A stretch of 64,000 bases of DNA, from positions 1 through 64,000 of the forward strand of contig CAMVBJ010000007.1 of the NCBI GenBank assembly GCA_947165675.1, written 5' to 3'. Below are positions 1-64,000 of this stretch, piece by piece. The notes beneath the pieces were generated by a model that was given only the letters and a program-made list of their open reading frames with translations, had not been told where the DNA came from and searched no databases. This stretch comes from an uncultured Prevotellaceae bacterium (lineage in GTDB: Bacteria > Bacteroidota > Bacteroidia > Bacteroidales > Muribaculaceae). Position 1 is the stretch's first letter. Every line of letters starts with the position of its first letter. Made by a program: the position numbers and the translations under genes.

Positions 1-209
1 AACTTCTCATAATAGGAATTGTCATCGCCACGGTAAATGATTGATTCATTCTTGTCTCGTTTGATTTTTTTCTCCTTGACGAGGTGAGCCTTTTCTTCCC
101 GAATGCGTTCAAGAAGAACTGATGCCAGTTCGTCATTGGGATCCTGGGGCACCAGTTTACCCTGTATAGCCCACTGGAGTATGCTGTTACGTAGTTGCTT
201 TCCCGTCAT
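1..209 (-). CDS. hsdS: Type I restriction specificity subunit HsdS (N-terminal part, runs off the window)
   Basis: The minus strand from the ATG at 209 reads MTGKQLRNSILQWAIQGKLV and continues PQDPNDELASVLLERI, a conserved N-terminal opening of Bacteroidales type I S subunits. The S subunit recognises the DNA target and directs the HsdM methylase and HsdR nuclease. About 69 codons are visible and the rest lies left of position 1. It starts only 4 bp after the stop of the Fic/Doc gene and so is the last visible gene of the operon hsdR-hsdM-DNA-binding protein-fic-hsdS. The truncation is the window edge, not a mutation. Confidence in the family is high; the target recognition domains are not visible. 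Confidence 0.85.
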   Translation of the reverse strand, partial: MTGKQLRNSILQWAIQGKLVPQDPNDELASVLLERIREEKAHLVKEKKIKRDKNESIIYRGDDNSYYEK

Positions 210-213
210 AACG

Positions 214-672
214 TTATATTATATCTGCCACATTCTTTCCGATTGCCTTTGCTATATCAATTTTCAGTTCCTCATCATAATCGGTATTGTCAACAATGCA
301 TACCATAATGCGTTGCAAAAGAACTTTATCTATATTTGAGGCAGCTACATGATATACAAATGGTTCTATTTGTTCCATGAATGTTTTTGCTGCCCAAAGA
401 TAGCCATTATGCAAAAGGAATGCCGCACCTAATGTTAGAGCGATTCTTTTATTTCCATCTGTAAAACAGTGGCCACAACAAAATGAAAATACCAAATATG
501 TAAGCTTTTCAACAAAAGTAGGATAATAAGAATCGTTTTGAACAAATTCTAATGCAGCGCGGATATTTCCTTCTTTAATGATGCCAGGAGAGCCGCCACC
601 ACTTTTCTCTATCATCTTATAGTAGATCGATAGCAACTCTTCATAATCAATATAACTAATCTTCTTCATCAT
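214..672 (-). CDS. Fic/Doc family protein (death-on-curing type)
   Basis: This 152-residue protein has the Fic core motif HCFTDGNKRIAL (H-x-F-x-D-G-N-K-R) near residues 69-80, as in Doc-type toxins. Known Fic/Doc proteins transfer AMP or phosphate to target proteins; Doc phosphorylates EF-Tu. The length and the N-terminal SYIDYEELLSIYYKMIEKSGG pattern fit the short Doc group. The gene overlaps the upstream DNA-binding protein gene by 17 bp, which implies translational coupling, and hsdS follows 4 bp downstream. No Phd-like antitoxin is visible, so the upstream protein is the only adjacent candidate partner. The substrate is unknown, and a role as toxin or as regulator of the restriction system is inference. 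Confidence 0.8.
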   Translation of the reverse strand: MMKKISYIDYEELLSIYYKMIEKSGGGSPGIIKEGNIRAALEFVQNDSYYPTFVEKLTYLVFSFCCGHCFTDGNKRIALTLGAAFLLHNGYLWAAKTFMEQIEPFVYHVAASNIDKVLLQRIMVCIVDNTDYDEELKIDIAKAIGKNVADII

Positions 673-1678
673 CAGCTTGTTTTAGACGTTTCAAGACCTC
701 AGTATTCTCGTCTAAGAGTTGCTCAACATCAATAGACTTATCACCAATAAACCGATCATACTCATCAGGAGTAATAGCCTTTAAATATTCTTCAATATTA
801 CCATGATAAGCATCACGGAATCCGAAATCTCGTGAAGCCATTTTTGTTCGAGCATCATCTATATATGGCTTTTGCATTGGAGATTCAGCAAGTCGTATAA
901 TTAGTTCTAAAACTTCACTTACCAGTAACTTCTTATTTCCTTGTTCCTCGTATTTCTCTCTAATAGCTGCTCCAACACCATTTTCAAAAGAAGCAATAAC
1001 TAGTAGGACTTCTGCATAAAGAGTATGGCGAACATTATCCTTACTATCAAGTCTTAATACTTCTCTATATTCATTTGCGTTTTCTTTAAAAATAGCCTTG
1101 TAAATGGCGTTGGTAACCTGCGAATACATGTTTGTTTCATGACCATCTACACATGCTCGTAATGCAGATGTTAATTGTTTACGATAATTGACTTCTTTAA
1201 GGGCTGTAGGTAAATAATTAGCATCTCTACGATTAATATACTTGGTTCCTCCACCAACCTTTTCATTAATTGTTGCAATGACTATATCTAAGATAAGACT
1301 ACGTACTTGCTTCGCTTTTTCACTCTCAGTTAACAACATTCCTATATTTAAGAATGCTCGGAAGTTAAACAAGCCTAATTGTGTCGTTTTGCTCGCCTCA
1401 TTAATAAGGTGAGCAAATTGTAACTTAAAGTCTTTTAGGTGTTTACCCTTACATAAAACATAACCATTATGCTTTAGCTCATCACTATAAATAGTTAAAT
1501 ATCTATCTATAGTAGAAACATCGACTTCATAATACTCTGCAACCATCTTTTTGGTAAACCGGTATTCTCCTTCAAATTCCATACCAACTATACCAAGACT
1601 ATCTTTTATATGTTCAATAGCATAATGGTTGTTTAGAACATTTTGGCGTTCAATATCAGATACTGTCAAATCATTCAT
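656..1678 (-). CDS. RhuM-like DNA-binding protein coupled to Fic
   Basis: This 340-residue protein has a likely helix-turn-helix near residues 40-75 (FTKKMVAEYYEVDVSTIDRY), followed by a segment (FRAFLNIGMLLTESEKAKQV) that resembles RhuM/phage antirepressor-type proteins. The C-terminus is acidic (QADDEED). There is no signal peptide or membrane segment. It overlaps hsdM by 8 bp upstream and fic by 17 bp downstream, so it is certainly co-transcribed. By position it may be the antitoxin or transcriptional controller of the Fic protein, or a regulator of the restriction operon. The exact family is not certain and the function is inferred from context. Confidence 0.6.
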   Translation of the reverse strand: MNDLTVSDIERQNVLNNHYAIEHIKDSLGIVGMEFEGEYRFTKKMVAEYYEVDVSTIDRYLTIYSDELKHNGYVLCKGKHLKDFKLQFAHLINEASKTTQLGLFNFRAFLNIGMLLTESEKAKQVRSLILDIVIATINEKVGGGTKYINRRDANYLPTALKEVNYRKQLTSALRACVDGHETNMYSQVTNAIYKAIFKENANEYREVLRLDSKDNVRHTLYAEVLLVIASFENGVGAAIREKYEEQGNKKLLVSEVLELIIRLAESPMQKPYIDDARTKMASRDFGFRDAYHGNIEEYLKAITPDEYDRFIGDKSIDVEQLLDENTEVLKRLKQADDEED

Positions 1679-3191
1679 GTTCGTCTAATGCTTTTATGTC
1701 AATTCCTAATATTTTTTGAATCTCAGCCAGAGTCTTGTCTATCTCGCGGTCGAGAGCGGCACGTTTCTTGTAGTAATTCTCAAGCAGTTCCTTGGGCGGA
1801 AGGATCTCTTCCTCGTCCTTCGGGAACTTGCACTGGTCAAAGTTGCAATCCAGTGCCATCAACTGCTCTACAGTAAAGCAACGGCTCTTCTCGTCTCCTG
1901 CTTCCTCATCAACAATCTCCTTGCGGTCGTTCCACCAATCCATGATGGGCTGGGTGTGGGCAAGTTGCATTGGTTTGGTCTTTGAGAAATGCTTGTAACC
2001 CTCAGGCATATCCATTCGGTAGAACCAAGTCTCTTTGGTGGAAAAACCTTCAGCAGCACCATCAGCTTTCTCGTTATTGAAGAAAAGGATGTTGGTGGCG
2101 ATACTGGTATAGGGCGAGAAAATACTGCCTGGCAATCGGATGATGGTGTGCAGGTTGAATTCCCTCAACAGTTTTTGCTTGATGGCCAACTTGGCATTGT
2201 CTGTACCAAACAGGAAGCCATCAGGTAGAATGACGGCAGCACGTCCGTTCTTAGCCAAGCGATACATGATGAGTACCATGAACAGATCGGCAGTTTCGCT
2301 GGAGCTAAGGTCAGACGGGAAATGCTGCTTGACCTCATTCTTTTCGCTGCCACCATAAGGCGGGTTCATCAAAACCACATCAAATTTGTCATCATCGGTG
2401 TAGTTGAGGACATCACGAGTCAAGGAATTGCCGTGCATCACCATGGGCGCATCAATGTCGTGTAAGAGCAGATTGGTAACGCATAGCATGTAGGGGAATT
2501 GCTTCTTTTCAATGCCATAAACCGACTGCGAATACGCTTTCTTGTCTTCAGCCTTGGTGACCTTTTTATCAAGCGCTTTGAGCCAACTAGTAATGAAGCC
2601 ACCCGTACCGCAAGCGAAGTCTGCCATTTGCTCACCCACTTTGGGGTCTATAATCTGTGCCATGAAATCTGTTAGGGCGCGAGGTGTATAAAACTCACCA
2701 GCAGAACCTGCAGATTGCATCTCTTTCAAGATGGTCTCATAGATTTCGCCAAAGGCGTGGCTCTCTTCATAGTCACCCAGGTCTAATTGGTCAATGACGT
2801 TGATGACCTGACGAAGTAACACACCATCCTTCATGTATTGATTGGCATCCTCAAAGGTGGTGCGCACGATGACACTGCGCATAGGAGTCTCGGGCGTAAC
2901 CTCAAGATTCTTCAATGTGGGGAAGAGGGTGTTGTTCACAAAGTCCAATAAGGCATCGGCCGTCAATGCGTTGCCGTCACCATTGTCTTGAGCCCAGTTG
3001 CGCCAACGGCATTCCTCAGGGATGAACGACACATAATCGTCCTCGTTAAATTCCCAGTCATTCTCTTTCTCGTCATATACCTTTAGGAACAGCATCCATG
3101 CGATTTGTTCAATGCGTTGGGCATCACCATTGATACCTGCATCGTTTCGCATGATGTTGCGGATGTTTTTTACAAAATTATTGAGTGCCAT
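1671..3191 (-). CDS. hsdM: Type I restriction-modification DNA methyltransferase HsdM
   Basis: This 506-residue N6-adenine methyltransferase subunit has an N-terminal HsdM helical domain (residues 1-140). It has the SAM-binding motif I FACGTGGF near residue 194 and the catalytic NPPYGG motif near residue 276. With HsdS it methylates adenine in the target site and protects host DNA. Its length matches full-size HsdM. It lies 10 bp downstream of hsdR and overlaps the next gene by 8 bp. The order R-M-(two extra genes)-S is typical of Bacteroidales type I loci with inserted accessory genes. No frameshift is seen, so the methylase appears intact. Confidence 0.93.
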   Translation of the reverse strand: MALNNFVKNIRNIMRNDAGINGDAQRIEQIAWMLFLKVYDEKENDWEFNEDDYVSFIPEECRWRNWAQDNGDGNALTADALLDFVNNTLFPTLKNLEVTPETPMRSVIVRTTFEDANQYMKDGVLLRQVINVIDQLDLGDYEESHAFGEIYETILKEMQSAGSAGEFYTPRALTDFMAQIIDPKVGEQMADFACGTGGFITSWLKALDKKVTKAEDKKAYSQSVYGIEKKQFPYMLCVTNLLLHDIDAPMVMHGNSLTRDVLNYTDDDKFDVVLMNPPYGGSEKNEVKQHFPSDLSSSETADLFMVLIMYRLAKNGRAAVILPDGFLFGTDNAKLAIKQKLLREFNLHTIIRLPGSIFSPYTSIATNILFFNNEKADGAAEGFSTKETWFYRMDMPEGYKHFSKTKPMQLAHTQPIMDWWNDRKEIVDEEAGDEKSRCFTVEQLMALDCNFDQCKFPKDEEEILPPKELLENYYKKRAALDREIDKTLAEIQKILGIDIKALDEHE

Positions 3192-3201
3192 ATTATTGTG
3201 T

Positions 3202-5547
3202 TTATGCTATGCTATAAATCAAGTCTTCTAATTCGTTTACCGCATCAATATACTGCTGCTTGCCGCCAAAAAGTTTGGCGATTTTAGCTGGAGAGCCCAT
3301 GGTGCGGAACGGGTCTAACTTCAAGATGACAGTCTTGTTTTCCAGTTGAGTGATACCGTCAATGGCGTACTTGTCCAGCAGTGCCTCCAGCACCTTTCGG
3401 GCTTCAGGGCCATATTTGCTGAAGATGTCCCGTTTCTTTACTTGGTCTGCACGTTCCTTGCGTGTGAGTGCTTTGCGACCATAAGCGATATGACAGATGA
3501 AGTCAAAGTCATCAACGTCTGCCATTCCTGCATCCTCCTTCAGAGTCTGCAGGTTGATACCACTCGCCAGTAACAGGTTTGTGATTTCTTCCTTTTTCTC
3601 GGCGGCGTTCCAGTGATGGATGAAGTCGTCAAGGTTGGCGTAAGTATCATTGATGTTCTTTTTCGTGTAATCGGTTATGCTCTCGGTTCGCAGCAGCTTG
3701 CCATTGGTGTCATATACCGATACGACTTTGTTCGTGATGAAGACCTTGCAGCCATTCTGGTCAACGATGGGCTTCTCATATTTCACAGGGGGCTCATGAG
3801 GTTGCTCTGGTTCTTTAGGCTCAGGATATGGTTTTTTAGCGCCAGGCGCGTAGCTCTCGTCAACTTCAATCGGGCCGTCCCACTCGGGGTCGGCAAACAA
3901 GCGGGTGATGTTGCGGAAGTCCATGATGGTGAAATGGGTTTTGCCCTCTTTCTCCCTGATGCGGGTACCGCGTCCCACAATCTGCTTGAATTCTGTCATC
4001 GAGTTAATGCGTTGATCAAGCACAATCAATTTCACCATCTTGCAATCAACGCCAGTTGATAGTAATTTACTGGTCGTTGCTATCACAGGCGTAGGAGAAG
4101 CTACAGATATGAAATAATCCAACTTTGATTGGCCGTATGCATCGCTGCCAGTAATGCGGACAACGTAGTCCGGATTCTTTTTGCACATATCGGAGTTCTC
4201 ATTGACCAGGGCAATGCGCATCCTCTCAGCATGATCTTCGTCGGCACAGAACACAATCGTTTTTGCCATGCGGTCGGTGTGCTTCAGATAGCTCGTTATT
4301 TCCTGAGCCACTTCCCGGATGCGATCCTCGATAATGATATTATAATCGTAGTCCGTATTATTGTAGATGCGGTCTTCAATCTCATTACCGTGGATATCCT
4401 TCTGACCTTTGGTGGGACGCCATTCGTCACCAATGTTGGTTGTGATGTTTACCACCTTAAATGGCGCCAAGAAACCGTCCTCGATACCTTCTTTTAGGCT
4501 ATAGGTGTAGATAGGCTCATTGAAATAGGAGATACTGGACTGGTATTTGGTCTCTTTAGGTGTGGCCGTCATTCCCAGTTGAACAGCATCGGTGAAATAT
4601 TCCAGAATCTCTCGCCAGTTGCTGTCGTCCTTGGCGCTACCGCGATGGCACTCATCAACGATGACCAAATCAAAGAATTCGGGCTTGAACAGTTCTTTGT
4701 AATTTTGTTTGCCTCCTTGGCCAATGAGCTGCTGATACAATGCAAAGTATACTTCATAGGCTGTAACGCCACCACCTAGGTCTTGCTGATAGTTGACTTT
4801 ATGAATCGTCTTATTCAGTGGCTTGAAATCTTGCTGGATGGACTGGTCAACAAGTACATTGCGGTCGGCGAGATAAAGCACTTTCTTGACTAAGCCAGCC
4901 TTGAGTAAACGGTAAACAATCTGAAATGCCGTGTACGTTTTGCCTGTACCTGTTGCCATGACAAGCAAAAGGCGTTTTTGGCCTTGAGCCACAGCCTGGA
5001 CAGTACGGTTTACGGCATTGCGCTGGTAATAACGGGGAGGGAAGATGTCTTTGCCGGTACAATAGGGCTGATTTATGATCTGTTGTTCAACTTCATTAAG
5101 GCCTTCGCCTCCATTGCTCTCAGTAAGAAATCGTTGATAGAGCTCTTCTTTGGTTGGGAACTCATCCATGGACAATGAACGTTCCTTGCCTGTCAAGAAA
5201 TCATATTCCTGAAACCCTAGGCCATTTGAACTGTAGGCAAAGGGGACATCCATCATGTGGGCATACTCCTTGGCTTGTTGCATACCATGAGACACTGAAT
5301 GTGTCGCATCTTTAGCCTCAACAATAGCGATGGGAGTTGCGCGGTTATAATACAGAACATAATCGGCGTATTTGGGTTTCTCTCGGACAATGAAGTTTCC
5401 CCGAAGGTTGATTTTGCCATCGGTCAGTTTCACCTTTGTCTCCATGGTGATGTCCTCTACCGACCACCCTTTTGCTAGGATAGCAGGTGTGATATAGCGC
5501 AGTTTTATGTCCTCTTCAGATAGCTCTTGGATAGTCATGTTCGCCAT
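3202..5547 (-). CDS. hsdR: Type I restriction endonuclease subunit HsdR
   Basis: This 781-residue restriction and translocation subunit begins with an HSDR_N nuclease domain. The nuclease residues D and E-x-K appear in YADYVLYYN and IAIVEAKD near residues 60-80. An SF2 motor follows, with Walker A ATGTGKT near residue 200, DECH near residue 300, and the helicase motif GRGTRIREKEGKTHF near residue 530. A C-terminal domain binds the methylase. Known HsdR proteins translocate DNA in an ATP-dependent way and cut it far from an unmethylated site. It is the first gene of the operon. Its likely promoter is at 5704-5711, giving a leader of roughly 150 nt that contains a stem-loop. An internal ATG three codons later is an alternative start. 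Confidence 0.93.
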   Translation of the reverse strand: MANMTIQELSEEDIKLRYITPAILAKGWSVEDITMETKVKLTDGKINLRGNFIVREKPKYADYVLYYNRATPIAIVEAKDATHSVSHGMQQAKEYAHMMDVPFAYSSNGLGFQEYDFLTGKERSLSMDEFPTKEELYQRFLTESNGGEGLNEVEQQIINQPYCTGKDIFPPRYYQRNAVNRTVQAVAQGQKRLLLVMATGTGKTYTAFQIVYRLLKAGLVKKVLYLADRNVLVDQSIQQDFKPLNKTIHKVNYQQDLGGGVTAYEVYFALYQQLIGQGGKQNYKELFKPEFFDLVIVDECHRGSAKDDSNWREILEYFTDAVQLGMTATPKETKYQSSISYFNEPIYTYSLKEGIEDGFLAPFKVVNITTNIGDEWRPTKGQKDIHGNEIEDRIYNNTDYDYNIIIEDRIREVAQEITSYLKHTDRMAKTIVFCADEDHAERMRIALVNENSDMCKKNPDYVVRITGSDAYGQSKLDYFISVASPTPVIATTSKLLSTGVDCKMVKLIVLDQRINSMTEFKQIVGRGTRIREKEGKTHFTIMDFRNITRLFADPEWDGPIEVDESYAPGAKKPYPEPKEPEQPHEPPVKYEKPIVDQNGCKVFITNKVVSVYDTNGKLLRTESITDYTKKNINDTYANLDDFIHHWNAAEKKEEITNLLLASGINLQTLKEDAGMADVDDFDFICHIAYGRKALTRKERADQVKKRDIFSKYGPEARKVLEALLDKYAIDGITQLENKTVILKLDPFRTMGSPAKIAKLFGGKQQYIDAVNELEDLIYSIA

Positions 5548-5564
5548 AATCTATATTATGAGAA

Positions 5565-5648
5565 TTTGCTATATCTAAAAACAAACTCCGATGCAGTCCC
5601 TGCAGGCCGACCAAAGCCTATATAACCGCAAAGGAGTTTGCTATATCT
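5565..5648. repeat. Direct and inverted repeats in the hsdR leader
   Basis: The 12-mer TTTGCTATATCT occurs at 5565-5576 and again at 5637-5648. Between the copies, CAAACTCC (5582-5589) is the inverse of GGAGTTTG (5633-5640), and TGCAGTCCCTGCA forms a smaller hairpin inside. The element would lie in the untranslated leader of hsdR if the promoter at 5704-5711 is used. It could be an attenuator, a regulator site, or a small insertion with flanking duplication. Confidence 0.5.
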
Positions 5649-5703
5649 TCATTTTCTCGGTCTGTCGCAGGTATTTTTCCCACTATAGAAAAATTGGTGA
5701 GGG

Positions 5704-5711
5704 CAAAAATA
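5704..5711 (-). promoter_or_regulatory. Bacteroidetes -7 promoter box for the hsdR operon
   Basis: The minus strand reads TATTTTTG, a perfect match to TAnnTTTG. It is about 155 nt upstream of the hsdR start, leaving a long structured leader. No clear -33 TTTG was identified. Confidence 0.45.
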
Positions 5712-5828
5712 CAACAAAATCTTTGATTTTGCACCTAAAATTCAGTTTAATATTTGGACTCAGCCGTTCCAGGATATCAAGTCGAGAAACTTTGGCGCGA
5801 TATTGAAGCCCATTTCAAGGATATTTTG

Positions 5829-5836
5829 TAAATTTG
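5829..5836 (+). promoter_or_regulatory. -7 promoter box for the DUF262/HNH operon
   Basis: TAAATTTG matches TAnnTTTG exactly and lies 50 nt before the start at 5886. It faces away from the hsdR promoter, so the two defence operons diverge from this 338-bp spacer. Confidence 0.5.
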
Positions 5837-5885
5837 CGACTGTCAATATAATGATTATATCGATTAATTGAAACATATTTGATTT

Positions 5886-8057
5886 ATGAGAGACGCAACA
5901 AAACTTGACATCTACTTCAAGGACGATAAGGCATTGTTCTTAATTCCGTTATACCAACGTAAGTATGCATGGCAGCAGAAACATTGCCAACGGCTATTTT
6001 CTGACCTTCAAAAGATTCAAAAGGAAAACATTCGCAGTCACTTCTTTGGAAGCATTGTTTCGGTCAAGGCAGATAGCGAACACGAGAATGACCTTCTCAT
6101 TATTGATGGCCAGCAACGCATCACAACAATCTCCATACTTATTCTTGCAGCTATGAATGCCGTCAAGAATGGTGAAATGGATATTGAAAATGAGGAATTA
6201 CTCAAAGATACAAAGGAGAAATATCTATATGCCAAATATCGTCGTCATGTGGAACGAAAGATAAAACTACGTCCGATTGATGAAGACTTAATCGCATATG
6301 ATGCGCTTTTCTCCAATGACCCAGAAAAGTTTGTCCCTGCTGAGAAATCTGGAATAACGAAGAACTATTTGTTTTTCTACAACCTTATTGTAGGGCAAGG
6401 TCATCGTTTAGTGTTTGAGGACTTGATTGATGCAATTGAGCGACTTATAATCATTGATATTTGCCTTGATAGTAACGACAATCCTCAGCTCATCTTTGAA
6501 AGCCTAAATTCCTGTGGAAAAGATTTGGAAGAGGCGGATAAAGTACGTAACTACCTGCTGATGTCTCAATCAAAGGATCTGCAAGAACAATACTACTACA
6601 AATATTGGCAAAAAATTGAAAAACTCACAGATGGCGAGCCAACAATGTTCATCCGTGACTACCTTACTCTTAAAAGAAGAGTAATTAGTAATTTGGAAGA
6701 ACTTTATTTCGACTTCAAGGCCTATGATGAGAAATCGGGCTTAATGCGTGATGACTTACTTGCAGACATGCTAAAATATGCCAAATTTTATGAAATGGCA
6801 CTCAAGGGCAAGACTAATAGCGAACGCTTAAACCGTAAATTGCGTCAACTAGCAAGCATCGGTTCGTTTGTGTGCATGCCTTTCTATCTCGCATTTTTTG
6901 ATTATGCTGATCAGAACGACTTGAATGAGCAACAGCGTTATAATGTACTTGATGTGGTTGAAAACTACTGGGCACGTCGAATTATCTGCAACTGGCCTGC
7001 AAATGCCATGACCAAGTCTTTCGCTCTACTACATAGCGATATCATGCGTATCTATGACATCCACAAGAAACGTGGGCAAGCATTGGAATTGCCATATGTG
7101 GAAGTCATGAAATACATAATCATGAAGAAGCAAGGCACTGGCGAGTTTCCCATCGACCGATATGTCATTGAGAGTTTCCCTCAACGACAGATTTACAAAA
7201 TGCCTTCCTCTTACCGTGCTTTTCTTTTCGAGCGCATGGAAAACCTCGATAGCAAAGAAGCGGATGTGGATATTGTTCAAAAACTTAGTGATGGAAAGAT
7301 TACTATCGAACATATCATGCCACAGCACCTCACGCCACAGTGGAAAGAAGACCTTGGCCCAGAAGCAGAGAGAATACAAGAACAGTATCTTCACACGTTT
7401 GCAAATCTCACTCTTACTGGTTATAACATCGATTATAGCAATCGTCCATATAGCGATAAATGGAATGGTTATACCTATACAAAGAAAGACCGAGAGACAA
7501 AAGAGGAGAAGAACATTTCGGTCTATGGTTATAAAGACTCGGCTTTTAAATTGAGTAACTATATGAAGTTACATCAGCAATGGACAGAGAAAGAGCTTAA
7601 AGAACGTGGTGAACTTCTTCTTCAAAGCTTCTTGCATCTTTGGCCTATGATAACAACGAAGTATGTTCCTTTGGAAAGAGAGGTTGAGGTGGTCTCAATC
7701 GACGATGATGACACCGATCTGAAAGGAAGGACTATTACCGCATTCCGTTATAACGGAGTGAAACACGAGGTTTGGTCGTGGAAGATGATGCTCTTGGAGG
7801 TATGTAAGTTGATATTCAACGATTATCCCACAGAGATGCTGTATTTGGCAACAAAAGACAATTACTTACATTCGTCTGCTAAAGACTACACAGCACCAGT
7901 AGTGGAGAATTGTCATGTTTGGGCATCTAACGACACTCGTTCAAAACGCAACGTGCTGCTCTATATCTTCAAGGAATTGGGTATTGACCCGTCAATCCTT
8001 GAACTTGAATTAGTTCCATTGAACAACAATGTTGTTGATGATAATGTGGAAGACTGA
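5886..8057 (+). CDS. GmrSD-type DUF262/DUF1524 (HNH) nuclease
   Basis: This 723-residue protein has an N-terminal DUF262 domain with the signatures IPLYQRKYAW (residues 21-30) and DGQQRITT (about 74-81), which form the ParB-like nucleotide-binding site. A helical middle follows, then a DUF1524 HNH domain near residues 470-530 with IEHIMPQH and FANLTLTGYN. GmrSD enzymes are type IV, modification-dependent restriction nucleases, and related single-chain proteins act against phage. About 120 further residues after the HNH domain form an extra C-terminal domain that is not recognised. It is the first gene of an operon with the HD hydrolase 12 bp downstream. Specificity for modified DNA is inferred from the family. 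Confidence 0.85.
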   Translation: MRDATKLDIYFKDDKALFLIPLYQRKYAWQQKHCQRLFSDLQKIQKENIRSHFFGSIVSVKADSEHENDLLIIDGQQRITTISILILAAMNAVKNGEMDIENEELLKDTKEKYLYAKYRRHVERKIKLRPIDEDLIAYDALFSNDPEKFVPAEKSGITKNYLFFYNLIVGQGHRLVFEDLIDAIERLIIIDICLDSNDNPQLIFESLNSCGKDLEEADKVRNYLLMSQSKDLQEQYYYKYWQKIEKLTDGEPTMFIRDYLTLKRRVISNLEELYFDFKAYDEKSGLMRDDLLADMLKYAKFYEMALKGKTNSERLNRKLRQLASIGSFVCMPFYLAFFDYADQNDLNEQQRYNVLDVVENYWARRIICNWPANAMTKSFALLHSDIMRIYDIHKKRGQALELPYVEVMKYIIMKKQGTGEFPIDRYVIESFPQRQIYKMPSSYRAFLFERMENLDSKEADVDIVQKLSDGKITIEHIMPQHLTPQWKEDLGPEAERIQEQYLHTFANLTLTGYNIDYSNRPYSDKWNGYTYTKKDRETKEEKNISVYGYKDSAFKLSNYMKLHQQWTEKELKERGELLLQSFLHLWPMITTKYVPLEREVEVVSIDDDDTDLKGRTITAFRYNGVKHEVWSWKMMLLEVCKLIFNDYPTEMLYLATKDNYLHSSAKDYTAPVVENCHVWASNDTRSKRNVLLYIFKELGIDPSILELELVPLNNNVVDDNVED

Positions 8058-8069
8058 ATCGATTTGCCT

Positions 8070-8705
8070 ATGAAAGAATCAGAAAACACGCAGCCATTGT
8101 CACAGATAGAGATTGCGCTGGAAATTGCGCTGAAAGCCCACAAGGGGCAACGTGATCTTGATGGTAAGCCAGTGATATTGCACCCGCTCACTGTCGCTAT
8201 GAAAGGAAGCAATGAGAACGAGATTGCCGCTGGTATGCTTCACGATGTGGTCGAAGACACTGACTACACGTTTGAAGACCTGCTGGCTGCAGGTATCTCT
8301 CAAGAGGTCGTTGACGCGCTGCGCCTGCTCACTCACAAGAACGGCTCCAATTATATGGATTATGTGGAACGCATAGCTCGGTCACACAACCCCATTGCCA
8401 TCAATGTGAAGTGCAATGACCTTGACCACAATCTTGATCGTGGCCGCAAAGGCGACCACCTCAAGCAGGTGGCAAAGCATTCCGCTGCAAGAGAAATCAT
8501 ACATCCGTACAACGGCGACGAGGGCACCGCATGGGATCTCTTGATTGACGACCCAGAAGAAGGCAAATATTGGCAAGCCAAATTCGCTTTCCAAATCATA
8601 AAGAAATCCATCGAGGATGCTACCGCCGAAGTAGGTATCACTATCGATGAATACATGCATTTCTTCCATCCTGACCGCAACGATAACTTCGATAAATTGA
8701 AATAA
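8070..8705 (+). CDS. SpoT/MESH1-like HD-domain hydrolase
   Basis: This protein of about 211 residues carries a RelA/SpoT-type HD fold. The motifs are KAHKGQRDLDGKPVILHPLT at the start, HDVVEDT near residue 57 and VKCNDLDHNLD near residue 110. There is no synthetase, TGS or ACT domain, so it resembles stand-alone (p)ppGpp hydrolases or related HD nucleotide phosphohydrolases. The ATG at 8070 is preferred over a TTG two codons upstream. It lies between the DUF262 nuclease and a coiled-coil gene, all on the same strand with gaps of 6-12 bp, so it probably shares their role. Alarmone or other modified-nucleotide hydrolysis is inference. Confidence 0.75.
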   Translation: MKESENTQPLSQIEIALEIALKAHKGQRDLDGKPVILHPLTVAMKGSNENEIAAGMLHDVVEDTDYTFEDLLAAGISQEVVDALRLLTHKNGSNYMDYVERIARSHNPIAINVKCNDLDHNLDRGRKGDHLKQVAKHSAAREIIHPYNGDEGTAWDLLIDDPEEGKYWQAKFAFQIIKKSIEDATAEVGITIDEYMHFFHPDRNDNFDKLK

Positions 8706-8711
8706 AGAAAA

Positions 8712-9653
8712 ATGCCAATAGATTCAGAACATAGTGCTTTAGGCAGATGGATTTTGAAGAAACTCTTCAAAATCGATATTGATGACTTAGCAAGTGAGCA
8801 ACGCGCCTCACTTGCCTTGCTCGATGCTGCCAATAAGCATAAAAACCAATTTGATGCCGTAGTAGCGGCTAAAGAGGCTCAAATTTCCGACCTGCTACAG
8901 CAAATTGAAGCATCAAAAGCTGATCTATCTAATGCTGCAAGGGAAATAGACCAGTTGAAACAAGATCATGAGGCCAAGCAACATGCCCTTGATTCTTTAG
9001 AGAGTGAAAAAGCCAACTTACAATCCAAAAGCGACCATCTTGAAGCCCTAATTAAAGAACTCGAAATAACGATCAAGCAGAGAGAAGCCGAATTGGCTGA
9101 GGCAAAATCCAAGCTTGAAAGCCAACAGACCGATACCGCAAAAAAGGAAAAGCAGATAGCAGGACTCAAAGGTGACATCGAGGGGTTTATGAAACTTAAG
9201 AAACAGCTCACGTCAGAAAATGCTAAACTTGAAGGCAAATCAGGCCGTCTGAGCAAGGTTACGAAAGACCTCATGAAAATGCTCGAGGACAGCAAGCTAG
9301 AAGTCGATGGTCTCAAGTTTGAGAGAAGAGCACTCAAAGAAGAATTGGAGAAATACAAAAGTCGTATCGACCAACTCCAACAGGAACTAAAAGACCAATC
9401 AAACAAATCAGAACATGATGCCCAAATCGCAAAACTTAAAGAGTTAGTCAAGACGCTCCGGCTGTCCGTTGAATCAAGAGACAAAAAAATAGAGGGGCTT
9501 GAAGCAAAGCATGAAATCCTCAGTAGCAGACTCAAAGATGTCATCCAGCAGCACGATGAATGTCAGCACCTGTTGAGTGAAGCCAATAAAGAGAAAAAAG
9601 AACTTGAAAACCGCTTGGCGGAACTTCAGAAATGTACGAAATATGAAAAATGA
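8712..9653 (+). CDS. Coiled-coil protein of unknown function
   Basis: This 313-residue protein is almost entirely heptad-like coiled coil from about residue 25 to the end, rich in K, E, Q and L. A short N-terminal head contains LGRWILKKLFKIDIDDL. There is no signal peptide, Walker motif or membrane span, so it is probably cytoplasmic and elongated. It starts 6 bp after the HD hydrolase and overlaps the next small ORF by 11 bp, so it belongs to the DUF262-HD operon. It could be a scaffold or sensor for the nuclease. No family was recognised. Confidence 0.7.
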   Translation: MPIDSEHSALGRWILKKLFKIDIDDLASEQRASLALLDAANKHKNQFDAVVAAKEAQISDLLQQIEASKADLSNAAREIDQLKQDHEAKQHALDSLESEKANLQSKSDHLEALIKELEITIKQREAELAEAKSKLESQQTDTAKKEKQIAGLKGDIEGFMKLKKQLTSENAKLEGKSGRLSKVTKDLMKMLEDSKLEVDGLKFERRALKEELEKYKSRIDQLQQELKDQSNKSEHDAQIAKLKELVKTLRLSVESRDKKIEGLEAKHEILSSRLKDVIQQHDECQHLLSEANKEKKELENRLAELQKCTKYEK

Positions 9654-9837
9654 TCAGGAATACGAAATCAGATGCGTAGAAGCAGATGGTCACGACTACT
9701 GTTGTGCGACATTCAAATCACGTGAGGTTGCGGAGTATAATCTCTTACATCATTATAAAGATGTTCCTTTATACGAGCATTATTACATCTGTCCCGCTGG
9801 AGTTGCAGAGGATATTCCGAGTGTGTTTGATCAATAG
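9643..9837 (+). CDS. Small hypothetical protein at the end of the DUF262 operon
   Basis: This 64-residue ORF starts at the ATG at 9643, inside the last codons of the coiled-coil gene (11-bp overlap), and reads MKNDQEYEIRCVEADGHDYC. It contains two adjacent cysteines and several aromatic residues and has no membrane segment. The overlap and the hairpin terminator directly after its stop suggest that it is a real last gene of the operon. A longer reading from 9577 would run inside the upstream gene and is less likely. Function unknown. Confidence 0.5.
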   Translation: MKNDQEYEIRCVEADGHDYCCATFKSREVAEYNLLHHYKDVPLYEHYYICPAGVAEDIPSVFDQ

Positions 9838-9840
9838 GAT

Positions 9841-9876
9841 ACCTCATTCCCGTAGCAACGGAATGATTTTTTAATT
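9841..9876 (+). terminator. Rho-independent terminator after the DUF262 operon
   Basis: A stem of CATTCC(C)GT and ACGGAATG around an AGCA loop is followed by ATTTTTTAATTTT. It lies immediately after the stop of the small ORF. Confidence 0.7.
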
Positions 9877-10337
9877 TTGTCATGGCCTAGGAGCAATAGC
9901 GTTCCGAGGCTTTTTTCAGCGGCAAGGAGAGAAACGCCCGGGTGGCGATCTCTCCTAGCTTCATATTTGACACGTTGGCTCCGCTGCTTGACGGGAGAGG
10001 CATGATACCGTGAAGCCGTATTGAATGCACTTTGTCATCGTCAATATGAGCGGTATAATCTGACAATAGGTATCGCCATCTGCGATGACCGCATTGAGAT
10101 CGAGAATCCTGGTATCTTGTCCCCACAGATCATGCCTGGGAACATCCACAAGCCTCTCATATCATATCCATACAATCCGCTTATTGCCAATGTTCTGTAT
10201 AGCACAACTTATATAGAGAACCGGGGCTTGGGCGTGAAACGCATCATGGGGGTTTGTTAGAAACGAGGTGTTACGGCACCAACATGGTCTATCCACAGTG
10301 TTTTGTTGTAGTCACTTTTATAAGACCTACAAAGAGT

Positions 10338-10421
10338 GATACTCAAGGTGATACTCAAGGTGATACTCAGGGTGACACCAAAGGTGGCACTCAAGGTGGC
10401 ACCAAAGATGTCACCAAACAG
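10338..10421 (+). repeat. Seven 12-bp tandem repeats coding a GDTQ-type linker
   Basis: Seven units of the GATACTCAAGGT type encode (G/D)TQG or GTKG repeats in the decayed regulator. Such linkers are usual in this protein family in Bacteroidales, so they help identify the pseudogene. Confidence 0.75.
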
Positions 10422-10511
10422 CTGTCTGAAAGACAGAAGTTTATTCTGCAACTGACAGAAGAAGATGCTTTTGTGACAACAAACGAAATGTCACTAAAGA
10501 CTGGTGTTACG

Positions 10512-10715
10512 CACTGCTGTCCACTAAAAATTCGAATTAGATATATTGTCAATAATTGGATTCTATAAAAGGCTCAAAATCAATCCTATTTTTAATCAAG
10601 TCACTCAGTATCAATTGATTTGTGATTTCAAATCCGTTCGGTCTAAAACTAAATGTAAATCGTTGATTTCTAGAAAATTAAAACAAAATCTGTCATTTTT
10701 TAGTGGACGCTAATG
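10512..10715. mobile_element. MITE-like insertion, ~204 bp, with 9-bp target duplication
   Basis: GGTGTTACG occurs at 10503-10511 and again at 10716-10724, directly flanking the insert. The insert ends are imperfect inverted repeats of about 20 bp sharing CA-T----GTCCACTAAAAA (left from 10512, right ending at 10715). The inside is AT-rich and non-coding. Removing the insert with one GGTGTTACG copy rejoins the reading frame ...KTGVTTRTIKRD... of the host pseudogene, which shows a clean transposition event. No transposase is encoded, so it must have been moved in trans by an insertion sequence with similar ends. Confidence 0.8.
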
Positions 10716-11001
10716 GGTGTTACGACAAGAACCATCAAGCGAGACTTAGAGTATCTTCAAGAACAAAGAATTATAATCCGTGAAGGTGGCAGAGAAGAAG
10801 GTCGTTGGATAATAGTGGATAAACAAATCGATAAAAACAGAAATGCCAATAGTTGTTTTCGCCTAATGAGAAAGGAGTTTACTGGTATTAATGATATTAC
10901 TAGATTATGGTGAAGAATGTTTTGCGAACAAATAATGCACTTGCTAAATGCTTGTACTTATAAGTGCTTGATTTTCTGAGCAAACCAGATAAGGCTTAAA
11001 T

Positions 11002-11024
11002 CTGCGACCACCAGATTATGAGTC
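11002..11024 (-). other. tRNA-like 3'-half remnant (candidate attachment site)
   Basis: On the minus strand, GACTCATAATCTGGTGGTC followed by GCAG looks like an anticodon loop with CAT, the variable loop and the start of a T arm. The following bases (TTTAAGCC) resemble a degenerate T loop. There is no matching 5' half or acceptor stem, so it is not a functional tRNA. It lies just after the end of the integrase gene, as expected of an att site derived from a tRNA gene. Confidence 0.35.
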
Positions 11025-11069
11025 CTATAGACTTCAACACAACGTCAACTATATCATATTGCCACTCTT

Positions 11070-12560
11070 TTAGTCTGATCTCTTTTCCTTAAGCATTTCC
11101 AAAAGCCTTTCTATCTCGTCACCATTCAGCCCGTCAAGGATCGCTTGCACCTTGTCGACTGTTTCTCGCTCGATAATGGCCAAATTGTCATCCACCTCAT
11201 ACACGGGTTCGCCAAAGGCGAAACACATAAGCCGAAAGCGTTCTTTTAAGTCTATATGCGCATACCTCTCCACTGCATCGCTGCCGCGCTTGTGAAGTCC
11301 AGCAGCATACAAATCCACCTGGCATGAGGCCATCAGATTGACAAAAGTCTTTCTTGCCAGTTTGGTGGATGCCAGTTCATAGATGGGCACATATTTGGTC
11401 ATCCCAGTCTCAATGTCTCGAACAGGACTTTTTCGATTGACATCGCAATGTTCTAGCAACTTCTTAATTTTATGGTTGTAGCCGTCTTTACCCCAGAGGT
11501 TTCTCAAGAGGGGGAACTTGAAATCATATTTTTTCAGAATCTCCAAAGCAGTCCGCATCAATGGCGTAGCCAATTCATCTTCCTGCTGGAGTGCTGTCTT
11601 TTGTGGCATATAGTGGATGTAAGGCACACCATCTGCCACGGCCACATTATCCCACGTCATCATCTTCAGGTCATTCACCCTGCAACCAATGTAACAATGC
11701 AGGACGAAGATGTCGCGTACCTCTGACATCAACTGAGGAACATCCGCCCCGATGATCTTCTTCAGCTCCTCTTTGGTAAGTGACACTGGTGTATCATACT
11801 TTTCACGCATCATTGCCTTACGACGGCTACCATCCATCATATTGAAGGGCGTTTTCGCCACTTCGCCAATAAACTCCTGGGCCCTGAAGAAGCTCCTCAA
11901 TAGCTTCATTTTGGCTGCAATGGTGTTGCCGCTTCTGGGTTCACTGGGTATGCGTCTATCATCCAAACTCTTATAGAGTTTTGGATATTTTTCGACAAAT
12001 AGCCATTCATCCCGGAGCCATGTGGAGAATTTTTGCAATATCGAGGCGTCGAATTCCTTGACAGTGATGTCATTCATTCGTCTCATCTTGAGGAAGCGGC
12101 AAAGTTCCCTCTGCAAAACTTCATAATGTTTTTTCCTCCCCATTCCAAAGACTCCGCTCTCATATTGTCCGTTAATCCATTCTGAGAAAACGTCTGACAT
12201 CCTTCTTGCCAGAATTGGTTGAGATTTCTTGGTAGAATTGCCTTTTGCGATCAAAATACGCTCTACCTCCCTCGTCAACACCTCCGATGTGAGCATAAGG
12301 CCATTCTCCCTCATACTATGGTAAGCCTCGCGCATCGCGTCTTTCCGTTCCGTTATCGCTGTCAACAGTTCCTGGTCGTACACTGAGACACGAGGTTTCA
12401 ACGTTCCATCCTCGGTAAATTGCTTGCGGAGTAATGCTATGTCGGCTACAATACTGGTGCGATGGGTGATGTCTACATCGCGCCCATCACGTAACCGGAA
12501 ACGTATCTTTATGTTCCCGCTCTTTTTCTTCGATTTGAGCAAAATCGTTATTCTTTCCAT
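11070..12560 (-). CDS. Tyrosine-type site-specific recombinase (integrase)
   Basis: This 496-residue protein has an N-terminal arm-binding region and a SAM-like core-binding domain (about 130-250). The C-terminal catalytic domain begins near residue 265. Visible active-site elements are CYIGCRVNDL (first Arg), PQKTA (Lys), KLARKTF (second Arg), GLHKRGS (His) and RYAHID (Tyr nucleophile near 450). In the H-x-x-R box the first His appears replaced by Lys, which is seen in some Bacteroidetes recombinases. Unlike most mobile elements, no excisionase is visible beside it. It sits at the edge of the accessory island next to a truncated porin and is probably the enzyme that inserted the island or a former part of it. 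Confidence 0.85.
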   Translation of the reverse strand: MERITILLKSKKKSGNIKIRFRLRDGRDVDITHRTSIVADIALLRKQFTEDGTLKPRVSVYDQELLTAITERKDAMREAYHSMRENGLMLTSEVLTREVERILIAKGNSTKKSQPILARRMSDVFSEWINGQYESGVFGMGRKKHYEVLQRELCRFLKMRRMNDITVKEFDASILQKFSTWLRDEWLFVEKYPKLYKSLDDRRIPSEPRSGNTIAAKMKLLRSFFRAQEFIGEVAKTPFNMMDGSRRKAMMREKYDTPVSLTKEELKKIIGADVPQLMSEVRDIFVLHCYIGCRVNDLKMMTWDNVAVADGVPYIHYMPQKTALQQEDELATPLMRTALEILKKYDFKFPLLRNLWGKDGYNHKIKKLLEHCDVNRKSPVRDIETGMTKYVPIYELASTKLARKTFVNLMASCQVDLYAAGLHKRGSDAVERYAHIDLKERFRLMCFAFGEPVYEVDDNLAIIERETVDKVQAILDGLNGDEIERLLEMLKEKRSD

Positions 12561-12586
12561 GCCATCATCTTGTTAAATGCGTGGGG

Positions 12587-12594
12587 CAAAATTA
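12587..12594 (-). promoter_or_regulatory. -7 promoter box of the integrase
   Basis: The minus strand reads TAATTTTG, an exact TAnnTTTG match, 27 nt upstream of the integrase ATG at 12560. Confidence 0.5.
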
Positions 12595-12717
12595 CTAAAA
12601 ATTGCCCCACCAAAATGCATTTGAATGGAATTTTATAATACTATTTAGAATTATTAACTTTCATAATGTGTTGATAATCATTGTGTTTTGAGTATTTTTA
12701 AATTTCATAGAATTCTA

Positions 12718-12743
12718 TATTTTGAATCCTGTAGGGATCACTG
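12718..12743 (+). other. Possible tRNA 3'-end fragment (att site candidate)
   Basis: TTTTGAATCCTGTAGGGATCA has the layout of a tRNA 3' end: a T loop (TTTGAAT), 5 nt of T stem, 7 nt of acceptor stem and a discriminator base. A strong plus-strand terminator follows at once, as after a tRNA gene. No 5' portion is present. It may be the duplicated 3' end left by integration, but the match is by pattern only. Confidence 0.3.
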
Positions 12744-12750
12744 AAAGAGA

Positions 12751-12790
12751 GATGCAATCACTGAGTAATCAGTTGATTGCATCTTTTTTT
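12751..12790 (+). terminator. Strong intrinsic terminator
   Basis: GATGCAATCA (12751-12760) pairs with TGATTGCATC (12774-12783) around an inner CTGA/TCAG stem. TTTTTTT follows. No complete gene lies upstream on the plus strand, so it may be the original terminator of a tRNA gene disrupted by integration. Confidence 0.75.
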
Positions 12791-12839
12791 GTCGATGTTC
12801 GGCGGAGGTGCTGGCGTGGGAGGTCAAGCATAGCTGGGC

Positions 12840-13637
12840 TCAGTCGCAAAAAGGGCGCAGGCCCTTGATGCTGTAGTTGTCGATGCGCACCGCGCCAGCG
12901 TATGTTGTAGCCATCTTGAACTCGTAGGGGCTTCCGGCACCGTCATGTATCCAGCCCTTGTTGCCAAAACGGTCTGCATCAAGTCCGGCGATGAACATGG
13001 CCTCGTAGCGCCAGTCGGCTACATGGCCCCACAGGCTAACGCCCGTCTCGTGCCACGTGCACGGCATGATGGTGTTCTCGCCCTCGGGACGATAGACAGT
13101 AAAGAACTCGGTGGGCATGTGAGAATTATTGGTGCCGCCCACTGGGACTACCATGTGACCCAGGCGCAGGTTGAGACCCCGCGAGAAAGACTTCTGCAAC
13201 CAGAATTGTTCCAGGGCGACCTCGCCGCCGCGCTCGACCTCCGATTCATATTCGCCGGTCTCTTCTTCCTCGATCTCGACAGCGCTCTCGGTGCCGCCGT
13301 GCTCAAATTCGATCTCGGTTCCCATCGACCATCCCTTGCCAAAGTCGTAGCCCAGATAGACGACCACATGGGGCAGGTCGAACTGGCCGAAGCTCTTGTC
13401 ATTCTTGTAGAGGTCGGCGCTGGTGTAGCGCTTGTAGTTGTTGCTATAGAACATGCGGCTGGCAACTGCCTCGCCATAGCCGCCGATGGTCAGGCGGTGC
13501 TTGGCCGTTTCGGCCTGTTCGGTTGTGGGCTGTTGCTCGCCGTCGGCCTGCTTCTTCTCCAGCAGGTTGTCGGCATTGATGGTTGTGGTGCCCATCACAA
13601 GGCACGTCAGTGATGAAATCAGTATATTTCTATTCAT
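12840..13637 (-). pseudogene. Outer-membrane porin, 3'-truncated at the island edge
   Basis: The 265 residues from the ATG at 13637 comprise a signal peptide (MNRNILISSLTCLVMGTTTI), a short Gln/Thr-rich spacer and phosphate-selective-porin-like beta-barrel sequence (LTIGGYGEAVASRMFYSN, HVVVYLGYDFGKGW, LRLGHMVVPVGGTNNSHMP). Related porins are usually about 400 residues. This frame ends abruptly after RIDNYSIKGL with RPFCD and a stop, just beside the island with the integrase. The last four or five codons look non-native. The longer frame start at 13694 overlaps the promoter box and is rejected. The truncated barrel is unlikely to work. Confidence 0.6.
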
Positions 13638-13683
13638 AGATATAATGTATGTATATTTCATAGATATAATGTATGTATATTTT
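13636..13683. repeat. Two tandem 24-bp repeats in the porin leader
   Basis: The 24-bp unit TCATAGATATAATGTATGTATATT occurs twice in succession, covering the porin start codon and the whole of its leader. Each copy carries an ATG on the minus strand, so slippage could add or remove in-frame start codons. Confidence 0.75.
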
Positions 13684-13691
13684 GACGTGTG

Positions 13692-13699
13692 CAAAAGTA
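13692..13699 (-). promoter_or_regulatory. -7 promoter box of the porin
   Basis: The minus strand reads TACTTTTG, an exact TAnnTTTG match. It lies 55 nt from the start at 13637 and covers the alternative start at 13694. Confidence 0.5.
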
Positions 13700-13737
13700 A
13701 GCCTTGTACACATACTGGAAAATACCCTAATAATATG

Positions 13738-13790
13738 AAAAAAAGCCTCCCTGCTTCACCATATTTAGTGAGCAGGGAGGCTTTTCACAA
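13738..13790. terminator. Bidirectional terminator between the SPFH-like gene and the porin
   Basis: AAAAGCCTCCCTGCT(T)CAC pairs with GTGAGCAGGGAGGCTTTT. There are A and T runs on both sides, so it can end transcripts from either strand. It separates the minus-strand SPFH-like gene from the porin transcript. Confidence 0.8.
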
Positions 13791-13808
13791 GAGTAATTAT
13801 GAGATTCT

Positions 13809-14219
13809 TTACTTATTGCCGGCTGTTCGTCCAGCCTCCAGGATGGGCAGGTTGCCCTCGGTGGGGATGTAGATGACGGTCTTGTCGCCCAGGTCGGCTT
13901 GCTGGCGCACCCACAGGTACTGGATGTAGGTGGGGGTGATGCTGCCGTTCTCGATCTCGATGGCCTTGGCGGCGCCCTTGGCTCGCTCGATCTCGGCTTG
14001 GGCGTTCAGTTTCTCGGCTTCAAGGTTGGCCTTGGCCTCCTCAATCTTGATTTTACGGTTCTGTTCTGCCTTGGCAAACTCAGCCTTACCGTCCATCTCT
14101 TGCTGCCATACCTTGTATCTTGGGTATCCAAACATGATGGCGGCGATGACGATGAGGACGATTAAGCCGATGATGGATATGCCAACGGCGGTTTGCAGAG
14201 TAGTTGGTTGCTTGTTCAT
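13809..14219 (-). CDS. Short SPFH/prohibitin-like membrane protein
   Basis: This 136-residue protein has one membrane segment at about residues 12-32 (VGISIIGLIVLIVIAAIMFG). An Ala/Lys/Glu-rich helix with heptads (residues 40-90) follows. The tail, ITPTYIQYLWVRQQADLGDK, resembles the end of stomatin/prohibitin-type proteins. It lacks the SPFH domain itself. Such short proteins are common in Bacteroidales and are often annotated as membrane protease subunits. It lies 35 bp after asd on the same strand. The function is unknown; a membrane scaffold role is inference. Confidence 0.65.
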   Translation of the reverse strand: MNKQPTTLQTAVGISIIGLIVLIVIAAIMFGYPRYKVWQQEMDGKAEFAKAEQNRKIKIEEAKANLEAEKLNAQAEIERAKGAAKAIEIENGSITPTYIQYLWVRQQADLGDKTVIYIPTEGNLPILEAGRTAGNK

Positions 14220-14254
14220 AAATAGCTGGAATTAATAGTGTTGACGGTCGGGGT

Positions 14255-15265
14255 TTACTTCTTGCGGTGGGCGATGAGGTACTGGCCGATCTGCACGGCG
14301 TTGAGGGCGGCGCCTTTCTTGATCTGGTCACCGCACAGCCAGAAGGTCAGGCCGTTGTCGCTGCTGGTATCGACTCGGATGCGTCCCACATAGACGGGAT
14401 CCTTTCCCGAGCAGTCGATGGGCATGGGGTAGCGGTTGCTGCGCGGGTCATCGACGACGACAACGCCAGGAGCGAGTTGGAGGGCAGCGCGGGCCTCTTC
14501 GGGAGTGATGGGCTTCTCACACTCGATCCACACGGCCTCGCTGTGGGCGCGCATGACGGGCACGCGCACGCAAGTTGCGCTCACACGAATGTCGCTGTGC
14601 ATGATCTTGCAGGTTTCCTTGACCATTTTCATCTCCTCACGGGTGTAGTCATTGTCCTGGAAGATGTCGATGTGGGGAATCACGTTGTAGGCCAACTCGT
14701 GCTGGAAATGGCGCACGGTCAATTCCTCCTTGCCGACGGCGATTTCGCTCGTCTGCAGCGCGAGTTCATACATAGCCTCCATGCCTGCGCCGCTGGCGGC
14801 CTGATAGGTTGCCACCTGCACATTCTTGATGTGAGACAGGTCGTCAAGGGGCTTGAGTGCAACGACCATGATGATGGTCGAGCAGTTGGGATTGGCAATG
14901 ATGTTGCGCGGGGTGTTCAGGGCATCCTCGCCATTGACCTCGGGGACTACCAGAGGCACATCGTCGTCCATGCGGAAGGCGCTGCTGTTGTCAATCATGA
15001 TACAGCCGTGCTTGGTGATCGTGGGCGCAAACTCGCGGGCCGGTCCAGCTCCCATGGCTACAAAGGCGATATCGATGTCCTTGAAGTCATCGTTGTGCTG
15101 CAAGAGCTTGACCACGTGGTCCTTGCCACGGAAGGTGAAAATGCGTCCAGCACTGCGTTCCGAGCCGAATAGCACAAGTTCAGTAACAGGGAAATTTTGT
15201 TCATCGAGGACACGCATAAATTCCTGTCCCACAGCGCCACTGGCGCCAACAATCGCAACCTTCAT
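14255..15265 (-). CDS. asd: Aspartate-semialdehyde dehydrogenase
   Basis: This 336-residue enzyme reduces aspartyl phosphate to aspartate semialdehyde for lysine, threonine, methionine and peptidoglycan synthesis. It starts with the NADP-binding motif GASGAVGQ (residues 7-14). The catalytic cysteine is in NPNCSTI near residue 128, and the active-site histidine is in [12 protein letters not shown] near residue 244. The length is normal. It lies 76 bp from argB on the same strand, so the two amino-acid genes may be co-transcribed. Confidence 0.95.
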
Positions 15266-15341
15266 TTCAGTTATTAATTATTAATCGTTAGTTGTTAGTT
15301 ATCTTGTTTCTTGTGTTAAACGGTGCAAATCCCGTGCCAAC

Positions 15342-16121
15342 TCAAGAGCCTTGCCCCTTGATGTGGGTTCCCTTGTCGGTCTTGCCCAATTGCGCAGGGC
15401 TGGTGATGATGACTTCTTTCACGCCATGGTCGATTGCTGTGAAAGCATTGTCAAGCTTGTTGACAAACCAGTCATTGATGATGTCCATGTCGCGTAATGT
15501 CTTGTACTGCGTTCGGCGCAGGTTGGCGACCACGCTGTCGGGATCATTAGGGTTGAGTAGCACGCCCTTTTTCTCAAAGCAGTAGATGAGAGTGATGTCG
15601 AATCTGAGTGCCAGTGCACGTGCAATCTCGGCGGCCAGGGCATCGGTCTCATTAAACAGGAGGTTGCCTCGTCCATCATGGGTGATGGGTGCGAGTACTG
15701 GCACGATTCCGCCATCGAGCAGTTGGGCTAAGGTTGCAGTGTTGACGTGTCGCACTTGTCCCGTTTCTCCCAGCTTGCTGTTAGGCAGCTTGGCGCTGGT
15801 GACCAAATTCATGTCGGCCCCGGTGACGCCCAGTGCATTCACCTTGTTGCCTTGCAATAGAGAAACAAACAAGCGGCTCACTAATCCACCATAAACCATG
15901 GTGAGCAACTTGAGGGTACCTGCATCGACAACTGGACGGTCATCGATGAGCTTGGTCTTGATGCCCAATTTGTTGCCAATTTCTTGAGCCATCATATTGC
16001 CGCTGAAGATGAGCATCTTCTTGCCCCTGATGCCGGCAAACGCCTTGACAAAGGTGCGCAATTCATCGGCTTTCTCGACAATCTTGCCACTCACCTTGAC
16101 AATAGTAAATTTCTCGTTCAT
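15342..16121 (-). CDS. argB: Acetylglutamate kinase family protein (ArgB)
   Basis: This 259-residue amino-acid kinase begins with the phosphate-binding VKVSGK motif and has ALGVTGADMNLVTSAKL in the middle. It phosphorylates N-acylglutamate in arginine synthesis. Bacteroidetes commonly use N-succinyl rather than N-acetyl intermediates, so the substrate may be succinylglutamate (family knowledge, not seen here). The size agrees with ArgB of this phylum. Upstream lies prfB and downstream asd, all on the minus strand. Confidence 0.85.
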   Translation of the reverse strand: MNEKFTIVKVSGKIVEKADELRTFVKAFAGIRGKKMLIFSGNMMAQEIGNKLGIKTKLIDDRPVVDAGTLKLLTMVYGGLVSRLFVSLLQGNKVNALGVTGADMNLVTSAKLPNSKLGETGQVRHVNTATLAQLLDGGIVPVLAPITHDGRGNLLFNETDALAAEIARALALRFDITLIYCFEKKGVLLNPNDPDSVVANLRRTQYKTLRDMDIINDWFVNKLDNAFTAIDHGVKEVIITSPAQLGKTDKGTHIKGQGS

Positions 16122-16216
16122 CTATCTTGTTGCTGGATAATTAATGTTTTTTATAACTCGTCGGTTCACCTCTTCATGCCAAAGCCCCCGTAAAACCTGA
16201 AATATTAAGCCTGAAA

Positions 16217-17326
16217 TTATGCCTCGGCAAATTCCATCAGGTAGGCCTTGATGAAGTCGTCCAGGTCGCCATCCATCACGCCGCCCACGTCGCTGGTCTG
16301 GTGGTTGGTGCGGTGATCCTTCACACGGCGGTCGTCAAACACGTAACTACGTATCTGGCTGCCCCATTCGATTTTTTTCTTGCTGTCCTCCACCTTGCGT
16401 TGTTCTTCGCGACGGTGTTCCAGCTCCTTGTTGTAAAGGATTGAACGCAGGTTGCGCAAGGCGTTTTCGCGATTCTTGGGCTGGTCACGGGTCTCGGTGT
16501 TCTCGACAAGGATTTCCTCCTCCTCGCCAGTGTAGGGGTCCTTGTACTGGTAGCGCACACGTACACCCGATTCCACCTTGTTCACGTTCTGGCCACCTGC
16601 ACCGCCACTGCGGAAAGTGTCCCACGAAATCCTTGCAGGGTCAAGGGTGATCTCGATGGTGTCATCGACCAGTGGGGTCACGAATACCGAGGCAAATGAC
16701 GTCATGCGCTTGCCCTGAGCATTGTAGGGCGATACGCGCACCAGGCGGTGCACGCCGTTCTCGCTCTTGAGGTACCCGTAGGCAAAGTCACCCTCGATGC
16801 TGATGGTCACGCTCTTGATGCCAGCCTCGTCACCGTCGATGATGTGCTCGATTGCCGTCTTGTAACCGTGGCGCTCACACCAGCGCAGGTACATGCGCAT
16901 CAGCATCGAGGCCCAGTCCTGGCTTTCGGTACCGCCAGCGCCAGAGTTGATCTTAAGGATGGCGTCCATCTTGTCCTCGTCGTGGCGCAGCATGTTGCGC
17001 AATTCCAATTTTTCGAGTAGTCCGAGAGCTTTGCTATACAGCTCGTCAATCTCGCTTTCCTCGACCAGGCCTTCCTTGACAAAGTCAAATCCGGTAGCCA
17101 CTTCGTCAACAGCGAGTTCCACCTCCTCGCAACCGTTGATCCAGTTGCGCAGGGCCTTGATTTTCTTCATTTGTGCCTCGGCGGCTTTCTGGTCCTGCCA
17201 GAAGTCGGGCACGTGGGTTCGCAGTTCCTCTTCCTCGACCTCGATTTTCTTGCCATCGATGTCCAGATAGCGCTTCAGGTCGTCCTTGCGTTGTTGTAAA
17301 TCCTTGAGTTGTTCTTGTGTAATCAT
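16217..17326 (-). CDS. prfB: Peptide chain release factor 2
   Basis: This 369-residue class I release factor recognises UGA/UAA. The peptidyl-tRNA hydrolysis motif GGAGGQNVNKVESGVR lies near residues 245-260. At the stop-codon reading tripeptide the sequence is SPY (VRVSPYNAQGKRMTSF), where E. coli RF2 has SPF. The reading frame is continuous from MITQEQLKDLQQRKDD, so the programmed +1 frameshift that autoregulates many prfB genes is absent. It is a separate cistron between argB and the acyl-CoA ligase. Confidence 0.95.
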   Translation of the reverse strand: MITQEQLKDLQQRKDDLKRYLDIDGKKIEVEEEELRTHVPDFWQDQKAAEAQMKKIKALRNWINGCEEVELAVDEVATGFDFVKEGLVEESEIDELYSKALGLLEKLELRNMLRHDEDKMDAILKINSGAGGTESQDWASMLMRMYLRWCERHGYKTAIEHIIDGDEAGIKSVTISIEGDFAYGYLKSENGVHRLVRVSPYNAQGKRMTSFASVFVTPLVDDTIEITLDPARISWDTFRSGGAGGQNVNKVESGVRVRYQYKDPYTGEEEEILVENTETRDQPKNRENALRNLRSILYNKELEHRREEQRKVEDSKKKIEWGSQIRSYVFDDRRVKDHRTNHQTSDVGGVMDGDLDDFIKAYLMEFAEA

Positions 17327-17396
17327 TTATGAATTGTTGTCGTTGTCTGTCATTGATAGTCGCAAGCAGCATGTGTCCACATCAACACTGTGGGCG

Positions 17397-19247
17397 TCAT
17401 TCCTTGCTGTCCTCTTTCTTCTTCTTGCGGTAGTCGGCGGCATACATCGCGTCGATCAGCGGTCTGTAGCGTTTGTTGATCACTGCGCGACGGATCTTCA
17501 ATGTGTTGGTTAGTTCGCCACTCTCCATGGTGAATGCCTTGGGCAGCAGCACGAAGCGCTTGATCTGTTCATAGTTGGCAAGCCCCTTCTGGTAGTCATT
17601 GATGCGCGCCTCGATCATCTTGCGTATGTCGCTGTTGTTGACCAGATCCTCGATGGTGTGGTGCTCGATGTGCTTCTTGTCGGCATAGGCCTTGAGCTCC
17701 TCAAAGTCGGGTACAATCAGAGCTGACACGTACTTGCGTCCATCGCCGATGATGGCTACCTGCTCGATATACTTGTCTTGTCCCAGCATCGTCTCCAGCA
17801 CTTGGGGAGCAATGTACTTGCCGTTGCTGGTCTTGTACAGGTCCTTGAGGCGTTCGGTTAGAATGATTTCGCCTGTCGGAGCCATCTCTCCACAGTCGCC
17901 AGTGTGGAACCATCCCTCGGCATCGATAGCCTTGGCTGTCTCCTCGGGCTTGTTGAAGTATCCCTTCATTACAGTGGGTCCCTTGACCAGAATCTCGTTT
18001 TGGTCGCCTATCTTGACCTGAATGTTCGAGATGGGCATTCCTACCGTTCCTAACGTCCAGCCGGGCTCGGTAAAGAAACTTACCGAAGCATTGGTCTCGC
18101 TCAAGCCGTATCCGATGCAGATGTTGATGCCCACGGCATGCAGGAACTCGGTGATGTTGTCGCTTAGCATCGCTCCGGCAGTGGGGAACAGCTTGCCCTC
18201 GGTCACGCCGATGGCACCACGCAGCTTGCTATAGACTTTCTTCTCGAAGTACTGGTATTGTTTCTCAATGACCGCAGGGGCTTTCTTGCCCATGCGGGCA
18301 TACTTCATGTTTCTTGTCTTGCCCACACGTATCGCCTGCTTGACCATCATGCGCACTACGGGCTTAGCGGCAGCCAGGTTATCATTGATAGCGGTATAGA
18401 CCTTTTCCCAGAAGCGCGGCACGCTGCACATGTAGTTGGGCTGTACTTCCTTGACGGAGCGTTGTATCTCCTTGGGGTTATAGTTGATGGCCACACGGAT
18501 GCCAGTGCAGAGGCACACCATCGTCCAACCCAGTTCAAACACGTGACTGAAAGGGAGAAAACTCAACGACACGTCGGTCTTGTCGTCAATGATGGTGTCA
18601 AAGCGTTCGATGTGGGCATCCATCGCGGCGCTCATATTGCTGTGGGTGAGCATCACGCCCTTGGGGACACCGGTTGTGCCCGACGTGTAGATCAGGTACA
18701 TTGTGTCGGTGTCTAAGCCCGCCTGCTTGCGGCTATTGAGCTCGGTGAGTACTTCCTTGCCCAGTTTGTCTCCTGTAGAGAGGAATTCTTCCCAAGTCAA
18801 CGTCGATTTGTCGTCGGCACCTCGCTTCACACTGGGGTTTAACGTGACGATGAACTTGAGAGTGGGGCACTCGCCGATGACTTGGCGGGCAATGTCATAC
18901 TGCCCCTGGTCACCCGTGAACAGGATTGTTGCGCCAGAGTCCTTGATGATATAGGCCACCTCGTCGCGACTGCTTGTTGCATAGATGGGTACGGGAACTG
19001 CGCGATTATAGAAAGCGCCGAAGTGTGTGATCAATACCTCAGGGCAATTCTGTGTGAAAAGGCAGACGCGACCTTGTGGTTCAACGCCGCCCATGAGTAA
19101 AGCGCCTGCTGCGCGGTCAATCAGTTCTGAAAATCCGTTCCAAGTGATAGACGACCACACTTGCGTGTCATATTCACGGAAGCGAAGCGCCTCGCGTTCG
19201 CCGTACTTTGCGCTCTGCTTGGGGATGAGTTGTACAAATCTGTTCAT
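17397..19247 (-). CDS. Long-chain fatty acid-CoA ligase (AMP-forming)
   Basis: This protein of about 616 residues starts at the ATG at 19247 (MNRFVQLIPKQSAKYGEREA). A longer frame upstream reads through the promoter region and is rejected. The AMP-binding motif YTSGTTGVPKGVMLTHSN is near residue 190, GYGLSETNASVSF near 395, and the GWFHTGD motif near 460. It activates fatty acids to acyl-CoA, probably at the membrane. It resembles FadD15/long-chain synthetase proteins of Bacteroidetes. The promoter box is at 19308-19315. Confidence 0.9.
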   Translation of the reverse strand: MNRFVQLIPKQSAKYGEREALRFREYDTQVWSSITWNGFSELIDRAAGALLMGGVEPQGRVCLFTQNCPEVLITHFGAFYNRAVPVPIYATSSRDEVAYIIKDSGATILFTGDQGQYDIARQVIGECPTLKFIVTLNPSVKRGADDKSTLTWEEFLSTGDKLGKEVLTELNSRKQAGLDTDTMYLIYTSGTTGVPKGVMLTHSNMSAAMDAHIERFDTIIDDKTDVSLSFLPFSHVFELGWTMVCLCTGIRVAINYNPKEIQRSVKEVQPNYMCSVPRFWEKVYTAINDNLAAAKPVVRMMVKQAIRVGKTRNMKYARMGKKAPAVIEKQYQYFEKKVYSKLRGAIGVTEGKLFPTAGAMLSDNITEFLHAVGINICIGYGLSETNASVSFFTEPGWTLGTVGMPISNIQVKIGDQNEILVKGPTVMKGYFNKPEETAKAIDAEGWFHTGDCGEMAPTGEIILTERLKDLYKTSNGKYIAPQVLETMLGQDKYIEQVAIIGDGRKYVSALIVPDFEELKAYADKKHIEHHTIEDLVNNSDIRKMIEARINDYQKGLANYEQIKRFVLLPKAFTMESGELTNTLKIRRAVINKRYRPLIDAMYAADYRKKKKEDSKE

Positions 19248-19307
19248 ATAGCCGTGATGCTTTATCATTCCAGCCTTGCAATAGGGGGCCGAATGGGTTA
19301 TAATCTG

Positions 19308-19315
19308 CAAAGATA
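19308..19315 (-). promoter_or_regulatory. -7 promoter box of the acyl-CoA ligase
   Basis: The minus strand reads TATCTTTG, an exact match, 60 nt from the ATG at 19247. It lies inside the longer open frame, which supports the shorter start. Confidence 0.5.
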
Positions 19316-19672
19316 ATAAAAATCTGTAATACCTCCCATCATTCATGCCGGAAATCAGCATTATTTTTAGCCATCCATGACTTGGATGCTGGTGATGTTG
19401 TGACTGAGCCACGAAACACGTTGGCACTGTCGGGGGGTCTGGACTCCCATGACTTGCAGGAGGACCTGTTCAAGGAGTGGTGGCGATATTGAGTTGGGTG
19501 GAGTTGTGGAACTTCATCCTTAAAATGTGGTGATTTAGCTGGTATTGAAGCTGGAAAAACAGTTAGATTTTTTGTATTGCCGTTTTGTTTAAATTAATGG
19601 ATTTCAGTTGTTTGTGTTGTCGGTGTGTTTAGATTTCGGGTTTGATGAGGAGTGTGGTGCGGTTTTTATGAT

Positions 19673-19680
19673 TACCTTTG
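19673..19680 (+). promoter_or_regulatory. -7 promoter box of the starch cluster
   Basis: TACCTTTG matches TAnnTTTG exactly, 38 nt before the amylase start. No clear -33 TTTG at the usual spacing was found. The rest of the 470-bp spacer (19248-19717) shows only this box, the ligase promoter at 19308 and AT-rich sequence. Confidence 0.45.
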
Positions 19681-19717
19681 TGAAAAAATCCAACAATAAA
19701 AACCAAATTTCACTGCA

Positions 19718-21607
19718 ATGAGACGATTATTATTGACATTTTCTCTATTGATGGTTGTGGTATTGACATCGCTGGCGGCTGTTTATGAACCGTCACTGTC
19801 GAGCGACAACGAGGTGTGTGTGTTCTTTGAGGCCAATGGAACGGTGAATGACGCGCCCAAAATCTGGGTGTGGGCCGGTAATACCGATGGCCGTGACTAT
19901 GTGGGCACTTCCTGGCCTGGTCCCGCGATGACCTACATGGGAGACACCCCCAGTGGCAACAAGATTTATAAGTGGACCTATACGGGCACGCTTACGACCC
20001 CGACGGGCTTGATTTTCACATGGAATAGCGAGTCGGGCCGCGTGGACGGCTCGTTCACCAACCATGGCTACTACGTGATGGGTCAGTTGACCAAGTTGAT
20101 CGGGGCAGGCGAGAGCACCTTTGTCCCCAACCAGCATGTCATTTATCAGCTTGACCTGTACAACTTCACCAGCCAGGGCACCCTTGCCGCAGCGCAACAG
20201 CGCCTGGACTACCTGAAGGATTTAGGCATCGACATCATCTGGCTCATGCCGATTCATCCCCGTGGCGTGCTTGGCCGCATCGGCTCACTGGGCAGCCCCT
20301 ATGCTCCGCGAGACTATCACGCCGTGAACAGCGACTTTGGCACCATTGCCGACCTGAAGGCCTTTGTCACCGCAGCCCACGAGCGCGGGATGCAGGTGTG
20401 GCTCGACTGGGTTGCCAACCATACCGCCAAGGACAACGTGTGGATTACCGAGCATCGCGATTACTATAACTCGACGCTCACCAGCCCCAACGGCTATGGC
20501 GACGTTTATCAGCTCGACTACAGCAAGGAGGCAACCCAGTTGGCCATGATCGAGGCAATGCAGTACTGGATTGACCAGGTGGACATCGATGGCTACCGCT
20601 GTGACTACATCAGCAGCAACACCATTCCCACCGAGTTCTGGACCCGCGCCATCAAGGCGTTGAAGGAGTACAAACCCGGTAAGACCATCACAATGCTGGG
20701 CGAGGGCGACATGGCCAACAGTGTGCAGCGACTGCTGGGCTGTGGCTGGGACTACGACTACGCATGGGGATTCCAGAGTGGGCTTGTCAATAACAAGACC
20801 AATCCCACGGGCGTGCTCAACCAGTGCCGCAATCTGGTGAGCGACCTGCGCTTCATCGATATCAGCCGCATGGTCTATCTCACTAACCACGACCAGAATT
20901 ACAATAGCTCGATGAATACGCAATACGGTAACAATGTGTATGCCTTCACGGTGCTGACGTTTACCCTCTATGGCATGCCACTGATCTATAATGGCCAGGA
21001 GACGGGCTACCTGATCAACAGGAAACTGGACTACTTCAACCGCACACCTATCAACTGGAATACCGTCGATAGCAAGATGCAGAACACCGTCAAGGCCCTC
21101 ACGGCGCTCAAGCACAGCTGTGATGCCCTGATCGACAATGGCGACCGTGCCAGCGAGGTGAGTTTCCTCACCACGGGCAATAACAACTTGATGGCCTTTA
21201 CCCGCCATCACAACAACCAGACGGCTCTCGTGGTCTTGAACCTGGGCAGCAGCGCGGTCAATACCGTGGTGTCGGGCATCGAGGCGGGCGAGTGGAAGCT
21301 GGCCATCGATGTGGACAACATTGCTGCAGGACTGACAGCTACTCCCGTGACACTGAACGCGACACAGAGCTTCAGCGTGCCCGCAGGAGGTTATAAGGTG
21401 TATTACAAGGGCGAACCTGCCAGTGACGTGCTCGTTGGTGACATCAATCTTGATGGAGAAGTGACGATAGGCGACGTGACGGCACTGATTGACATCCTGC
21501 TCAGTTCGGCCATTGATGGCAGTGTTGTTGAGCGCGCCGACCTCAACCATGACGGCGAGGTCTCGATCGGTGACGTGACAGCATTGATTGACTTGCTATT
21601 GAGCTGA
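19718..21607 (+). CDS. Secreted GH13 alpha-amylase with starch-binding and dockerin-like modules
   Basis: This 629-residue protein has a signal peptide (MRRLLLTFSLLMVVVLTSLA). A starch-binding module of the CBM26-like type follows (about 25-130, with IWVWAGNTDGRDYVGTSWPG). The GH13 barrel carries nucleophile Asp in GYRCDYI (near 294), acid Glu in MLGEGD (near 328) and Asp in LTNHDQN (near 390). It ends in two calcium-binding dockerin-like repeats (GDINLDGEVTIGDVTALID and DLNHDGEVSIGDVTALID). It hydrolyses starch outside the cell. The regulator and GH97 genes follow as an operon. Confidence 0.9.
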   Translation: MRRLLLTFSLLMVVVLTSLAAVYEPSLSSDNEVCVFFEANGTVNDAPKIWVWAGNTDGRDYVGTSWPGPAMTYMGDTPSGNKIYKWTYTGTLTTPTGLIFTWNSESGRVDGSFTNHGYYVMGQLTKLIGAGESTFVPNQHVIYQLDLYNFTSQGTLAAAQQRLDYLKDLGIDIIWLMPIHPRGVLGRIGSLGSPYAPRDYHAVNSDFGTIADLKAFVTAAHERGMQVWLDWVANHTAKDNVWITEHRDYYNSTLTSPNGYGDVYQLDYSKEATQLAMIEAMQYWIDQVDIDGYRCDYISSNTIPTEFWTRAIKALKEYKPGKTITMLGEGDMANSVQRLLGCGWDYDYAWGFQSGLVNNKTNPTGVLNQCRNLVSDLRFIDISRMVYLTNHDQNYNSSMNTQYGNNVYAFTVLTFTLYGMPLIYNGQETGYLINRKLDYFNRTPINWNTVDSKMQNTVKALTALKHSCDALIDNGDRASEVSFLTTGNNNLMAFTRHHNNQTALVVLNLGSSAVNTVVSGIEAGEWKLAIDVDNIAAGLTATPVTLNATQSFSVPAGGYKVYYKGEPASDVLVGDINLDGEVTIGDVTALIDILLSSAIDGSVVERADLNHDGEVSIGDVTALIDLLLS

Positions 21608-21635
21608 TTTGAATGTGATAAGTTTGTCTGGGAAT

Positions 21636-23300
21636 ATGGTTACGCTTGACAGATTCTGGCGAGGGGTACTGCTGTGCTGCATGACTACAGTGTGGACCCT
21701 GTGTGCATGGGGCGCGGTCTCTCAAGAAGCGTTCCAGCGGCTGGACAGCTTGATTGCCGCTCAACCACAGATTGTCGCGGCCAAGGAGGCCCGCCTGTCC
21801 CAGCTGAAAGCCGATCTGAACAAGGAAACAGCCGCTGCCGGACGCTATGCCGCCCTGAGAAGGCTTTATGAGGAATACTCGGCTTACCAGTATGATTCGG
21901 CCTACGCCTATGTGAGTCAGTGCATTCGTCTGGCCCAGTCGATGGGTGACGAGGCGCTATTGAACGAGAGCCGCCTGAACCTGGCTCATATCCTCTCTAC
22001 CGCCTGCCTGATGGATAAGGCCCGCTCGACGTTGAGTCAAATAGACACTACACGTCTCACGCCCAGCCAACTCGTGGTGTATCACCGCACCCTCACCGAC
22101 CTGCTCATCTACCAGGCCGAGTACATGCAGGGTACACAATATGCCGAGGAGTATGTGCAACAGCTGATACAAGTGCGCCGGAGTGCGACAGCGGTCAATA
22201 TCCCTCATGACAATATCAACTACCAGATCACGCAGGCAGAGTGCTATGCCGATAGCAATCAGTACCAGCGTGCCATCGACTTGTTGTCCAAGTTGGCGGA
22301 AAACTACCATTGTGGCGAGCGCATGTACTCCATCATCACGAGTACCATGTCGTTTTACTATTCCCAGTTGGGGGACAAGGAACAGCAGATGCAATACCTC
22401 ATCAAGAGCGCCGAGAGTGATTTGGAAGGCTGCATCCGCGAGAACACGTCGTTGAGGGCGATTGCCGACCGCCTGTTTGACGAGGGCGACATTGACCGCG
22501 CCTATCGTTACATGCACGTGGCGGTGGACGATGCCAACTTCTACGGTACACGCCTGCGCAACATCCAGGCTTCACGCATCGTGCCCAAGATTCTCACTGC
22601 CTACCAAACCAAGCAGGAGCAGGGGCGCCACAAGATGATGTGGCTGCTGGGCATTATCTCGGTCATTGCTTTGCTGCTGGTGGTCGGAGTCATCGCTATC
22701 TACCAGCTGCTCAAGCGTTATCGCCGCTTGAATGAAGAGAAGCGCGCCATCAACGAGCAACTGCGGCAGGTCAATGCCCAGCTGGGCGACACCGTCGAGC
22801 AACTGCACGAGACCAACGGCCTGCTGCGCGAGCGCGAGAAATTGAAAGAGGAGTATATCGCCCGATTCCTGACCTTGTCAAGCCGCTTTATCGATCGCGG
22901 CGAGGAGCAGCGCAAGTCCATGTATCGCCTGTATCGCGACCGCAAAACCGAGGAGTTGGCTCGGGCGTTGAAGAGCACCCACTTCGGCAACGAGAACGCC
23001 CAGTTGTTCTACGAGAACTTTGATAACGCGTTCTTGAACATTTACCCAACCTTTGTCGATGAGGTGAACAAGTTACTCCAGGAGGACGGCAAGATCGAGG
23101 TCAAACAGGGTAAGCGCCTGACGACCGAATCGCGCGTGCTGGCGCTCATCCGCATCGGTATCACCGACAACCAGAGCATTGCAGCCATCCTGCGTGCCAG
23201 CTTGACAACGATCTACACCTACCGTTCCAAACTCAAGGCCCGCGCCCTGGATAAGGACAACTTTGAGGCGCGGGTGCGATTAATAGATTCTAACCTATAA
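21636..23300 (+). CDS. DUF6377-type membrane regulator
   Basis: This protein of about 554 residues has a signal-like start (MVTLDRFWRGVLLCCMTTVW), TPR-like helices (about 20-330) and one transmembrane helix near residue 335-357. A coiled coil and a C-terminal LuxR-like helix-turn-helix (TTESRVLALIRIGITDNQSI, ILRASLTTIYTYRSKL) follow. The ATG at 21636 is preferred to an upstream TTG at 21609. This layout fits the DUF6377 family of Bacteroidetes membrane-bound transcription regulators. It lies between the amylase and the GH97 genes and may regulate them; this is inferred from position. Confidence 0.8.
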   Translation: MVTLDRFWRGVLLCCMTTVWTLCAWGAVSQEAFQRLDSLIAAQPQIVAAKEARLSQLKADLNKETAAAGRYAALRRLYEEYSAYQYDSAYAYVSQCIRLAQSMGDEALLNESRLNLAHILSTACLMDKARSTLSQIDTTRLTPSQLVVYHRTLTDLLIYQAEYMQGTQYAEEYVQQLIQVRRSATAVNIPHDNINYQITQAECYADSNQYQRAIDLLSKLAENYHCGERMYSIITSTMSFYYSQLGDKEQQMQYLIKSAESDLEGCIRENTSLRAIADRLFDEGDIDRAYRYMHVAVDDANFYGTRLRNIQASRIVPKILTAYQTKQEQGRHKMMWLLGIISVIALLLVVGVIAIYQLLKRYRRLNEEKRAINEQLRQVNAQLGDTVEQLHETNGLLREREKLKEEYIARFLTLSSRFIDRGEEQRKSMYRLYRDRKTEELARALKSTHFGNENAQLFYENFDNAFLNIYPTFVDEVNKLLQEDGKIEVKQGKRLTTESRVLALIRIGITDNQSIAAILRASLTTIYTYRSKLKARALDKDNFEARVRLIDSNL

Positions 23301-23321
23301 ACTACTGATAGATAAACGAAT

Positions 23322-25307
23322 ATGAAGAAGATTTTGTTTTTAGCCTTGATGTGCCTGAGCGCCAATGTCTTGATGCTTGCCAAGGATGTGAAGGTAAGTT
23401 CCCCAAATGGGTCGCTGACGGTGACCCTGGGAGTGGACGAAGGCAAGGCTTGGTATCAAGTGAACCGAGGCCATGAATTGATTATTGGCCGCTCGCAGTT
23501 GGGGCTGGTTCTCAAGGACGGCGAGTTGAGGAACAACTTCAAGATGGGCAAGACCGTGCGAGCGTCGCTTGATGAGACATGGAGCCAGCCCTGGGGTGAG
23601 GATGCTCAAGTGCGCAACCATTACAATGAACTGAGGGCTACCTTGCAGGAAAAGGGAGGCATGAAGCGTCACATCGACGTGGTGTTTCGTGCATTTGACG
23701 ATGGCGTTGCATTCCGCTACGAGTTCCCGCGTCAGCATGGCTTGCAGGACTTTGTCATCATGGATGAGGTGACTGAGTTTGCCTTGCCCACCGATGCTGC
23801 GGCGTGGTCGATACCCGCACTGACCCCCTATTATGAGGGTATCTATACCCGCGAGCCCGTGAGCAAGAAGGGTAATATGTCGGGTCCCGTGGCACTTGAG
23901 GTGAACGACTCGCTGTACATGGCTATCATGGACGCCAACCTGACCGACTACTCGACGATGAATTTCTCTCACGAGGGAATGACGCTCAAGGCCGACCTGG
24001 TGCCCTGGCAGAATGGAGACAAGGTCAGGGTGGGGGATACCCGCGTGTCGCCCTGGCGTGCCATCATTATCGGCCGCAAGGCAGCCGACATCCTGCTCTC
24101 ACGCATGGCGTTGAACCTGAATGAGCCGTGCAAAATCGAGGACACCTCATGGATCAAGCCGACCAAGTATGTGGGCATCTGGTGGGCGTTGCAGAAACAG
24201 CGCTGGACCTGGTCCCAGGGTGACCGCCACGGCGCCACCACAGCCAATACCAAGCGCTACATTGACTTTGCTGCCCGTCACGGCTTGGGCGGCGTGCTGG
24301 TCGAGGGCTGGAACTATGGCTGGGACACCGATTGGACCAAGCATGGTGACGGATTCTCGTTTACAAAGGCCTATCCCGACTATGACCTTGAAGGCCTGTG
24401 CCGCTATGCTGGCGAGCGCGGCGTGCGCATCATTGCCCACAACGAGACAGGCGGCGCTGCCCAGAACTATGAGAACCAGTTGGAGGAGGCTTACAGGCTG
24501 TATGAGTCGCTGGGCATCAATACGGTCAAGACGGGTTATGTCAACTCCCATTTCTATAACGGAGAGTTACAGCACTCGCAGTGGGGTGTGCAGCACTTCC
24601 GCAAAGTGATTGAGACAGCGGCACGCTATCACTTGATGATTGTCAACCATGAGGGAGCCATGCCCAGTGGCATCCAGCGCACCTGGCCCAACCTGATTGC
24701 AACCGAGAGCATGCGTGGCCAGGAGTACAACGCCTTTGATCGCAAGGGAGGTAACCCGCCTTACCACGAGAGCATCTTGCCGTTTACCCGCGGCTTGGGA
24801 GGTCCGATGGACTTCACGCCCGGTATCTTTGAGTATCGCAACGACTCGGTGCCTGGCACGCGTCCGCAGAACACGCTCGCTCATCAGTTGGCCGAATATG
24901 TCGTTATCTACAGCCCGGGACACATGGCTGCCGACCAAATCGAGAACTACGAGCATCAGCCCGCCTTCAAGTTCATCGAGGACGTGCCCACCAATTGGGA
25001 GCGCACCCTTGTGCCCCATGCCGCGATGGGTAAGTATGTGGTCTATGCACGTCAGGAGCGGGGAACCGATAATTGGTACGTCGGTGGTGTCAACGATGCT
25101 ACGGCACGAGACCTGAAGTTGTCACTGGACTTCTTGGCTGACGGTTGTCAGTATCAGGCCATCATCTATGAGGACGGTCCTGGCGCCGACTATCGTGACA
25201 ATCCCTACACGATGACCATCCGTCGCCTGGATGTGGACAGCACCACGGTGTTGCAGTTGCATCTCGCTCCTGGTGGTGGTGTTGCCATCCAGCTCGTCAA
25301 GAGGTAA
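23322..25307 (+). CDS. GH97 inverting alpha-glucosidase (SusB-like)
   Basis: This 661-residue enzyme has a signal peptide (MKKILFLALMCLSANVLMLA), an N-terminal beta-sandwich and a catalytic barrel. Glu375 (HNETGG), Glu444 (NHEGAM) and Glu468 (GQEYN) have the same spacing (69 and 24) as SusB Glu439, Glu508 and Glu532, which are recalled as its catalytic and calcium-binding residues. This supports an inverting enzyme that frees glucose from malto-oligosaccharides in the periplasm. It lies 21 bp after the regulator gene. No SusC/SusD pair is in the window. Confidence 0.92.
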   Translation: MKKILFLALMCLSANVLMLAKDVKVSSPNGSLTVTLGVDEGKAWYQVNRGHELIIGRSQLGLVLKDGELRNNFKMGKTVRASLDETWSQPWGEDAQVRNHYNELRATLQEKGGMKRHIDVVFRAFDDGVAFRYEFPRQHGLQDFVIMDEVTEFALPTDAAAWSIPALTPYYEGIYTREPVSKKGNMSGPVALEVNDSLYMAIMDANLTDYSTMNFSHEGMTLKADLVPWQNGDKVRVGDTRVSPWRAIIIGRKAADILLSRMALNLNEPCKIEDTSWIKPTKYVGIWWALQKQRWTWSQGDRHGATTANTKRYIDFAARHGLGGVLVEGWNYGWDTDWTKHGDGFSFTKAYPDYDLEGLCRYAGERGVRIIAHNETGGAAQNYENQLEEAYRLYESLGINTVKTGYVNSHFYNGELQHSQWGVQHFRKVIETAARYHLMIVNHEGAMPSGIQRTWPNLIATESMRGQEYNAFDRKGGNPPYHESILPFTRGLGGPMDFTPGIFEYRNDSVPGTRPQNTLAHQLAEYVVIYSPGHMAADQIENYEHQPAFKFIEDVPTNWERTLVPHAAMGKYVVYARQERGTDNWYVGGVNDATARDLKLSLDFLADGCQYQAIIYEDGPGADYRDNPYTMTIRRLDVDSTTVLQLHLAPGGGVAIQLVKR

Positions 25308-25368
25308 AGAGGATGCCGCGACGGAGCCGCGGCACACACTGACCCTGTCGCAGGGCGAAAAAATTGAA

Positions 25369-25398
25369 GAGGATGTGTCAGTATTTTGACACATCCTC
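25369..25398. terminator. Hairpin between convergent genes
   Basis: GAGGATGTGTCA pairs perfectly with TGACACATCCTC around a 6-nt loop. It lies between the GH97 gene and the convergent MATE gene. A second hairpin (TGCCGCG/CGCGGCA) is found just before it near 25314-25334. The T run is weak on either side. Confidence 0.55.
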
Positions 25399-25447
25399 GG
25401 TTGTTGATGCGCTGAATCTCAGTGGACTTGGTTGTGTTGATGGAAGG

Positions 25448-26797
25448 TTAGGCGTTGGCTTGCTGGAACTTGAATCGTTGCATGATGATGACGGCGACGA
25501 CAAAGGCGACGAAGTCGCTGGCTGGCAGCGAGGCCCAAACGCCGTCCAGGCCCCATATCGATGAGAACAATAGCAGCGTGGGCAAGAGGAACAGCAGTTG
25601 GCGCGAGAGCGACATGAAGATGCTGATGCGCACCTTGCCGATGGTCTGGAAGAAGTTGGTCACCACTGCTTGATAGCCGATAACCGGGAAGACGAGCATG
25701 TTGATGCGGATGCCACGGATGGAGATGGCGATGAGGTCTTGATCGTCGGTGAACAGGCGTGTGCAAGGTCCAGGCAGCAGTTCGCCTATCACCCAGCCGA
25801 CAGTCATCGCCACGACCGAGGCGGTGATGGTGAGCTTGAGAACGTGCTTGACGCGATCCATGTTGCGCGCTCCGTAGTTATAACCTGCAATAGGCTGGAA
25901 ACCCTGACAGATGCCCATAATGACCATGAAAAAGATGAAACCCAGACGGTTGGCGATACTGTATGCACCAACGGCCAAGTCGCCACCATAGGTCATCAAG
26001 GCATTGTTCATGAAGATGGCAACCACACATCCCGTGAGCTGCATGGCAAACGGTGAAATGCCGATGCTGACGATGTCCTTGACAATGTTGCGGGCTGGCT
26101 TAAGGAAACGCCACTCCAGGTGCAAGAGTTCTCGCTGCCGGCTGAATTGCCACAATTGCCAGCACAGGACGATGGCCTGAGCGAGAATTGTCGCGATGGC
26201 GGCACCCTTGATGCCCATGTGCAGCGGCCAGATGAAGATGGGGTCGAGGATGGTATTGAGCACCACGGTGACAATGGTGGCTATCATTGCTTCGCGTGGC
26301 TTGCTGGCCGACCGCAGGGCTGCGTTCAGACCCAGATAGAGGTGGGTGATGACATTACCGACCAGCAGGATGAACATGTAATCGTGGGCATGGGGTAGCG
26401 TCTGCTCACTGGCACCGAAGAAGGTGAGGATGGGATCCAGGAAGATGATAGAGATGATGCCCACCACCAGGCCAAGGATGATGTTAAGGGCGACCATGTT
26501 GCCCAAGACATTGTTGGCCTTGTCATATTGGCGTTGTCCGAGTCGAAGAGACATTAAAGTGGCGCCGCCAACTCCGACGGCTGCACCGAATGCAGCGCCG
26601 ATGTTCATCAGCGGAAAGGAAATACCTAAGGCAGCCAGCGCCATCGGACCCACACCGTGGCCGATGAAAATGCTGTCCACCATGTTGTAGAGCGATGAGG
26701 CTGTCATCGCTATCACGCCAGGTAGCGCATATTGCCACAACAACTTGGCTACAGGCTGGGTGCCTAATGCCAGTGTTGCTTGCTTGTTATCTTTCAT
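25448..26797 (-). CDS. MATE family multidrug/organic cation efflux protein
   Basis: This 449-residue integral membrane protein has about 12 hydrophobic helices and the MATE fold's two halves. The first helices read LLWQYALPGVIAMTASSLYN and IGHGVGPMALAALGISFPLM, and the second half starts near residue 240. It would exchange Na+ or H+ for cationic or drug substrates across the inner membrane. The length matches the family. It is a single gene, converging on the GH97 gene, with the AAA/DUF4435 gene 48 bp upstream on the same strand. Confidence 0.9.
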   Translation of the reverse strand: MKDNKQATLALGTQPVAKLLWQYALPGVIAMTASSLYNMVDSIFIGHGVGPMALAALGISFPLMNIGAAFGAAVGVGGATLMSLRLGQRQYDKANNVLGNMVALNIILGLVVGIISIIFLDPILTFFGASEQTLPHAHDYMFILLVGNVITHLYLGLNAALRSASKPREAMIATIVTVVLNTILDPIFIWPLHMGIKGAAIATILAQAIVLCWQLWQFSRQRELLHLEWRFLKPARNIVKDIVSIGISPFAMQLTGCVVAIFMNNALMTYGGDLAVGAYSIANRLGFIFFMVIMGICQGFQPIAGYNYGARNMDRVKHVLKLTITASVVAMTVGWVIGELLPGPCTRLFTDDQDLIAISIRGIRINMLVFPVIGYQAVVTNFFQTIGKVRISIFMSLSRQLLFLLPTLLLFSSIWGLDGVWASLPASDFVAFVVAVIIMQRFKFQQANA

Positions 26798-26845
26798 GTT
26801 AGGGGTACAGGATTGACGGGAAAAACTGGGGAATTACATGGGGGT

Positions 26846-28411
26846 TCATTCGTTGAGTCCGAAACAGGCCTTGATGGCGGTGCGGATAGCGGTTGCCTCC
26901 TTGCTGCCTCCCTTGAGGATGTTGAGCACACCGCGGATGTAATCGTCCTTGCTCTTGAAGCCACAGAGGACGGCGACGTTGCTCTCGCCGATCATGAGCT
27001 TCTGGTTATAGACGCGAAGGATGCTGTCATAGTCCTTGTTGTCCTCATAGACATGAAACTCCCTGCACAACTGGTCATAGAGCCCGCGCGGGTTGATTTC
27101 GCTCACGAGCTCCACCATGTGGTTCTCGAGGGCATTGATGCTGGTGAACTTCATGTCGATGCGCAGTTCCACATCATGCTTGACACGGTGACGCACGTGC
27201 ATGAGAGCCTGTTGCTTAAGCTCGCGGGTGAACATCTCAATGACGCGCTTCTTGACCTTGGGAAAGACAATGTCCTCGTTGCGGCGCTTGTGGCGAGCAA
27301 CAGCGCGGATGACACCTTCGAGCATGAGGATGTTCTCGATCTCGGCCACGTTGGGGACGAGAATGTTTTTCTTGCGCAGATACTCGACTTCCTCGTCGCC
27401 ACGGCGATCGCGGTCCACAATGCCTCGGCTATCAAGCTGGTGGAAATTCTGCAAGTCGTTAAATGAACGTACGGTTTCGATGACTTTGTTGCAACTCCCC
27501 AATGGCTTGACCGTGTATTCCGGGAAAATGAGCGGATAGAGCCTGGAGTCAATGCTGTGCTTGTCGTCACCCTCAATAAAGAGTACGGGCTTGCGACTAC
27601 CCAACAAGTCGAGTAGCGCTGTGTCCAAGTCTCGACTGCTGGTCATGACCTCGTAGTCCCAGGCCAGAGCGTCAGGATCAAACTCCTTGACCCAAACGCA
27701 CTGGTTGTCGATGCGAGAACTTGCAAACTCAACATCGTGAGTGTTGTATATGAAGGTGCAGTCGGGGCGCATCTGCTCGAGAACGTTCCACAGTGTGCGC
27801 ATGATGCTGCTGTGGATGAACGTCTCGGGGTCATCGACCAGGATGGCGGCATCGGGCATGGCATAGAGTACCGCGCCGATGTAGTAGAGCACCGACTTCT
27901 CGCCGTCGCTGAGGCGCAGCAGTGGGTACTTGTCGTCATAGCCCTCGCTGGTGAACATTAGTTTGCCGTTCTCGCGCAGCACCTTGTTCTTGGGGAAGAC
28001 TTCCTGCCATTTCTTGACCGTGATATCAAGTTTGGTCTTGGGAAACTCGATCTGCTCGTCCATGAGCTGGTGGGCTTTGAAATTCATCAGTTCGCGGAAC
28101 TCGTCATTGAGCATGACATAGAACAGCTTATCAAACTCGGTCTCGGCCAGATTTTTCACCTGAGGATTAGCGGCGTTCATGCGGTTGAACAGATCCTCGA
28201 TGGAGCCTGGTAATGGCTTGGCGCTTGCGGTAGATGTGTATAAGGCCTTGAGCGCAGAAATGCGGTAGGCTTTGTCGCCGAGCTCCTCGACCAATGCTGA
28301 GCAGAAGCGGCTCTTGCCTGATCCATTGGCGCCGATGATGGTAATCTGCTTGGACTCGAGCAACACCTCGGGTTGCTTACCGTCCATCCTCTTGGGTAGT
28401 CTGATGTCCAT
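26846..28411 (-). CDS. AAA ATPase with DUF4435-like (toprim-type) domain
   Basis: This 521-residue protein has Walker A GANGSGKSRF near residues 29-38, the ABC-type signature LRLSDGEKSVLYY near residue 188 and Walker B AAILVDDPE near 210. A DUF4435-like C-terminal half starts near residue 285 (KPVLFIEGDDKHSIDSRLYP, GIVDRDRRGDEE), where acidic residues are arranged as in toprim nucleases. It resembles OLD-family nucleases and other defence ATPases. It has no partner gene nearby. The nuclease role is inferred from the family resemblance. Confidence 0.75.
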   Translation of the reverse strand: MDIRLPKRMDGKQPEVLLESKQITIIGANGSGKSRFCSALVEELGDKAYRISALKALYTSTASAKPLPGSIEDLFNRMNAANPQVKNLAETEFDKLFYVMLNDEFRELMNFKAHQLMDEQIEFPKTKLDITVKKWQEVFPKNKVLRENGKLMFTSEGYDDKYPLLRLSDGEKSVLYYIGAVLYAMPDAAILVDDPETFIHSSIMRTLWNVLEQMRPDCTFIYNTHDVEFASSRIDNQCVWVKEFDPDALAWDYEVMTSSRDLDTALLDLLGSRKPVLFIEGDDKHSIDSRLYPLIFPEYTVKPLGSCNKVIETVRSFNDLQNFHQLDSRGIVDRDRRGDEEVEYLRKKNILVPNVAEIENILMLEGVIRAVARHKRRNEDIVFPKVKKRVIEMFTRELKQQALMHVRHRVKHDVELRIDMKFTSINALENHMVELVSEINPRGLYDQLCREFHVYEDNKDYDSILRVYNQKLMIGESNVAVLCGFKSKDDYIRGVLNILKGGSKEATAIRTAIKACFGLNE

Positions 28412-28546
28412 AATCTCGATAGCGTTTTATGTTTTTAGAGGGTAAAATTAGGGATTTTTTTTATTAGTGCCAAGAATTTGCCCTTGAAAGTGCTGAAAAA
28501 GGTGTTTTTGGGCGGTTTTGTCATCCGCCTTATGCATTTTTATTGC

Positions 28547-28554
28547 TAATTTTG
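28547..28554 (+). promoter_or_regulatory. -7 promoter box of the permease
   Basis: TAATTTTG matches exactly. Its last base is only 10 nt before the ATG at 28564, so the transcript would have a very short leader or none. Confidence 0.45.
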
Positions 28555-28563
28555 TCGCTTGTT

Positions 28564-29805
28564 ATGATGGAATATGTCAATGCATTTGTTTCGATGCTTA
28601 ACGGTATGTCTCCTTACCTGCTGTTAGGCTTCTTGATTGCGGGTGTGCTTCACGCGTTTGTGCCGTCGTCGATATATAGCCGTTACTTGGCTGGCACAGG
28701 TCTGCGTTCGGTGTCCATGGCTGCGTTATTTGGCATTCCGTTGCCGCTGTGCTCGTGTGGTGTGCTTCCCACAGCTGTGGCCTTGCGTCGCAGTGGTGCC
28801 TCGCGTGCTGCCTCTACATCATTTCTCATCGCTACGCCTCAGACGGGTGTCGATAGCATTGCGGCGACTTACTCAATGATGGGTCTGCCATTTGCCATCT
28901 TGCGTCCTGTTGCTGCATTGGTGACATCGCTGATAGGAGGCCTTGCCGTGGGGCACTGGGAACGCAAGGGCGTTCTTGATGACGTGCGCGATGATGCTAA
29001 CTATGAGTTCAGTGAACTGCCCAAGGGCTTGTGGAACAAGATTATAGAGACATTGAAATATGGCTTCTTTGACATGATGCAGAGCATCGGTCGCTGGTTG
29101 TTAATAGGCCTCGTGGTGGCGACACTGATTACCGTGTTGTTGCCAGACGACTTCTTCTCTACCTATGCCCGCTGGCCGCTGTTGAACATGTTCATCATTG
29201 TGCTGGTGGCAGTGCCGATGTATGTGTGCGCCACAGGCTCCATCCCCATTGCCGCCGCCCTCATGCTCAAGGGCATGACTCCAGGTTGTGCGCTGGTATT
29301 GCTCATGGCTGGACCTGCTGCTAACTTGGCATCAATGTTTGTTGTGAACAAAGCCTTTGGTCGCAAGGCCACCATCATCTATTTATTGTCAATCATTGGC
29401 GGAGCGATGGGCTTTGGCGTGCTGGTGGATTACTGGCCTGGCCTGCGCGAGGTGTTTGTGAGTGCTCTACCGTGTCACGTGATGCATCACCACATGGCTG
29501 TGTCGTGGCTCAATACCGTTTGTAGCATTGCATTGCTTGGCATGATCATTGTGGCATTGGTTTCAAAATACTGGAATTCCTATCAAATCAAACATAATAA
29601 AACTACAGCAATGAAAGAATTTAAAGTAAAAGGCATGATGTGCGCCCATTGTAAGGCCAATGTTGAGAAGGGTCTGGCTGCACTCCCTGGTGTAGAGAAA
29701 GTAACTGTTGACCTTGCTAAAGGTACTGCACTGGTCGAAGGCACCGTCCCCGATAAGCTTGTCATCGATTGCATCGAGGACTTGGGCTACCAGTACGAAG
29801 CCTGA
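28564..29805 (+). CDS. SO_0444-type metal efflux permease fused to an HMA domain
   Basis: This protein of about 413 residues consists of a permease (residues 1-345) with 8 or so hydrophobic helices and the conserved PLPLCSCGVLP motif near residue 60. A heavy-metal-associated domain of about 68 residues follows (KGMMCAHCKANVEKGLAALP), with Cys-x-x-Cys at its start. It would bind and export Cu+ or a similar soft metal. The ATG at 28564 is preferred to an in-frame TTG that overlaps the promoter. The permease and HMA domain are often separate genes, so this fusion is noteworthy. Confidence 0.85.
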   Translation: MMEYVNAFVSMLNGMSPYLLLGFLIAGVLHAFVPSSIYSRYLAGTGLRSVSMAALFGIPLPLCSCGVLPTAVALRRSGASRAASTSFLIATPQTGVDSIAATYSMMGLPFAILRPVAALVTSLIGGLAVGHWERKGVLDDVRDDANYEFSELPKGLWNKIIETLKYGFFDMMQSIGRWLLIGLVVATLITVLLPDDFFSTYARWPLLNMFIIVLVAVPMYVCATGSIPIAAALMLKGMTPGCALVLLMAGPAANLASMFVVNKAFGRKATIIYLLSIIGGAMGFGVLVDYWPGLREVFVSALPCHVMHHHMAVSWLNTVCSIALLGMIIVALVSKYWNSYQIKHNKTTAMKEFKVKGMMCAHCKANVEKGLAALPGVEKVTVDLAKGTALVEGTVPDKLVIDCIEDLGYQYEA

Positions 29806-29824
29806 TATATTGGGCGAAGATTTG

Positions 29825-29910
29825 ATGGCGCTGTGTCATCATTGCGACTCAGTAATTTCCCGAAACAGGGTGGTTATTACTCTTGCAATGGAATGATGAC
29901 ACAGCGCCAT
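29825..29910. terminator. Long hairpin between convergent genes
   Basis: ATGGCGCTGTGTCATCATT (29825-29843) pairs perfectly with AATGATGACACAGCGCCAT (29892-29910), a 19-bp stem. The loop can form further arms (AGTAAT/ATTACT and CCC/GGG). TTTTTG follows. It probably ends transcription from both sides but is much longer than a usual terminator. Confidence 0.6.
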
Positions 29911-29935
29911 TTTTGTTGGTTGGCTGGCAAATTGA

Positions 29936-30706
29936 TTACTTGATGGCGGTGTAGATGGTGCAAACCCCTAAGGTTAAACGGCGGTAATGGGCGTCACGGA
30001 GGCCTGCATTACGCATCAACTGGAGCATGTCGTTGCCCTGTGGAACAGCGGCGACACTCTCGGGCAGGTAGCGGTAAGCGTTCTTGTCGCCACTCTTGAG
30101 GGACCCAAGCCATGGAATAATGTGCAGGGTGTAAAGGTCATAGAACCAGCGTATCACAGGTTGGGTGGGTGTGGATAGTTCCAGCACACACAACATGCCA
30201 CCAGGCTTGAGCACACGAGCCATTTCATTGTAGCCTTGTTGCAAGTGTTCGAAGTTGCGCACCCCGAAGGCCACTGTCACGGCATTGAAGGTTTCATCCG
30301 GCATGGGCAATGAGAGGCAGTCGCCTTGTTCAAAGCTGATTGTATCCTCATCCCCCTTGGCCTTGACCTTGCGTATGGCTTCGTCAAGCATACCTTGAGA
30401 CAAGTCGATTCCCGTGACATGCTCGGGGTGGAGTGAGTCGTTAAGCTGGATGGCAAAGTCACCTGTTCCCGTAGCTACATCAAGGATGTGGGCGGGACGC
30501 AGAGGTTTCAAACGCTTGACCGCAAGCCGCCTCCACCAGATGTCAATGCCGAGCGTCATGGCACGGTTCATAAAGTCATAGGCGGGTGCGATGCTGTCAA
30601 ACATCTGCCGCACCTGTTCGGTTTTTGCCGAGGAGCTGTCGCTGTAGGGGGTTACATGCTCGACCCTGTTGCTGTTGTTGCCGCTCGATGCGTTCGATGT
30701 GCTCAT
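29936..30706 (-). CDS. ubiE: Demethylmenaquinone/ubiquinone methyltransferase
   Basis: This 256-residue class I SAM methyltransferase has motif I LDVATGTGDFAIQL near residue 75 and the family motifs FNAVTVAFGVRNFEHLQQGY and EMARVLKPGGMLCVLELSTP. It makes menaquinone, the only quinone expected in anaerobic Bacteroidales, so its role is MenG. It overlaps the phoH-like gene by 4 bp (ATGA), so the two are co-transcribed. Confidence 0.93.
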   Translation of the reverse strand: MSTSNASSGNNSNRVEHVTPYSDSSSAKTEQVRQMFDSIAPAYDFMNRAMTLGIDIWWRRLAVKRLKPLRPAHILDVATGTGDFAIQLNDSLHPEHVTGIDLSQGMLDEAIRKVKAKGDEDTISFEQGDCLSLPMPDETFNAVTVAFGVRNFEHLQQGYNEMARVLKPGGMLCVLELSTPTQPVIRWFYDLYTLHIIPWLGSLKSGDKNAYRYLPESVAAVPQGNDMLQLMRNAGLRDAHYRRLTLGVCTIYTAIK

Positions 30707-31707
30707 GCTTGCTCGTCAAGTTGCTTATAGTCGTCGCGCCCCTCGCGGCGGTTAGGGTCGAACAACTTGTTCTCTTCCTGGAAGCGCTCGTATGCCTCAA
30801 CGATGCGTTGTACCAGCTGGTGGCGCACGATGTCCTTTTTCTCAAATTCCACCTTGCCGATGCCTTTAACGCCGTCAAGCACACGCAGGGCGTGGATGAG
30901 ACCACTGGTGACGCTGCGTGGCAAGTCAATCTGTGTGGTATCGCCTGTTACAATCATCTTGGAACCCATGCCCAGTCGTGTGAGGAACATCTTGATCTGG
31001 TGGGTCGTGGTGTTCTGAGCCTCGTCAAGCACGATGATGGCGTCATTGAGTGTGCGTCCACGCATGAAGGCCAAAGGAGCGATTTGGATAACATTGTTCT
31101 CCATGTACTCCTTGAGCTTGGCTTGGGGAATCATGTCCTCGAGTGCGTCATAGAGTGGTTGCAGGTATGGGTCAATCTTGTCCTTCATGTCGCCTGGGAG
31201 GAACCCCAACTTCTCACCCGCCTCGACAGCTGGACGCGAGAGAATAATCTTGCGAATCTCGCGGTTCTTCAATGCTCTCACGGCCAGTGCTACAGCCAGA
31301 TAGGTCTTGCCAGTTCCAGCAGGACCTAAAGCAAATGTCAAGTCGTTGTGCATGAATGTCTTGACAAGCAACTGCTGGTTGGGCGTGCGACCACTGATGG
31401 GCTTGCCGTTGACTCCATAGACGATGACGTCGTCCATCTTTAACTGCTTGGGTGGTGCGCCCTTGATGGTATCGATGATAACATCCTCGGGCAGGGTGTT
31501 ATAGGTCGCGCAATAGTCAGCTAAAGCATGGACCTTCTGCTCAAAGTCGGCCGTCTCGGCATCATCACCAATGACGGTGATGACGCTGCCCCGTGCTGCC
31601 ATGCGCAATTTGGGAAAAAGGTTACGGATGAGTTGTATGTTACTGTTATTCACCCCGTAGAATGTTACGGGATCCACGTTGTCGATGATAATGTGTCGTT
31701 CAATCAT
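30703..31707 (-). CDS. PhoH-like ATPase
   Basis: This 334-residue protein has the PhoH fold with Walker A GPAGTGKTYLAVA near residue 135 and Walker B IIVLDEAQNTTTHQIKMFLT near residue 235. A Thr/Asp-rich tail ends EGRDDYKQL. PhoH proteins bind ATP and probably remodel RNA; the exact role is unresolved. The ubiE gene follows with a 4-bp overlap. A promoter box lies at 31733-31740. Confidence 0.9.
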   Translation of the reverse strand: MIERHIIIDNVDPVTFYGVNNSNIQLIRNLFPKLRMAARGSVITVIGDDAETADFEQKVHALADYCATYNTLPEDVIIDTIKGAPPKQLKMDDVIVYGVNGKPISGRTPNQQLLVKTFMHNDLTFALGPAGTGKTYLAVALAVRALKNREIRKIILSRPAVEAGEKLGFLPGDMKDKIDPYLQPLYDALEDMIPQAKLKEYMENNVIQIAPLAFMRGRTLNDAIIVLDEAQNTTTHQIKMFLTRLGMGSKMIVTGDTTQIDLPRSVTSGLIHALRVLDGVKGIGKVEFEKKDIVRHQLVQRIVEAYERFQEENKLFDPNRREGRDDYKQLDEQA

Positions 31708-31732
31708 TCAATATCCTTAATGAAATCTACCA

Positions 31733-31740
31733 CAAAATTA
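31733..31740 (-). promoter_or_regulatory. -7 promoter box of the phoH-like/ubiE pair
   Basis: The minus strand reads TAATTTTG, an exact match, 26 nt upstream of the start at 31707. Confidence 0.5.
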
Positions 31741-31826
31741 CACAATTAATCTGTGCCCGCAACATTTGCCGCCACATTTTTTTGAATTGTTGTAGTCCAG
31801 ATGGGGCGTGGGTCAAAAAAAAAGTT

Positions 31827-31834
31827 TAATTTTG
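31827..31834 (+). promoter_or_regulatory. -7 promoter box of the RsmI-like gene
   Basis: TAATTTTG is an exact match, 36 nt before the ATG at 31870. It lies inside a longer open frame (31801) and so argues for the later start. Confidence 0.5.
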
Positions 31835-31869
31835 CAATTAAATTGAGACATTACATAGAGGTTGACAGA

Positions 31870-32586
31870 ATGGTCGAGGCTGGTTTATACTTGATTCCCT
31901 GTCAGTTGAGCGATGGGCCACTGGATGGGGTGTTGCCTGCGCACAATGTAGAAGTTGTGCGTGGCATTCGGCACTTTGTCGTCGAGAGCCTGAGGTCGGC
32001 ACGTCGATTCATCAAGAAATGTGACAGTGCTATCGATATTAATAGCCTTACTCTCGACGAGCTCAACGAGCATACTGATCTCAAGAATAGTGCCGCCATC
32101 GAGGCTCTGCTGGATCCCATTGACCGTGGTGAGGCCGTGGGTGTCATCAGCGATGCGGGCTGCCCGGCTGTTGCTGACCCGGGTGCCGACTTGGTAGCTA
32201 TAGCCCAACGACGTGGCTACAAGGTTATTCCGCTGGTGGGACCGTCAAGTATCTTGTTGAGTCTGATGGCTTCGGGCTTCAATGGTCAGCGATTTGCGTT
32301 CGAGGGATATCTGCCTGTTGATAGTCAGCCCCGTCAGGCACGTCTGCGGGAAATGGTGCGTCGCATCGAACGAGAGCGCCAGACACAGATCTTCATTGAG
32401 GCACCATACCGCAACAACCAGCTCATTGCCGATCTTGTGAACCACTTGCCTGCACGCATGAGGTTGTGTGTGGCAAGCGATATCACCGGCGAGAACCAGA
32501 GCATTATCACCCGCACAATGAAAGAATGGAAAGTGGCCAAGTATGATTATCATAAGATTCCCACCATTTTTCTGTTATTTGAATAA
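31870..32586 (+). CDS. RsmI-like tetrapyrrole-methylase-fold SAM methyltransferase
   Basis: This protein of about 238 residues starts at the ATG at 31870 (MVEAGLYLIPCQLSDGPLDG). It carries the RsmI family motifs VGVISDAGCPAVADPGADLV (near 95-114) and LVGPSSILLSLMASGFNGQR. RsmI 2'-O-methylates C1402 of 16S rRNA. This paralogue differs in its N-terminus, and Bacteroidales often carry a second, shorter copy, so its target may differ. It is followed 15 bp later by the MBL hydrolase gene. Confidence 0.8.
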   Translation: MVEAGLYLIPCQLSDGPLDGVLPAHNVEVVRGIRHFVVESLRSARRFIKKCDSAIDINSLTLDELNEHTDLKNSAAIEALLDPIDRGEAVGVISDAGCPAVADPGADLVAIAQRRGYKVIPLVGPSSILLSLMASGFNGQRFAFEGYLPVDSQPRQARLREMVRRIERERQTQIFIEAPYRNNQLIADLVNHLPARMRLCVASDITGENQSIITRTMKEWKVAKYDYHKIPTIFLLFE

Positions 32587-32601
32587 CCCGCACTACACAA
32601 T

Positions 32602-33627
32602 ATGCCAGGACACAAATATAAAGGATATATTAACGCTGGACGTCCGTTGAAGATTTCATTTGACGTGGATGGAAGCGACACGCCAGAGGCACTGGAGCCG
32701 GAAGCGGTGCCTCAGCCCGCAGTTGCCTCATACAGGGGTAAGGGCTTGTGCTTTATGAGCCTGAGCAGTGGCAGTAGTGGGAATTGTGCCTACTTGGGGA
32801 CCCCGCGTGGTGGCATCCTCATTGATGCTGGTATTAGGGAACCCGTTAAGTATCACCGCAAGAAAAAGAATCCCGATCGTCAGGATGTCCCCACACTGGA
32901 TCAAGCCTTTGCCGAACTTGAGCGCAACGGCATCAGCCGCGACATGATCAAGGGCGTCTTGCTCACCCATGCCCATCAGGATCACATGCGTTGCTTGTAT
33001 GCGGCTGTGAGTGCTTGCCATTGCAGTGTCTATTGTACAATGGGCGTTATGGCTCAGATGTTGCAGCGTTGCCGCATCAGAAGCCGCATTCGTGATCACC
33101 ATGTGCCTATTTTCAAGGAGATACCTTTCCGCATTATGGATATGGAGATTACCGCATTTGAGACGTTGCACGATGTCAAGAGTGTGGGATTCAGTATCGA
33201 ATTTGAGGGCGAGCGCTTTGTCGTGGCGACTGATATGGGTGTCATTACAGAGCGGGCCGCCCACTATATGGCTCAGGCCAACTACCTGATGATTGAGTGC
33301 AACTATGACCGGCAGATGCTGTTGAGTGGCCGATATCCCCAGATGCTCAAGGATCGTGTGATGAGCGAAAAGGGGCACCTCGACAATGAGGTGTCGGCGC
33401 GGTTTGTCGCTGATCATTATCATGACGGATTGCAGCATGTGTTCCTGTGCCATCTGAGTAAAGACAATAATACCGAGGACATCGCCCTCGGTACCATGCG
33501 TGATGCGCTTGAAGCTCGCGGACTCAGCGTCGGCGACGGTTCCAATAATGTCTCCCAGCGCGACCGTGACGTCCAGATCTACGCTTTGCCCCGCTATACC
33601 TCGTCTTCTTGGTTCGTTTTGGCGTAA
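32602..33627 (+). CDS. Metallo-beta-lactamase fold hydrolase (YycJ/WalJ-like)
   Basis: This 341-residue protein has a basic N-terminal extension (about 50 residues), then the MBL fold with SLSSGSSGNCAYL and the metal motif THAHQDH near residue 120. Further metal ligands are in VATDMGV, ECNYD and HVFLCHLSKDN. The YycJ group are predicted 5' exonuclease/nuclease-like hydrolases. It follows the RsmI-like gene in an operon. Its last ~104 bp overlap the convergent downstream gene. Confidence 0.85.
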   Translation: MPGHKYKGYINAGRPLKISFDVDGSDTPEALEPEAVPQPAVASYRGKGLCFMSLSSGSSGNCAYLGTPRGGILIDAGIREPVKYHRKKKNPDRQDVPTLDQAFAELERNGISRDMIKGVLLTHAHQDHMRCLYAAVSACHCSVYCTMGVMAQMLQRCRIRSRIRDHHVPIFKEIPFRIMDMEITAFETLHDVKSVGFSIEFEGERFVVATDMGVITERAAHYMAQANYLMIECNYDRQMLLSGRYPQMLKDRVMSEKGHLDNEVSARFVADHYHDGLQHVFLCHLSKDNNTEDIALGTMRDALEARGLSVGDGSNNVSQRDRDVQIYALPRYTSSSWFVLA

Positions 33628-34654
33628 TTGTTTTCTTGGAAGTGGCAACCTGATTAGTTGTGCGGTTATTTACGACAGGTGTTGTAGCTGCACGCGGGTT
33701 GATGGATTCAGGCTCGGGATTCTCCTTGTAAATCCAGAAGCCATCGTTGTTTTCCACCAGCAACTGGAAGTCCTTGGTCAAGAAATCTTTCAGCTTGTCA
33801 TAGTCTAACAAAATGTCGATGGGACTGCTCGAAATGGAGCCCTGCTTGAATTGGAATATGATTCCCTTCTTACGGCAGCACACCTCGGCGGGCACGTTGA
33901 GTGCGTGTTGCAGCTGGTTGTCTTCGCTGCGGCCCTTGTTGAGTTCGTCAATCTTCTTGTTAATGACCTTGAGCAACTTGTTTTCCTTGTCAAGGTCGGT
34001 CATGAGGATGTCGAGTCGAGACAACACACGGCGGTTTAATCGGTCATAGTGGATGAAGGAGGAGTTCTCGCTTGTTGCGGTGCCATTGTACTCGACTTTG
34101 TCGATTTCCATGACCAGCAACCGCTGTGAAGTCATGTAGGGATAGACGAGAACTTGGCTGATGTTGCCATAGACGGGATAGGTCCTGGGAGCCTCGACGA
34201 CCTTGTGATACTCGTCATCGCTCAAGGGCTTATTGAAATTGGGCGAGTTCAGATAGACGTATCGGGCATCTTTCAGACTGCCCTGGCTGTTGCCAAAAGC
34301 CTTCTTGATCAGCTCCTTATTGAGTGACTCAAACTCAGCATCGCCATTGATCTTCTTGGGCCAGCGCACCTTGACGTGCTTGATGCTGGTATAGTAGGAG
34401 GTCTCGTCACCCTTGATGTTGGGCGTGTTGGCAATGTAATAATAGGTGTTGTGCTGAATCTTGTCAAACACGTCGGCCTGCGAAGCGGTGGTCACGGTAT
34501 CTGCCATAGCGATAACCTCGGTGGAGTCCCGCTGGTCAAACAAGTTCTGGCTCTTGCCGCTGGCCTCGATGCGGCGTGACAAATACCAGCCTGCTGCCAC
34601 CATGTCGATGATGGTGAGCAGGATGATGACGATAATGAGGTTCTTTTTGGTCAT
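33524..34654 (-). CDS. Single-pass membrane protein with RsiV/DUF3298-like domain
   Basis: This 376-residue protein has one N-terminal membrane helix (LIIVIILLTIIDMVAAGWYL). The exported part resembles the DUF3298/RsiV C-terminal fold (VYGNISQVLVYPYMTSQRLL, ISSSPIDILLDYDKLKDFLT). The last ~45 residues are very basic (PKRTKKTRYSGAKRRSGRHG, then Arg-rich). This basic tail is read from DNA that also encodes the end of the MBL gene on the other strand, so it may be a late extension. It lies 2 bp after ispH. Function unknown. Confidence 0.65.
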   Translation of the reverse strand: MTKKNLIIVIILLTIIDMVAAGWYLSRRIEASGKSQNLFDQRDSTEVIAMADTVTTASQADVFDKIQHNTYYYIANTPNIKGDETSYYTSIKHVKVRWPKKINGDAEFESLNKELIKKAFGNSQGSLKDARYVYLNSPNFNKPLSDDEYHKVVEAPRTYPVYGNISQVLVYPYMTSQRLLVMEIDKVEYNGTATSENSSFIHYDRLNRRVLSRLDILMTDLDKENKLLKVINKKIDELNKGRSEDNQLQHALNVPAEVCCRKKGIIFQFKQGSISSSPIDILLDYDKLKDFLTKDFQLLVENNDGFWIYKENPEPESINPRAATTPVVNNRTTNQVATSKKTITPKRTKKTRYSGAKRRSGRHGRAGRHYWNRRRR

Positions 34655-34656
34655 TT

Positions 34657-35574
34657 CTAATTTATAAATTCTTGGTTCTCAGTTGGAGATTGGCGCTTAT
34701 TCTTGATTTCTAACTCCATCACGGCATCGCTCACACGCTGCATGAGCCAGCGTGGAGTGGATGTGGCGCCACAGATGCCGATGCGCTCCTTGCCTTGGAG
34801 CCATGATGGGTCGATGTCATGCTCGTTGCTGATGAGGTGAGAGTCTGGATTGGCGTCAAGGCACTCGGCGAACAGGATGCGTCCATTGCTGCTCTTGGCA
34901 CCGCTGACAAATAGGATCAACTCGTGTTGCACGGCAAATTGACGGATCTGCGGGATGCGGTTTGCTACAGAACGGCAGATGGTGTCAAAACTGCGGAAGG
35001 TCACCCCCTCGTGAACCTGTTTTTTGATAGCCTCGACAATGTGTTGGAATTCCTGTACACTCTTGGTCGTCTGGGAGTAGAGGTAGATGTCGCGCGAATA
35101 GTCGATTTTATCGATTTCGTCGATGTTCTCGATAACTGTGGCTTGACCTTGGGTCTGTCCTACCAGGCCCAGGACTTCGGCATGGCCGCGCTTGCCGTAG
35201 ATAACAATCTGCGGCGCTGGCTTATCTGGTTCACCGCCGTGATAGGTAGTGTTGATGCGCTGTTGCAGTTTCAAGACTACAGGACAGGTCGCATCAATGA
35301 TCTCGATGCGGTTGCGTCGGGCTATCTTGTAGGTCTCGGGTGGTTCGCCGTGGGCACGCAGCAGCACTTTCACGTCGTGAAGCTGTTCCATCTGCTCGTG
35401 GGTAATGGTTTCCAGACCACGGCTGGCCAGACGGTCCACCTCGGCAGTATTGTGTACAATGTCCCCCAGACAGTACAAGTGCCCGGTACGTCCGAGTTCT
35501 TCCTCGGCTTTGCGAATGGCAGTCGTTACTCCAAAGCAGAAGCCGGATCCCTTATCTATCTCGATGATAGCCAT
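34657..35574 (-). CDS. ispH: 4-hydroxy-3-methylbut-2-enyl diphosphate reductase
   Basis: This 305-residue protein is IspH (LytB), the last enzyme of the non-mevalonate isoprenoid pathway. It carries an iron-sulphur cluster, with Cys in GSGFCFGVTTAIRK (near 13), DATCPVV (near 95) and ICGATSTPRW (near 275). The HGEPPET motif is near residue 75. Downstream is the DUF3298-type gene and upstream is cmk, all on the minus strand. Confidence 0.95.
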   Translation of the reverse strand: MAIIEIDKGSGFCFGVTTAIRKAEEELGRTGHLYCLGDIVHNTAEVDRLASRGLETITHEQMEQLHDVKVLLRAHGEPPETYKIARRNRIEIIDATCPVVLKLQQRINTTYHGGEPDKPAPQIVIYGKRGHAEVLGLVGQTQGQATVIENIDEIDKIDYSRDIYLYSQTTKSVQEFQHIVEAIKKQVHEGVTFRSFDTICRSVANRIPQIRQFAVQHELILFVSGAKSSNGRILFAECLDANPDSHLISNEHDIDPSWLQGKERIGICGATSTPRWLMQRVSDAVMELEIKNKRQSPTENQEFIN

Positions 35575-35630
35575 TTTTTAGTAGTTAGGTTTTATGTTTC
35601 AGGTGGCATCCGCCTAACTCCTGACTCCTG

Positions 35631-36332
35631 TTAGCTGTTCACTCTGGAGAGGAAGAGCTGATACAGCCACTCGTCTTGCTCCTTGACGGTCATATGGGAG
35701 TTATCGAGCACCACGGCGTCATCGGCCTGGCGCAGGGGGCTCTCCTTGCGGGTGCTGTCGATACGGTCCCGCTCGGTGACATTGGCAAGCACTTCCTCCA
35801 GGGTCGTTGTGGTGTCGCCCTTGGCACGCAACTCGTCATAACGGCGCTGGGCACGCACCTGAGCACTCGCTGTGGCAAATACTTTCATTTCGGCATCGGG
35901 GAACACTACGGTGCCGATGTCGCGGCCATCCATGACCACTCCTTTGTCCTTGCCCATGGCCTGCTGCTGCTTGACCATTGCCTTGCGCACAAAACCGATG
36001 GCAGCGATGACGCTCACCACATTGCTCACGCGCATTGAGCGGATGTATCGCTCCACGTTCTTGCCGTTGAGGCAGGTCACACTCTTGCCCTCCCTGGTTG
36101 GGCGGAAGGTGATGGCGATGTCGCCATGCTTCAAGTGCTCCTTGAGAGCCTGCTCGTCAACCTTGCCACGCTTGATGAGATGCTCACGCAGTGCGAACAG
36201 TGTTACCGCACGGTACATTGCGCCCGTGTCCACGTAGGCGTAGCCAATGCGTCTTGCCAGCGCCTTGGCCATCGTGCTTTTGCCCGTCGAGCTGTGCCCG
36301 TCGATAGCAATAGTAATCTTCTTCTGTGCCAT
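35631..36332 (-). CDS. cmk: Cytidylate kinase
   Basis: This 233-residue kinase has the P-loop [20 protein letters not shown] (residues 9-28) and the [17 protein letters not shown] motif. [21 protein letters not shown] is the CMP-binding and catalytic region. It phosphorylates CMP and dCMP. The ispH gene lies 56 bp downstream. A promoter box is at 36363-36370. Confidence 0.95.
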
Positions 36333-36362
36333 GATTCCTAATTAATGTTGATATTTAACCTA

Positions 36363-36370
36363 CAAAGATA
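36363..36370 (-). promoter_or_regulatory. -7 promoter box of cmk-ispH
   Basis: The minus strand reads TATCTTTG, an exact match, 31 nt upstream of the cmk start at 36332. Confidence 0.5.
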
Positions 36371-36526
36371 CTAAAAAAAATGATATACACGACATTTTGA
36401 CTCACTATCACCCAAATTAACTAAATTCAATAACATTTGTGATGAACTTTTATGGTGGAAATCGTTGTATGAAGCGTAAAATGAGATTTTTTATTTGTTC
36501 TATCCATGACTTGCACTATTTTTTTG

Positions 36527-36534
36527 TAAGTTTG
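36527..36534 (+). promoter_or_regulatory. -7 promoter box of the lipoprotein pair
   Basis: TAAGTTTG is an exact match, 19 nt before the start at 36553. Confidence 0.5.
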
Positions 36535-36552
36535 CAGTCAAATTGATGAGAG

Positions 36553-36864
36553 ATGAGACAATTATTGTATATAGTAGCCTTGCTGGCGGTGGTGATGGGC
36601 GGTTGTGCCGAGAAGAAATCGCCACTCGATGCCGAGGCACGTGACAGCGGGATGAGAGCCGCGGCGGCACTGGTGGCTGTGGATCACACCGACACGATGC
36701 TGATGGAACGTGCCGTGATGGATGCCAAGGCCAAGCAGAGCGTGTATGCACTGAAGCGTGATTCAGCGGCAGTGAGAGCCTTTGACGAGGCGTTCCGTTC
36801 CTATCTCAAAGAGAAAGACCGCCCGTTGTATCAATCCATATTCCCCGAAGATAAGAAACCATGA
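36553..36864 (+). CDS. Small predicted lipoprotein
   Basis: This 103-residue protein has a lipobox (VVMGGC, Cys near residue 18) after a hydrophobic signal. The mature part is acidic/alanine-rich helix with a DAKAKQSVYALKRDSAA segment. It overlaps the next lipoprotein gene by 4 bp (ATGA), so both are probably made together and sit in the same membrane. No family was recognised. Confidence 0.7.
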   Translation: MRQLLYIVALLAVVMGGCAEKKSPLDAEARDSGMRAAAALVAVDHTDTMLMERAVMDAKAKQSVYALKRDSAAVRAFDEAFRSYLKEKDRPLYQSIFPEDKKP

Positions 36865-37520
36865 GACGATTACCCATCATAATGATAATGCTGATGCTGC
36901 TGTTGACTGCCTGTGGCGAAGCCCGGAAACGAGGCGAGGCAGCGGGTAAGGCGTTCTTGAATGCCTGGGGTGACACGGCAGCTATGCACCAGACGGTGGT
37001 GCGGTTCAATGCCCTGCGCAACGATAGCCTGCGCTGGCCATGGGAGGTCGAGGCGGCAAACCGTGCATTTGCCAGCGTGCTGATGGATGATGGACGTGAC
37101 TCGCTGTTCCAGGCGTCACATGTAATCGTGTTATCTCCAGTCGAATTGGCCCAGCTCAAGGTGCCGCGCATGATTGAATTGCTGCGCTTGCGAGAGTTTG
37201 ATACCGACTCGGCTGCTGATTATCTCTCGCTCATCCACTGGCTATGCCACACGGTGGGCTATGAACGGCATGTCGAGGTCTATGACAGTATGATTCAGGT
37301 CACTGTCGATGGTTACTCGATGTATGAGCAGATGTGCGTTTATGCTCAGGCATCGAGACCAGCCGCCTTGGGCGAGGCGCTTGCCGATGACGCTAAACAG
37401 CCAGGCGCCGACATGGAAGACATCAATGCCCGTATCGAGGTGCTTCGTAACCGTGTTTATGAGCCCGAGGAGTTCGAGGTGTTTGAGGCGGCTTACCGTA
37501 AGGCGTTAGGTAGGTTTTAG
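36861..37520 (+). CDS. Predicted lipoprotein
   Basis: This 219-residue protein has a signal (PIIMIMLMLLLTAC) with the lipobox cysteine near residue 18, then a helical soluble domain containing GEALADDAKQPGADMEDINA. No catalytic motif is visible. It is translationally coupled to the small lipoprotein upstream. Bacteroidales often carry such paired lipoproteins; the role is unknown. Confidence 0.65.
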   Translation: MRRLPIIMIMLMLLLTACGEARKRGEAAGKAFLNAWGDTAAMHQTVVRFNALRNDSLRWPWEVEAANRAFASVLMDDGRDSLFQASHVIVLSPVELAQLKVPRMIELLRLREFDTDSAADYLSLIHWLCHTVGYERHVEVYDSMIQVTVDGYSMYEQMCVYAQASRPAALGEALADDAKQPGADMEDINARIEVLRNRVYEPEEFEVFEAAYRKALGRF

Positions 37521-37552
37521 GCTGTAGGCTATAGGCTGTAGGCTTTAGGTTT
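37518..37552 (+). repeat. Five 7-bp tandem repeats after the lipoprotein genes
   Basis: The units TAGGCTG, TAGGCTA, TAGGCTG, TAGGCTT and TAGGTTT run on from the lipoprotein stop codon. It is a simple-sequence tract that could vary in copy number. It is non-coding. Confidence 0.7.
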
Positions 37553-37617
37553 TAAGGAGGGCTACCTAACTTTTAGTTAACAACTTTGTTATTGATTATT
37601 GATTGCAAGACGACGAT

Positions 37618-38583
37618 ATGAAAACATTTCAACATTATTTAGATATTATCAATCAGGCGATTGCTGCGATTCCCTATCCCGAGCGACCCCATCAGTTGTA
37701 TGAGCCGATTTCTTATCACATGGCCTTGGGTGGCAAGCGTGTGCGTCCAGTGCTGGTGATGATGGCTTGTGATGCGATGGGAGGCAACTTCCTGGAGGCC
37801 CTTGACGCTGCTGTGGGACTGGAGATGTTCCACAACTTCACGTTGCTGCATGACGACGTGATGGACAATGCCGACGTGCGTCGTGGCAAGCCTACCGTGC
37901 ACCGCCGCTGGAATGACAATACGGCCATCCTGAGTGGTGACACGATGTTAACCATTGCCACCCAGTACATTGCTCGCACGATGAGTTGGCCCGTGATGGA
38001 ACTGTTCAACAAGACAGCTATTGAGATTTATGAGGGTCAACAGTGGGACATGGACTATGAGCACCGCAACGACGTGACCGTTGCTGAGTATATCAACATG
38101 ATTCGCCTTAAGACGTCGGTGCTGCTCGGCTGTGCCTTGAAGATGGGTGCGCTGATTGCCGATGCCGATGACAGTCAAGCTGACCTGCTGTATGATGCAG
38201 GCGTGAACATGGGTTTGGCATTTCAACTGCGTGATGACGTGCTTGACGTCTGGGGTGACCCGAAGACCTTCGGCAAGGAAATTGGCGGTGACATCATGAA
38301 CAACAAGAAGACCTTCTTGCTGATCAATGCCATGCAGCTTGCCCAGGGCGATGATGCCGACGAGCTTCGTCACTGGCTCAATGATAATTATGCGTCGCGC
38401 GACGACAAGGTGGCTGGCGTGACCGCTATGTATGAGCGATTGGGTGTGCGTGAGCTGGCCGAGGAAGCCATTGCCCGCTACAACGACATGGCCGTTGCCG
38501 CCTTCAACCAGCTAAAGATGAACGAGGATGACAAAACCGCCTTTGTCGCTTTAGCAAACAAGTTGTCAGGAAGAACGTACTAA
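37618..38583 (+). CDS. Polyprenyl synthetase (farnesyl/geranylgeranyl diphosphate synthase type)
   Basis: This protein of about 321 residues starts at the ATG at 37618 (MKTFQHYLDIINQAIAAIPY), five codons inside a longer TTG frame. It has the first Asp-rich motif LLHDDVMDNADVRRG (near residue 85) and the second FQLRDDVLDVWGD (near residue 208). It condenses isopentenyl diphosphate units to prenyl diphosphates for quinones and undecaprenol. The product chain length cannot be told from the sequence alone. tatD follows 2 bp later. Confidence 0.88.
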   Translation: MKTFQHYLDIINQAIAAIPYPERPHQLYEPISYHMALGGKRVRPVLVMMACDAMGGNFLEALDAAVGLEMFHNFTLLHDDVMDNADVRRGKPTVHRRWNDNTAILSGDTMLTIATQYIARTMSWPVMELFNKTAIEIYEGQQWDMDYEHRNDVTVAEYINMIRLKTSVLLGCALKMGALIADADDSQADLLYDAGVNMGLAFQLRDDVLDVWGDPKTFGKEIGGDIMNNKKTFLLINAMQLAQGDDADELRHWLNDNYASRDDKVAGVTAMYERLGVRELAEEAIARYNDMAVAAFNQLKMNEDDKTAFVALANKLSGRTY

Positions 38584-38584
38584 G

Positions 38585-39355
38585 ATGATTGATAGTCATT
38601 CCCATATTTATTGTGATGCGTTTGACGAGGATCGCGATGCCGTTGTGTCGCGGGCCCGTGAGGCTGGTGTGAGGCACATTATATTGCCCAATGAGAACCT
38701 GGAGAGCGTGCCGCGTCTTGCATCGATGCGTGAGCAGTATCCCGACTATGTGTCGATGGCCTTAGGCTTGCACCCCGAGGATGTCCACGACGATTACCTG
38801 GACGTGCTTGACCGGATGCGTCCCATGCTCAACCAGTACCCAGTCGTGGCCATCGGTGAGATAGGCATTGACCTCTACTGGGATAAGACCTGGCGTGAAC
38901 AGCAGCGTCATGCCCTCGACATCCAGCTGCACTGGTGCCACGAGTTGGGAGTTCCCTTCATCATTCATTGCCGCGAGGCGCTCGACGATATACTCGATGT
39001 CATCGACCACCTGGATTGCCCAGTGCCCCAAGGCGTGTTCCATTGCTTTGCCGAAACGCCTGCCGACGTTGAGCGCGTTCGCCGTAGGGGAGACTTCTAC
39101 TTTGGCGTCAATGGCGTGGTCACGTTCAAGAAGAGCACCGTGCCCCAGTTGTTGCCTGCCATCGGTCTGGACCGACTGCTGCTGGAGACCGATGCGCCTT
39201 TTCTCACCCCCGTGCCACATCGCGGCAAGCGTAATGAGAGTGCCTACATTCCCCCCATCAACGACTTCGTCGCCAAGTCGTTAGGCGTTACCTCCGAGAA
39301 GGTCAGTGAAGTTACCGACCGCAACGCCATCGACCTGTTCCACCTGCCACTATAG
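38585..39355 (+). CDS. tatD: TatD family deoxyribonuclease
   Basis: This 256-residue TIM-barrel hydrolase begins MIDSHSHIYCDAFDED, with the metal His-x-His. It has AIGEIGIDLYWD (Glu ligand), VPFIIHCRE (His) and LLLETDAPFLTPVPHRGK (Asp ligand and signature). TatD proteins cleave DNA 3' to 5' and may act in repair. It is in an operon with the prenyl synthase, and a hairpin follows. Confidence 0.92.
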   Translation: MIDSHSHIYCDAFDEDRDAVVSRAREAGVRHIILPNENLESVPRLASMREQYPDYVSMALGLHPEDVHDDYLDVLDRMRPMLNQYPVVAIGEIGIDLYWDKTWREQQRHALDIQLHWCHELGVPFIIHCREALDDILDVIDHLDCPVPQGVFHCFAETPADVERVRRRGDFYFGVNGVVTFKKSTVPQLLPAIGLDRLLLETDAPFLTPVPHRGKRNESAYIPPINDFVAKSLGVTSEKVSEVTDRNAIDLFHLPL

Positions 39356-39373
39356 ATCCCAACGTAAAATAAT

Positions 39374-39404
39374 GAGGGCCCGTAGCTTCAAGTTGCGGGC
39401 CCTC
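39374..39404. terminator. Hairpin between tatD and the M13 peptidase
   Basis: GAGGGCCCG pairs with CGGGCCCTC around a 13-nt loop. It lies between two convergent genes, so it can serve both, though no long T run follows. Confidence 0.6.
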
Positions 39405-39426
39405 GATGTATCCTACTGGGAATTGA

Positions 39427-41451
39427 TTACCAGATGATGGCGCGGTCGGCGGGATCGAGCCACATCTTGTCACCAGCCTTGATGCCGAAGGCGTCAAAGA
39501 AGGTGTCGATGTTCCTCAGGGTGGCGTTCACGCGGTAGCGGCCGATGGAGTGGGGATCACTCTTGGTCTGCTGGAAGATGGCCTCCTCGGTCATGTTGTC
39601 GGCCCAGATGCGGCCATAGCTCAGGTAGAAGCGCTGGGCAGGCGTGAAGCCGTCGATCTTCTTGCCGTCACGGAACTGCTGGGTGGTGCGGAAGGCATCA
39701 TAGGCGATGCGCAGGCCGCCCTGGTCGGCGATGTTCTCGCCCAGGGTCAAGTGACCGTTGGCGTGCTGATCTTTAACAACCACGATCTGGTCAAACTGTG
39801 CGGCCAGCTTCTCGGCGGCTGCCTGGAATCGCTTGCTGTCCTCCTCGGTCCACCAGTCGGTCATGTTGCCATACTGGTCGAACATGCGACCCTGGTCGTC
39901 AAAGCCGTGGGTCATCTCGTGGCCAATCACTACGCCGATGGCACCGAAGTTGGTGGCATCGTCAGCCTCCACATCAAAGAAGGGCGGTTGCAGGATGGCA
40001 GCGGGGAAGCAGATCTCGTTGGTCGTGGGGTTGTAGTAAGCATTGACGGTCTGTGGTGTCATGCCCCACTCGTCGCGGTCAACGGGCTTGCCCATCTTGT
40101 CGAGGTTGCGGCGGGTCTCATAGAGGCTGGCAGCCTTGATGTTGTCATACAGACTCTTGCTCGGGTCAACGGTCAGACCGCTGTAGTCGCGCCACTTGTC
40201 GGGGTAACCGATCTTGACGGTGAAGGCGTTGAGCTTCACCAGGGCGTTGATCTTGGTCTGCTCGCTCATCCAGGTCAGTCCAGCGATGTGTGCAGCCAGT
40301 GACTTGCGCAGTTCACCGATGAGCTTCAACATCTTCTCCTTGCTGCCGTGAGCAAAGTACTTGCTCACGTAGATCTCTCCGACGGCTTCGCCCAGCAGGC
40401 TGTTGGGGTAGCCCAGAGCACGTTTCCAACGGGGCTTGCGCTCCTTCTGTCCGCTCAACATGCGGCCATAGAAGTCAAACGAGGTCTCGCCGAATTCATC
40501 GCTGAGGTAACCTGTCGAACCAGTGATCAACAGGCCAGCCATGTAGTCGCGCATCTGCTGCTCGTTGAGCTTGGTCATCAGGTCGTTGGCAACAGCCATC
40601 ACCTTGGGTTCGGTCAGGATGACCCACTCCACGGTGGGCGTGCCCATGAGCTTGAAGTACTGCTTCCAGTTGATGGCGGGGTAGTCCTTCTGCAACTGGT
40701 CGAGCGTGCGGATGTTATAGAGCTTGTTGTAGTCGCGGGCCTCGGCACGGTCCATCTTGGCCTGGGCAAACTTGTACTCGATGTCATAGATGGTCTTGCT
40801 GGCGCGGTTAGCGTCCTTCTTGCTGTAACCGGCGAGCATGAAAATCTTCACCAGGTAGTTCTTGTAGGCCTGCTGGATTTTCTTGCTGTCGGCATCGGTG
40901 TTCAGGTAGTAGTCCCTGTCGGGCAGACCGCTGGTGCCGGCGCTGAGCCACATCACGTTCATGTCACTGTTCTTGAGGTCGGTCTCCACGCCGATGCCAA
41001 AGAACGGGTTACCGATCTTCAGGTGCTGATCAGCCAGGAAGCTGGTCAGGTCCTTCTTCTTGAAGGCTTTGATCTTGGCCAGGTCGGCCATCAGGGGCTG
41101 TGCGCCCTCGCGGTTCAGGCGGTCGCTGTCCATTGCCATCTTGTACAGGTCGGCAACCTTTTGGTCAACGGAGCCCATCTTGTGCTGGGTCTTGCCCAGC
41201 TCCAGGAACATGTCGCGCAAGCGGTTCTGGTTCTGCTCGGCCAGCACGTCAAACACGCCATAGCTGGCATATTCGGGCCTCTCGCTCAGTGGGTTGGCCT
41301 TCATCCAGCCACCACCAGCATACTCATAGAAATCTTCACCCGGCTTTACGCTCAGGTCCATGTCGGCACGGTTCACGCCGTGTGTCACTTGTGCCTGCAC
41401 ACCAGGCACGGCAGCCATCAGTATGGCCATAGCTAATAACATTTTCTTCAT
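39427..41451 (-). CDS. M13 family zinc metallopeptidase (neprilysin/PepO-like)
   Basis: This protein of about 674 residues starts at the ATG at 41451 (MKKMLLAMAILMAAVPGVQA), a secretion signal. The upstream frame lies over the promoter and is rejected. The zinc motif HEMTHGFDD is near residue 510, the GENIADQGGL ligand motif lies about 60 residues later, and NAYYNPTTNEICFP is before it. It would cut short peptides in the periplasm or at the surface. The size matches the family. Confidence 0.93.
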   Translation of the reverse strand: MKKMLLAMAILMAAVPGVQAQVTHGVNRADMDLSVKPGEDFYEYAGGGWMKANPLSERPEYASYGVFDVLAEQNQNRLRDMFLELGKTQHKMGSVDQKVADLYKMAMDSDRLNREGAQPLMADLAKIKAFKKKDLTSFLADQHLKIGNPFFGIGVETDLKNSDMNVMWLSAGTSGLPDRDYYLNTDADSKKIQQAYKNYLVKIFMLAGYSKKDANRASKTIYDIEYKFAQAKMDRAEARDYNKLYNIRTLDQLQKDYPAINWKQYFKLMGTPTVEWVILTEPKVMAVANDLMTKLNEQQMRDYMAGLLITGSTGYLSDEFGETSFDFYGRMLSGQKERKPRWKRALGYPNSLLGEAVGEIYVSKYFAHGSKEKMLKLIGELRKSLAAHIAGLTWMSEQTKINALVKLNAFTVKIGYPDKWRDYSGLTVDPSKSLYDNIKAASLYETRRNLDKMGKPVDRDEWGMTPQTVNAYYNPTTNEICFPAAILQPPFFDVEADDATNFGAIGVVIGHEMTHGFDDQGRMFDQYGNMTDWWTEEDSKRFQAAAEKLAAQFDQIVVVKDQHANGHLTLGENIADQGGLRIAYDAFRTTQQFRDGKKIDGFTPAQRFYLSYGRIWADNMTEEAIFQQTKSDPHSIGRYRVNATLRNIDTFFDAFGIKAGDKMWLDPADRAIIW

Positions 41452-41510
41452 TGTTACTAATAAAATAATAATATGTAGGTTAATCGGTTTAGCTATTTCT
41501 TTCCAGCCCG

Positions 41511-41518
41511 CAAAAATA
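41511..41518 (-). promoter_or_regulatory. -7 promoter box of the M13 peptidase
   Basis: The minus strand reads TATTTTTG, an exact match, 60 nt upstream of the start. Confidence 0.45.
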
Positions 41519-41593
41519 ACAATAATCCCGCAAACCCAGCACAAACTATTGGAAAAAACAACTTTTCACGTTCCAATACCCCCCCTATGATTG

Positions 41594-41680
41594 TCAAACA
41601 ACCGAGACAACGCACTAACAACACGAACAACATTTATTTTCTTGGTATACGCGTTGTTTGGCTCACGCTAAGGCGCAAAG
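41594..41680. repeat. Intergenic palindromic repeat, copy A
   Basis: TCAAACAAC at the left (41594-41602) is the inverse of GTTGTTTG (41653-41660). CTCACGCTAAGGCGCAAAG follows (41662-41680). A similar arrangement occurs at 44557-44651. It lies in the 558-bp gap between the M13 peptidase and dinD. The remainder of this gap has an orphan promoter box (41838-41845) but no convincing gene. Confidence 0.5.
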
Positions 41681-41837
41681 TCGCGAAGTGGTATTTCGTC
41701 GAAAAGCAATGGGGCGTTTTTGACCCTTGATTGAGTAATCCGTTGATTTTCAGCACGTGTTTTGTGTGTTGCCAAACGGGAGAGGTGCGGGGGGATAGTT
41801 AACGAAACGTTAAACGCAATTTATGTGTCCCACGGCA

Positions 41838-41845
41838 CAAAGGTA
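41838..41845 (-). promoter_or_regulatory. Orphan -7 promoter box
   Basis: The minus strand reads TACCTTTG, an exact match. The next minus-strand gene is nearly 390 nt away and has its own box at 41511. It may drive a small RNA or be a chance match. Confidence 0.25.
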
Positions 41846-42009
41846 GCTCACCGCACCCACATCTGTCCATGTCAAAAAGCATCCGCCCCAATTTATAAAG
41901 ACAACAAAAACAACTTGGCCTTGATCAAGGCCACAACAAAGACAATCAGACAAAATATTGCCTAAAAAATTACATCAAACCGTCCCGATTTTCCTATAGA
42001 GGCTTTCAT

Positions 42010-42840
42010 TTATTTCTTATTGTTTTTCAGCATTTTCTTTTGCTCGCTAGCGAGGCGACGTTCTACTTTTTTGACGTCCTCGGCGGGTGGAAGGTTTTCG
42101 GGGATGATGCCGCGCTCGGTGAGCATCTTGCGAACGGCGGCATTGTTGTCCACATGTTCTCGAGTGATCGATGCTTCCCCCTTGAGGTCTTTGGTTTGCA
42201 CGTTGACACTGGTCATCTCGGCTGCAAAATCCTTGGCTTTGATGCTGATGGTTGGCAGGAAGTCGGCGAGAGGACGACTCTGCGGTGTGCCCATACGTTG
42301 TTTCATCATATTGGTGCTGAGTCGGAACAGCGCTTGATCTCCTTTTGAGCGAATGACGGCAAAAGTCCGGTCGTTAACACCACGCTCGTAAAGAATGCCA
42401 GAAAGTTTTCGTTCCGTTTCTTGCAATTTGGTGCGTGCCTTGATTCGCTCCACCTCTAACAAACGTTGTTCTATCAGTTCTGCACGACGGGTTTGTACCG
42501 CAAAATAGGTCTGAGCAAAAGCGATTTGCGGTTTGCGGGGGTCTCCATTTTGTGCGACAAGATAGCAGGCATAGCGGGTGAGCATGATGTCATCTATCTC
42601 ACGTTGAGCACCTTTCGCAAGGTCGATCATTTTGCTGACGTCAGCAAAATGATCGGGAATGGAGTGACCAGCGTTCTTGCAGGCTTCTTTTGCCTTGTCA
42701 ATCACGTTGGTAAAGTTTCGCCACTGTTGATATCCTAACAGGGAGCACAACTCTCTGGCACTCCAGCACTCGGTAGTGTCAATCATGCAGGCCGCATCCT
42801 CATAACTCTGGAATAATGCGAGTATTTCTTCTCTCTTCAT
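42010..42840 (-). CDS. dinD: DNA damage-inducible protein D (BRO-N type)
   Basis: This protein of about 276 residues starts at the ATG at 42840 ([20 protein letters not shown]); the frame upstream has only a TTG. It matches DinD by the segments [20 protein letters not shown] (BRO-N-like) and [20 protein letters not shown]. In E. coli DinD is SOS-induced and inhibits RecA filaments. The C-terminal ~40 residues are basic. A promoter box is at 42864-42871. No LexA site was recognised here. Confidence 0.85.
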
Positions 42841-42863
42841 GCCGTTCAATTATTTTGTGGTCA

Positions 42864-42871
42864 CAAAGATA
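42864..42871 (-). promoter_or_regulatory. -7 promoter box of dinD
   Basis: The minus strand reads TATCTTTG, an exact match, 24 nt upstream of the dinD ATG. Confidence 0.5.
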
Positions 42872-42944
42872 AACCATTTTCTTGGAAATGGCAATATAGT
42901 CGTGAAGATTATGTCCCACTTCCCAACTCATCACTTCTCACAGG

Positions 42945-44519
42945 TTAGAAGGGGGTGGGGTCGTTGGAGTCGCGGAGGAAGTCGACGTTGGGGGGCGGTG
43001 GGGTGAAGCCGTCGGGGATGGGGGCTGCGGGGCCGTCGGGAGTGGGGCCGTCGTTCATCTTGGACTCGTAGGTGGTTTCTCCGCCGAGGAGGTCTTGCTC
43101 GCCCTGGTTCTCGAATCGTGCATACTTGCTGACGAAGTGGAGGTTGATGGTGTCGGTGGCACCGCTGCGGTGCTTGGCGACGATGAATTCGGCCAGGCCG
43201 CGGATGTTGTTGCCCTCGGCATCCTCGCTGGAGCGGGTATAGTACTCGGGACGGTGGATAAAGCAGACGATGTCGGCATCCTGCTCGATGGCACCCGACT
43301 CACGCAGGTCGCTCAACTGTGGTCTCTTGCCCATCTTGTCATCGACCGATCGGGTCTCAACGCTACGGTTGAGCTGTGACAGGGCGATGATGGGGATGTC
43401 GAGCTCCTTGGCGAGTTGCTTGAGGTTGCGCGAGATGGTGCTCACCTCCTGCTCACGGCTGCCGAACTTCATGCCCGTTGCGTTCATCAACTGCAAGTAG
43501 TCGATAATGATGATCCTGACCCCGTGTTCACGAACAAGGCGACGAGCCTTGGTCCTGAGCTCAAAGATGGAGAGCGAGGGTGTGTCGTCGATGTAGAGTG
43601 GGGCAGTGCTCAGCGCGCGGGTGCGTGTCATGAGGTTTTCCCACTCGGGTTGTGACAACTGTCCGCTCTTGATTTTCTCGCCCTCGAGTGAGCAGACGTT
43701 GCTGATGAGGCGGTTGACAAGCTGCAAGCTGGACATCTCGAGCGAGAAGACGGCTACGGGATAGTTGTAATCGACCGCCATGTTCTTGGCCATCGACAGG
43801 ACGAATGCCGTCTTACCCATAGCGGGTCGGGCGGCGATGATGATGAGGTCACTGTTCTGCCATCCGCTGGTGAGTCGGTCAAGTTTATGATAGCCCGTTT
43901 CCAGACCGCTGAGGCCGTTCTCGCGGTTGGCGGCTTCCTCGATCTTCTTGATGGCATCTTGGACGGCATTCTCGATGGGGATGACGTCGCGCTTGAGGGT
44001 GTTCTTGCTGATTTCGAACAATTTGCCCTCGGCCTCCTGCATCAAGTCATAGACGTCGATGGACTCGTCGAAAGCCAACGACTGCACCTGGCTGCTGTAG
44101 CTAATGAGCTCGCGGGCGAGGTACTTCTGCGCCACGATGCGGGCATGGAACTCGGCATTGGCAGCACTCGACACGAGGCCCGTCAACTCGCTGATGCGTA
44201 TGGCACCGCCCACCTCATCGAGCACCTTGTTGGTGCGCAACTGGTCGGTGACGGTGAGCATATCGATGGGCTTGCCGTTGGCAGCAAGGGTCTGGATGGC
44301 CTCATAGATCTTCTGGTTAGCAGGATTATAGAAAGCCTCGGGCTTGAGGATTTCGCACACATTGTTGTAGGCATCCTTCTCAAGCATCAGAGCGCCCAGC
44401 ACGGCATCCTCCATCGAGGTGTCCTGGGGTGGCAACTTGCCAAACTCACTCACAATTTCGGGCTCATGAGAGGGGCGCGTGCGACGGCGCGCCTGCTTGC
44501 CGGTTTCAAATTCTTCCAT
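42945..44519 (-). CDS. dnaB: Replicative DNA helicase DnaB
   Basis: This 524-residue hexameric helicase has an N-terminal domain (residues 30-150) and a RecA-like C-terminal domain. Walker A ARPAMGKTAF is near residue 232 and Walker B IIIIDYLQLM near 338, with SRNLKQLAKELDIPIIALSQ after it. The sequence runs without an intein. The C-terminal tail is proline-rich. The promoter box at 44690-44697 gives a leader that contains repeat copy B. Confidence 0.95.
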   Translation of the reverse strand: MEEFETGKQARRRTRPSHEPEIVSEFGKLPPQDTSMEDAVLGALMLEKDAYNNVCEILKPEAFYNPANQKIYEAIQTLAANGKPIDMLTVTDQLRTNKVLDEVGGAIRISELTGLVSSAANAEFHARIVAQKYLARELISYSSQVQSLAFDESIDVYDLMQEAEGKLFEISKNTLKRDVIPIENAVQDAIKKIEEAANRENGLSGLETGYHKLDRLTSGWQNSDLIIIAARPAMGKTAFVLSMAKNMAVDYNYPVAVFSLEMSSLQLVNRLISNVCSLEGEKIKSGQLSQPEWENLMTRTRALSTAPLYIDDTPSLSIFELRTKARRLVREHGVRIIIIDYLQLMNATGMKFGSREQEVSTISRNLKQLAKELDIPIIALSQLNRSVETRSVDDKMGKRPQLSDLRESGAIEQDADIVCFIHRPEYYTRSSEDAEGNNIRGLAEFIVAKHRSGATDTINLHFVSKYARFENQGEQDLLGGETTYESKMNDGPTPDGPAAPIPDGFTPPPPNVDFLRDSNDPTPF

Positions 44520-44556
44520 TATATCAAAATTTCGTTATCTTAAATTGGAAAAGTGC

Positions 44557-44651
44557 CTCACGCTGAGGCGCTAAGCATTTTTTATCAAACAACAGAGAGA
44601 ACAACTGATCAACAATTTCAACTATTATATTCTTGTTGCTGGCGTTGTTTG
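44557..44651. repeat. Intergenic palindromic repeat, copy B
   Basis: CTCACGCTGAGGCGCTAAG (44557-44575) is followed by TCAAACAAC (44585-44593) and its inverse GTTGTTTG (44644-44651). The core resembles copy A at 41594-41660, with the CTCACGCT part on the other side. It lies in the dnaB leader. Confidence 0.5.
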
Positions 44652-44689
44652 ACTTGTTGTTAGGGCTTGTCTGAGAAAAAATGCGAGGG

Positions 44690-44697
44690 CAAAGGTA
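44690..44697 (-). promoter_or_regulatory. -7 promoter box of dnaB
   Basis: The minus strand reads TACCTTTG, an exact match, about 171 nt from the dnaB start. Confidence 0.45.
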
Positions 44698-44827
44698 GTT
44701 AAAAACGTTGGATTTTCCCGCAGCGGTTATCGACATTCTATCTACACGATATTGACAAATCTTCAAAATCAGGAATCAGAAATTGATTTTTTAGCGTTGA
44801 TATTATTTAGCTGTTAGAGAATTATAG

Positions 44828-44835
44828 TATTTTTG
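44828..44835 (+). promoter_or_regulatory. -7 promoter box of the GH31 gene
   Basis: TATTTTTG matches exactly, 35 nt before the GH31 start, with a TTTA at roughly the -33 position. Confidence 0.5.
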
Positions 44836-44869
44836 TGGTCAAAGTATAACACAAAAAAATGAAAAGAAT

Positions 44870-47233
44870 ATGAGGTTTATAGTACTGGCTGTAGTTGCGA
44901 TGATGGCTGTGGTAGCCACGGGACAGCCCAAGACGATGACATTTAATGATGCGACACGCCAGCAGACGGTCACGGTGACCGCTGTGGGCGATGACATCGT
45001 GCGCGTGGATGTGGTGCCCGACGGCTGGAACGGCACCCGTCTGCCCTCGCTGGCGCTGGACAAAACCGCCAAGGTCGAGGTCAAGGTGGAAGAGTTGGAA
45101 GACATGAGCGTGATGCGCACCGGCAGCGGCATGAAGGTGGTGCTGGACAAGACTTTGGGCAGCATCACGGTGGGTAGCCGCAATGGCTACTATATCACCG
45201 ACCCCTGTGACCGCAGTTCATCGACCGTGATGTTGCTGCACCAGGGTCAGGAATCGTTCTATGGTGCCGGCGAACGCGGCTATTCGCTGAACCTCGCTGG
45301 CGACACGCTCATTAACTATAACGCGCAGAACTACGGTTACCAGATGGGCGAGAAGCGTACCCAGCAGATGGGTATCACCATGCCGATGGTGATCTCGTCC
45401 AAGGGCTACGGCATCCTGTTTGACGACTTCTGCAAGTCATCGCTCTACCTGGGTAATCAGGGTATTGAGTATAGGTCCACCTCGCCACAACCGCTGTCCT
45501 ACTATGTGATCAACGGAAATGGCAGGGTAGAGAGTGTCGTGAGAAACTTCTCATGGCTTGTGGGCCGTCAGGAACTGCCGCCGCTGTGGACCTTGGGCTA
45601 CATCACCAGCAAGTATGGCTACCGCGACCAGCGCGAGAGCGAGGGTGTGGTCGATACCCTCAAGCGCGAGGGCTATCCGCTGGACGGCATCGTGTTTGAC
45701 CTGTACTGGTATGGCAAGGAAGAGGACATGGGCCGCTTAGCGTGGGACAAGCAGCAGTGGCCCGATCACCGCAAGATGCTGCGCGACTTCAAGCAGCAGG
45801 GCGTCAACGTGGTGACCATCTCGCAGCCCTACGTGCTCACTAACGGGCGCGCCATCGACAATTACCGCTTGCTGGACCCGCAAGGTATCTTCTGCAAGAC
45901 CGACGGCACCGACACGACCCACACGGTGACCATCTGGGTGGGCCAGGGCGGCATGTTTGACGTGTCCAACCCCGCCACACGCCAGTGGCTCCGCAACCGC
46001 TATAAGCAACTCACTGACGAGGGCGTGACCGGCTGGTGGGGCGACCTGGGCGAACCCGAGAAACATCCGCTGGAGATACGCCACCACAACGGCTTGACTG
46101 CCGAACAGTACCACAACTACTACGGCAACGAGTGGAGCAAGATCATCTATGACATGTTTAAGGAGGAATATCCCGACCGTCGCCCGATGGTGATGATGCG
46201 CGCTGGCACGGCGGGCTTGCAGCGCTACTCGGTATTCCCCTGGTCCACCGACGTGTCCCGCTCGTGGGGCGGTCTGCAACCCCAGGTGACCATCATGCTC
46301 AATGCGGGCTTGAGTGGCCTGGGTTACATGTCACATGACGTGGGCGGCTTTGCCGTCGATCCCAATAATAAACGCGACGGTGAACTGTACATCCGCTGGC
46401 TGCAATTGGGCTTATTCTCGCCCATGCTGCGCACCCACTCAACCTATCAGGCCGAGCCTTATCATTACAAGGAATATGGTGACTTGACGCTGCGCCTTAT
46501 CAAGCAGCGCTACACGTGGCTGCCCTATAACTACACACTGGCCTACGACAACGCGTGGAACGGTCTGCCGATGGTGCGTCCGTTAGGCCTGTATGAGGAC
46601 GACAATAACATCAGCCGTTATGATAGCATCACCGATCAGTACCTGTGGGGCCGTGACGTGATGGTGGCCCCCGTGATGCAGCAGGGTGCCGTGAGCCGCG
46701 AGATTACCTTCCCCGAAGGCACTTGGGTGGATATCAACCACCCCGAGCACCGCTATGCGGGCCACACGACCATCGATTACAGTGCCCCTATCGAGGTGCT
46801 GCCGGTGTTTGCCCGTGCTGGGGCCTTCATCCCTCAAGCCAACTACGAGATGCAGAACGTGGGCGACTACAATCCCGACAAGTTAGACATCATCTATTAC
46901 TCCAGCGAGCATCCCTCGACGTTCACGATGTTTGACGACGACCTGCACTCGACGGGCACGTTAGGCAGGGACAAGCACCGCCTGATCAGTTTCACCGCCA
47001 CGCCTCAAGGTAAACACACCACCATTACCATCCAAGGCCGCGGCAACATCGATGGCGACGCCCCCAGTAAGGACTACCGCCTTATCATTCCCGCGACCAA
47101 TAAGCCTGGCAAGGTGAACATCAATGGCAAGAAGGCTCAAGGTGTGACCTATGATAAGCATACCCGCACGCTCACCATTCCCGTCACTATCGCCGATGTC
47201 ACCCAGACGACCATCATCGAACTCACCAAGTAA
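44870..47233 (+). CDS. GH31 alpha-glucosidase/alpha-xylosidase
   Basis: This 787-residue secreted enzyme has a signal peptide (MRFIVLAVVAMMAVVATGQP), an N-terminal beta-domain and a GH31 barrel. The catalytic nucleophile Asp is in WWGDLGEPE near residue 392, the acid/base Asp in STDVSRSWGG near 460, and FDLYWYGKEEDMG is near 280. C-terminal beta-domains follow (from about 600). It removes alpha-linked terminal sugars from oligosaccharides and may complement the GH13 and GH97 enzymes. A 4-codon open frame (ATGAAAAGAATATGA) overlaps the start. Confidence 0.92.
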   Translation: MRFIVLAVVAMMAVVATGQPKTMTFNDATRQQTVTVTAVGDDIVRVDVVPDGWNGTRLPSLALDKTAKVEVKVEELEDMSVMRTGSGMKVVLDKTLGSITVGSRNGYYITDPCDRSSSTVMLLHQGQESFYGAGERGYSLNLAGDTLINYNAQNYGYQMGEKRTQQMGITMPMVISSKGYGILFDDFCKSSLYLGNQGIEYRSTSPQPLSYYVINGNGRVESVVRNFSWLVGRQELPPLWTLGYITSKYGYRDQRESEGVVDTLKREGYPLDGIVFDLYWYGKEEDMGRLAWDKQQWPDHRKMLRDFKQQGVNVVTISQPYVLTNGRAIDNYRLLDPQGIFCKTDGTDTTHTVTIWVGQGGMFDVSNPATRQWLRNRYKQLTDEGVTGWWGDLGEPEKHPLEIRHHNGLTAEQYHNYYGNEWSKIIYDMFKEEYPDRRPMVMMRAGTAGLQRYSVFPWSTDVSRSWGGLQPQVTIMLNAGLSGLGYMSHDVGGFAVDPNNKRDGELYIRWLQLGLFSPMLRTHSTYQAEPYHYKEYGDLTLRLIKQRYTWLPYNYTLAYDNAWNGLPMVRPLGLYEDDNNISRYDSITDQYLWGRDVMVAPVMQQGAVSREITFPEGTWVDINHPEHRYAGHTTIDYSAPIEVLPVFARAGAFIPQANYEMQNVGDYNPDKLDIIYYSSEHPSTFTMFDDDLHSTGTLGRDKHRLISFTATPQGKHTTITIQGRGNIDGDAPSKDYRLIIPATNKPGKVNINGKKAQGVTYDKHTRTLTIPVTIADVTQTTIIELTK

Positions 47234-47262
47234 ACGCTGCAGATAATCATCAGAAGAAAAAG

Positions 47263-47332
47263 AAAACAAGAAGCACAATCAATACAAACATCTGGAAAAT
47301 CAGGTGGTAGTATTGATTGTGCTTCTTGTTTT
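47263..47332. terminator. Strong bidirectional terminator
   Basis: The stem is 23 bp: AAAACAAGAAGCACAATCAA through 47285 pairs perfectly with its inverse at 47310-47332. The loop is about 24 nt. It lies between the convergent GH31 and YbjQ genes, and the A and T runs at its ends suit both strands. Confidence 0.8.
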
Positions 47333-47354
47333 CCTTCTATAGAAAGAAAAGAGC

Positions 47355-47672
47355 TTAGATGACCACGGCGGTGCCACTGGTGGCGACCATGAGCATGGAG
47401 TTGCTCTCACCGATGGTCTCGTAGTCGATGTCGATGCCCACTATGGCGTTGGCGCCCATTGCCTGTGCACGTTCCATCATCTCTTGCATTGCGGTATCCT
47501 TGGCCTTGCGGAGCACCTTCTCGTAACTGGCCGAACGTCCGCCCACGATGTCGCGGATGCCTGCAAAGAGGTCCTTCATGAAGTTGGCGCCGATGATGGT
47601 CTCACCGGTCACAATGCCCTTGTACTCACGGATGTTGTAGCCCTCAATTTGAGGCGTTGTTGAAAGTATCAT
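47355..47672 (-). CDS. YbjQ/UPF0145 family protein
   Basis: This 105-residue protein has the family pattern [20 protein letters not shown] and [20 protein letters not shown]. Members assemble as pentamers and were once called heavy-metal-binding, but their function is unresolved. It is a single gene with a promoter box at 47722-47729. Confidence 0.9.
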
Positions 47673-47721
47673 TTCCTTAAATCAAAAATTAATGGTTAAA
47701 AATCTCTGATTATCAATACAG

Positions 47722-47729
47722 CAAAAATA
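47722..47729 (-). promoter_or_regulatory. -7 promoter box of the YbjQ gene
   Basis: The minus strand reads TATTTTTG, an exact match, 50 nt upstream of the start at 47672. On the other strand TACCTTCG (47767-47774) is a one-mismatch box for the gene at 47813. Confidence 0.45.
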
Positions 47730-47812
47730 ATGCCAAAAAAAATTGATCCCTTGTGTAGTTTTTCGCTACCTTCGTGCGTCTAAAGGACAGAAACAACTAA
47801 AACTCAGCGATT

Positions 47813-48334
47813 ATGGAAGAAGAAAAGAAAGATTGGGTCGAGAAATTCAGCAAGGATGAACTAATTGAGGACATTCAGCGCGAGTTTGCCTCCGATGCAC
47901 AGAATGACATTGGCTGTGGAGGTTTTCTCCTGCTCCTTTTAGTGTACAATATTGTCAATGGTTTTATCACAGGCGATTGGTTGTCTCAACTATGGTCTTT
48001 TCCGGTTCTTCTCCTTCCACTCTTTGTTTTTGAAATTTGGTGGAAAAAGAGAATGAGCAAATGTGAAGACGCTCATCAGCTGGTGGACATGTACGCAAAG
48101 TATAATAAGACTAATAAAATCTTGGGCTACACAGTAGCGACTGCGTGGATCCTATACATGTGTTATGACTTCTATTCTGATCTCGAAGAAGCCAGTATGA
48201 CAAGAATTGTGGTGTTTGCCGCTTTTATTATTATCATTATTAGTATTTTAATTTGGTCCCTGTTTCGCAAGAGAGGCAAGCGACCCGTTGAAAAAGAACT
48301 TGATCGCTTGCGCGACATGATTTCAAAAGAATGA
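47813..48334 (+). CDS. Hypothetical membrane protein
   Basis: This 173-residue protein has an acidic N-terminus (MEEEKKDWVEKFSKDELIED). Four hydrophobic segments follow near residues 40-56, 60-78, 102-119 and 134-152, then a basic C-terminal tail (RKRGKRPVEKELDRLRDMIS). No family was recognised. It is a single gene. Confidence 0.7.
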   Translation: MEEEKKDWVEKFSKDELIEDIQREFASDAQNDIGCGGFLLLLLVYNIVNGFITGDWLSQLWSFPVLLLPLFVFEIWWKKRMSKCEDAHQLVDMYAKYNKTNKILGYTVATAWILYMCYDFYSDLEEASMTRIVVFAAFIIIIISILIWSLFRKRGKRPVEKELDRLRDMISKE

Positions 48335-48465
48335 TTCCTGGAGAATTATGAATTGGCGTCAAGCCATCAGGAACAACTTAAAAAACTGTTATTAGTTGCA
48401 ACTTTTTGTATGGCATCTACGTCTATTATATAGGAACAAAAACTAACTAAACTCAAGTAAATAAT

Positions 48466-51021
48466 ATGAAAACTACATTGGTAAAAAGATTGTTGTGCGC
48501 CATGCTGGTCACCCTGATGAGTCTTATCACGGTGGCACAGGATTTTACTGGCTCTTGGAAAGGCAATATTGTAGCCGGTCCCTACACTGTCCCCATCGTG
48601 TTGAACTTGCAACAGACCGATGAGGGCGTGACCGCCACGCTCGATTCGCCCGAGCAGAAAGCCTTTGGCATCAAGGCCAAGGCGACTATCAAGGGCGACC
48701 AGATCAATGTCGATGTCAATGAGATCGGCGCCAACTACAAGGCGACCCTCAAGGACAACACCCTGGACGGTACCTATAGCCAGATGGGTTACTCCACCGC
48801 CCTGAAATTGACGCGTGAAGTCCCTGCTGTCGCCGATAACGGCGACGAGGACTGGATCAACGACTCGCTGTTGAGCGTGTTTGACAACATCCAGTTGAAG
48901 GATGTCACCGTCACCGCCCAGCGCCAACTCATCAAGCAGGAGGTGGACCGCATCGGCTACAGTGTCGCCGATGATGCCGACAGCAAGACCAACAACGTGT
49001 TGACCATGCTGCGCAAGGTGCCCATGGTGAGCGTCGATGCCCAGGACGAGATCCGCGTCAACGGCCAGACCAACTTCAAGATCTTCCGCAACGGTCACCC
49101 CGACCCATCGCTCTCGCGTAACGCCAAGGACATCCTCAAGGCGATGCCTGCCAGCAGCGTCAAGCGCATTGAGGTGATCACCGAGCCAGGTGCCAAGTAT
49201 GATGCCGAGGGCACGACCCTGATCCTGAACATCGTCATGGCCGACAACTCGACCCTCAAGGGCATGTCGGGCATGGCATCGGCCAGGGCCGACCACATGG
49301 GTGCCGTGGGAGGCTCATTGAACCTGACCACCCAGCTCGACAAGGTGGTGCTGTCGGTCGATTATGGCATCCACCACGATAGCGGCAATGGCCAGAAGAC
49401 CAACACGACGACCTTTAACCGCTACACCGAGAGCGGGTCGGAACTGATGAGCGACGGCACATTTGACGTGGACAAGATGACCGTCCACTTTGGCGACGTG
49501 AGCGCCAGCTGGGAGCCCGACACCTTGAACCTCGTGTCACTCTCGCTCGGTGGGTTTGCCTATGACTACAGTGGCAACGGCACCAGCAGTAGCATCATGC
49601 GCAACGCTACAGGCCAGCCCCTGTACAGCTACAGCGTGGGCAACCACACCAGTGCCGACAGCTACAGCTTGGACAGCCGCTTGGACTATCAGCGCCGCAC
49701 GCGCCTCAAGGGCGAGACCATCACGCTGAGTTACATGCTCTCGGCCTGGCACAACAAGAACAAGGATAACTCCAAGTACACCGACAACGTCAATCTGCCC
49801 GTGCCCTACTACGGCATCGACAGTGACGGTAAGGAAGACTTCAACGAGCACACCGTGCAGCTTGACTGGACACGCCCCCTGGCCGAGAAGCACAAGCTGG
49901 AAACTGGCGCCAAATACATCTACCGCTTAAACCGCAGCCACAACATCCAGGACTACCTGGGCATCGATGACGACATGGACATGCGCTACAAGCATGTGAC
50001 CCAGGTGGGAGCAGCCTATGCGAGCTACACCTTCCACAGCGGTCCATGGGATGCACGGGCCGGACTGCGCTATGAGCACAGTTTCCTGCGTGCCACCTAT
50101 CCCGACGGTCAGCAGGACGCCTACGAGGCTCACCTCAACGACCTCGTGCCCAGTGCCAGCCTGCGCTATCAGTTCAACTTCGCCAACAGTCTGAAACTCT
50201 CATACGCTGCCAGCATCAACCGTCCAGGCATCAGTTACCTGAATCCCGCTGTGATTGAGACGCCCACGAGCCGTTCCTATGGTAACACAGACTTGGGTAG
50301 CGCCCACACCCACTCGGTGAGCCTGACCTACATGCGCGTGGGACCCAAGTTGACTTTCAACATCACGCCGCAGTTCCAGTTCTGCAACAACGGCATCAGT
50401 GCCGTGAAGTGGGCCGACGGCCTGGTGCAGGTATCGACCTACGCCAACACGCTCAAGCGATACTCGACGACCATCTCGGCCTTTGTGCAGTGGATGATGA
50501 CCCAGAAGACCAATTTCATGCTCAACGGCTCCATCGGCTACAACTATTACAAGAGCAAGGAGTTGGGATTGAAAAACGACCGCGTGAGCGGCAACTTCTT
50601 TGCCAACTTGACCCAGTTCCTGCCTTGGAAACTACAATTGTCGGGCTTTGCCGGCATGTGGGGCGGAGGTATCAATGACCTGTATGGCCGCATGGGTACC
50701 ATCTTCTTCCACGGCTTCAGCTTGCAGCGCTCGTTCCTCAAGGAGGACCGCTTGACCGTTCAGCTGTCAGCCCAGAACCCCTTCAGCGGCAAGTACATGA
50801 GCATGAAGAATTACATCACCCAGGGCGATGTGACGGGGTGGTCGCGCTATGAGCAGCGCCAGGGCCGCAAGTTCGGCATCTCGGTGAGCTACCGCTTTGG
50901 CTCGCTCTCCACGCGCGTCAAGAAAGCCGACAAGAGTATCGAGAACGATGACCTGATCGGTAGTGGCAAGCAGTCGGGTGGCACGGGAGGCAGCCCCACC
51001 GGCGGCATGGGAGGTAACTAA
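48466..51021 (+). CDS. TonB-dependent-receptor-like outer membrane barrel (OMP_b-brl_3)
   Basis: This 851-residue protein has a signal peptide (MLVTLMSLITVAQDFTGSWK), a small beta-sandwich domain (residues 25-130) and a plug-like region (LKDVTVTAQRQLIKQEVDRI, near 145). A large beta barrel of the OMP_b-brl family extends from about residue 290 to the end. The C-terminus is Gly-rich (GGTGGSPTGGMGGN) and lacks a usual terminal aromatic. There is no SusD partner nearby, so its cargo is unknown. Confidence 0.85.
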   Translation: MKTTLVKRLLCAMLVTLMSLITVAQDFTGSWKGNIVAGPYTVPIVLNLQQTDEGVTATLDSPEQKAFGIKAKATIKGDQINVDVNEIGANYKATLKDNTLDGTYSQMGYSTALKLTREVPAVADNGDEDWINDSLLSVFDNIQLKDVTVTAQRQLIKQEVDRIGYSVADDADSKTNNVLTMLRKVPMVSVDAQDEIRVNGQTNFKIFRNGHPDPSLSRNAKDILKAMPASSVKRIEVITEPGAKYDAEGTTLILNIVMADNSTLKGMSGMASARADHMGAVGGSLNLTTQLDKVVLSVDYGIHHDSGNGQKTNTTTFNRYTESGSELMSDGTFDVDKMTVHFGDVSASWEPDTLNLVSLSLGGFAYDYSGNGTSSSIMRNATGQPLYSYSVGNHTSADSYSLDSRLDYQRRTRLKGETITLSYMLSAWHNKNKDNSKYTDNVNLPVPYYGIDSDGKEDFNEHTVQLDWTRPLAEKHKLETGAKYIYRLNRSHNIQDYLGIDDDMDMRYKHVTQVGAAYASYTFHSGPWDARAGLRYEHSFLRATYPDGQQDAYEAHLNDLVPSASLRYQFNFANSLKLSYAASINRPGISYLNPAVIETPTSRSYGNTDLGSAHTHSVSLTYMRVGPKLTFNITPQFQFCNNGISAVKWADGLVQVSTYANTLKRYSTTISAFVQWMMTQKTNFMLNGSIGYNYYKSKELGLKNDRVSGNFFANLTQFLPWKLQLSGFAGMWGGGINDLYGRMGTIFFHGFSLQRSFLKEDRLTVQLSAQNPFSGKYMSMKNYITQGDVTGWSRYEQRQGRKFGISVSYRFGSLSTRVKKADKSIENDDLIGSGKQSGGTGGSPTGGMGGN

Positions 51022-51122
51022 CCCAGCCACAGTCCCAAGACCGCGTTCTTTATAGGCCACAGCTGATGGGTCTGAAATTTTGGAGGCTATCGCTTTTTGG
51101 AGGCTACGAAATGAATTGAAAG

Positions 51123-51168
51123 GTATCCGCGTTCCTGCAAAACTAGGGCGCGGATACTATGTTTTTTT
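51123..51168 (+). terminator. Terminator downstream of the TonB-type barrel gene
   Basis: GTATCCGCG pairs with CGCGGATAC (51149-51157), followed by TTTTTTT. It lies about 100 bp after the stop. Confidence 0.7.
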
Positions 51169-51191
51169 CTCTAATTTAAATGATCATTGTT

Positions 51192-51788
51192 TTACAAGGT
51201 GGAGAAGAGGGTGACGAGGAAAGGGACGGAGAAATCGACGAGGAAACCGTGGAAGAGGGAGAGGATGACGAAGTCCTGTCCGCTGCAACGGGTGATGATG
51301 GGAAGGGTAGTGTCCATTGTGGTGGCACCGCCCGATGAGATGGGTGCCAGAGGACCGAAGTAGCGCACGAGCAGGGGAGCACCCAGCAAGGTGAAGACCT
51401 CGCGGATGATATTGGCCAGCAGGGCGACTGTGCCGAGCTCAGGTCCCTGATACTGGGTGATGAGAATGCTGGAGAGGGAATAGTAGCCGAATCCAGACCC
51501 GACGGCGAGACACTGCGACAGTGAACGGCCTGGCAGACCGATTGAGGCGACGGCTGTAGCGGCCAGTGTGCCGGTGATGGTCATCAGTGGCAAGAGCATG
51601 AGGCGAGGGTCGAGTTGTCGAAAACTTTTCAAGAGCTCGGTGTTGTTGCCCACGGTGACACCGACGCTGAAGAGCAGAGCGCACAGGGTGTAGAAACTGA
51701 TGTTGCCATTGAGGTCGGGGAGCCAGTGCATCACGCCACAGATGATGCCCAGAACGAAGAAGGCGATGATGATGAGACTGCCTTTCAT
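51192..51788 (-). CDS. LysO family exporter, C-terminal part
   Basis: This protein of about 198 residues starts at the ATG at 51788 (MKGSLIIIAFFVLGIICGVM), inside a longer frame. It carries the LysO (DUF340) core GLPGRSLSQCLAVGSGFGYY and SGGATTMDTTLPIITRCSG and has several membrane helices. In E. coli LysO exports lysine as a single protein of about 300 residues; here the N-terminal part is a separate upstream gene, overlapping by 4 bp. The pair should form one transporter. Confidence 0.85.
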   Translation of the reverse strand: MKGSLIIIAFFVLGIICGVMHWLPDLNGNISFYTLCALLFSVGVTVGNNTELLKSFRQLDPRLMLLPLMTITGTLAATAVASIGLPGRSLSQCLAVGSGFGYYSLSSILITQYQGPELGTVALLANIIREVFTLLGAPLLVRYFGPLAPISSGGATTMDTTLPIITRCSGQDFVILSLFHGFLVDFSVPFLVTLFSTL

Positions 51789-52069
51789 GATGACTGGCCT
51801 CCTTTCTTGTTGTGCCGAACCCATCGCCACAATGCCCACGAGAATAGAACCGTGCCGACGATGCCAGCCATGGAGAGCCACAATGCCTCGATGCCCAGTT
51901 GGCGTATGCCGTGGATGACTCGGGGGTTACTGCCCACCTCGACGCCGAGGAAGAAGAGCAAAAGCCAGATGAACACTGTCACCGCATGGGGCACAATGCG
52001 CAGCCGTCGCCCACGCATGAGGAATCCGACGGCCATACCACTCAACATGATGGCTACAACCTTTAACAT
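51785..52069 (-). CDS. LysO family exporter, N-terminal part
   Basis: This 94-residue protein has three membrane helices (MLKVVAIMLSGMAVGFLMRG, FIWLLLFFLGVEVGSNPRVI, and one near residue 68-85). It overlaps the C-terminal gene by 4 bp (ATGA), which favours coupled translation. Split LysO genes are usual in Bacteroidales. Its promoter box at 52077-52084 ends 8 nt before the ATG. Confidence 0.8.
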   Translation of the reverse strand: MLKVVAIMLSGMAVGFLMRGRRLRIVPHAVTVFIWLLLFFLGVEVGSNPRVIHGIRQLGIEALWLSMAGIVGTVLFSWALWRWVRHNKKGGQSS

Positions 52070-52076
52070 GATGGTG

Positions 52077-52084
52077 CAAAGGTA
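52077..52084 (-). promoter_or_regulatory. -7 promoter box of the LysO pair
   Basis: The minus strand reads TACCTTTG, an exact match. It is so near the ATG at 52069 that the mRNA would have almost no leader. Confidence 0.5.
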
Positions 52085-52163
52085 ATCAATCTTGTTGGCA
52101 TATCGGCTGTTAAGTGCGCGCTTTTTGTGACTTCAGATTAGTGTCGGTGTTGAAGAAAAATAG

Positions 52164-52171
52164 TACCTTTG
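52164..52171 (+). promoter_or_regulatory. -7 promoter box of the DUF3828-like lipoprotein
   Basis: TACCTTTG is an exact match, 31 nt before the start at 52202. Confidence 0.5.
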
Positions 52172-52201
52172 CCACGTTGGTTCTTATAAAAGGGCAAGGA
52201 T

Positions 52202-52729
52202 ATGAAGAGAAAATTGTGTATAGCAGCGCTTGCGGTGGCAGGAATGGCCGCTTGCTCACCAGGTGGTAACGTGGAGAGTGAGGGAGAAAAAGAGCTTGAT
52301 ACTGTGGCTGTTGTGGAGCGTGTTAACAAGATTTATGCTGGCGCGTTGAAGCAGTATAACGAGTTTGATAGTACCAAGTCCTGGGTCAATAGTGACAGCC
52401 TGTATTGCACGACGGACTGGAACTCGTGGCTGGCACGAGTGAAAGACTATGATGCAAAACACGCTGACGGCATGGTAGGTTTTCTGGAAGCAGACTACTG
52501 GGTGATGGGTCAGGACTGGGGCGACTTGTCGGTGAGCGATGTGAAAGTTACCGAAATGACCGACTCGACAGCTATGGTGCAACTCAACCTTCATAACCTG
52601 GGTGAGCTGATACCCGTGCGTCTGGAGATGGCCTGTGAAAAAGGTGAGTGGAAAATCGACAATTTTATAGACGATGCCCACGATGTTGACTGGAAGGCTG
52701 GCATGAAGGAGTATCTCAATGAGAAGTGA
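52202..52729 (+). CDS. Lipoprotein resembling DUF3828 proteins
   Basis: This 175-residue protein has a signal peptide with a lipobox (GMAACS, Cys near residue 18). Its NTF2-like soluble domain contains VERVNKIYAGALKQYNEFDS and EWKIDNFIDDAHDVDWKAGM. This resembles DUF3828. It is a single gene, and a tandem repeat follows at 52746-52781. Function unknown. Confidence 0.6.
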   Translation: MKRKLCIAALAVAGMAACSPGGNVESEGEKELDTVAVVERVNKIYAGALKQYNEFDSTKSWVNSDSLYCTTDWNSWLARVKDYDAKHADGMVGFLEADYWVMGQDWGDLSVSDVKVTEMTDSTAMVQLNLHNLGELIPVRLEMACEKGEWKIDNFIDDAHDVDWKAGMKEYLNEK

Positions 52730-52745
52730 GAGTGACTCCTGTTGA

Positions 52746-52781
52746 CGGATTAGACGGAAATAACGGATTAAACGGAAATAA
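52746..52781 (+). repeat. Two 18-bp tandem repeats
   Basis: CGGATTAGACGGAAATAA and CGGATTAAACGGAAATAA follow each other, and a third copy starts (CGGA). It lies between two genes and is non-coding. Confidence 0.65.
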
Positions 52782-52844
52782 CGGACTATATGAGAAAAAC
52801 GGATGATGGCATCCGTGTTGCGAGAGAGGTAAAGGAATAAGGAT

Positions 52845-54581
52845 ATGAAGAAGATATTGTTGACAATGATGGTGGCGATGCTGCTGATGACATGGTGTGT
52901 CGCTGGGGCTGCGCCTGCCAAGCCTGGAATGATGCAGCACGTGCAGAGTGACGGCTCGACGGTGACGCTGATGATGCGGGGTGGGGAACTGCACCGCTCG
53001 CTGGTGACGACCGACGGCTTGACGGTGGCGCGTGCCGCCAGTGGAGACTACTGTTACGTGGCCAGTGGTGTGATGAGTGACGTGATGGCCCACAATGTGG
53101 GGCTCCGTGGCGTGGAAGAGACAGCATTTGTCGCTGCCTATCGAGAACAGATGACCCGCGACGATGGTGGCCGTCGTGTCCCCCGCCGTGAGGGAGAGAA
53201 TGATAATCCACAGGTGCCGACGATGGGTTCGCCTCGCATTCCCGTCATCCTGGTCAATTACACCGACCTGTCGTTCAAGAGCGACGATCCTGTCGTCACG
53301 TTCCAGAACCAGTTTAACGAGCAGGAAAAGAGTTGCCTGCACTACTTCCAGTCACAGTCACGTGGTATGTTTTCGCCCCAGTTTGATATCCTGGGTCCCG
53401 TCAATCTGCCTCAAACTCGTGAATACTATGGTGGCAACATCCGTATATATGGCACCGAGGTTGACCAGCAGTTGGGCACGATGATCTATGACGCATGCAC
53501 GGGCTTGGGCAGTGGGGTGAATTTCTCGGACTATGACAATGACGGTGACGGCATTGTTGACGTCGTGGTTGTGCTCTATGCCGGCGTGGGCGAAGCCCAG
53601 GCATGGCGCACGGTGCCCGAGAGCGTGTGGCCCAGCCAGTGGGACATGCAAGAGTCGCTGGACTGGGGTTGCAGCACGATAGGCCCGTTCCAGCTTGATG
53701 GTGTGACTATCAACAAGTATGCCGTGTTCAATGAACTTGAAGGGCCCTACGACACGACCGGCCAGATTGACGGCATTGGCACCTTCTGCCACGAGTTTGG
53801 ACATTGTTTGGGTCTGCCAGACTTCTATCCTACCAACGGAGGAAACTATTACGGGATGAGTAGCTGGGACATTATGGACAATGGCTGCTATGCCGACGAT
53901 GGCCACACCCCGGTGGGCTATACGTCCTATGAGCGTCACTTCATGGGCTGGATGGACCTGATTGAGCCACGGGAGAATACCCGATATGCCTTGAAACCCC
54001 TCAATACCGATGCAGGGACAGCCGTCAAGGTGACCAACGATGCCAATCCCGACGAGTACTACTTGATTGAATACCGCACCAAGACCGGCTGGGACGCATA
54101 TCTCGCTGCCGAGGGCTTGATGATCCTGCATGTGGATTATGACAAGACAATCTGGGAAAACAACACGCCCAACAATGTGGGTAATCACCAGCGCATGACG
54201 CTGATTCCCGCCGACGGTGTCCTCTCGAATAGTTCCAACAAGTATGACCTGTGGCCCCAGGGTGACAAGAACGCCCTGACCGACGAGAGCACTCCCGCCG
54301 CCACCGTCTATTACGGAGGCCTGATGCACAAGCCCATCACGGGAATGAGCATCAGTGACGACAAGAGCACAGCATCGTTAGGCTACATGATGAGAGAGTC
54401 AACCCCAGGTGATGCCAATCAGGACGGCGACGTGACCATTGCCGACGTTAACACCGTGATTGACGCCATCCTGTCGGGAAGTGGAGATGCCGATACCCTC
54501 AAGTATTGTGACATTAATGAAGATGGCGAGGTCAGCATTGCCGATGTCGTGATGATCATCGAAATTATCCTTGCCCTATAA
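52845..54581 (+). CDS. Secreted M6-type metallopeptidase with dockerin-like end
   Basis: This 578-residue protein has a signal peptide (MKKILLTMMVAMLLMTWCVA), a prodomain and an M6 (immune-inhibitor-A-type) catalytic domain. The zinc motif HEFGHCLGLPDF is near residue 315, and DYDNDGDGIVDVVVVLYAGV lies before it. The C-terminus has two dockerin-like repeats (GDANQDGDVTIADVNTVID and DINEDGEVSIADVVMIIE). It digests proteins outside the cell. It lies upstream of the C10 peptidase with 65 bp between. Confidence 0.9.
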   Translation: MKKILLTMMVAMLLMTWCVAGAAPAKPGMMQHVQSDGSTVTLMMRGGELHRSLVTTDGLTVARAASGDYCYVASGVMSDVMAHNVGLRGVEETAFVAAYREQMTRDDGGRRVPRREGENDNPQVPTMGSPRIPVILVNYTDLSFKSDDPVVTFQNQFNEQEKSCLHYFQSQSRGMFSPQFDILGPVNLPQTREYYGGNIRIYGTEVDQQLGTMIYDACTGLGSGVNFSDYDNDGDGIVDVVVVLYAGVGEAQAWRTVPESVWPSQWDMQESLDWGCSTIGPFQLDGVTINKYAVFNELEGPYDTTGQIDGIGTFCHEFGHCLGLPDFYPTNGGNYYGMSSWDIMDNGCYADDGHTPVGYTSYERHFMGWMDLIEPRENTRYALKPLNTDAGTAVKVTNDANPDEYYLIEYRTKTGWDAYLAAEGLMILHVDYDKTIWENNTPNNVGNHQRMTLIPADGVLSNSSNKYDLWPQGDKNALTDESTPAATVYYGGLMHKPITGMSISDDKSTASLGYMMRESTPGDANQDGDVTIADVNTVIDAILSGSGDADTLKYCDINEDGEVSIADVVMIIEIILAL

Positions 54582-54646
54582 AAAACTGAAACAATCTTAA
54601 CCGAGGATTTATTTGTTATTCATCATAATATCAACAATTTAACCCA

Positions 54647-57600
54647 ATGAGAATCGTGAGTTATGTTAAATCATTGATGCTCGTTGTGTTGGCATTCACT
54701 GTAGCCAACATGACAGCAGGCAATGTGGATAGCCGTGCCGCACAGGCCAAGGCTATCCAGTTCATGAACAGTCAGGCTGGCACCAGAATGATGGCGTCAA
54801 GCAGTAACCTGAAGTTGACCCATGCCGAGCGGTCGGCAGTCAATGTGAAGGCCAATGACTTCTATGTGTTCAACTATGACGGCGGTGGCTATGTCATCGT
54901 CAGCGGAGACGACCGTGCTGAGGAAATCCTGGGCTACGGCAGTGGTACGCTTGACATGAATACCATACCCAGCAACATGCGCTGGTGGCTGAGCCAGTAC
55001 AAGGAGCAGATGGAATTCTTGTTTAAGAACCCGAAACTTGAAGTTCGTCGCATGAGCGACAACGCATCATCGATGCTGCGTGCCACGACAGTATCACCCT
55101 TGTTGACCTGCATTTGGGACCAGGATGCTCCCTTCTGGGACCAGTGCCCCACCTATTCGGGCTCTAAATGTTATACGGGCTGTGTCGCCACGGCGATGGC
55201 CCAGGTGATGTATTACTGGAAGTATCCCAACACATTGCCTGCCTTGCCGTCTTACAGGACCTATTCTAACAATATCTCGGTGGCCGCGCTACCGGGCACG
55301 ACACTGGACTGGAACAACATGATCAATGATTATTACCACAACAGTTATACCACAGCCCAGGCTACTGCTGTGGCTACGCTGATGCGTTACTGTGGCCAGT
55401 CTTGCCAGATGGACTATGGTCCTGACGGCAGTGGCGCTTATTCCGATGACCAGCTGGAGGGCATGAAACTGTTTGGCTACAACTCTGGAGCCACCTATGT
55501 GAGAAGGTTGTCTTATAGCGACTCACAGTGGGTTTCTATGATGCTCGAAGACCTTCAGGCCGGTCGTCCCATCCTGTATGGTGGTGATGATGGTACCTAT
55601 GGCCATGCCTTTGTCGTTGATGGTTACGATGGCAGCAAGTTCCACATCAATTGGGGCTGGAGTGGTAGCGATAATGACTACTACGCTATCAGCTCGTTCA
55701 TGATTGACAGTGAATATGACTTCCGCTTGAACCAGGATATGCTCTACCAGGTTTATCCTGAGGGTAGTGCCATTGAGACCTATGCTCCCGTGATGGCACA
55801 GGCCAGCAATGTGGCAGCAACTTCTTTCATGGCCAGCTGGACCGACCAGACTCCAAGCGAGAATGTCGAGGACTACACCCTGTATGTTCAGCAGTTTGAC
55901 CCCAATCAGCAGACCTTGTTGAGCGAGGCATTTGGTGGTTTGACAGGCAGCGAGCCTGAGAATACCAGAATTGATTCTAAACTTGATGACTATTGCGACA
56001 ATGCTGGCTGGACAGGCTCTTATGTTTATCCAGGTAATGACGGGGGACTCAAATTTGGCAACTCGAGCAATGGCGGCTCGTTGACGACCCCCGCACTTGA
56101 TCTGAGTACCTGTGGGGGTGCCATCACAGTGAAATTCAATGCCATGACTTATAATACCGACGCCACCACGCTGACCATCTCATGCGGTAGCGCCAGTGGG
56201 ACGGTAACCCTAACGGGTACTGCAACCGACTATACCGTTGTCTTGAGTGGCGTGACTGCCGCAGCAGGGCAGAAAGTGACCATCGCCAGCTCGGGCTCCA
56301 AGAAGCGCTGGCGCCTCTACAGCGTGGAAATCACTACTGGTGGAACCAGCAACATGTTCAAGGCCACCGAGAGCGGTGATGCCAGCAGCCGTGTGATCTC
56401 TGGAGTCACCAGCAAGAACTACACTGTTACCGGTCTTAACGAGGGTGGCAGCTACAAGTTCTATGTTGAGGCCAACTATACCGACGGCAGCAAGAAGCAA
56501 TCCAATGTCGAGACTGTGACCCTGGAAGGCTCTATGGTGCCAACCCCCGAGATGATCGTTGACCCCGTGACCGTGGAGATGAGTGCCGCGGTGTTTGGTA
56601 CAACTACTGCCAGTATCGATGTGCTGGCCAGTGACCTCACTAGCGATGTGACCGTTACTCTGAACGACGAGACTGGCATGTTTGCCGTAACTCCTGCCAC
56701 CATCAGCGCTAGCGATGCCCAGGAGGGAACCTCTATCACCGTGACCTATGCGCCCACCGCAGCTGGTGAGCATGAGGCCACGATCACCCTGAGCAGTGAG
56801 GGTGCCAACGACGTGACGGTGACCGTCAAGGCTACTGCCGCTATGGAGACCCTCGCTCCCGAGATGCAGCCCGCCAACGAGGAGTATGTGACCAGTAGTT
56901 CGTTCCGTGCCGATTGGCTCGACATTACTCCCGAGCAGTATGTCAAGGACTACACCCTGTATGTCAACAAGAAACAGGAGACCCCCGCTGGCATGGCGCT
57001 GCTGACCGAAACCTTTGGTGGTGTGGAGGATGCTCCCGAGGAAGACAGCAACGTTGACATCGCCCTGAATGGCTCACTCGATGACTTCTTTGACAATGCG
57101 GGATGGACGGGCTATGGTGTCTATCTCGCTGGCATGGGAGGCGTGAAATTGGGCGCTGGCAGCAAGGTGGGTTATCTCACCACTCCTGCACTCGACTTGA
57201 CCAGCAGCAATGGCACTGTTACCGTTAAGTTCAGCGCCAAGAGTTATGGTAGCGATAACAGCTCGATGACCGTTTCGTGTGGTGACGTGAGCCAGACCGT
57301 GGAATTGACCGACCAGGTGGCCGACTATACTGTTGTATTGACCGATGTACCCGCTCAGGACGGCCAGCAAGTGACCTTGTCGGGACTTGCCAATAAGAAG
57401 CGCTTCTACCTCTACAGTGTGAGCATCATCGCTGGCGAGGAGACAGCAGCCAGGACCATCACCGAGACTGGCGATGCCGACAGCCGTGTGATTACTGGCA
57501 TCACCAGCCAGTACTATGTCGTTGAGAACCTCACTCCTGGCGCAACCTACACCTACTACGTCGAGGCTAACTACATTGACGGTAGCAAGGCGAGCAGCAA

Positions 57601-57826
57601 TGTTGAGACAGTAACCTTGCTCCAGGGTGAGGAGCACGGTTATAACCTGGGTGACGTGAACCATGATGGCAAGGTAGCCATCAATGACGTGACTGCCCTG
57701 ATTGACGGTCTGCTGAGTAGTGATAACAATGTATGTCCCATCTGCGCCGACGTTAACGGTGACGGGAATATTACCATCGCCGATGTGACAGCTCTTATCG
57801 ACCTGTTGCTCTCAGGTAACAATTAA
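54647..57826 (+). CDS. Secreted C10 (streptopain-type) cysteine peptidase with duplicated modules
   Basis: This 1059-residue protein has a signal, a C10 prodomain (to about 135) and a peptidase domain. The catalytic Cys is in CYTGCVATAMAQVMYYWKYP near residue 178 and the His in GHAFVVDGYD near 318; INWGWSG completes the site. From about 380 there are two copies of a ~220-residue unit. Each starts SFMASWTDQTP or SFRADWLDITP, carries an inserted jelly-roll-like segment (SLTTPALDLSTCGGAITVKF), and ends with a VEANYTDGSK-type Fn3 half. Two dockerin-like repeats close the protein (GDVNHDGKVAINDVTALID and DVNGDGNITIADVTALID). Confidence 0.9.
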   Translation: MRIVSYVKSLMLVVLAFTVANMTAGNVDSRAAQAKAIQFMNSQAGTRMMASSSNLKLTHAERSAVNVKANDFYVFNYDGGGYVIVSGDDRAEEILGYGSGTLDMNTIPSNMRWWLSQYKEQMEFLFKNPKLEVRRMSDNASSMLRATTVSPLLTCIWDQDAPFWDQCPTYSGSKCYTGCVATAMAQVMYYWKYPNTLPALPSYRTYSNNISVAALPGTTLDWNNMINDYYHNSYTTAQATAVATLMRYCGQSCQMDYGPDGSGAYSDDQLEGMKLFGYNSGATYVRRLSYSDSQWVSMMLEDLQAGRPILYGGDDGTYGHAFVVDGYDGSKFHINWGWSGSDNDYYAISSFMIDSEYDFRLNQDMLYQVYPEGSAIETYAPVMAQASNVAATSFMASWTDQTPSENVEDYTLYVQQFDPNQQTLLSEAFGGLTGSEPENTRIDSKLDDYCDNAGWTGSYVYPGNDGGLKFGNSSNGGSLTTPALDLSTCGGAITVKFNAMTYNTDATTLTISCGSASGTVTLTGTATDYTVVLSGVTAAAGQKVTIASSGSKKRWRLYSVEITTGGTSNMFKATESGDASSRVISGVTSKNYTVTGLNEGGSYKFYVEANYTDGSKKQSNVETVTLEGSMVPTPEMIVDPVTVEMSAAVFGTTTASIDVLASDLTSDVTVTLNDETGMFAVTPATISASDAQEGTSITVTYAPTAAGEHEATITLSSEGANDVTVTVKATAAMETLAPEMQPANEEYVTSSSFRADWLDITPEQYVKDYTLYVNKKQETPAGMALLTETFGGVEDAPEEDSNVDIALNGSLDDFFDNAGWTGYGVYLAGMGGVKLGAGSKVGYLTTPALDLTSSNGTVTVKFSAKSYGSDNSSMTVSCGDVSQTVELTDQVADYTVVLTDVPAQDGQQVTLSGLANKKRFYLYSVSIIAGEETAARTITETGDADSRVITGITSQYYVVENLTPGATYTYYVEANYIDGSKASSNVETVTLLQGEEHGYNLGDVNHDGKVAINDVTALIDGLLSSDNNVCPICADVNGDGNITIADVTALIDLLLSGNN

Positions 57827-57854
57827 TCGATAGGGATTTCCCACAATACTATCA

Positions 57855-57912
57855 ATCGGGGTGCATCATTAACGGATGTGCCCCGATTGTCGTATCGGGA
57901 TTTTTTTTTTTT
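57855..57912 (+). terminator. Terminator of the C10 peptidase gene
   Basis: AATCGGGG...CATC pairs with GATG...CCCCGATT, followed by a long T run (57901-57912). The stem has a two-base mismatch but a strong GC core. Confidence 0.7.
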
Positions 57913-57947
57913 GAGGGCGGATTGTTGGTGGGGTGGCGGTAAAGGTG

Positions 57948-57955
57948 TATATTTG
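57948..57955 (+). promoter_or_regulatory. -7 promoter box of the cation-efflux gene
   Basis: TATATTTG matches exactly, with GTTG about 20 nt upstream as a possible -33. It ends 5 nt before the ATG at 57960, so the transcript may be leaderless. Confidence 0.5.
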
Positions 57956-57959
57956 CGAC

Positions 57960-58859
57960 ATGGCTGAGAAACGTGAACGTGAAATCTACAAGGTGACACT
58001 GGTGGGCAGCGCAACCAATGTGGCATTGATGCTAATGAAGTTCATCGCTGGCGTGGTTGCGCACAGTTCGGCCATGATTGCCGATGCTGTGCACTCGTTG
58101 TCGGATTTTGCCACCGACCTTATTGTTCTGGTGCTGGTTCGCATTAGCGCCAAGCCCCAGGATGCATCCCATGACTATGGTCACGGTAAGTATGAGACGA
58201 TGGCCTCGTTTATTGTGGGGCTGGCGCTCGTTGCTGCCGCTACTGGTATCATCTTTGCAGGTTCGTCAAAATTGATAGACTGGTTTAATGGTGTCCACAT
58301 CAAGGCACCTGGCCGTCTGGCCTTGTGGGTGGCGCTACTGTCGATATTGGTTAAAGAGGTGCTGTATCGCTACACGGTCAAGTGTGGCAAGCGTCTCAAC
58401 TCCCAGGCCGTCGTTACCAACGCTTGGCATCACCGCAGCGATGCCTTGTCGTCAATCGGTGCGGCAATCGGCATCGGTGGCGCTATCGTGCTGGGAGAGG
58501 GTTGGACGGTGCTCGATCCGTTGGCATCGATTGTTGTGGGCTTGATGCTTGTCAAGGTCGCGGTGAATCTGTTGCGTCCCAGCATGGGGGAATTGACAGA
58601 GTCATCCTTGCCCGCTGACGTTGAGCGCGAGATAGAAGGAATCATCAGCTCCTTTCCCGACGTGAGTCAGCCTCACAACCTGAGGACGCGCCGCATTGGC
58701 AATCGCATTGCCATCGAGGCTCACGTGCGCATGGACGGTGACTTGCCTCTAACTGTCGTCCATGACCGTGCCTCGGCCATCGAGCGAGCCCTTCGGCTGC
58801 GCTATGGTGAAGACACCCACATCACCCTCCACATGGAGCCCAAGCCGGCGAATGGTTAG
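57960..58859 (+). CDS. Cation diffusion facilitator family transporter
   Basis: This protein of about 299 residues starts at the ATG at 57960 (MAEKREREIYKVTLVGSATN). It has six membrane helices. Metal-binding residues appear in IADAVHSLSDFATDL (near 40-55) and NAWHHRSDALSSIGAAIG (near 155). A cytoplasmic domain follows (from about 215). It would export Zn2+, Fe2+ or Mn2+ in exchange for protons. The GTG start upstream overlaps the promoter and is less likely. Confidence 0.9.
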   Translation: MAEKREREIYKVTLVGSATNVALMLMKFIAGVVAHSSAMIADAVHSLSDFATDLIVLVLVRISAKPQDASHDYGHGKYETMASFIVGLALVAAATGIIFAGSSKLIDWFNGVHIKAPGRLALWVALLSILVKEVLYRYTVKCGKRLNSQAVVTNAWHHRSDALSSIGAAIGIGGAIVLGEGWTVLDPLASIVVGLMLVKVAVNLLRPSMGELTESSLPADVEREIEGIISSFPDVSQPHNLRTRRIGNRIAIEAHVRMDGDLPLTVVHDRASAIERALRLRYGEDTHITLHMEPKPANG

Positions 58860-58951
58860 ATGTTGCCCCCTGAGATGAAACGTCTCGACAGATGACGCAG
58901 GGTCAACGGCTATATCGTTCCCTATGATTATCAAGTATAAGCTACCGCCCC

Positions 58952-59026
58952 GCCCGAGGCTGGGGTTCGAAAGGGCGTCCTCCTCGGAACCGGCGCCGAG
59001 CGCCCCCTCCCAGGGGAAAGCTCGGC
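58952..59026. other. GC-rich nested hairpin (candidate structured RNA)
   Basis: Four paired segments nest in order: GCCCGAG with CTCGGC, CTGGG with CCCAG (59009-59013), GGGCG (58973-58977) with CGCCC (59001-59005) and CTCGG (58983-58987) with CCGAG (58996-59000). The stretch is far more GC-rich than its flanks and no ORF explains it. No known RNA family was recognised; it could be a repeat, a terminator-like element or a small RNA. Confidence 0.45.
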
Positions 59027-59061
59027 TTGCTGTTTACATCTCGATGCCTTTAGATTTGTTT

Positions 59062-59436
59062 TTAGTGTTTTCGTGTCCAAAGAACAAGATCAATTCCATG
59101 AAAAAGTTGTAAGGCCAACATAATGATGGAGAAAGACCTCATATTAATGCGCCAAATATAAAAATCATGACTATAGAGACAATACAACAAGCATGGAGCA
59201 AAGAGTATGACCATAATAATCATTGATGTCATGCTGCGACCAGGTTTTGCCTTTTTCGACCAGTCCCGATGGTTGTACATAAAGCCTATTTTGCTAATAT
59301 TGAGACCGATAAGCGCACCATATAGAATCCAACGGTAATCCCCACGACATCCAGCCTCAATGCATCCTCCAATAAAGAGAAGAAGTCCTAAAGTCATTAA
59401 CACAACCCCTAATACTTGTTTCCATTTTGTTTCCAT
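59062..59436 (-). CDS. Hypothetical membrane protein
   Basis: This 124-residue protein has four hydrophobic segments (near residues 8-27, 36-50, 70-90 and 103-120) and a basic stretch HRDWSKKAKPGRS between the second and third. No family was recognised. It is a single gene in a decayed region. Confidence 0.6.
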   Translation of the reverse strand: METKWKQVLGVVLMTLGLLLFIGGCIEAGCRGDYRWILYGALIGLNISKIGFMYNHRDWSKKAKPGRSMTSMIIMVILFAPCLLYCLYSHDFYIWRINMRSFSIIMLALQLFHGIDLVLWTRKH

Positions 59437-59555
59437 AATATTGATGTTTTAAAATAAATTTCACCCTTTAGACGCAAGAATACATCAAATAACTACATGA
59501 ATCAGTGATTTTTTCTGGCAATTCTGGTGTCTTTTGCCGTAGAGACCCCATCCGT

Positions 59556-59563
59556 TACCTTTG
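59556..59563 (+). promoter_or_regulatory. -7 promoter box before the chimeric fragment
   Basis: TACCTTTG matches exactly, 58 nt before the ORF at 59621. Confidence 0.4.
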
Positions 59564-59620
59564 CGACAGAAATTTCACTAACCACTCACATCTAACCTGC
59601 GCCAAGGGCGCTTTAAGAAT

Positions 59621-59878
59621 ATGTCAGTAGTTTTGAATACACAACCCGGGAGCCTGATGTTCACATCTCAGATCCCGGACATCGACCTCACAACGAACGA
59701 CGACAACGAGGCCGTCGTGATGGTTGTCACCAGCGGCATCGACTACTGGATCTACGGCCACTCCCACCGCAACATCGACAAGACCATCGGCACCACCCGC
59801 TGCCTCTGCAACCAATTCGGCTACGTCTCCCACAACGAACACCTCCCCTTCGATAGAGGGAAAGTCATTGAAGTGTGA
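59621..59878 (+). pseudogene. Chimeric fragment with a phosphoesterase C-terminus
   Basis: This 85-codon frame has a C-terminal half (DYWIYGHSHRNIDKTIGTTR, then NQFGYVSHNEH) that matches the end of calcineurin-like metallophosphoesterases, including the GHSHRN metal motif. The first ~30 residues (LNTQPGSLMFTSQIPD) do not match that family and resemble the start of a prophage-type protein. It is most likely a fusion of two broken genes. Whether it is expressed is unknown. Confidence 0.5.
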
Positions 59879-59891
59879 TCGATGAGGCTCG

Positions 59892-60092
59892 ATGCTATTG
59901 AGGTCAATGGCTGTGGCTGTCTTGATGCCCCATAAGGGCGATGACAACATTTGGTACTTCGACACCGATGTCTATCAGATCGAGGGTGTGGCTCGATTCT
60001 ACATTGGCCTGGCTAACCACATCAAAATCCTCAATGCTCACGAACTGGAAAAGTTCATAGCGTTCTTCGTCAAAGAAAACCTGCAAAAATAA
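59892..60092 (+). pseudogene. WYL-regulator C-terminal fragment
   Basis: The last ~35 codons (GVARFYIGLANHIKILNAHE, then LEKFIAFFVKENLQK) resemble the C-terminal domain of WYL-type transcription regulators. The DNA-binding N-terminus is absent. It lies just upstream of the AT-rich cassette and is probably a remnant of a former neighbour. Confidence 0.4.
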
Positions 60093-60129
60093 AGTGAACG
60101 GATTTATTCCAGAATTCCGATATTAGTTG

Positions 60130-60137
60130 TAACTTTG
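60130..60137 (+). promoter_or_regulatory. -7 promoter box of the AT-rich three-gene cassette
   Basis: TAACTTTG matches exactly, 30 nt before the first gene at 60167. No -33 TTTG was found at the usual distance. Confidence 0.5.
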
Positions 60138-60166
60138 CATTTTATCTGATTGATATATAATCATAC

Positions 60167-61135
60167 ATGTCAAACAATAAATCATACACTTTACCACAGT
60201 GGCTTGATAAAATAATCTTTGATGATTTCCAAGCCATATATGAGCCAAGTCCTTCTGAGGTTGTATATAATCCAGATCAACCTTATGACTTCGTAAAGCT
60301 ATATCTTGGAACGTACTTTCCTAGAAGCTATGCAGAGGCTTATGGAATTATATCTCATTTACTATCTTTTGATAAGTTTCGTCAACATTATATTGAGCTT
60401 GAAGAGGTTAATTTACTCGATTTTTGTTGTGGAACTGGCGGTGAATTAGTTGGAACGATTTGTGCTTTACAATCACATCTTCCAAACCTCCAACGTGTTA
60501 ACGTTGACGCTTTCGATGCAAATCCAGATGCTATTCGCTTTTTGTATCACCTTTCAGAAGCAATAAATAGGACAAATGATATGCGAGTTATAATGAATAT
60601 TAACCCCCAATGCATCTTTATTGAAGCCGAACGCGAGATTGATGACATCGTAAATTTGACTAATGTCCAATATCATTTTATGATGTCATTTAAAGCCATT
60701 AATGAATTTGTTCAGCATAAAACATTCGACACCAATGCGTATGAACTTGTTGCAACAAAACTGTTCCAGTTAATGTCTCAGTACGGGGTTTTCATTATGA
60801 CTGATGTCTCAACAAGACTTAACGATAGTAATCTTTTTTATCCTCAAGTCATGAACAAAGGCTTGAATAATTTTCTAAGATCATCATCTTTATACAAAAG
60901 CATCATACCTGCGGCTTGTTTTCATCATGAAAATAACTGCCCTGGTTGTTATATGCAGGACACGTTTTACGTCTCTCATAGCAAGAAGAGTCATGATGCC
61001 AGTAAAGTGGTATATCGTGTCGTATGTAAGTCTGATTTCGCTAACGAAATAATGTCAAACTCTACACCCTGTCAATGTAGAGCGACAAATCAATTTGCAG
61101 AAAAGAATTTACCATATAATAATATATGTCATTAG
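60167..61135 (+). CDS. Rossmann methyltransferase-like protein with Cys-rich end (cassette gene 1)
   Basis: This 322-residue protein has a central SAM-binding-like motif LLDFCCGTGGELVG near residue 88 and VDAFDANPDAIRF near residue 117. A C-terminal cysteine-rich part follows (HHENNCPGCYMQ near 255, CQCRA near 305). The start fits MSNNKSYTLPQWLDKIIFDD. The motif order resembles Rsm22-type methyltransferases, but that is weak. It is AT-rich unlike its neighbours and overlaps the helicase gene by 10 bp. The methylated target, if any, is unknown. Confidence 0.65.
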   Translation: MSNNKSYTLPQWLDKIIFDDFQAIYEPSPSEVVYNPDQPYDFVKLYLGTYFPRSYAEAYGIISHLLSFDKFRQHYIELEEVNLLDFCCGTGGELVGTICALQSHLPNLQRVNVDAFDANPDAIRFLYHLSEAINRTNDMRVIMNINPQCIFIEAEREIDDIVNLTNVQYHFMMSFKAINEFVQHKTFDTNAYELVATKLFQLMSQYGVFIMTDVSTRLNDSNLFYPQVMNKGLNNFLRSSSLYKSIIPAACFHHENNCPGCYMQDTFYVSHSKKSHDASKVVYRVVCKSDFANEIMSNSTPCQCRATNQFAEKNLPYNNICH

Positions 61136-62142
61136 ATACTTTAACACCAGATAGGCATCAGCAGATTATCATCAATATGTCTGCCGAAAGAACTGCAATT
61201 GTAAAAGGTATTGCAGGTTCAGGAAAATCCTTGACTTTACTAAAAAAAGCCAAACAGGTTTCTACAATCACAAACTCGTATGCGATTATTGTTTATACTA
61301 AGTCATTAAAACAGTTCTTCGTTGACGAACTCGCAGAAATTGGTGAAAACGAAAACCACGTTTATTATTTTAGAGAATGGCAAAAATCAGACAAGCCAAA
61401 TGTTAAATATATGTTTGTCGATGAATGCCAAGATTTCAACTCCGAAGAAATTGATGACTTTTTACAACATGGACAATACTGTTGGTTCTTTGGTGATACC
61501 GATCAATCAATAATGGAATTTCCAAATCATTCAGTTCAGGCCGTAGAAGATACTGCAAGACAGATAGGTGTTCATCCTCAGAATTTAGGCATTAATCATC
61601 GGCTCACAATCGAGAATGCAAAAGTGGGAGAACATATAATCCCGGGCACTAGGCTTTCGTTTGCGTGCATTAATCATGGACCAAAACCAAGGTTGATAAA
61701 AACCGATTCTCAATTGGATAAAATCATAGAATTAGTTAATAATGGTTTGACCGATGTTGGTATTCTCGTATACTACAACACTCAAGTCGAATACATCCGA
61801 GACTATTTCCAAGCAAGAGGAATACCAGTACAATGGAAAAAGCAAGACGAAATGGATATTGACTTCAAGTCCACGAGTCCCAAAATAATTACATGGCATT
61901 GTGCTAAAGGGTTACAATTTAACGATGTATTTATTCCATGTTGTGGAATAGGAGAATACAAAGATTATGTTCCGTATTCTATTGACCCAATGATAGATAA
62001 ACAATCCGCATTGTATGTGGCCTCGACACGCCCAATTGAGAATTTATACCTATTATATACTAACAATCTGACCCCGCTTTTACCGCCATCAACATCAGCA
62101 ATATATTCTGGTAGAGGAGTAGGCGCAGCTGGCCCATTCTAA
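61126..62142 (+). CDS. SF1 (UvrD-like) helicase, short form (cassette gene 2)
   Basis: This 338-residue ATPase has Walker A GIAGSGKSLT near residue 28, Walker B MFVDECQDF near residue 102, FFGDTDQSI (motif III) near 125, GINHRLT (motif IV) near 157 and ITWHCAKGLQF (motif V) near 257. The last motif, YVASTRPIENLYLLYT, is near residue 300. It is much shorter than UvrD (about 720 residues) and lacks the long 1B/2B insertions. It is translationally coupled to gene 1 and lies 15 bp before gene 3, so the three probably work together. Confidence 0.75.
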   Translation: MSLDTLTPDRHQQIIINMSAERTAIVKGIAGSGKSLTLLKKAKQVSTITNSYAIIVYTKSLKQFFVDELAEIGENENHVYYFREWQKSDKPNVKYMFVDECQDFNSEEIDDFLQHGQYCWFFGDTDQSIMEFPNHSVQAVEDTARQIGVHPQNLGINHRLTIENAKVGEHIIPGTRLSFACINHGPKPRLIKTDSQLDKIIELVNNGLTDVGILVYYNTQVEYIRDYFQARGIPVQWKKQDEMDIDFKSTSPKIITWHCAKGLQFNDVFIPCCGIGEYKDYVPYSIDPMIDKQSALYVASTRPIENLYLLYTNNLTPLLPPSTSAIYSGRGVGAAGPF

Positions 62143-62157
62143 TAAATTTTGTCCGTT

Positions 62158-64000
62158 ATGAAGTATTATATAGCTACATCAAATCTGAATTTGGATAACA
62201 TTCTTCAATCAGAATGTATTCTTCCTTTCCCACACTATGGGCACAGAGTGTCGGGCTACAAAACTTTTGAACAAATAGAAGAGCTTAGACCTTTCTCTGG
62301 GGTGGTATTGTTTGCATTTCCTGTTTCGTTTGAGATCAACGACCCAGGAAGATATAATTACCCCCTGTTGATTGAATTTGAAGATGATAAACAGACATCT
62401 GATTTACAAAAGGTTGACACTATTGAAGGCGTGTATATATCCAGCCATCCACTGCAAATCACTCCATTGAATAGTCGATTCTATTTTTTCTCGGAAAACG
62501 CTTATACACTTTCATTAGTTAATACGAGAAGCAACAAAGCTATAAAGTATTATGATGAGTATCTCATCTACCCGACGGCATCGATGCTCCATCTTCGTTC
62601 CATGCCAAGGATTGAAACAAACGTTCATCCTGAGATTTCTGTTTTTGAAGATTCCCAGATAGACAAACAGAAAGGATCTATATATGCCTTTTTATTGGGA
62701 GCGAAACTGTGTGTAAGTAAGGAAATAGCGACTCAACTTAGATTGACTCAAGAGTTGTATAATATTCTGACTTCAATCATTTCTTCTCCTACTAGCTTCA
62801 ATGCTTTTGAGAAGAAATTGTCGCTACTTCTCAACGATTATCGAAAAGTTGACCCAATTGAGAAAAAGAGTCAAGAACGTTTCGATGCTAAATTTGACGA
62901 AGAGCTAGGAAGATTCAAATCTCTTAAAAGCTATTTAATCGATTTTTTGAAAAGAATAAATTGTTGGGATTATGTTTTCCAATCCTTGTGTCGGAAATGG
63001 AACTGTTCATTCCTTCCTTGCATTTCAAACTTTGTCACCGCAAACGACTTCTCAAGATTACGGGATATAATTGAAAATCATACAAATGAGACTTTTTCTG
63101 AATATACCCACACTTCAACTGGCGATATTAATGACATTACGATTAATGGTGATAATATTGAATTAAGAGGAGCTTCACTCATCAATATTGTTCTTAAAAA
63201 GATTATTGATAATTCCCTTACACCAGAAAACCTATCTGCTAATAGGCTTGAGTTCTATAATCTTGTTATGAAGGATATAGTAGTTCAACTAAAGAATCAG
63301 ATCGGGGAGGAGAATTGGGAAAACTCATTAGAGAGGTCTTATGTTAATAATCTCTATTCGTTTTTAAATGATCCGAGCTATGGTTTTTCAGTTAATGATA
63401 TTTCAAATGTTCAATTAAAATCAATAGCTGCGTTCATCATTAGAGGACATAACTTTAAAGATTACATCACATATCTAAGGATGGCTGAGTTTGAAGATTA
63501 TAGATATGCTATTACCTTATGGGGCTGCCTTCTTGGATATATGGAAATGAGTAAGGATGTGTTGTCTGACGTTATCTCTATTGATGTTTACAAGAAGATT
63601 TACAAAAAGATTTTTGGTTCGCCAATGTCTGTGATCACCAGTGATCCACCAAAGTCGATTGAAATAACTGATGACTTTGATGAAAGACTTTTCTCTAATC
63701 TCTTGGACGTTTGTAAATTCAAAGAGTCGTCAATGCTTGTTTCCATGCTTGTCCAAACGAAATTGAATCGTTCTGCTTCTATAGAAGAAGAATTAGAGGT
63801 AATATTAAACGATAAACCGTTTAAAAGAGCAAAAAAACAATGTGATGTTGCAAGAACAGCAATGAAGATTTACAGACTGCGGAATAAAGAGAATGAATTG
63901 AAACAGTTCTTAGAAAAAAGCAGTCTAACAAAAAATATACAGAGTAACATACTTGTTCTTCTTGGTTATTTCATACCTACAAAGAAAAGCAAGAAGAAAA
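62158..64000 (+). CDS. Large uncharacterised protein, cassette gene 3 (runs off the window)
   Basis: From the ATG at 62158 the frame is open to the window end (about 614 codons, no stop). It starts MKYYIATSNLNLDNILQSEC, and the first ~90 residues could be a substrate-binding module. The middle is rich in Leu, Lys, Asn and Asp without a known motif (KQKGSIYAFLLGAKLCVSKE, FEDYRYAITLWGCLLGYMEM). No membrane segment, Walker motif or HNH pattern was seen. It follows the helicase gene by 15 bp with the same AT-rich composition. The C-terminus is missing. Confidence 0.65.
   Translation, partial: MKYYIATSNLNLDNILQSECILPFPHYGHRVSGYKTFEQIEELRPFSGVVLFAFPVSFEINDPGRYNYPLLIEFEDDKQTSDLQKVDTIEGVYISSHPLQITPLNSRFYFFSENAYTLSLVNTRSNKAIKYYDEYLIYPTASMLHLRSMPRIETNVHPEISVFEDSQIDKQKGSIYAFLLGAKLCVSKEIATQLRLTQELYNILTSIISSPTSFNAFEKKLSLLLNDYRKVDPIEKKSQERFDAKFDEELGRFKSLKSYLIDFLKRINCWDYVFQSLCRKWNCSFLPCISNFVTANDFSRLRDIIENHTNETFSEYTHTSTGDINDITINGDNIELRGASLINIVLKKIIDNSLTPENLSANRLEFYNLVMKDIVVQLKNQIGEENWENSLERSYVNNLYSFLNDPSYGFSVNDISNVQLKSIAAFIIRGHNFKDYITYLRMAEFEDYRYAITLWGCLLGYMEMSKDVLSDVISIDVYKKIYKKIFGSPMSVITSDPPKSIEITDDFDERLFSNLLDVCKFKESSMLVSMLVQTKLNRSASIEEELEVILNDKPFKRAKKQCDVARTAMKIYRLRNKENELKQFLEKSSLTKNIQSNILVLLGYFIPTKKSKKK

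Follow-up and report, generated by a model that had tools for sequence, protein, structure and literature searches.

Organization and base composition of the locus

A putative promoter and three tightly packed genes lie at the end of the window, by which we mean the whole 64,000-nucleotide stretch that was analyzed (Table 1). The earlier note had described a 10-bp overlap between genes 1 and 2 and a 15-bp gap between gene 2 and the ATG of gene 3, and both distances were confirmed from the coordinates. It had also suggested extending the sequence to the stop of gene 3. Following the contig past the window placed this stop at position 64308, giving a protein of 716 aa from the ATG or 719 aa from an alternative TTG start at 62149. 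The end of gene 3 overlaps by 14 bp the start of a gene encoding a DUF1848 protein (gene 4), and the set described as three genes is actually one of four. The box upstream of gene 1 is presumably of the Bacteroidota -7 type.

Table 1. Features of the locus; positions beyond 64000 continue the numbering of the window along the contig.
Feature	Position	Strand	Description
Putative Bacteroidota -7 promoter box, TAACTTTG	60130..60137	+	~30 bp 5' of gene 1; read by eye
Gene 1	60167..61135	+	322 aa; class I SAM-dependent methyltransferase-like, C-terminal Cys cluster
Gene 2	61126..62142	+	338 aa; minimal SF1 (UvrD/Rep-type) helicase, by sequence
Gene 3, part in the window	62158..64000	+	ATG at 62158; stop beyond the window
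Gene 4 (DUF1848), outside the window	64295-65347		350 aa; PF08902, 1.9e-92

The cassette is AT-rich against GC-richer host genes, as had been noted: its GC content is 36.3%, versus 45.6% and 49.6% in the fetched flanks before and after it. Within the window, GC over 60001-64000 is 0.33-0.37, compared with 0.46-0.60 in the 1-kb bins of 13001-59000; further AT-rich bins lie near the start of the window. The claim that broken gene fragments adjoin the cassette holds on the downstream side, where a WYL-type regulator gene is truncated and aligns to the first 133 of the 346 residues of an intact one (61% identity). Upstream, the breakage of the two fragments is unproven, since no Pfam family matched either of them.

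Recurrence, spread, and variant replacement

Of 85 gene 1 relatives, 80 loci were kept; the gene 1 profiles that detected them had been seeded mainly with copies from operons, and thus the sample is biased. All four genes are on one strand in 66 of the 80 loci and follow the order 1-2-3-4 in 61, with median intergenic gaps of 4, 2, and -8 bp in the latter. Since the same order is kept in 61 of the 80 loci, chance is excluded. The earlier note had proposed a search for co-occurrence and would have given up its idea had the genes proved to be unrelated neighbors in related genomes; what emerged instead is a conserved operon. Among 393 genomes of the order, strong gene 1 matches are found in five and strong gene 3 matches in seven, with four genomes in common (hypergeometric probability 1.8e-7), after dropping six weak gene 1 matches (E 1e-4 to 9e-4) and one weak gene 3 match (G075). 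We consider it almost certain that the genes form a real four-gene functional unit.

The four genes do not always occur together. Gene 1 and the DUF1848 gene stand alone in 7 of the 80 loci, genes 2 and 3 are present without genes 1 and 4 adjoining in three of the seven genomes with gene 3 (loci L152-L154), and at a single locus (L094) no gene 4 was found within the remaining 5.8 kb. The distribution is patchy, with gene 1 or gene 3 in none of 36 same-genus relatives. Carriers are mainly Bacteroidota, among them Bacteroides xylanisolvens XB1A (L029), with outliers whose record titles label them as Clostridium, Olsenella, Desulfovibrio, and Helicobacteraceae. Plasmid searches with genes 1 and 3 returned no relatives, and the 44 pattern matches to gene 1 in viral contigs included none. 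In eight same-genus genomes the adjoining cation-efflux gene was inspected for an empty insertion site; the gene itself is conserved in them, and the downstream side was unmatched (one 71-bp match).

The four proteins diverge at very different rates, median amino acid identities over 1,770 pairs being 36.6, 37.6, 21.8, and 65.7% for genes 1 to 4 (identities and motif counts consider only proteins above a length limit; the identity set has 78, 69, 65, and 70 sequences, respectively). An example is a pair of loci, L034 and L066, at the same chromosomal site, which have both flanks in common at 79-95% DNA identity. Their DUF1848 proteins are 90% identical, versus 32, 26, and 15% for the products of genes 1, 2, and 3. 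Genes 1-3 have been exchanged as variants at one locus beside a conserved DUF1848 gene.

Predicted functions of the four proteins

The sequence of gene 2 is that of a minimal SF1 helicase, matching UvrD_C (8.7e-11) and Viral_helicase1 (2.5e-10) in Pfam, with Walker A and DExQD motifs kept in all 69 relatives of sufficient length. Gene 1 is predicted to be a class I SAM methyltransferase. No methyltransferase family in Pfam is matched by the copy in the window itself; among 36 relatives, picked so as to include long ones, 34 match Methyltransf_23 at E <= 0.5 (the best match is to Methyltransf_31, 2.5e-7), and the motif I glycines are invariant in 45 sequences. The matches are mostly to general methyltransferase, CheR, and GRAS models, not to DNA methyltransferases (N6_Mtase, 4/36). 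Some relatives of gene 1 carry a fused nuclease-type domain: NERD in 4 of the 36 (best 1.6e-8) and a Swt1-like HEPN in one (1.7e-4). The Cys-rich tail pointed out earlier is present in the window's copy, and its pattern recurs in only 20 of the 78 relatives of sufficient length. This C-terminal cluster, where it occurs, recalls the Rsm22/METTL17 Fe-S methyltransferase-like proteins; an Rsm22 identity was rejected, as only the Rossmann core aligns (39%, 47 columns).

Gene 4 is classified as radical-SAM-like. The cluster motif CxxxCxxC of radical SAM enzymes is found in all 70 DUF1848 relatives of sufficient length, and the window's protein has a weak match to the PA0069 radical-SAM family, far below the family cut-off (5.7e-4). 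Given that the motif is at the C-terminus, a circular permutation of radical SAM is suggested. Of the 393 Bacteroidales genomes, 77 have DUF1848 above the cut-off, compared with five for gene 1, and in 37 places hand-picked from the list of matches, not at random, most DUF1848 genes have no gene 1 and varied contexts. Thus, the role of DUF1848 may be a general one. It is also found fused to a methyltransferase, and alone in six plasmid and eight phage records; in one record of this set, MT835661.1, the locus lies between two phage-type integrases. DUF1848 is not named in the open-access literature searched.

Gene 3 had been described as a protein with no recognized domain. This holds for Pfam, where neither the window's protein nor 10 relatives had a match, and the part in the window matched no PADLOC model. 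The N-terminus aligns, in hhalign comparisons, with 2CompART, a domain that occupies the corresponding operon position in a parallel version of the system; 2CompART and 2CompARG are the Pfam families PF22546 and PF22545, "2-component system ADP-ribosyltransferase / ADP-ribose glycohydrolase". The probability is 55-60% with five 2CompART sequences and 34% with six, at E values of about 1e-4 to 4e-4, and the controls (reversed, unrelated-family, and 30 column-shuffled) all remain at or below 0.8%. Adding the sixth 2CompART sequence lowers the probability from 55% to 34%, two template sequences give 7.6%, and a profile of three divergent gene 3 relatives gives 1.6%. The PF22546 model itself has no match in the window's gene 3, in any of the 10 relatives, or elsewhere in its own genome. 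The N-terminal domain of gene 3 is probably a diverged 2CompART-like ADP-ribosyltransferase, a relation that rests on one profile comparison. For a glycohydrolase part, a second collinear alignment is non-significant (0.1-0.4%) and a PDB match has an E of 0.24. A DarT-like assignment is unsupported, with 0.4% in hhalign against a thin three-sequence DarT profile and no match to the DarT domain (PF14487) in the genome. Comparisons of genes 1 and 4, of gene 3, and of its N-terminus with PDB sequences gave nothing usable.

A parallel operon with 2CompART

All five over-threshold 2CompART genes lie in an operon of helicase, 2CompART, and a second methyltransferase (B), with DUF1848 before the helicase, either complete or, where the contig stops, as an end fragment. 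G180 was left out, as its gene is below the cut-off, has two stops, and is in no such operon (L224). These loci resemble the window's set in having DUF1848, an SF1 helicase, an ADP-ribosylation protein, and a methyltransferase, and differ in the methyltransferase family, in the gene order, and in that the 2CompART/2CompARG models recognize their protein and not the window's gene 3. Methyltransferase B aligns with one Rsm22 homologue (96%). The two operon versions, which differ in methyltransferase family, appear to share all four roles, with genes 1-3 swapping as a cassette beside a DUF1848 gene that stays conserved. In another genome, G440, the helicase is followed by 2CompART/2CompARG, a weakly methyltransferase-like protein (E 0.011), and then an AlkB-type 2OG-Fe(II) oxygenase (1.8e-19); DUF1848 was searched for in that genome without a match. 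The parallel ADP-ribosyltransferase protein was absent from the plasmids searched, and we found no paper behind the two Pfam names.

Comparison with known defense systems and genomic context

No PADLOC system matches the four-gene set as a whole (gene 3 entering the scan as its portion within the window), and no description was found in the open-access literature, in agreement with the earlier view that this exact set belongs to no described system. The closest links are partial. DUF1848 matches the PADLOC model RTasDUF1848 (PDLC03815, 5.5e-42) of the DRT reverse-transcriptase defense class, and is a defense-associated protein common to both; that class also lists an RT-associated NERD-helicase model, but a reverse transcriptase is expected there and none is among the window's four proteins. 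Gene 2 matches the GajB, NERD-helicase, Nhi, and AbiO models solely as a generic SF1 helicase. It has this domain in common with Gabija GajB, Nhi, AbiO, and the NERD+UvrD helicases; unlike those proteins, it is a stand-alone minimal helicase of 338 aa, and NERD, part of the helicase in the last of them, is here fused to gene 1 of some relatives. No model for the OLD-family nuclease GajA was matched by gene 1, by DUF1848, or by the portion of gene 3 in the window, and gene 1 matches no PADLOC model at all. DndF-type NTPases of phosphorothioate restriction are described as having variable N-terminal HEPN/NERD fusions on a conserved core (PMC10853773). The fusion pattern is that of gene 1 and the core protein is unrelated; no Dnd match was found among the four genes.

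For the neighborhood, two proteins of 130-700 aa per side were taken, leaving out duplicate loci, which gave 236 candidates; a random draw within a residue limit retained 148, and 146 were scanned after leaving out two more at contig starts. The commonest of the top 25 families listed are HATPase_c_4 (9) and SLFN_AlbA_2 (8; n = 146), raw counts from which no enrichment is claimed, and the listed summaries hold no strong defense signal. The neighboring genes are of mixed kind. In G125, the set adjoins type I restriction genes.

Proposed function and alternative explanations

Beyond what is established above on gene content, order, families, conservation, and the replacement of variants, a conflict or defense role for the set is likely. 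Such a role would fit the patchy distribution, the nuclease-domain fusions, the variant replacement, and the type I restriction neighbor. More specifically, we propose that the four genes are a mobile conflict system that diversifies rapidly and is most likely directed against phages, a reading to which we assign a probability of about 0.5. The mini-helicase would engage foreign or damaged nucleic acid, upon which the ADP-ribosyltransferase-like N-terminus of gene 3 would ADP-ribosylate a target, either the nucleic acid or a bound protein. This activity may be restrained by the helical region of gene 3, whose counterpart in the parallel version is an ADP-ribose glycohydrolase. A separable module, made up of the methyltransferase and DUF1848 (a pair that also exists without genes 2 and 3), would modify or repair the cell's own nucleic acid. 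The probability of this detailed mechanism is low, and it is somewhat more doubtful still that the set represents an undescribed immune class in which two writer/eraser chemistries (ADP-ribosyltransferase/glycohydrolase, and methyltransferase with radical-SAM DUF1848 or, in one genome, an AlkB-type enzyme) are built around one mini-helicase.

Among the alternatives, the strongest, although unlikely, is a cassette for nucleic-acid repair, where lesions found by the helicase are reversed or capped by the methyltransferase and DUF1848 (as an SPL/PA0069-like radical SAM protein), and ADP-ribose is added or removed by gene 3 in the course of repair. The invariant DUF1848 motif, its weak PA0069 match, and the seven loci with only gene 1 and DUF1848 point this way, as does the AlkB-type oxygenase following the operon in the genome where DUF1848 was not found, but that is one genome, and core repair does not usually show such fast divergence, single-locus variant replacement, patchiness, and fusions to nuclease domains. 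Less probable again is a restriction-modification-like system, with gene 1 and DUF1848 placing a methyl-derived mark on host DNA and the helicase and gene 3 attacking unmarked DNA. The modification pair is separable, genes 2 and 3 occur without it in L152-L154, and variants are exchanged as in restriction systems; against this, the four proteins contain no recognizable target-recognition or nuclease domain and gene 1 mostly matches models other than those of DNA methyltransferases. An ordinary accessory operon, for instance for RNA or small-molecule modification, whose swaps reflect recombination in a fast-evolving region, would suit the mixed neighbors and the many DUF1848 genes without gene 1. 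It is equally improbable; a replacement bounded by the starts of gene 1 and DUF1848, together with nuclease fusions, is hard to explain without diversifying selection.

If the conflict-system reading is correct, a multi-gene system found mainly in Bacteroidota would be added to the defense repertoire, DUF1848 would gain a functional setting, and ADP-ribosylation would be linked to nucleic-acid methylation or repair within one operon. The natural variants at one site, L034 and L066, allow a direct swap experiment, alongside the phage challenge of the cloned operon proposed in the earlier note.

A four-gene operon that runs past the window

An AT-rich cassette of three genes at 60167-64000 had been reported in an earlier note. 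Its three genes stand, but the set is not limited to three: the stretch is only the operon's beginning, and the rest lies on contig C7 beyond the window, where the stop of gene 3 was found and where the start of a fourth gene, encoding a DUF1848 protein, overlaps the end of gene 3 by 14 bp in the contig sequence. Pfam gave no significant match for the window's gene 1 or gene 3. Further along the contig lies a truncated regulator gene, which we take to be of the WYL type. Of the 346 residues of an intact gene at locus L164, near a DUF1848 gene, it aligns with the first 133 only (61%), and a longer homologue directly precedes genes 2-3 in locus L152.

Coordinates of the operon, the neighbouring regulator gene and related features at other loci
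Feature	Location	Strand	Remarks
Gene 1	60167-61135	+	
Gene 2, short SF1 helicase	61126-62142	+	Pfam UvrD_C, 8.7e-11
Gene 3	start 62158 (ATG) or 62149 (TTG), stop 64308	+	stop past window end
Gene 4, DUF1848	C7 64295-65347	+	past window; PF08902, 1.9e-92
Truncated regulator gene	C7 66835-67248 (L002:8036-8449)		beyond window
DUF1848 fusion frame	L163:5494-8190		single open frame: DUF1848, methyltransferase, BspA-type leucine-rich repeats
AlkB-type oxygenase in 2CompART operon	L226: 8784-10873 and 12787-16001		adjoining MksE/MukB-like condensin genes

Conservation of the four-gene set

The four genes are a real unit. The first gene 1 relative found outside the window is directly followed by a DUF1848 gene. 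When one genome per species was searched with five aligned gene 1 proteins as the query, 85 relatives came up, and 80 of these were retained as loci. Genes were called with profiles that started from five seeds for each gene and were then rebuilt, once, on the loci. As four of the five seeds were operon copies, this sample is biased towards operons; within it, genes 1-3 co-occur with gene 4, all on one strand, in 66 of the 80 loci. The order is 1>2>3>4 in 61 and 1>4>2>3 in five; gene 1 is followed by gene 4 alone in seven, a single locus (L094) has no gene 4, and a contig edge comes right after gene 1, 2 or 3 in six. In the 61 loci of the first order, the three junctions overlap or measure at most 30 bp in 56, 61 and 49 cases, respectively. 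Record titles place most loci in Bacteroidales; Flavobacteriaceae, Helicobacteraceae, Desulfovibrio, Clostridium and Olsenella are the labels of other records with full sets, and an archaeon has just gene 1 with DUF1848.

Within the order, strong matches to gene 1 and gene 3 were found in five and seven of 393 genomes, four being common to both (hypergeometric 1.8e-7, which is not an exact probability since the genomes are related). The three other gene 3 genomes (L152-L154) carry genes 2-3 where genes 1 and 4 are not adjacent, and neither gene 1 nor gene 3 was found in any of 36 same-genus relatives. Two genomes have two gene 1 loci each (L024 and L066; L031 and L092), the first pair being complete sets of four that differ in length class. 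In locus L021 (G302:C1), a second cassette copy of its genome, only a 94-aa remnant is left of gene 1 and DUF1848 is split; the genes upstream of this copy resemble DNA methyltransferases, as judged by eye.

Domains and motifs of genes 1, 2 and 4

In a chosen set of 36 gene 1 relatives, long ones included, Methyltransf_23 was matched at E<=0.5 in 34, the best family match being Methyltransf_31 (2.5e-7), with NERD in four (best 1.6e-8) and a Swt1-type HEPN domain in one (1.7e-4). NERD/HEPN fusions of this kind, which vary while the core is conserved and here occur in gene 1 relatives, are described in the literature for DndF (PMC10853773). By pattern search, 20 of 78 relatives have a C-terminal Cys cluster. 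Gene 2 has the Walker A and DExQD motifs in 69/69 relatives and motif VI in 62/69.

All 70 gene 4 proteins carry CxC...CxxxCxxC. At this motif the protein is weakly similar to the PA0069 radical-SAM family (5.7e-4), and one relative weakly matches Radical_SAM (0.011); as the motif is located at the C-terminus, we infer that DUF1848 is circularly permuted. In three loci with divergent DUF1848 proteins (L089, L093, L102) the termini are QMTLL, QLSLF or QLRFF, which to us look like sliding-clamp-binding motifs and might hint at replication-linked DNA work.

Divergence and replacement of variants

Judged from its sequences, the cassette evolves in the manner of a conflict system. For the 1770 pairs of loci in which all four genes are present, median protein identities are 36.6, 37.6, 21.8 and 65.7% for genes 1-4. 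In two Prevotellaceae genomes (L034 and L066), both flanks, ffh/SRP54 gene included, share 79-95% DNA identity; this likeness ends at the 5' end of gene 1 (9038) and resumes at the start of DUF1848 (13066), and the proteins of genes 1, 2 and 3 are 32, 26 and 15% identical, that of DUF1848 90%. The upstream gene at this site is common to six loci, among which gene 3 is related in L054, L061 and L066 (66-79%), other pairs having 15-38%. Between L056 and L079, genes 2-3 are 99 and 91% identical, gene 1 49%. The cassette adjoins type I restriction genes in genome G125. In the unannotated and unverified "Bacteriophage sp." record MT835661.1 it lies, with other genes, between two phage-type integrases.

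A parallel operon and the nature of gene 3

DUF1848 was above cut-off in 77 of 393 genomes of the order. Of 37 hand-chosen places where it occurs but gene 1 does not, ten have a second methyltransferase family (B) nearby; this family is fused to DUF1848 in L163 (a single 898-aa protein) and to an SF1 helicase in L170. L158 and L187 have the order DUF1848 > SF1 helicase > gene-3-like protein > methyltransferase B, the third protein being 2CompART (3e-25 and 1.5e-35), followed in L187 by 2CompARG (1.2e-27), with none reported for L158. 2CompART exceeded its cut-off in 5 of 247 genomes, each time in a DUF1848/helicase/methyltransferase B operon, with only the DUF1848 end remaining at the contig edge in L221 and L223 (in L221 below the family cut-off); a sixth, weak match (G180) has no such operon. 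Among 262 genomes of the phylum, one more was found, G440 (L226), with helicase > 2CompART/2CompARG > a weakly methyltransferase-like protein (0.011, missed by the methyltransferase B profile) > an AlkB-type 2OG-Fe(II) oxygenase (1.8e-19). DUF1848 was not found in the G440 genome search, in which controls were also silent, yet the same query matched 80 of 393 genomes.

Gene 3 had been said to have no recognised domain. This holds for Pfam, where scans of ten gene 3 proteins found 2CompART in none and the 55 relatives gave no family besides a Topo-type zinc ribbon in three (best 4.3e-10; C-terminal in the two examined), but profile comparison aligns its N-terminal ~110 residues with the same protein end of 2CompART proteins. 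The probability was 7.6% with two template sequences, 55-60% with five and 34% with six (E ~1e-4 to 4e-4 with five and six), against at most 0.8% for the controls (reversed alignment; profiles of genes 1, 2 and 4, methyltransferase B and DarT; 30 column shuffles). A three-sequence profile of the divergent L152-L154 proteins, clear homologues of gene 3 (100%), gave 1.6%. The gene 3 N-terminus is probably related to the 2CompART ADP-ribosyltransferase; a glycohydrolase part is possible, its collinear second alignment being non-significant.

Relation to described systems and proposed working

In PADLOC (2023), against which gene 3 was compared up to the window end only, neither gene 1 nor this part of gene 3 had a match, the helicase matches GajB and others as a generic relative only, and gene 4 matches (5.5e-42) a DUF1848 that is there RT-associated. 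No paper on DUF1848 or PF08902 was found among the open-access papers searched, nor, among the matches listed, any description of 2CompART or the combined terms. As the Pfam names 2CompART/2CompARG imply an earlier description of at least that part, some of the parallel version may be known already. PMC9503650 describes systems that are centred on a glycohydrolase and have a WYL or Nudix regulator; DUF1848 does not occur in its main text.

The families, order, conservation and replacement of the cassette are observed directly. As to its working, the helicase would recognise or open a target nucleic acid, gene 3 would ADP-ribosylate something within the helicase-nucleic acid complex. The methyltransferase and DUF1848, a pair that also occurs without genes 2 and 3, would modify or repair nucleic acid. 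The direction may be phage attack, self-marking or repair. DUF1848, together with the AlkB-type enzyme in the similar setting of one genome, suggests that a methyl-like or base adduct is removed.
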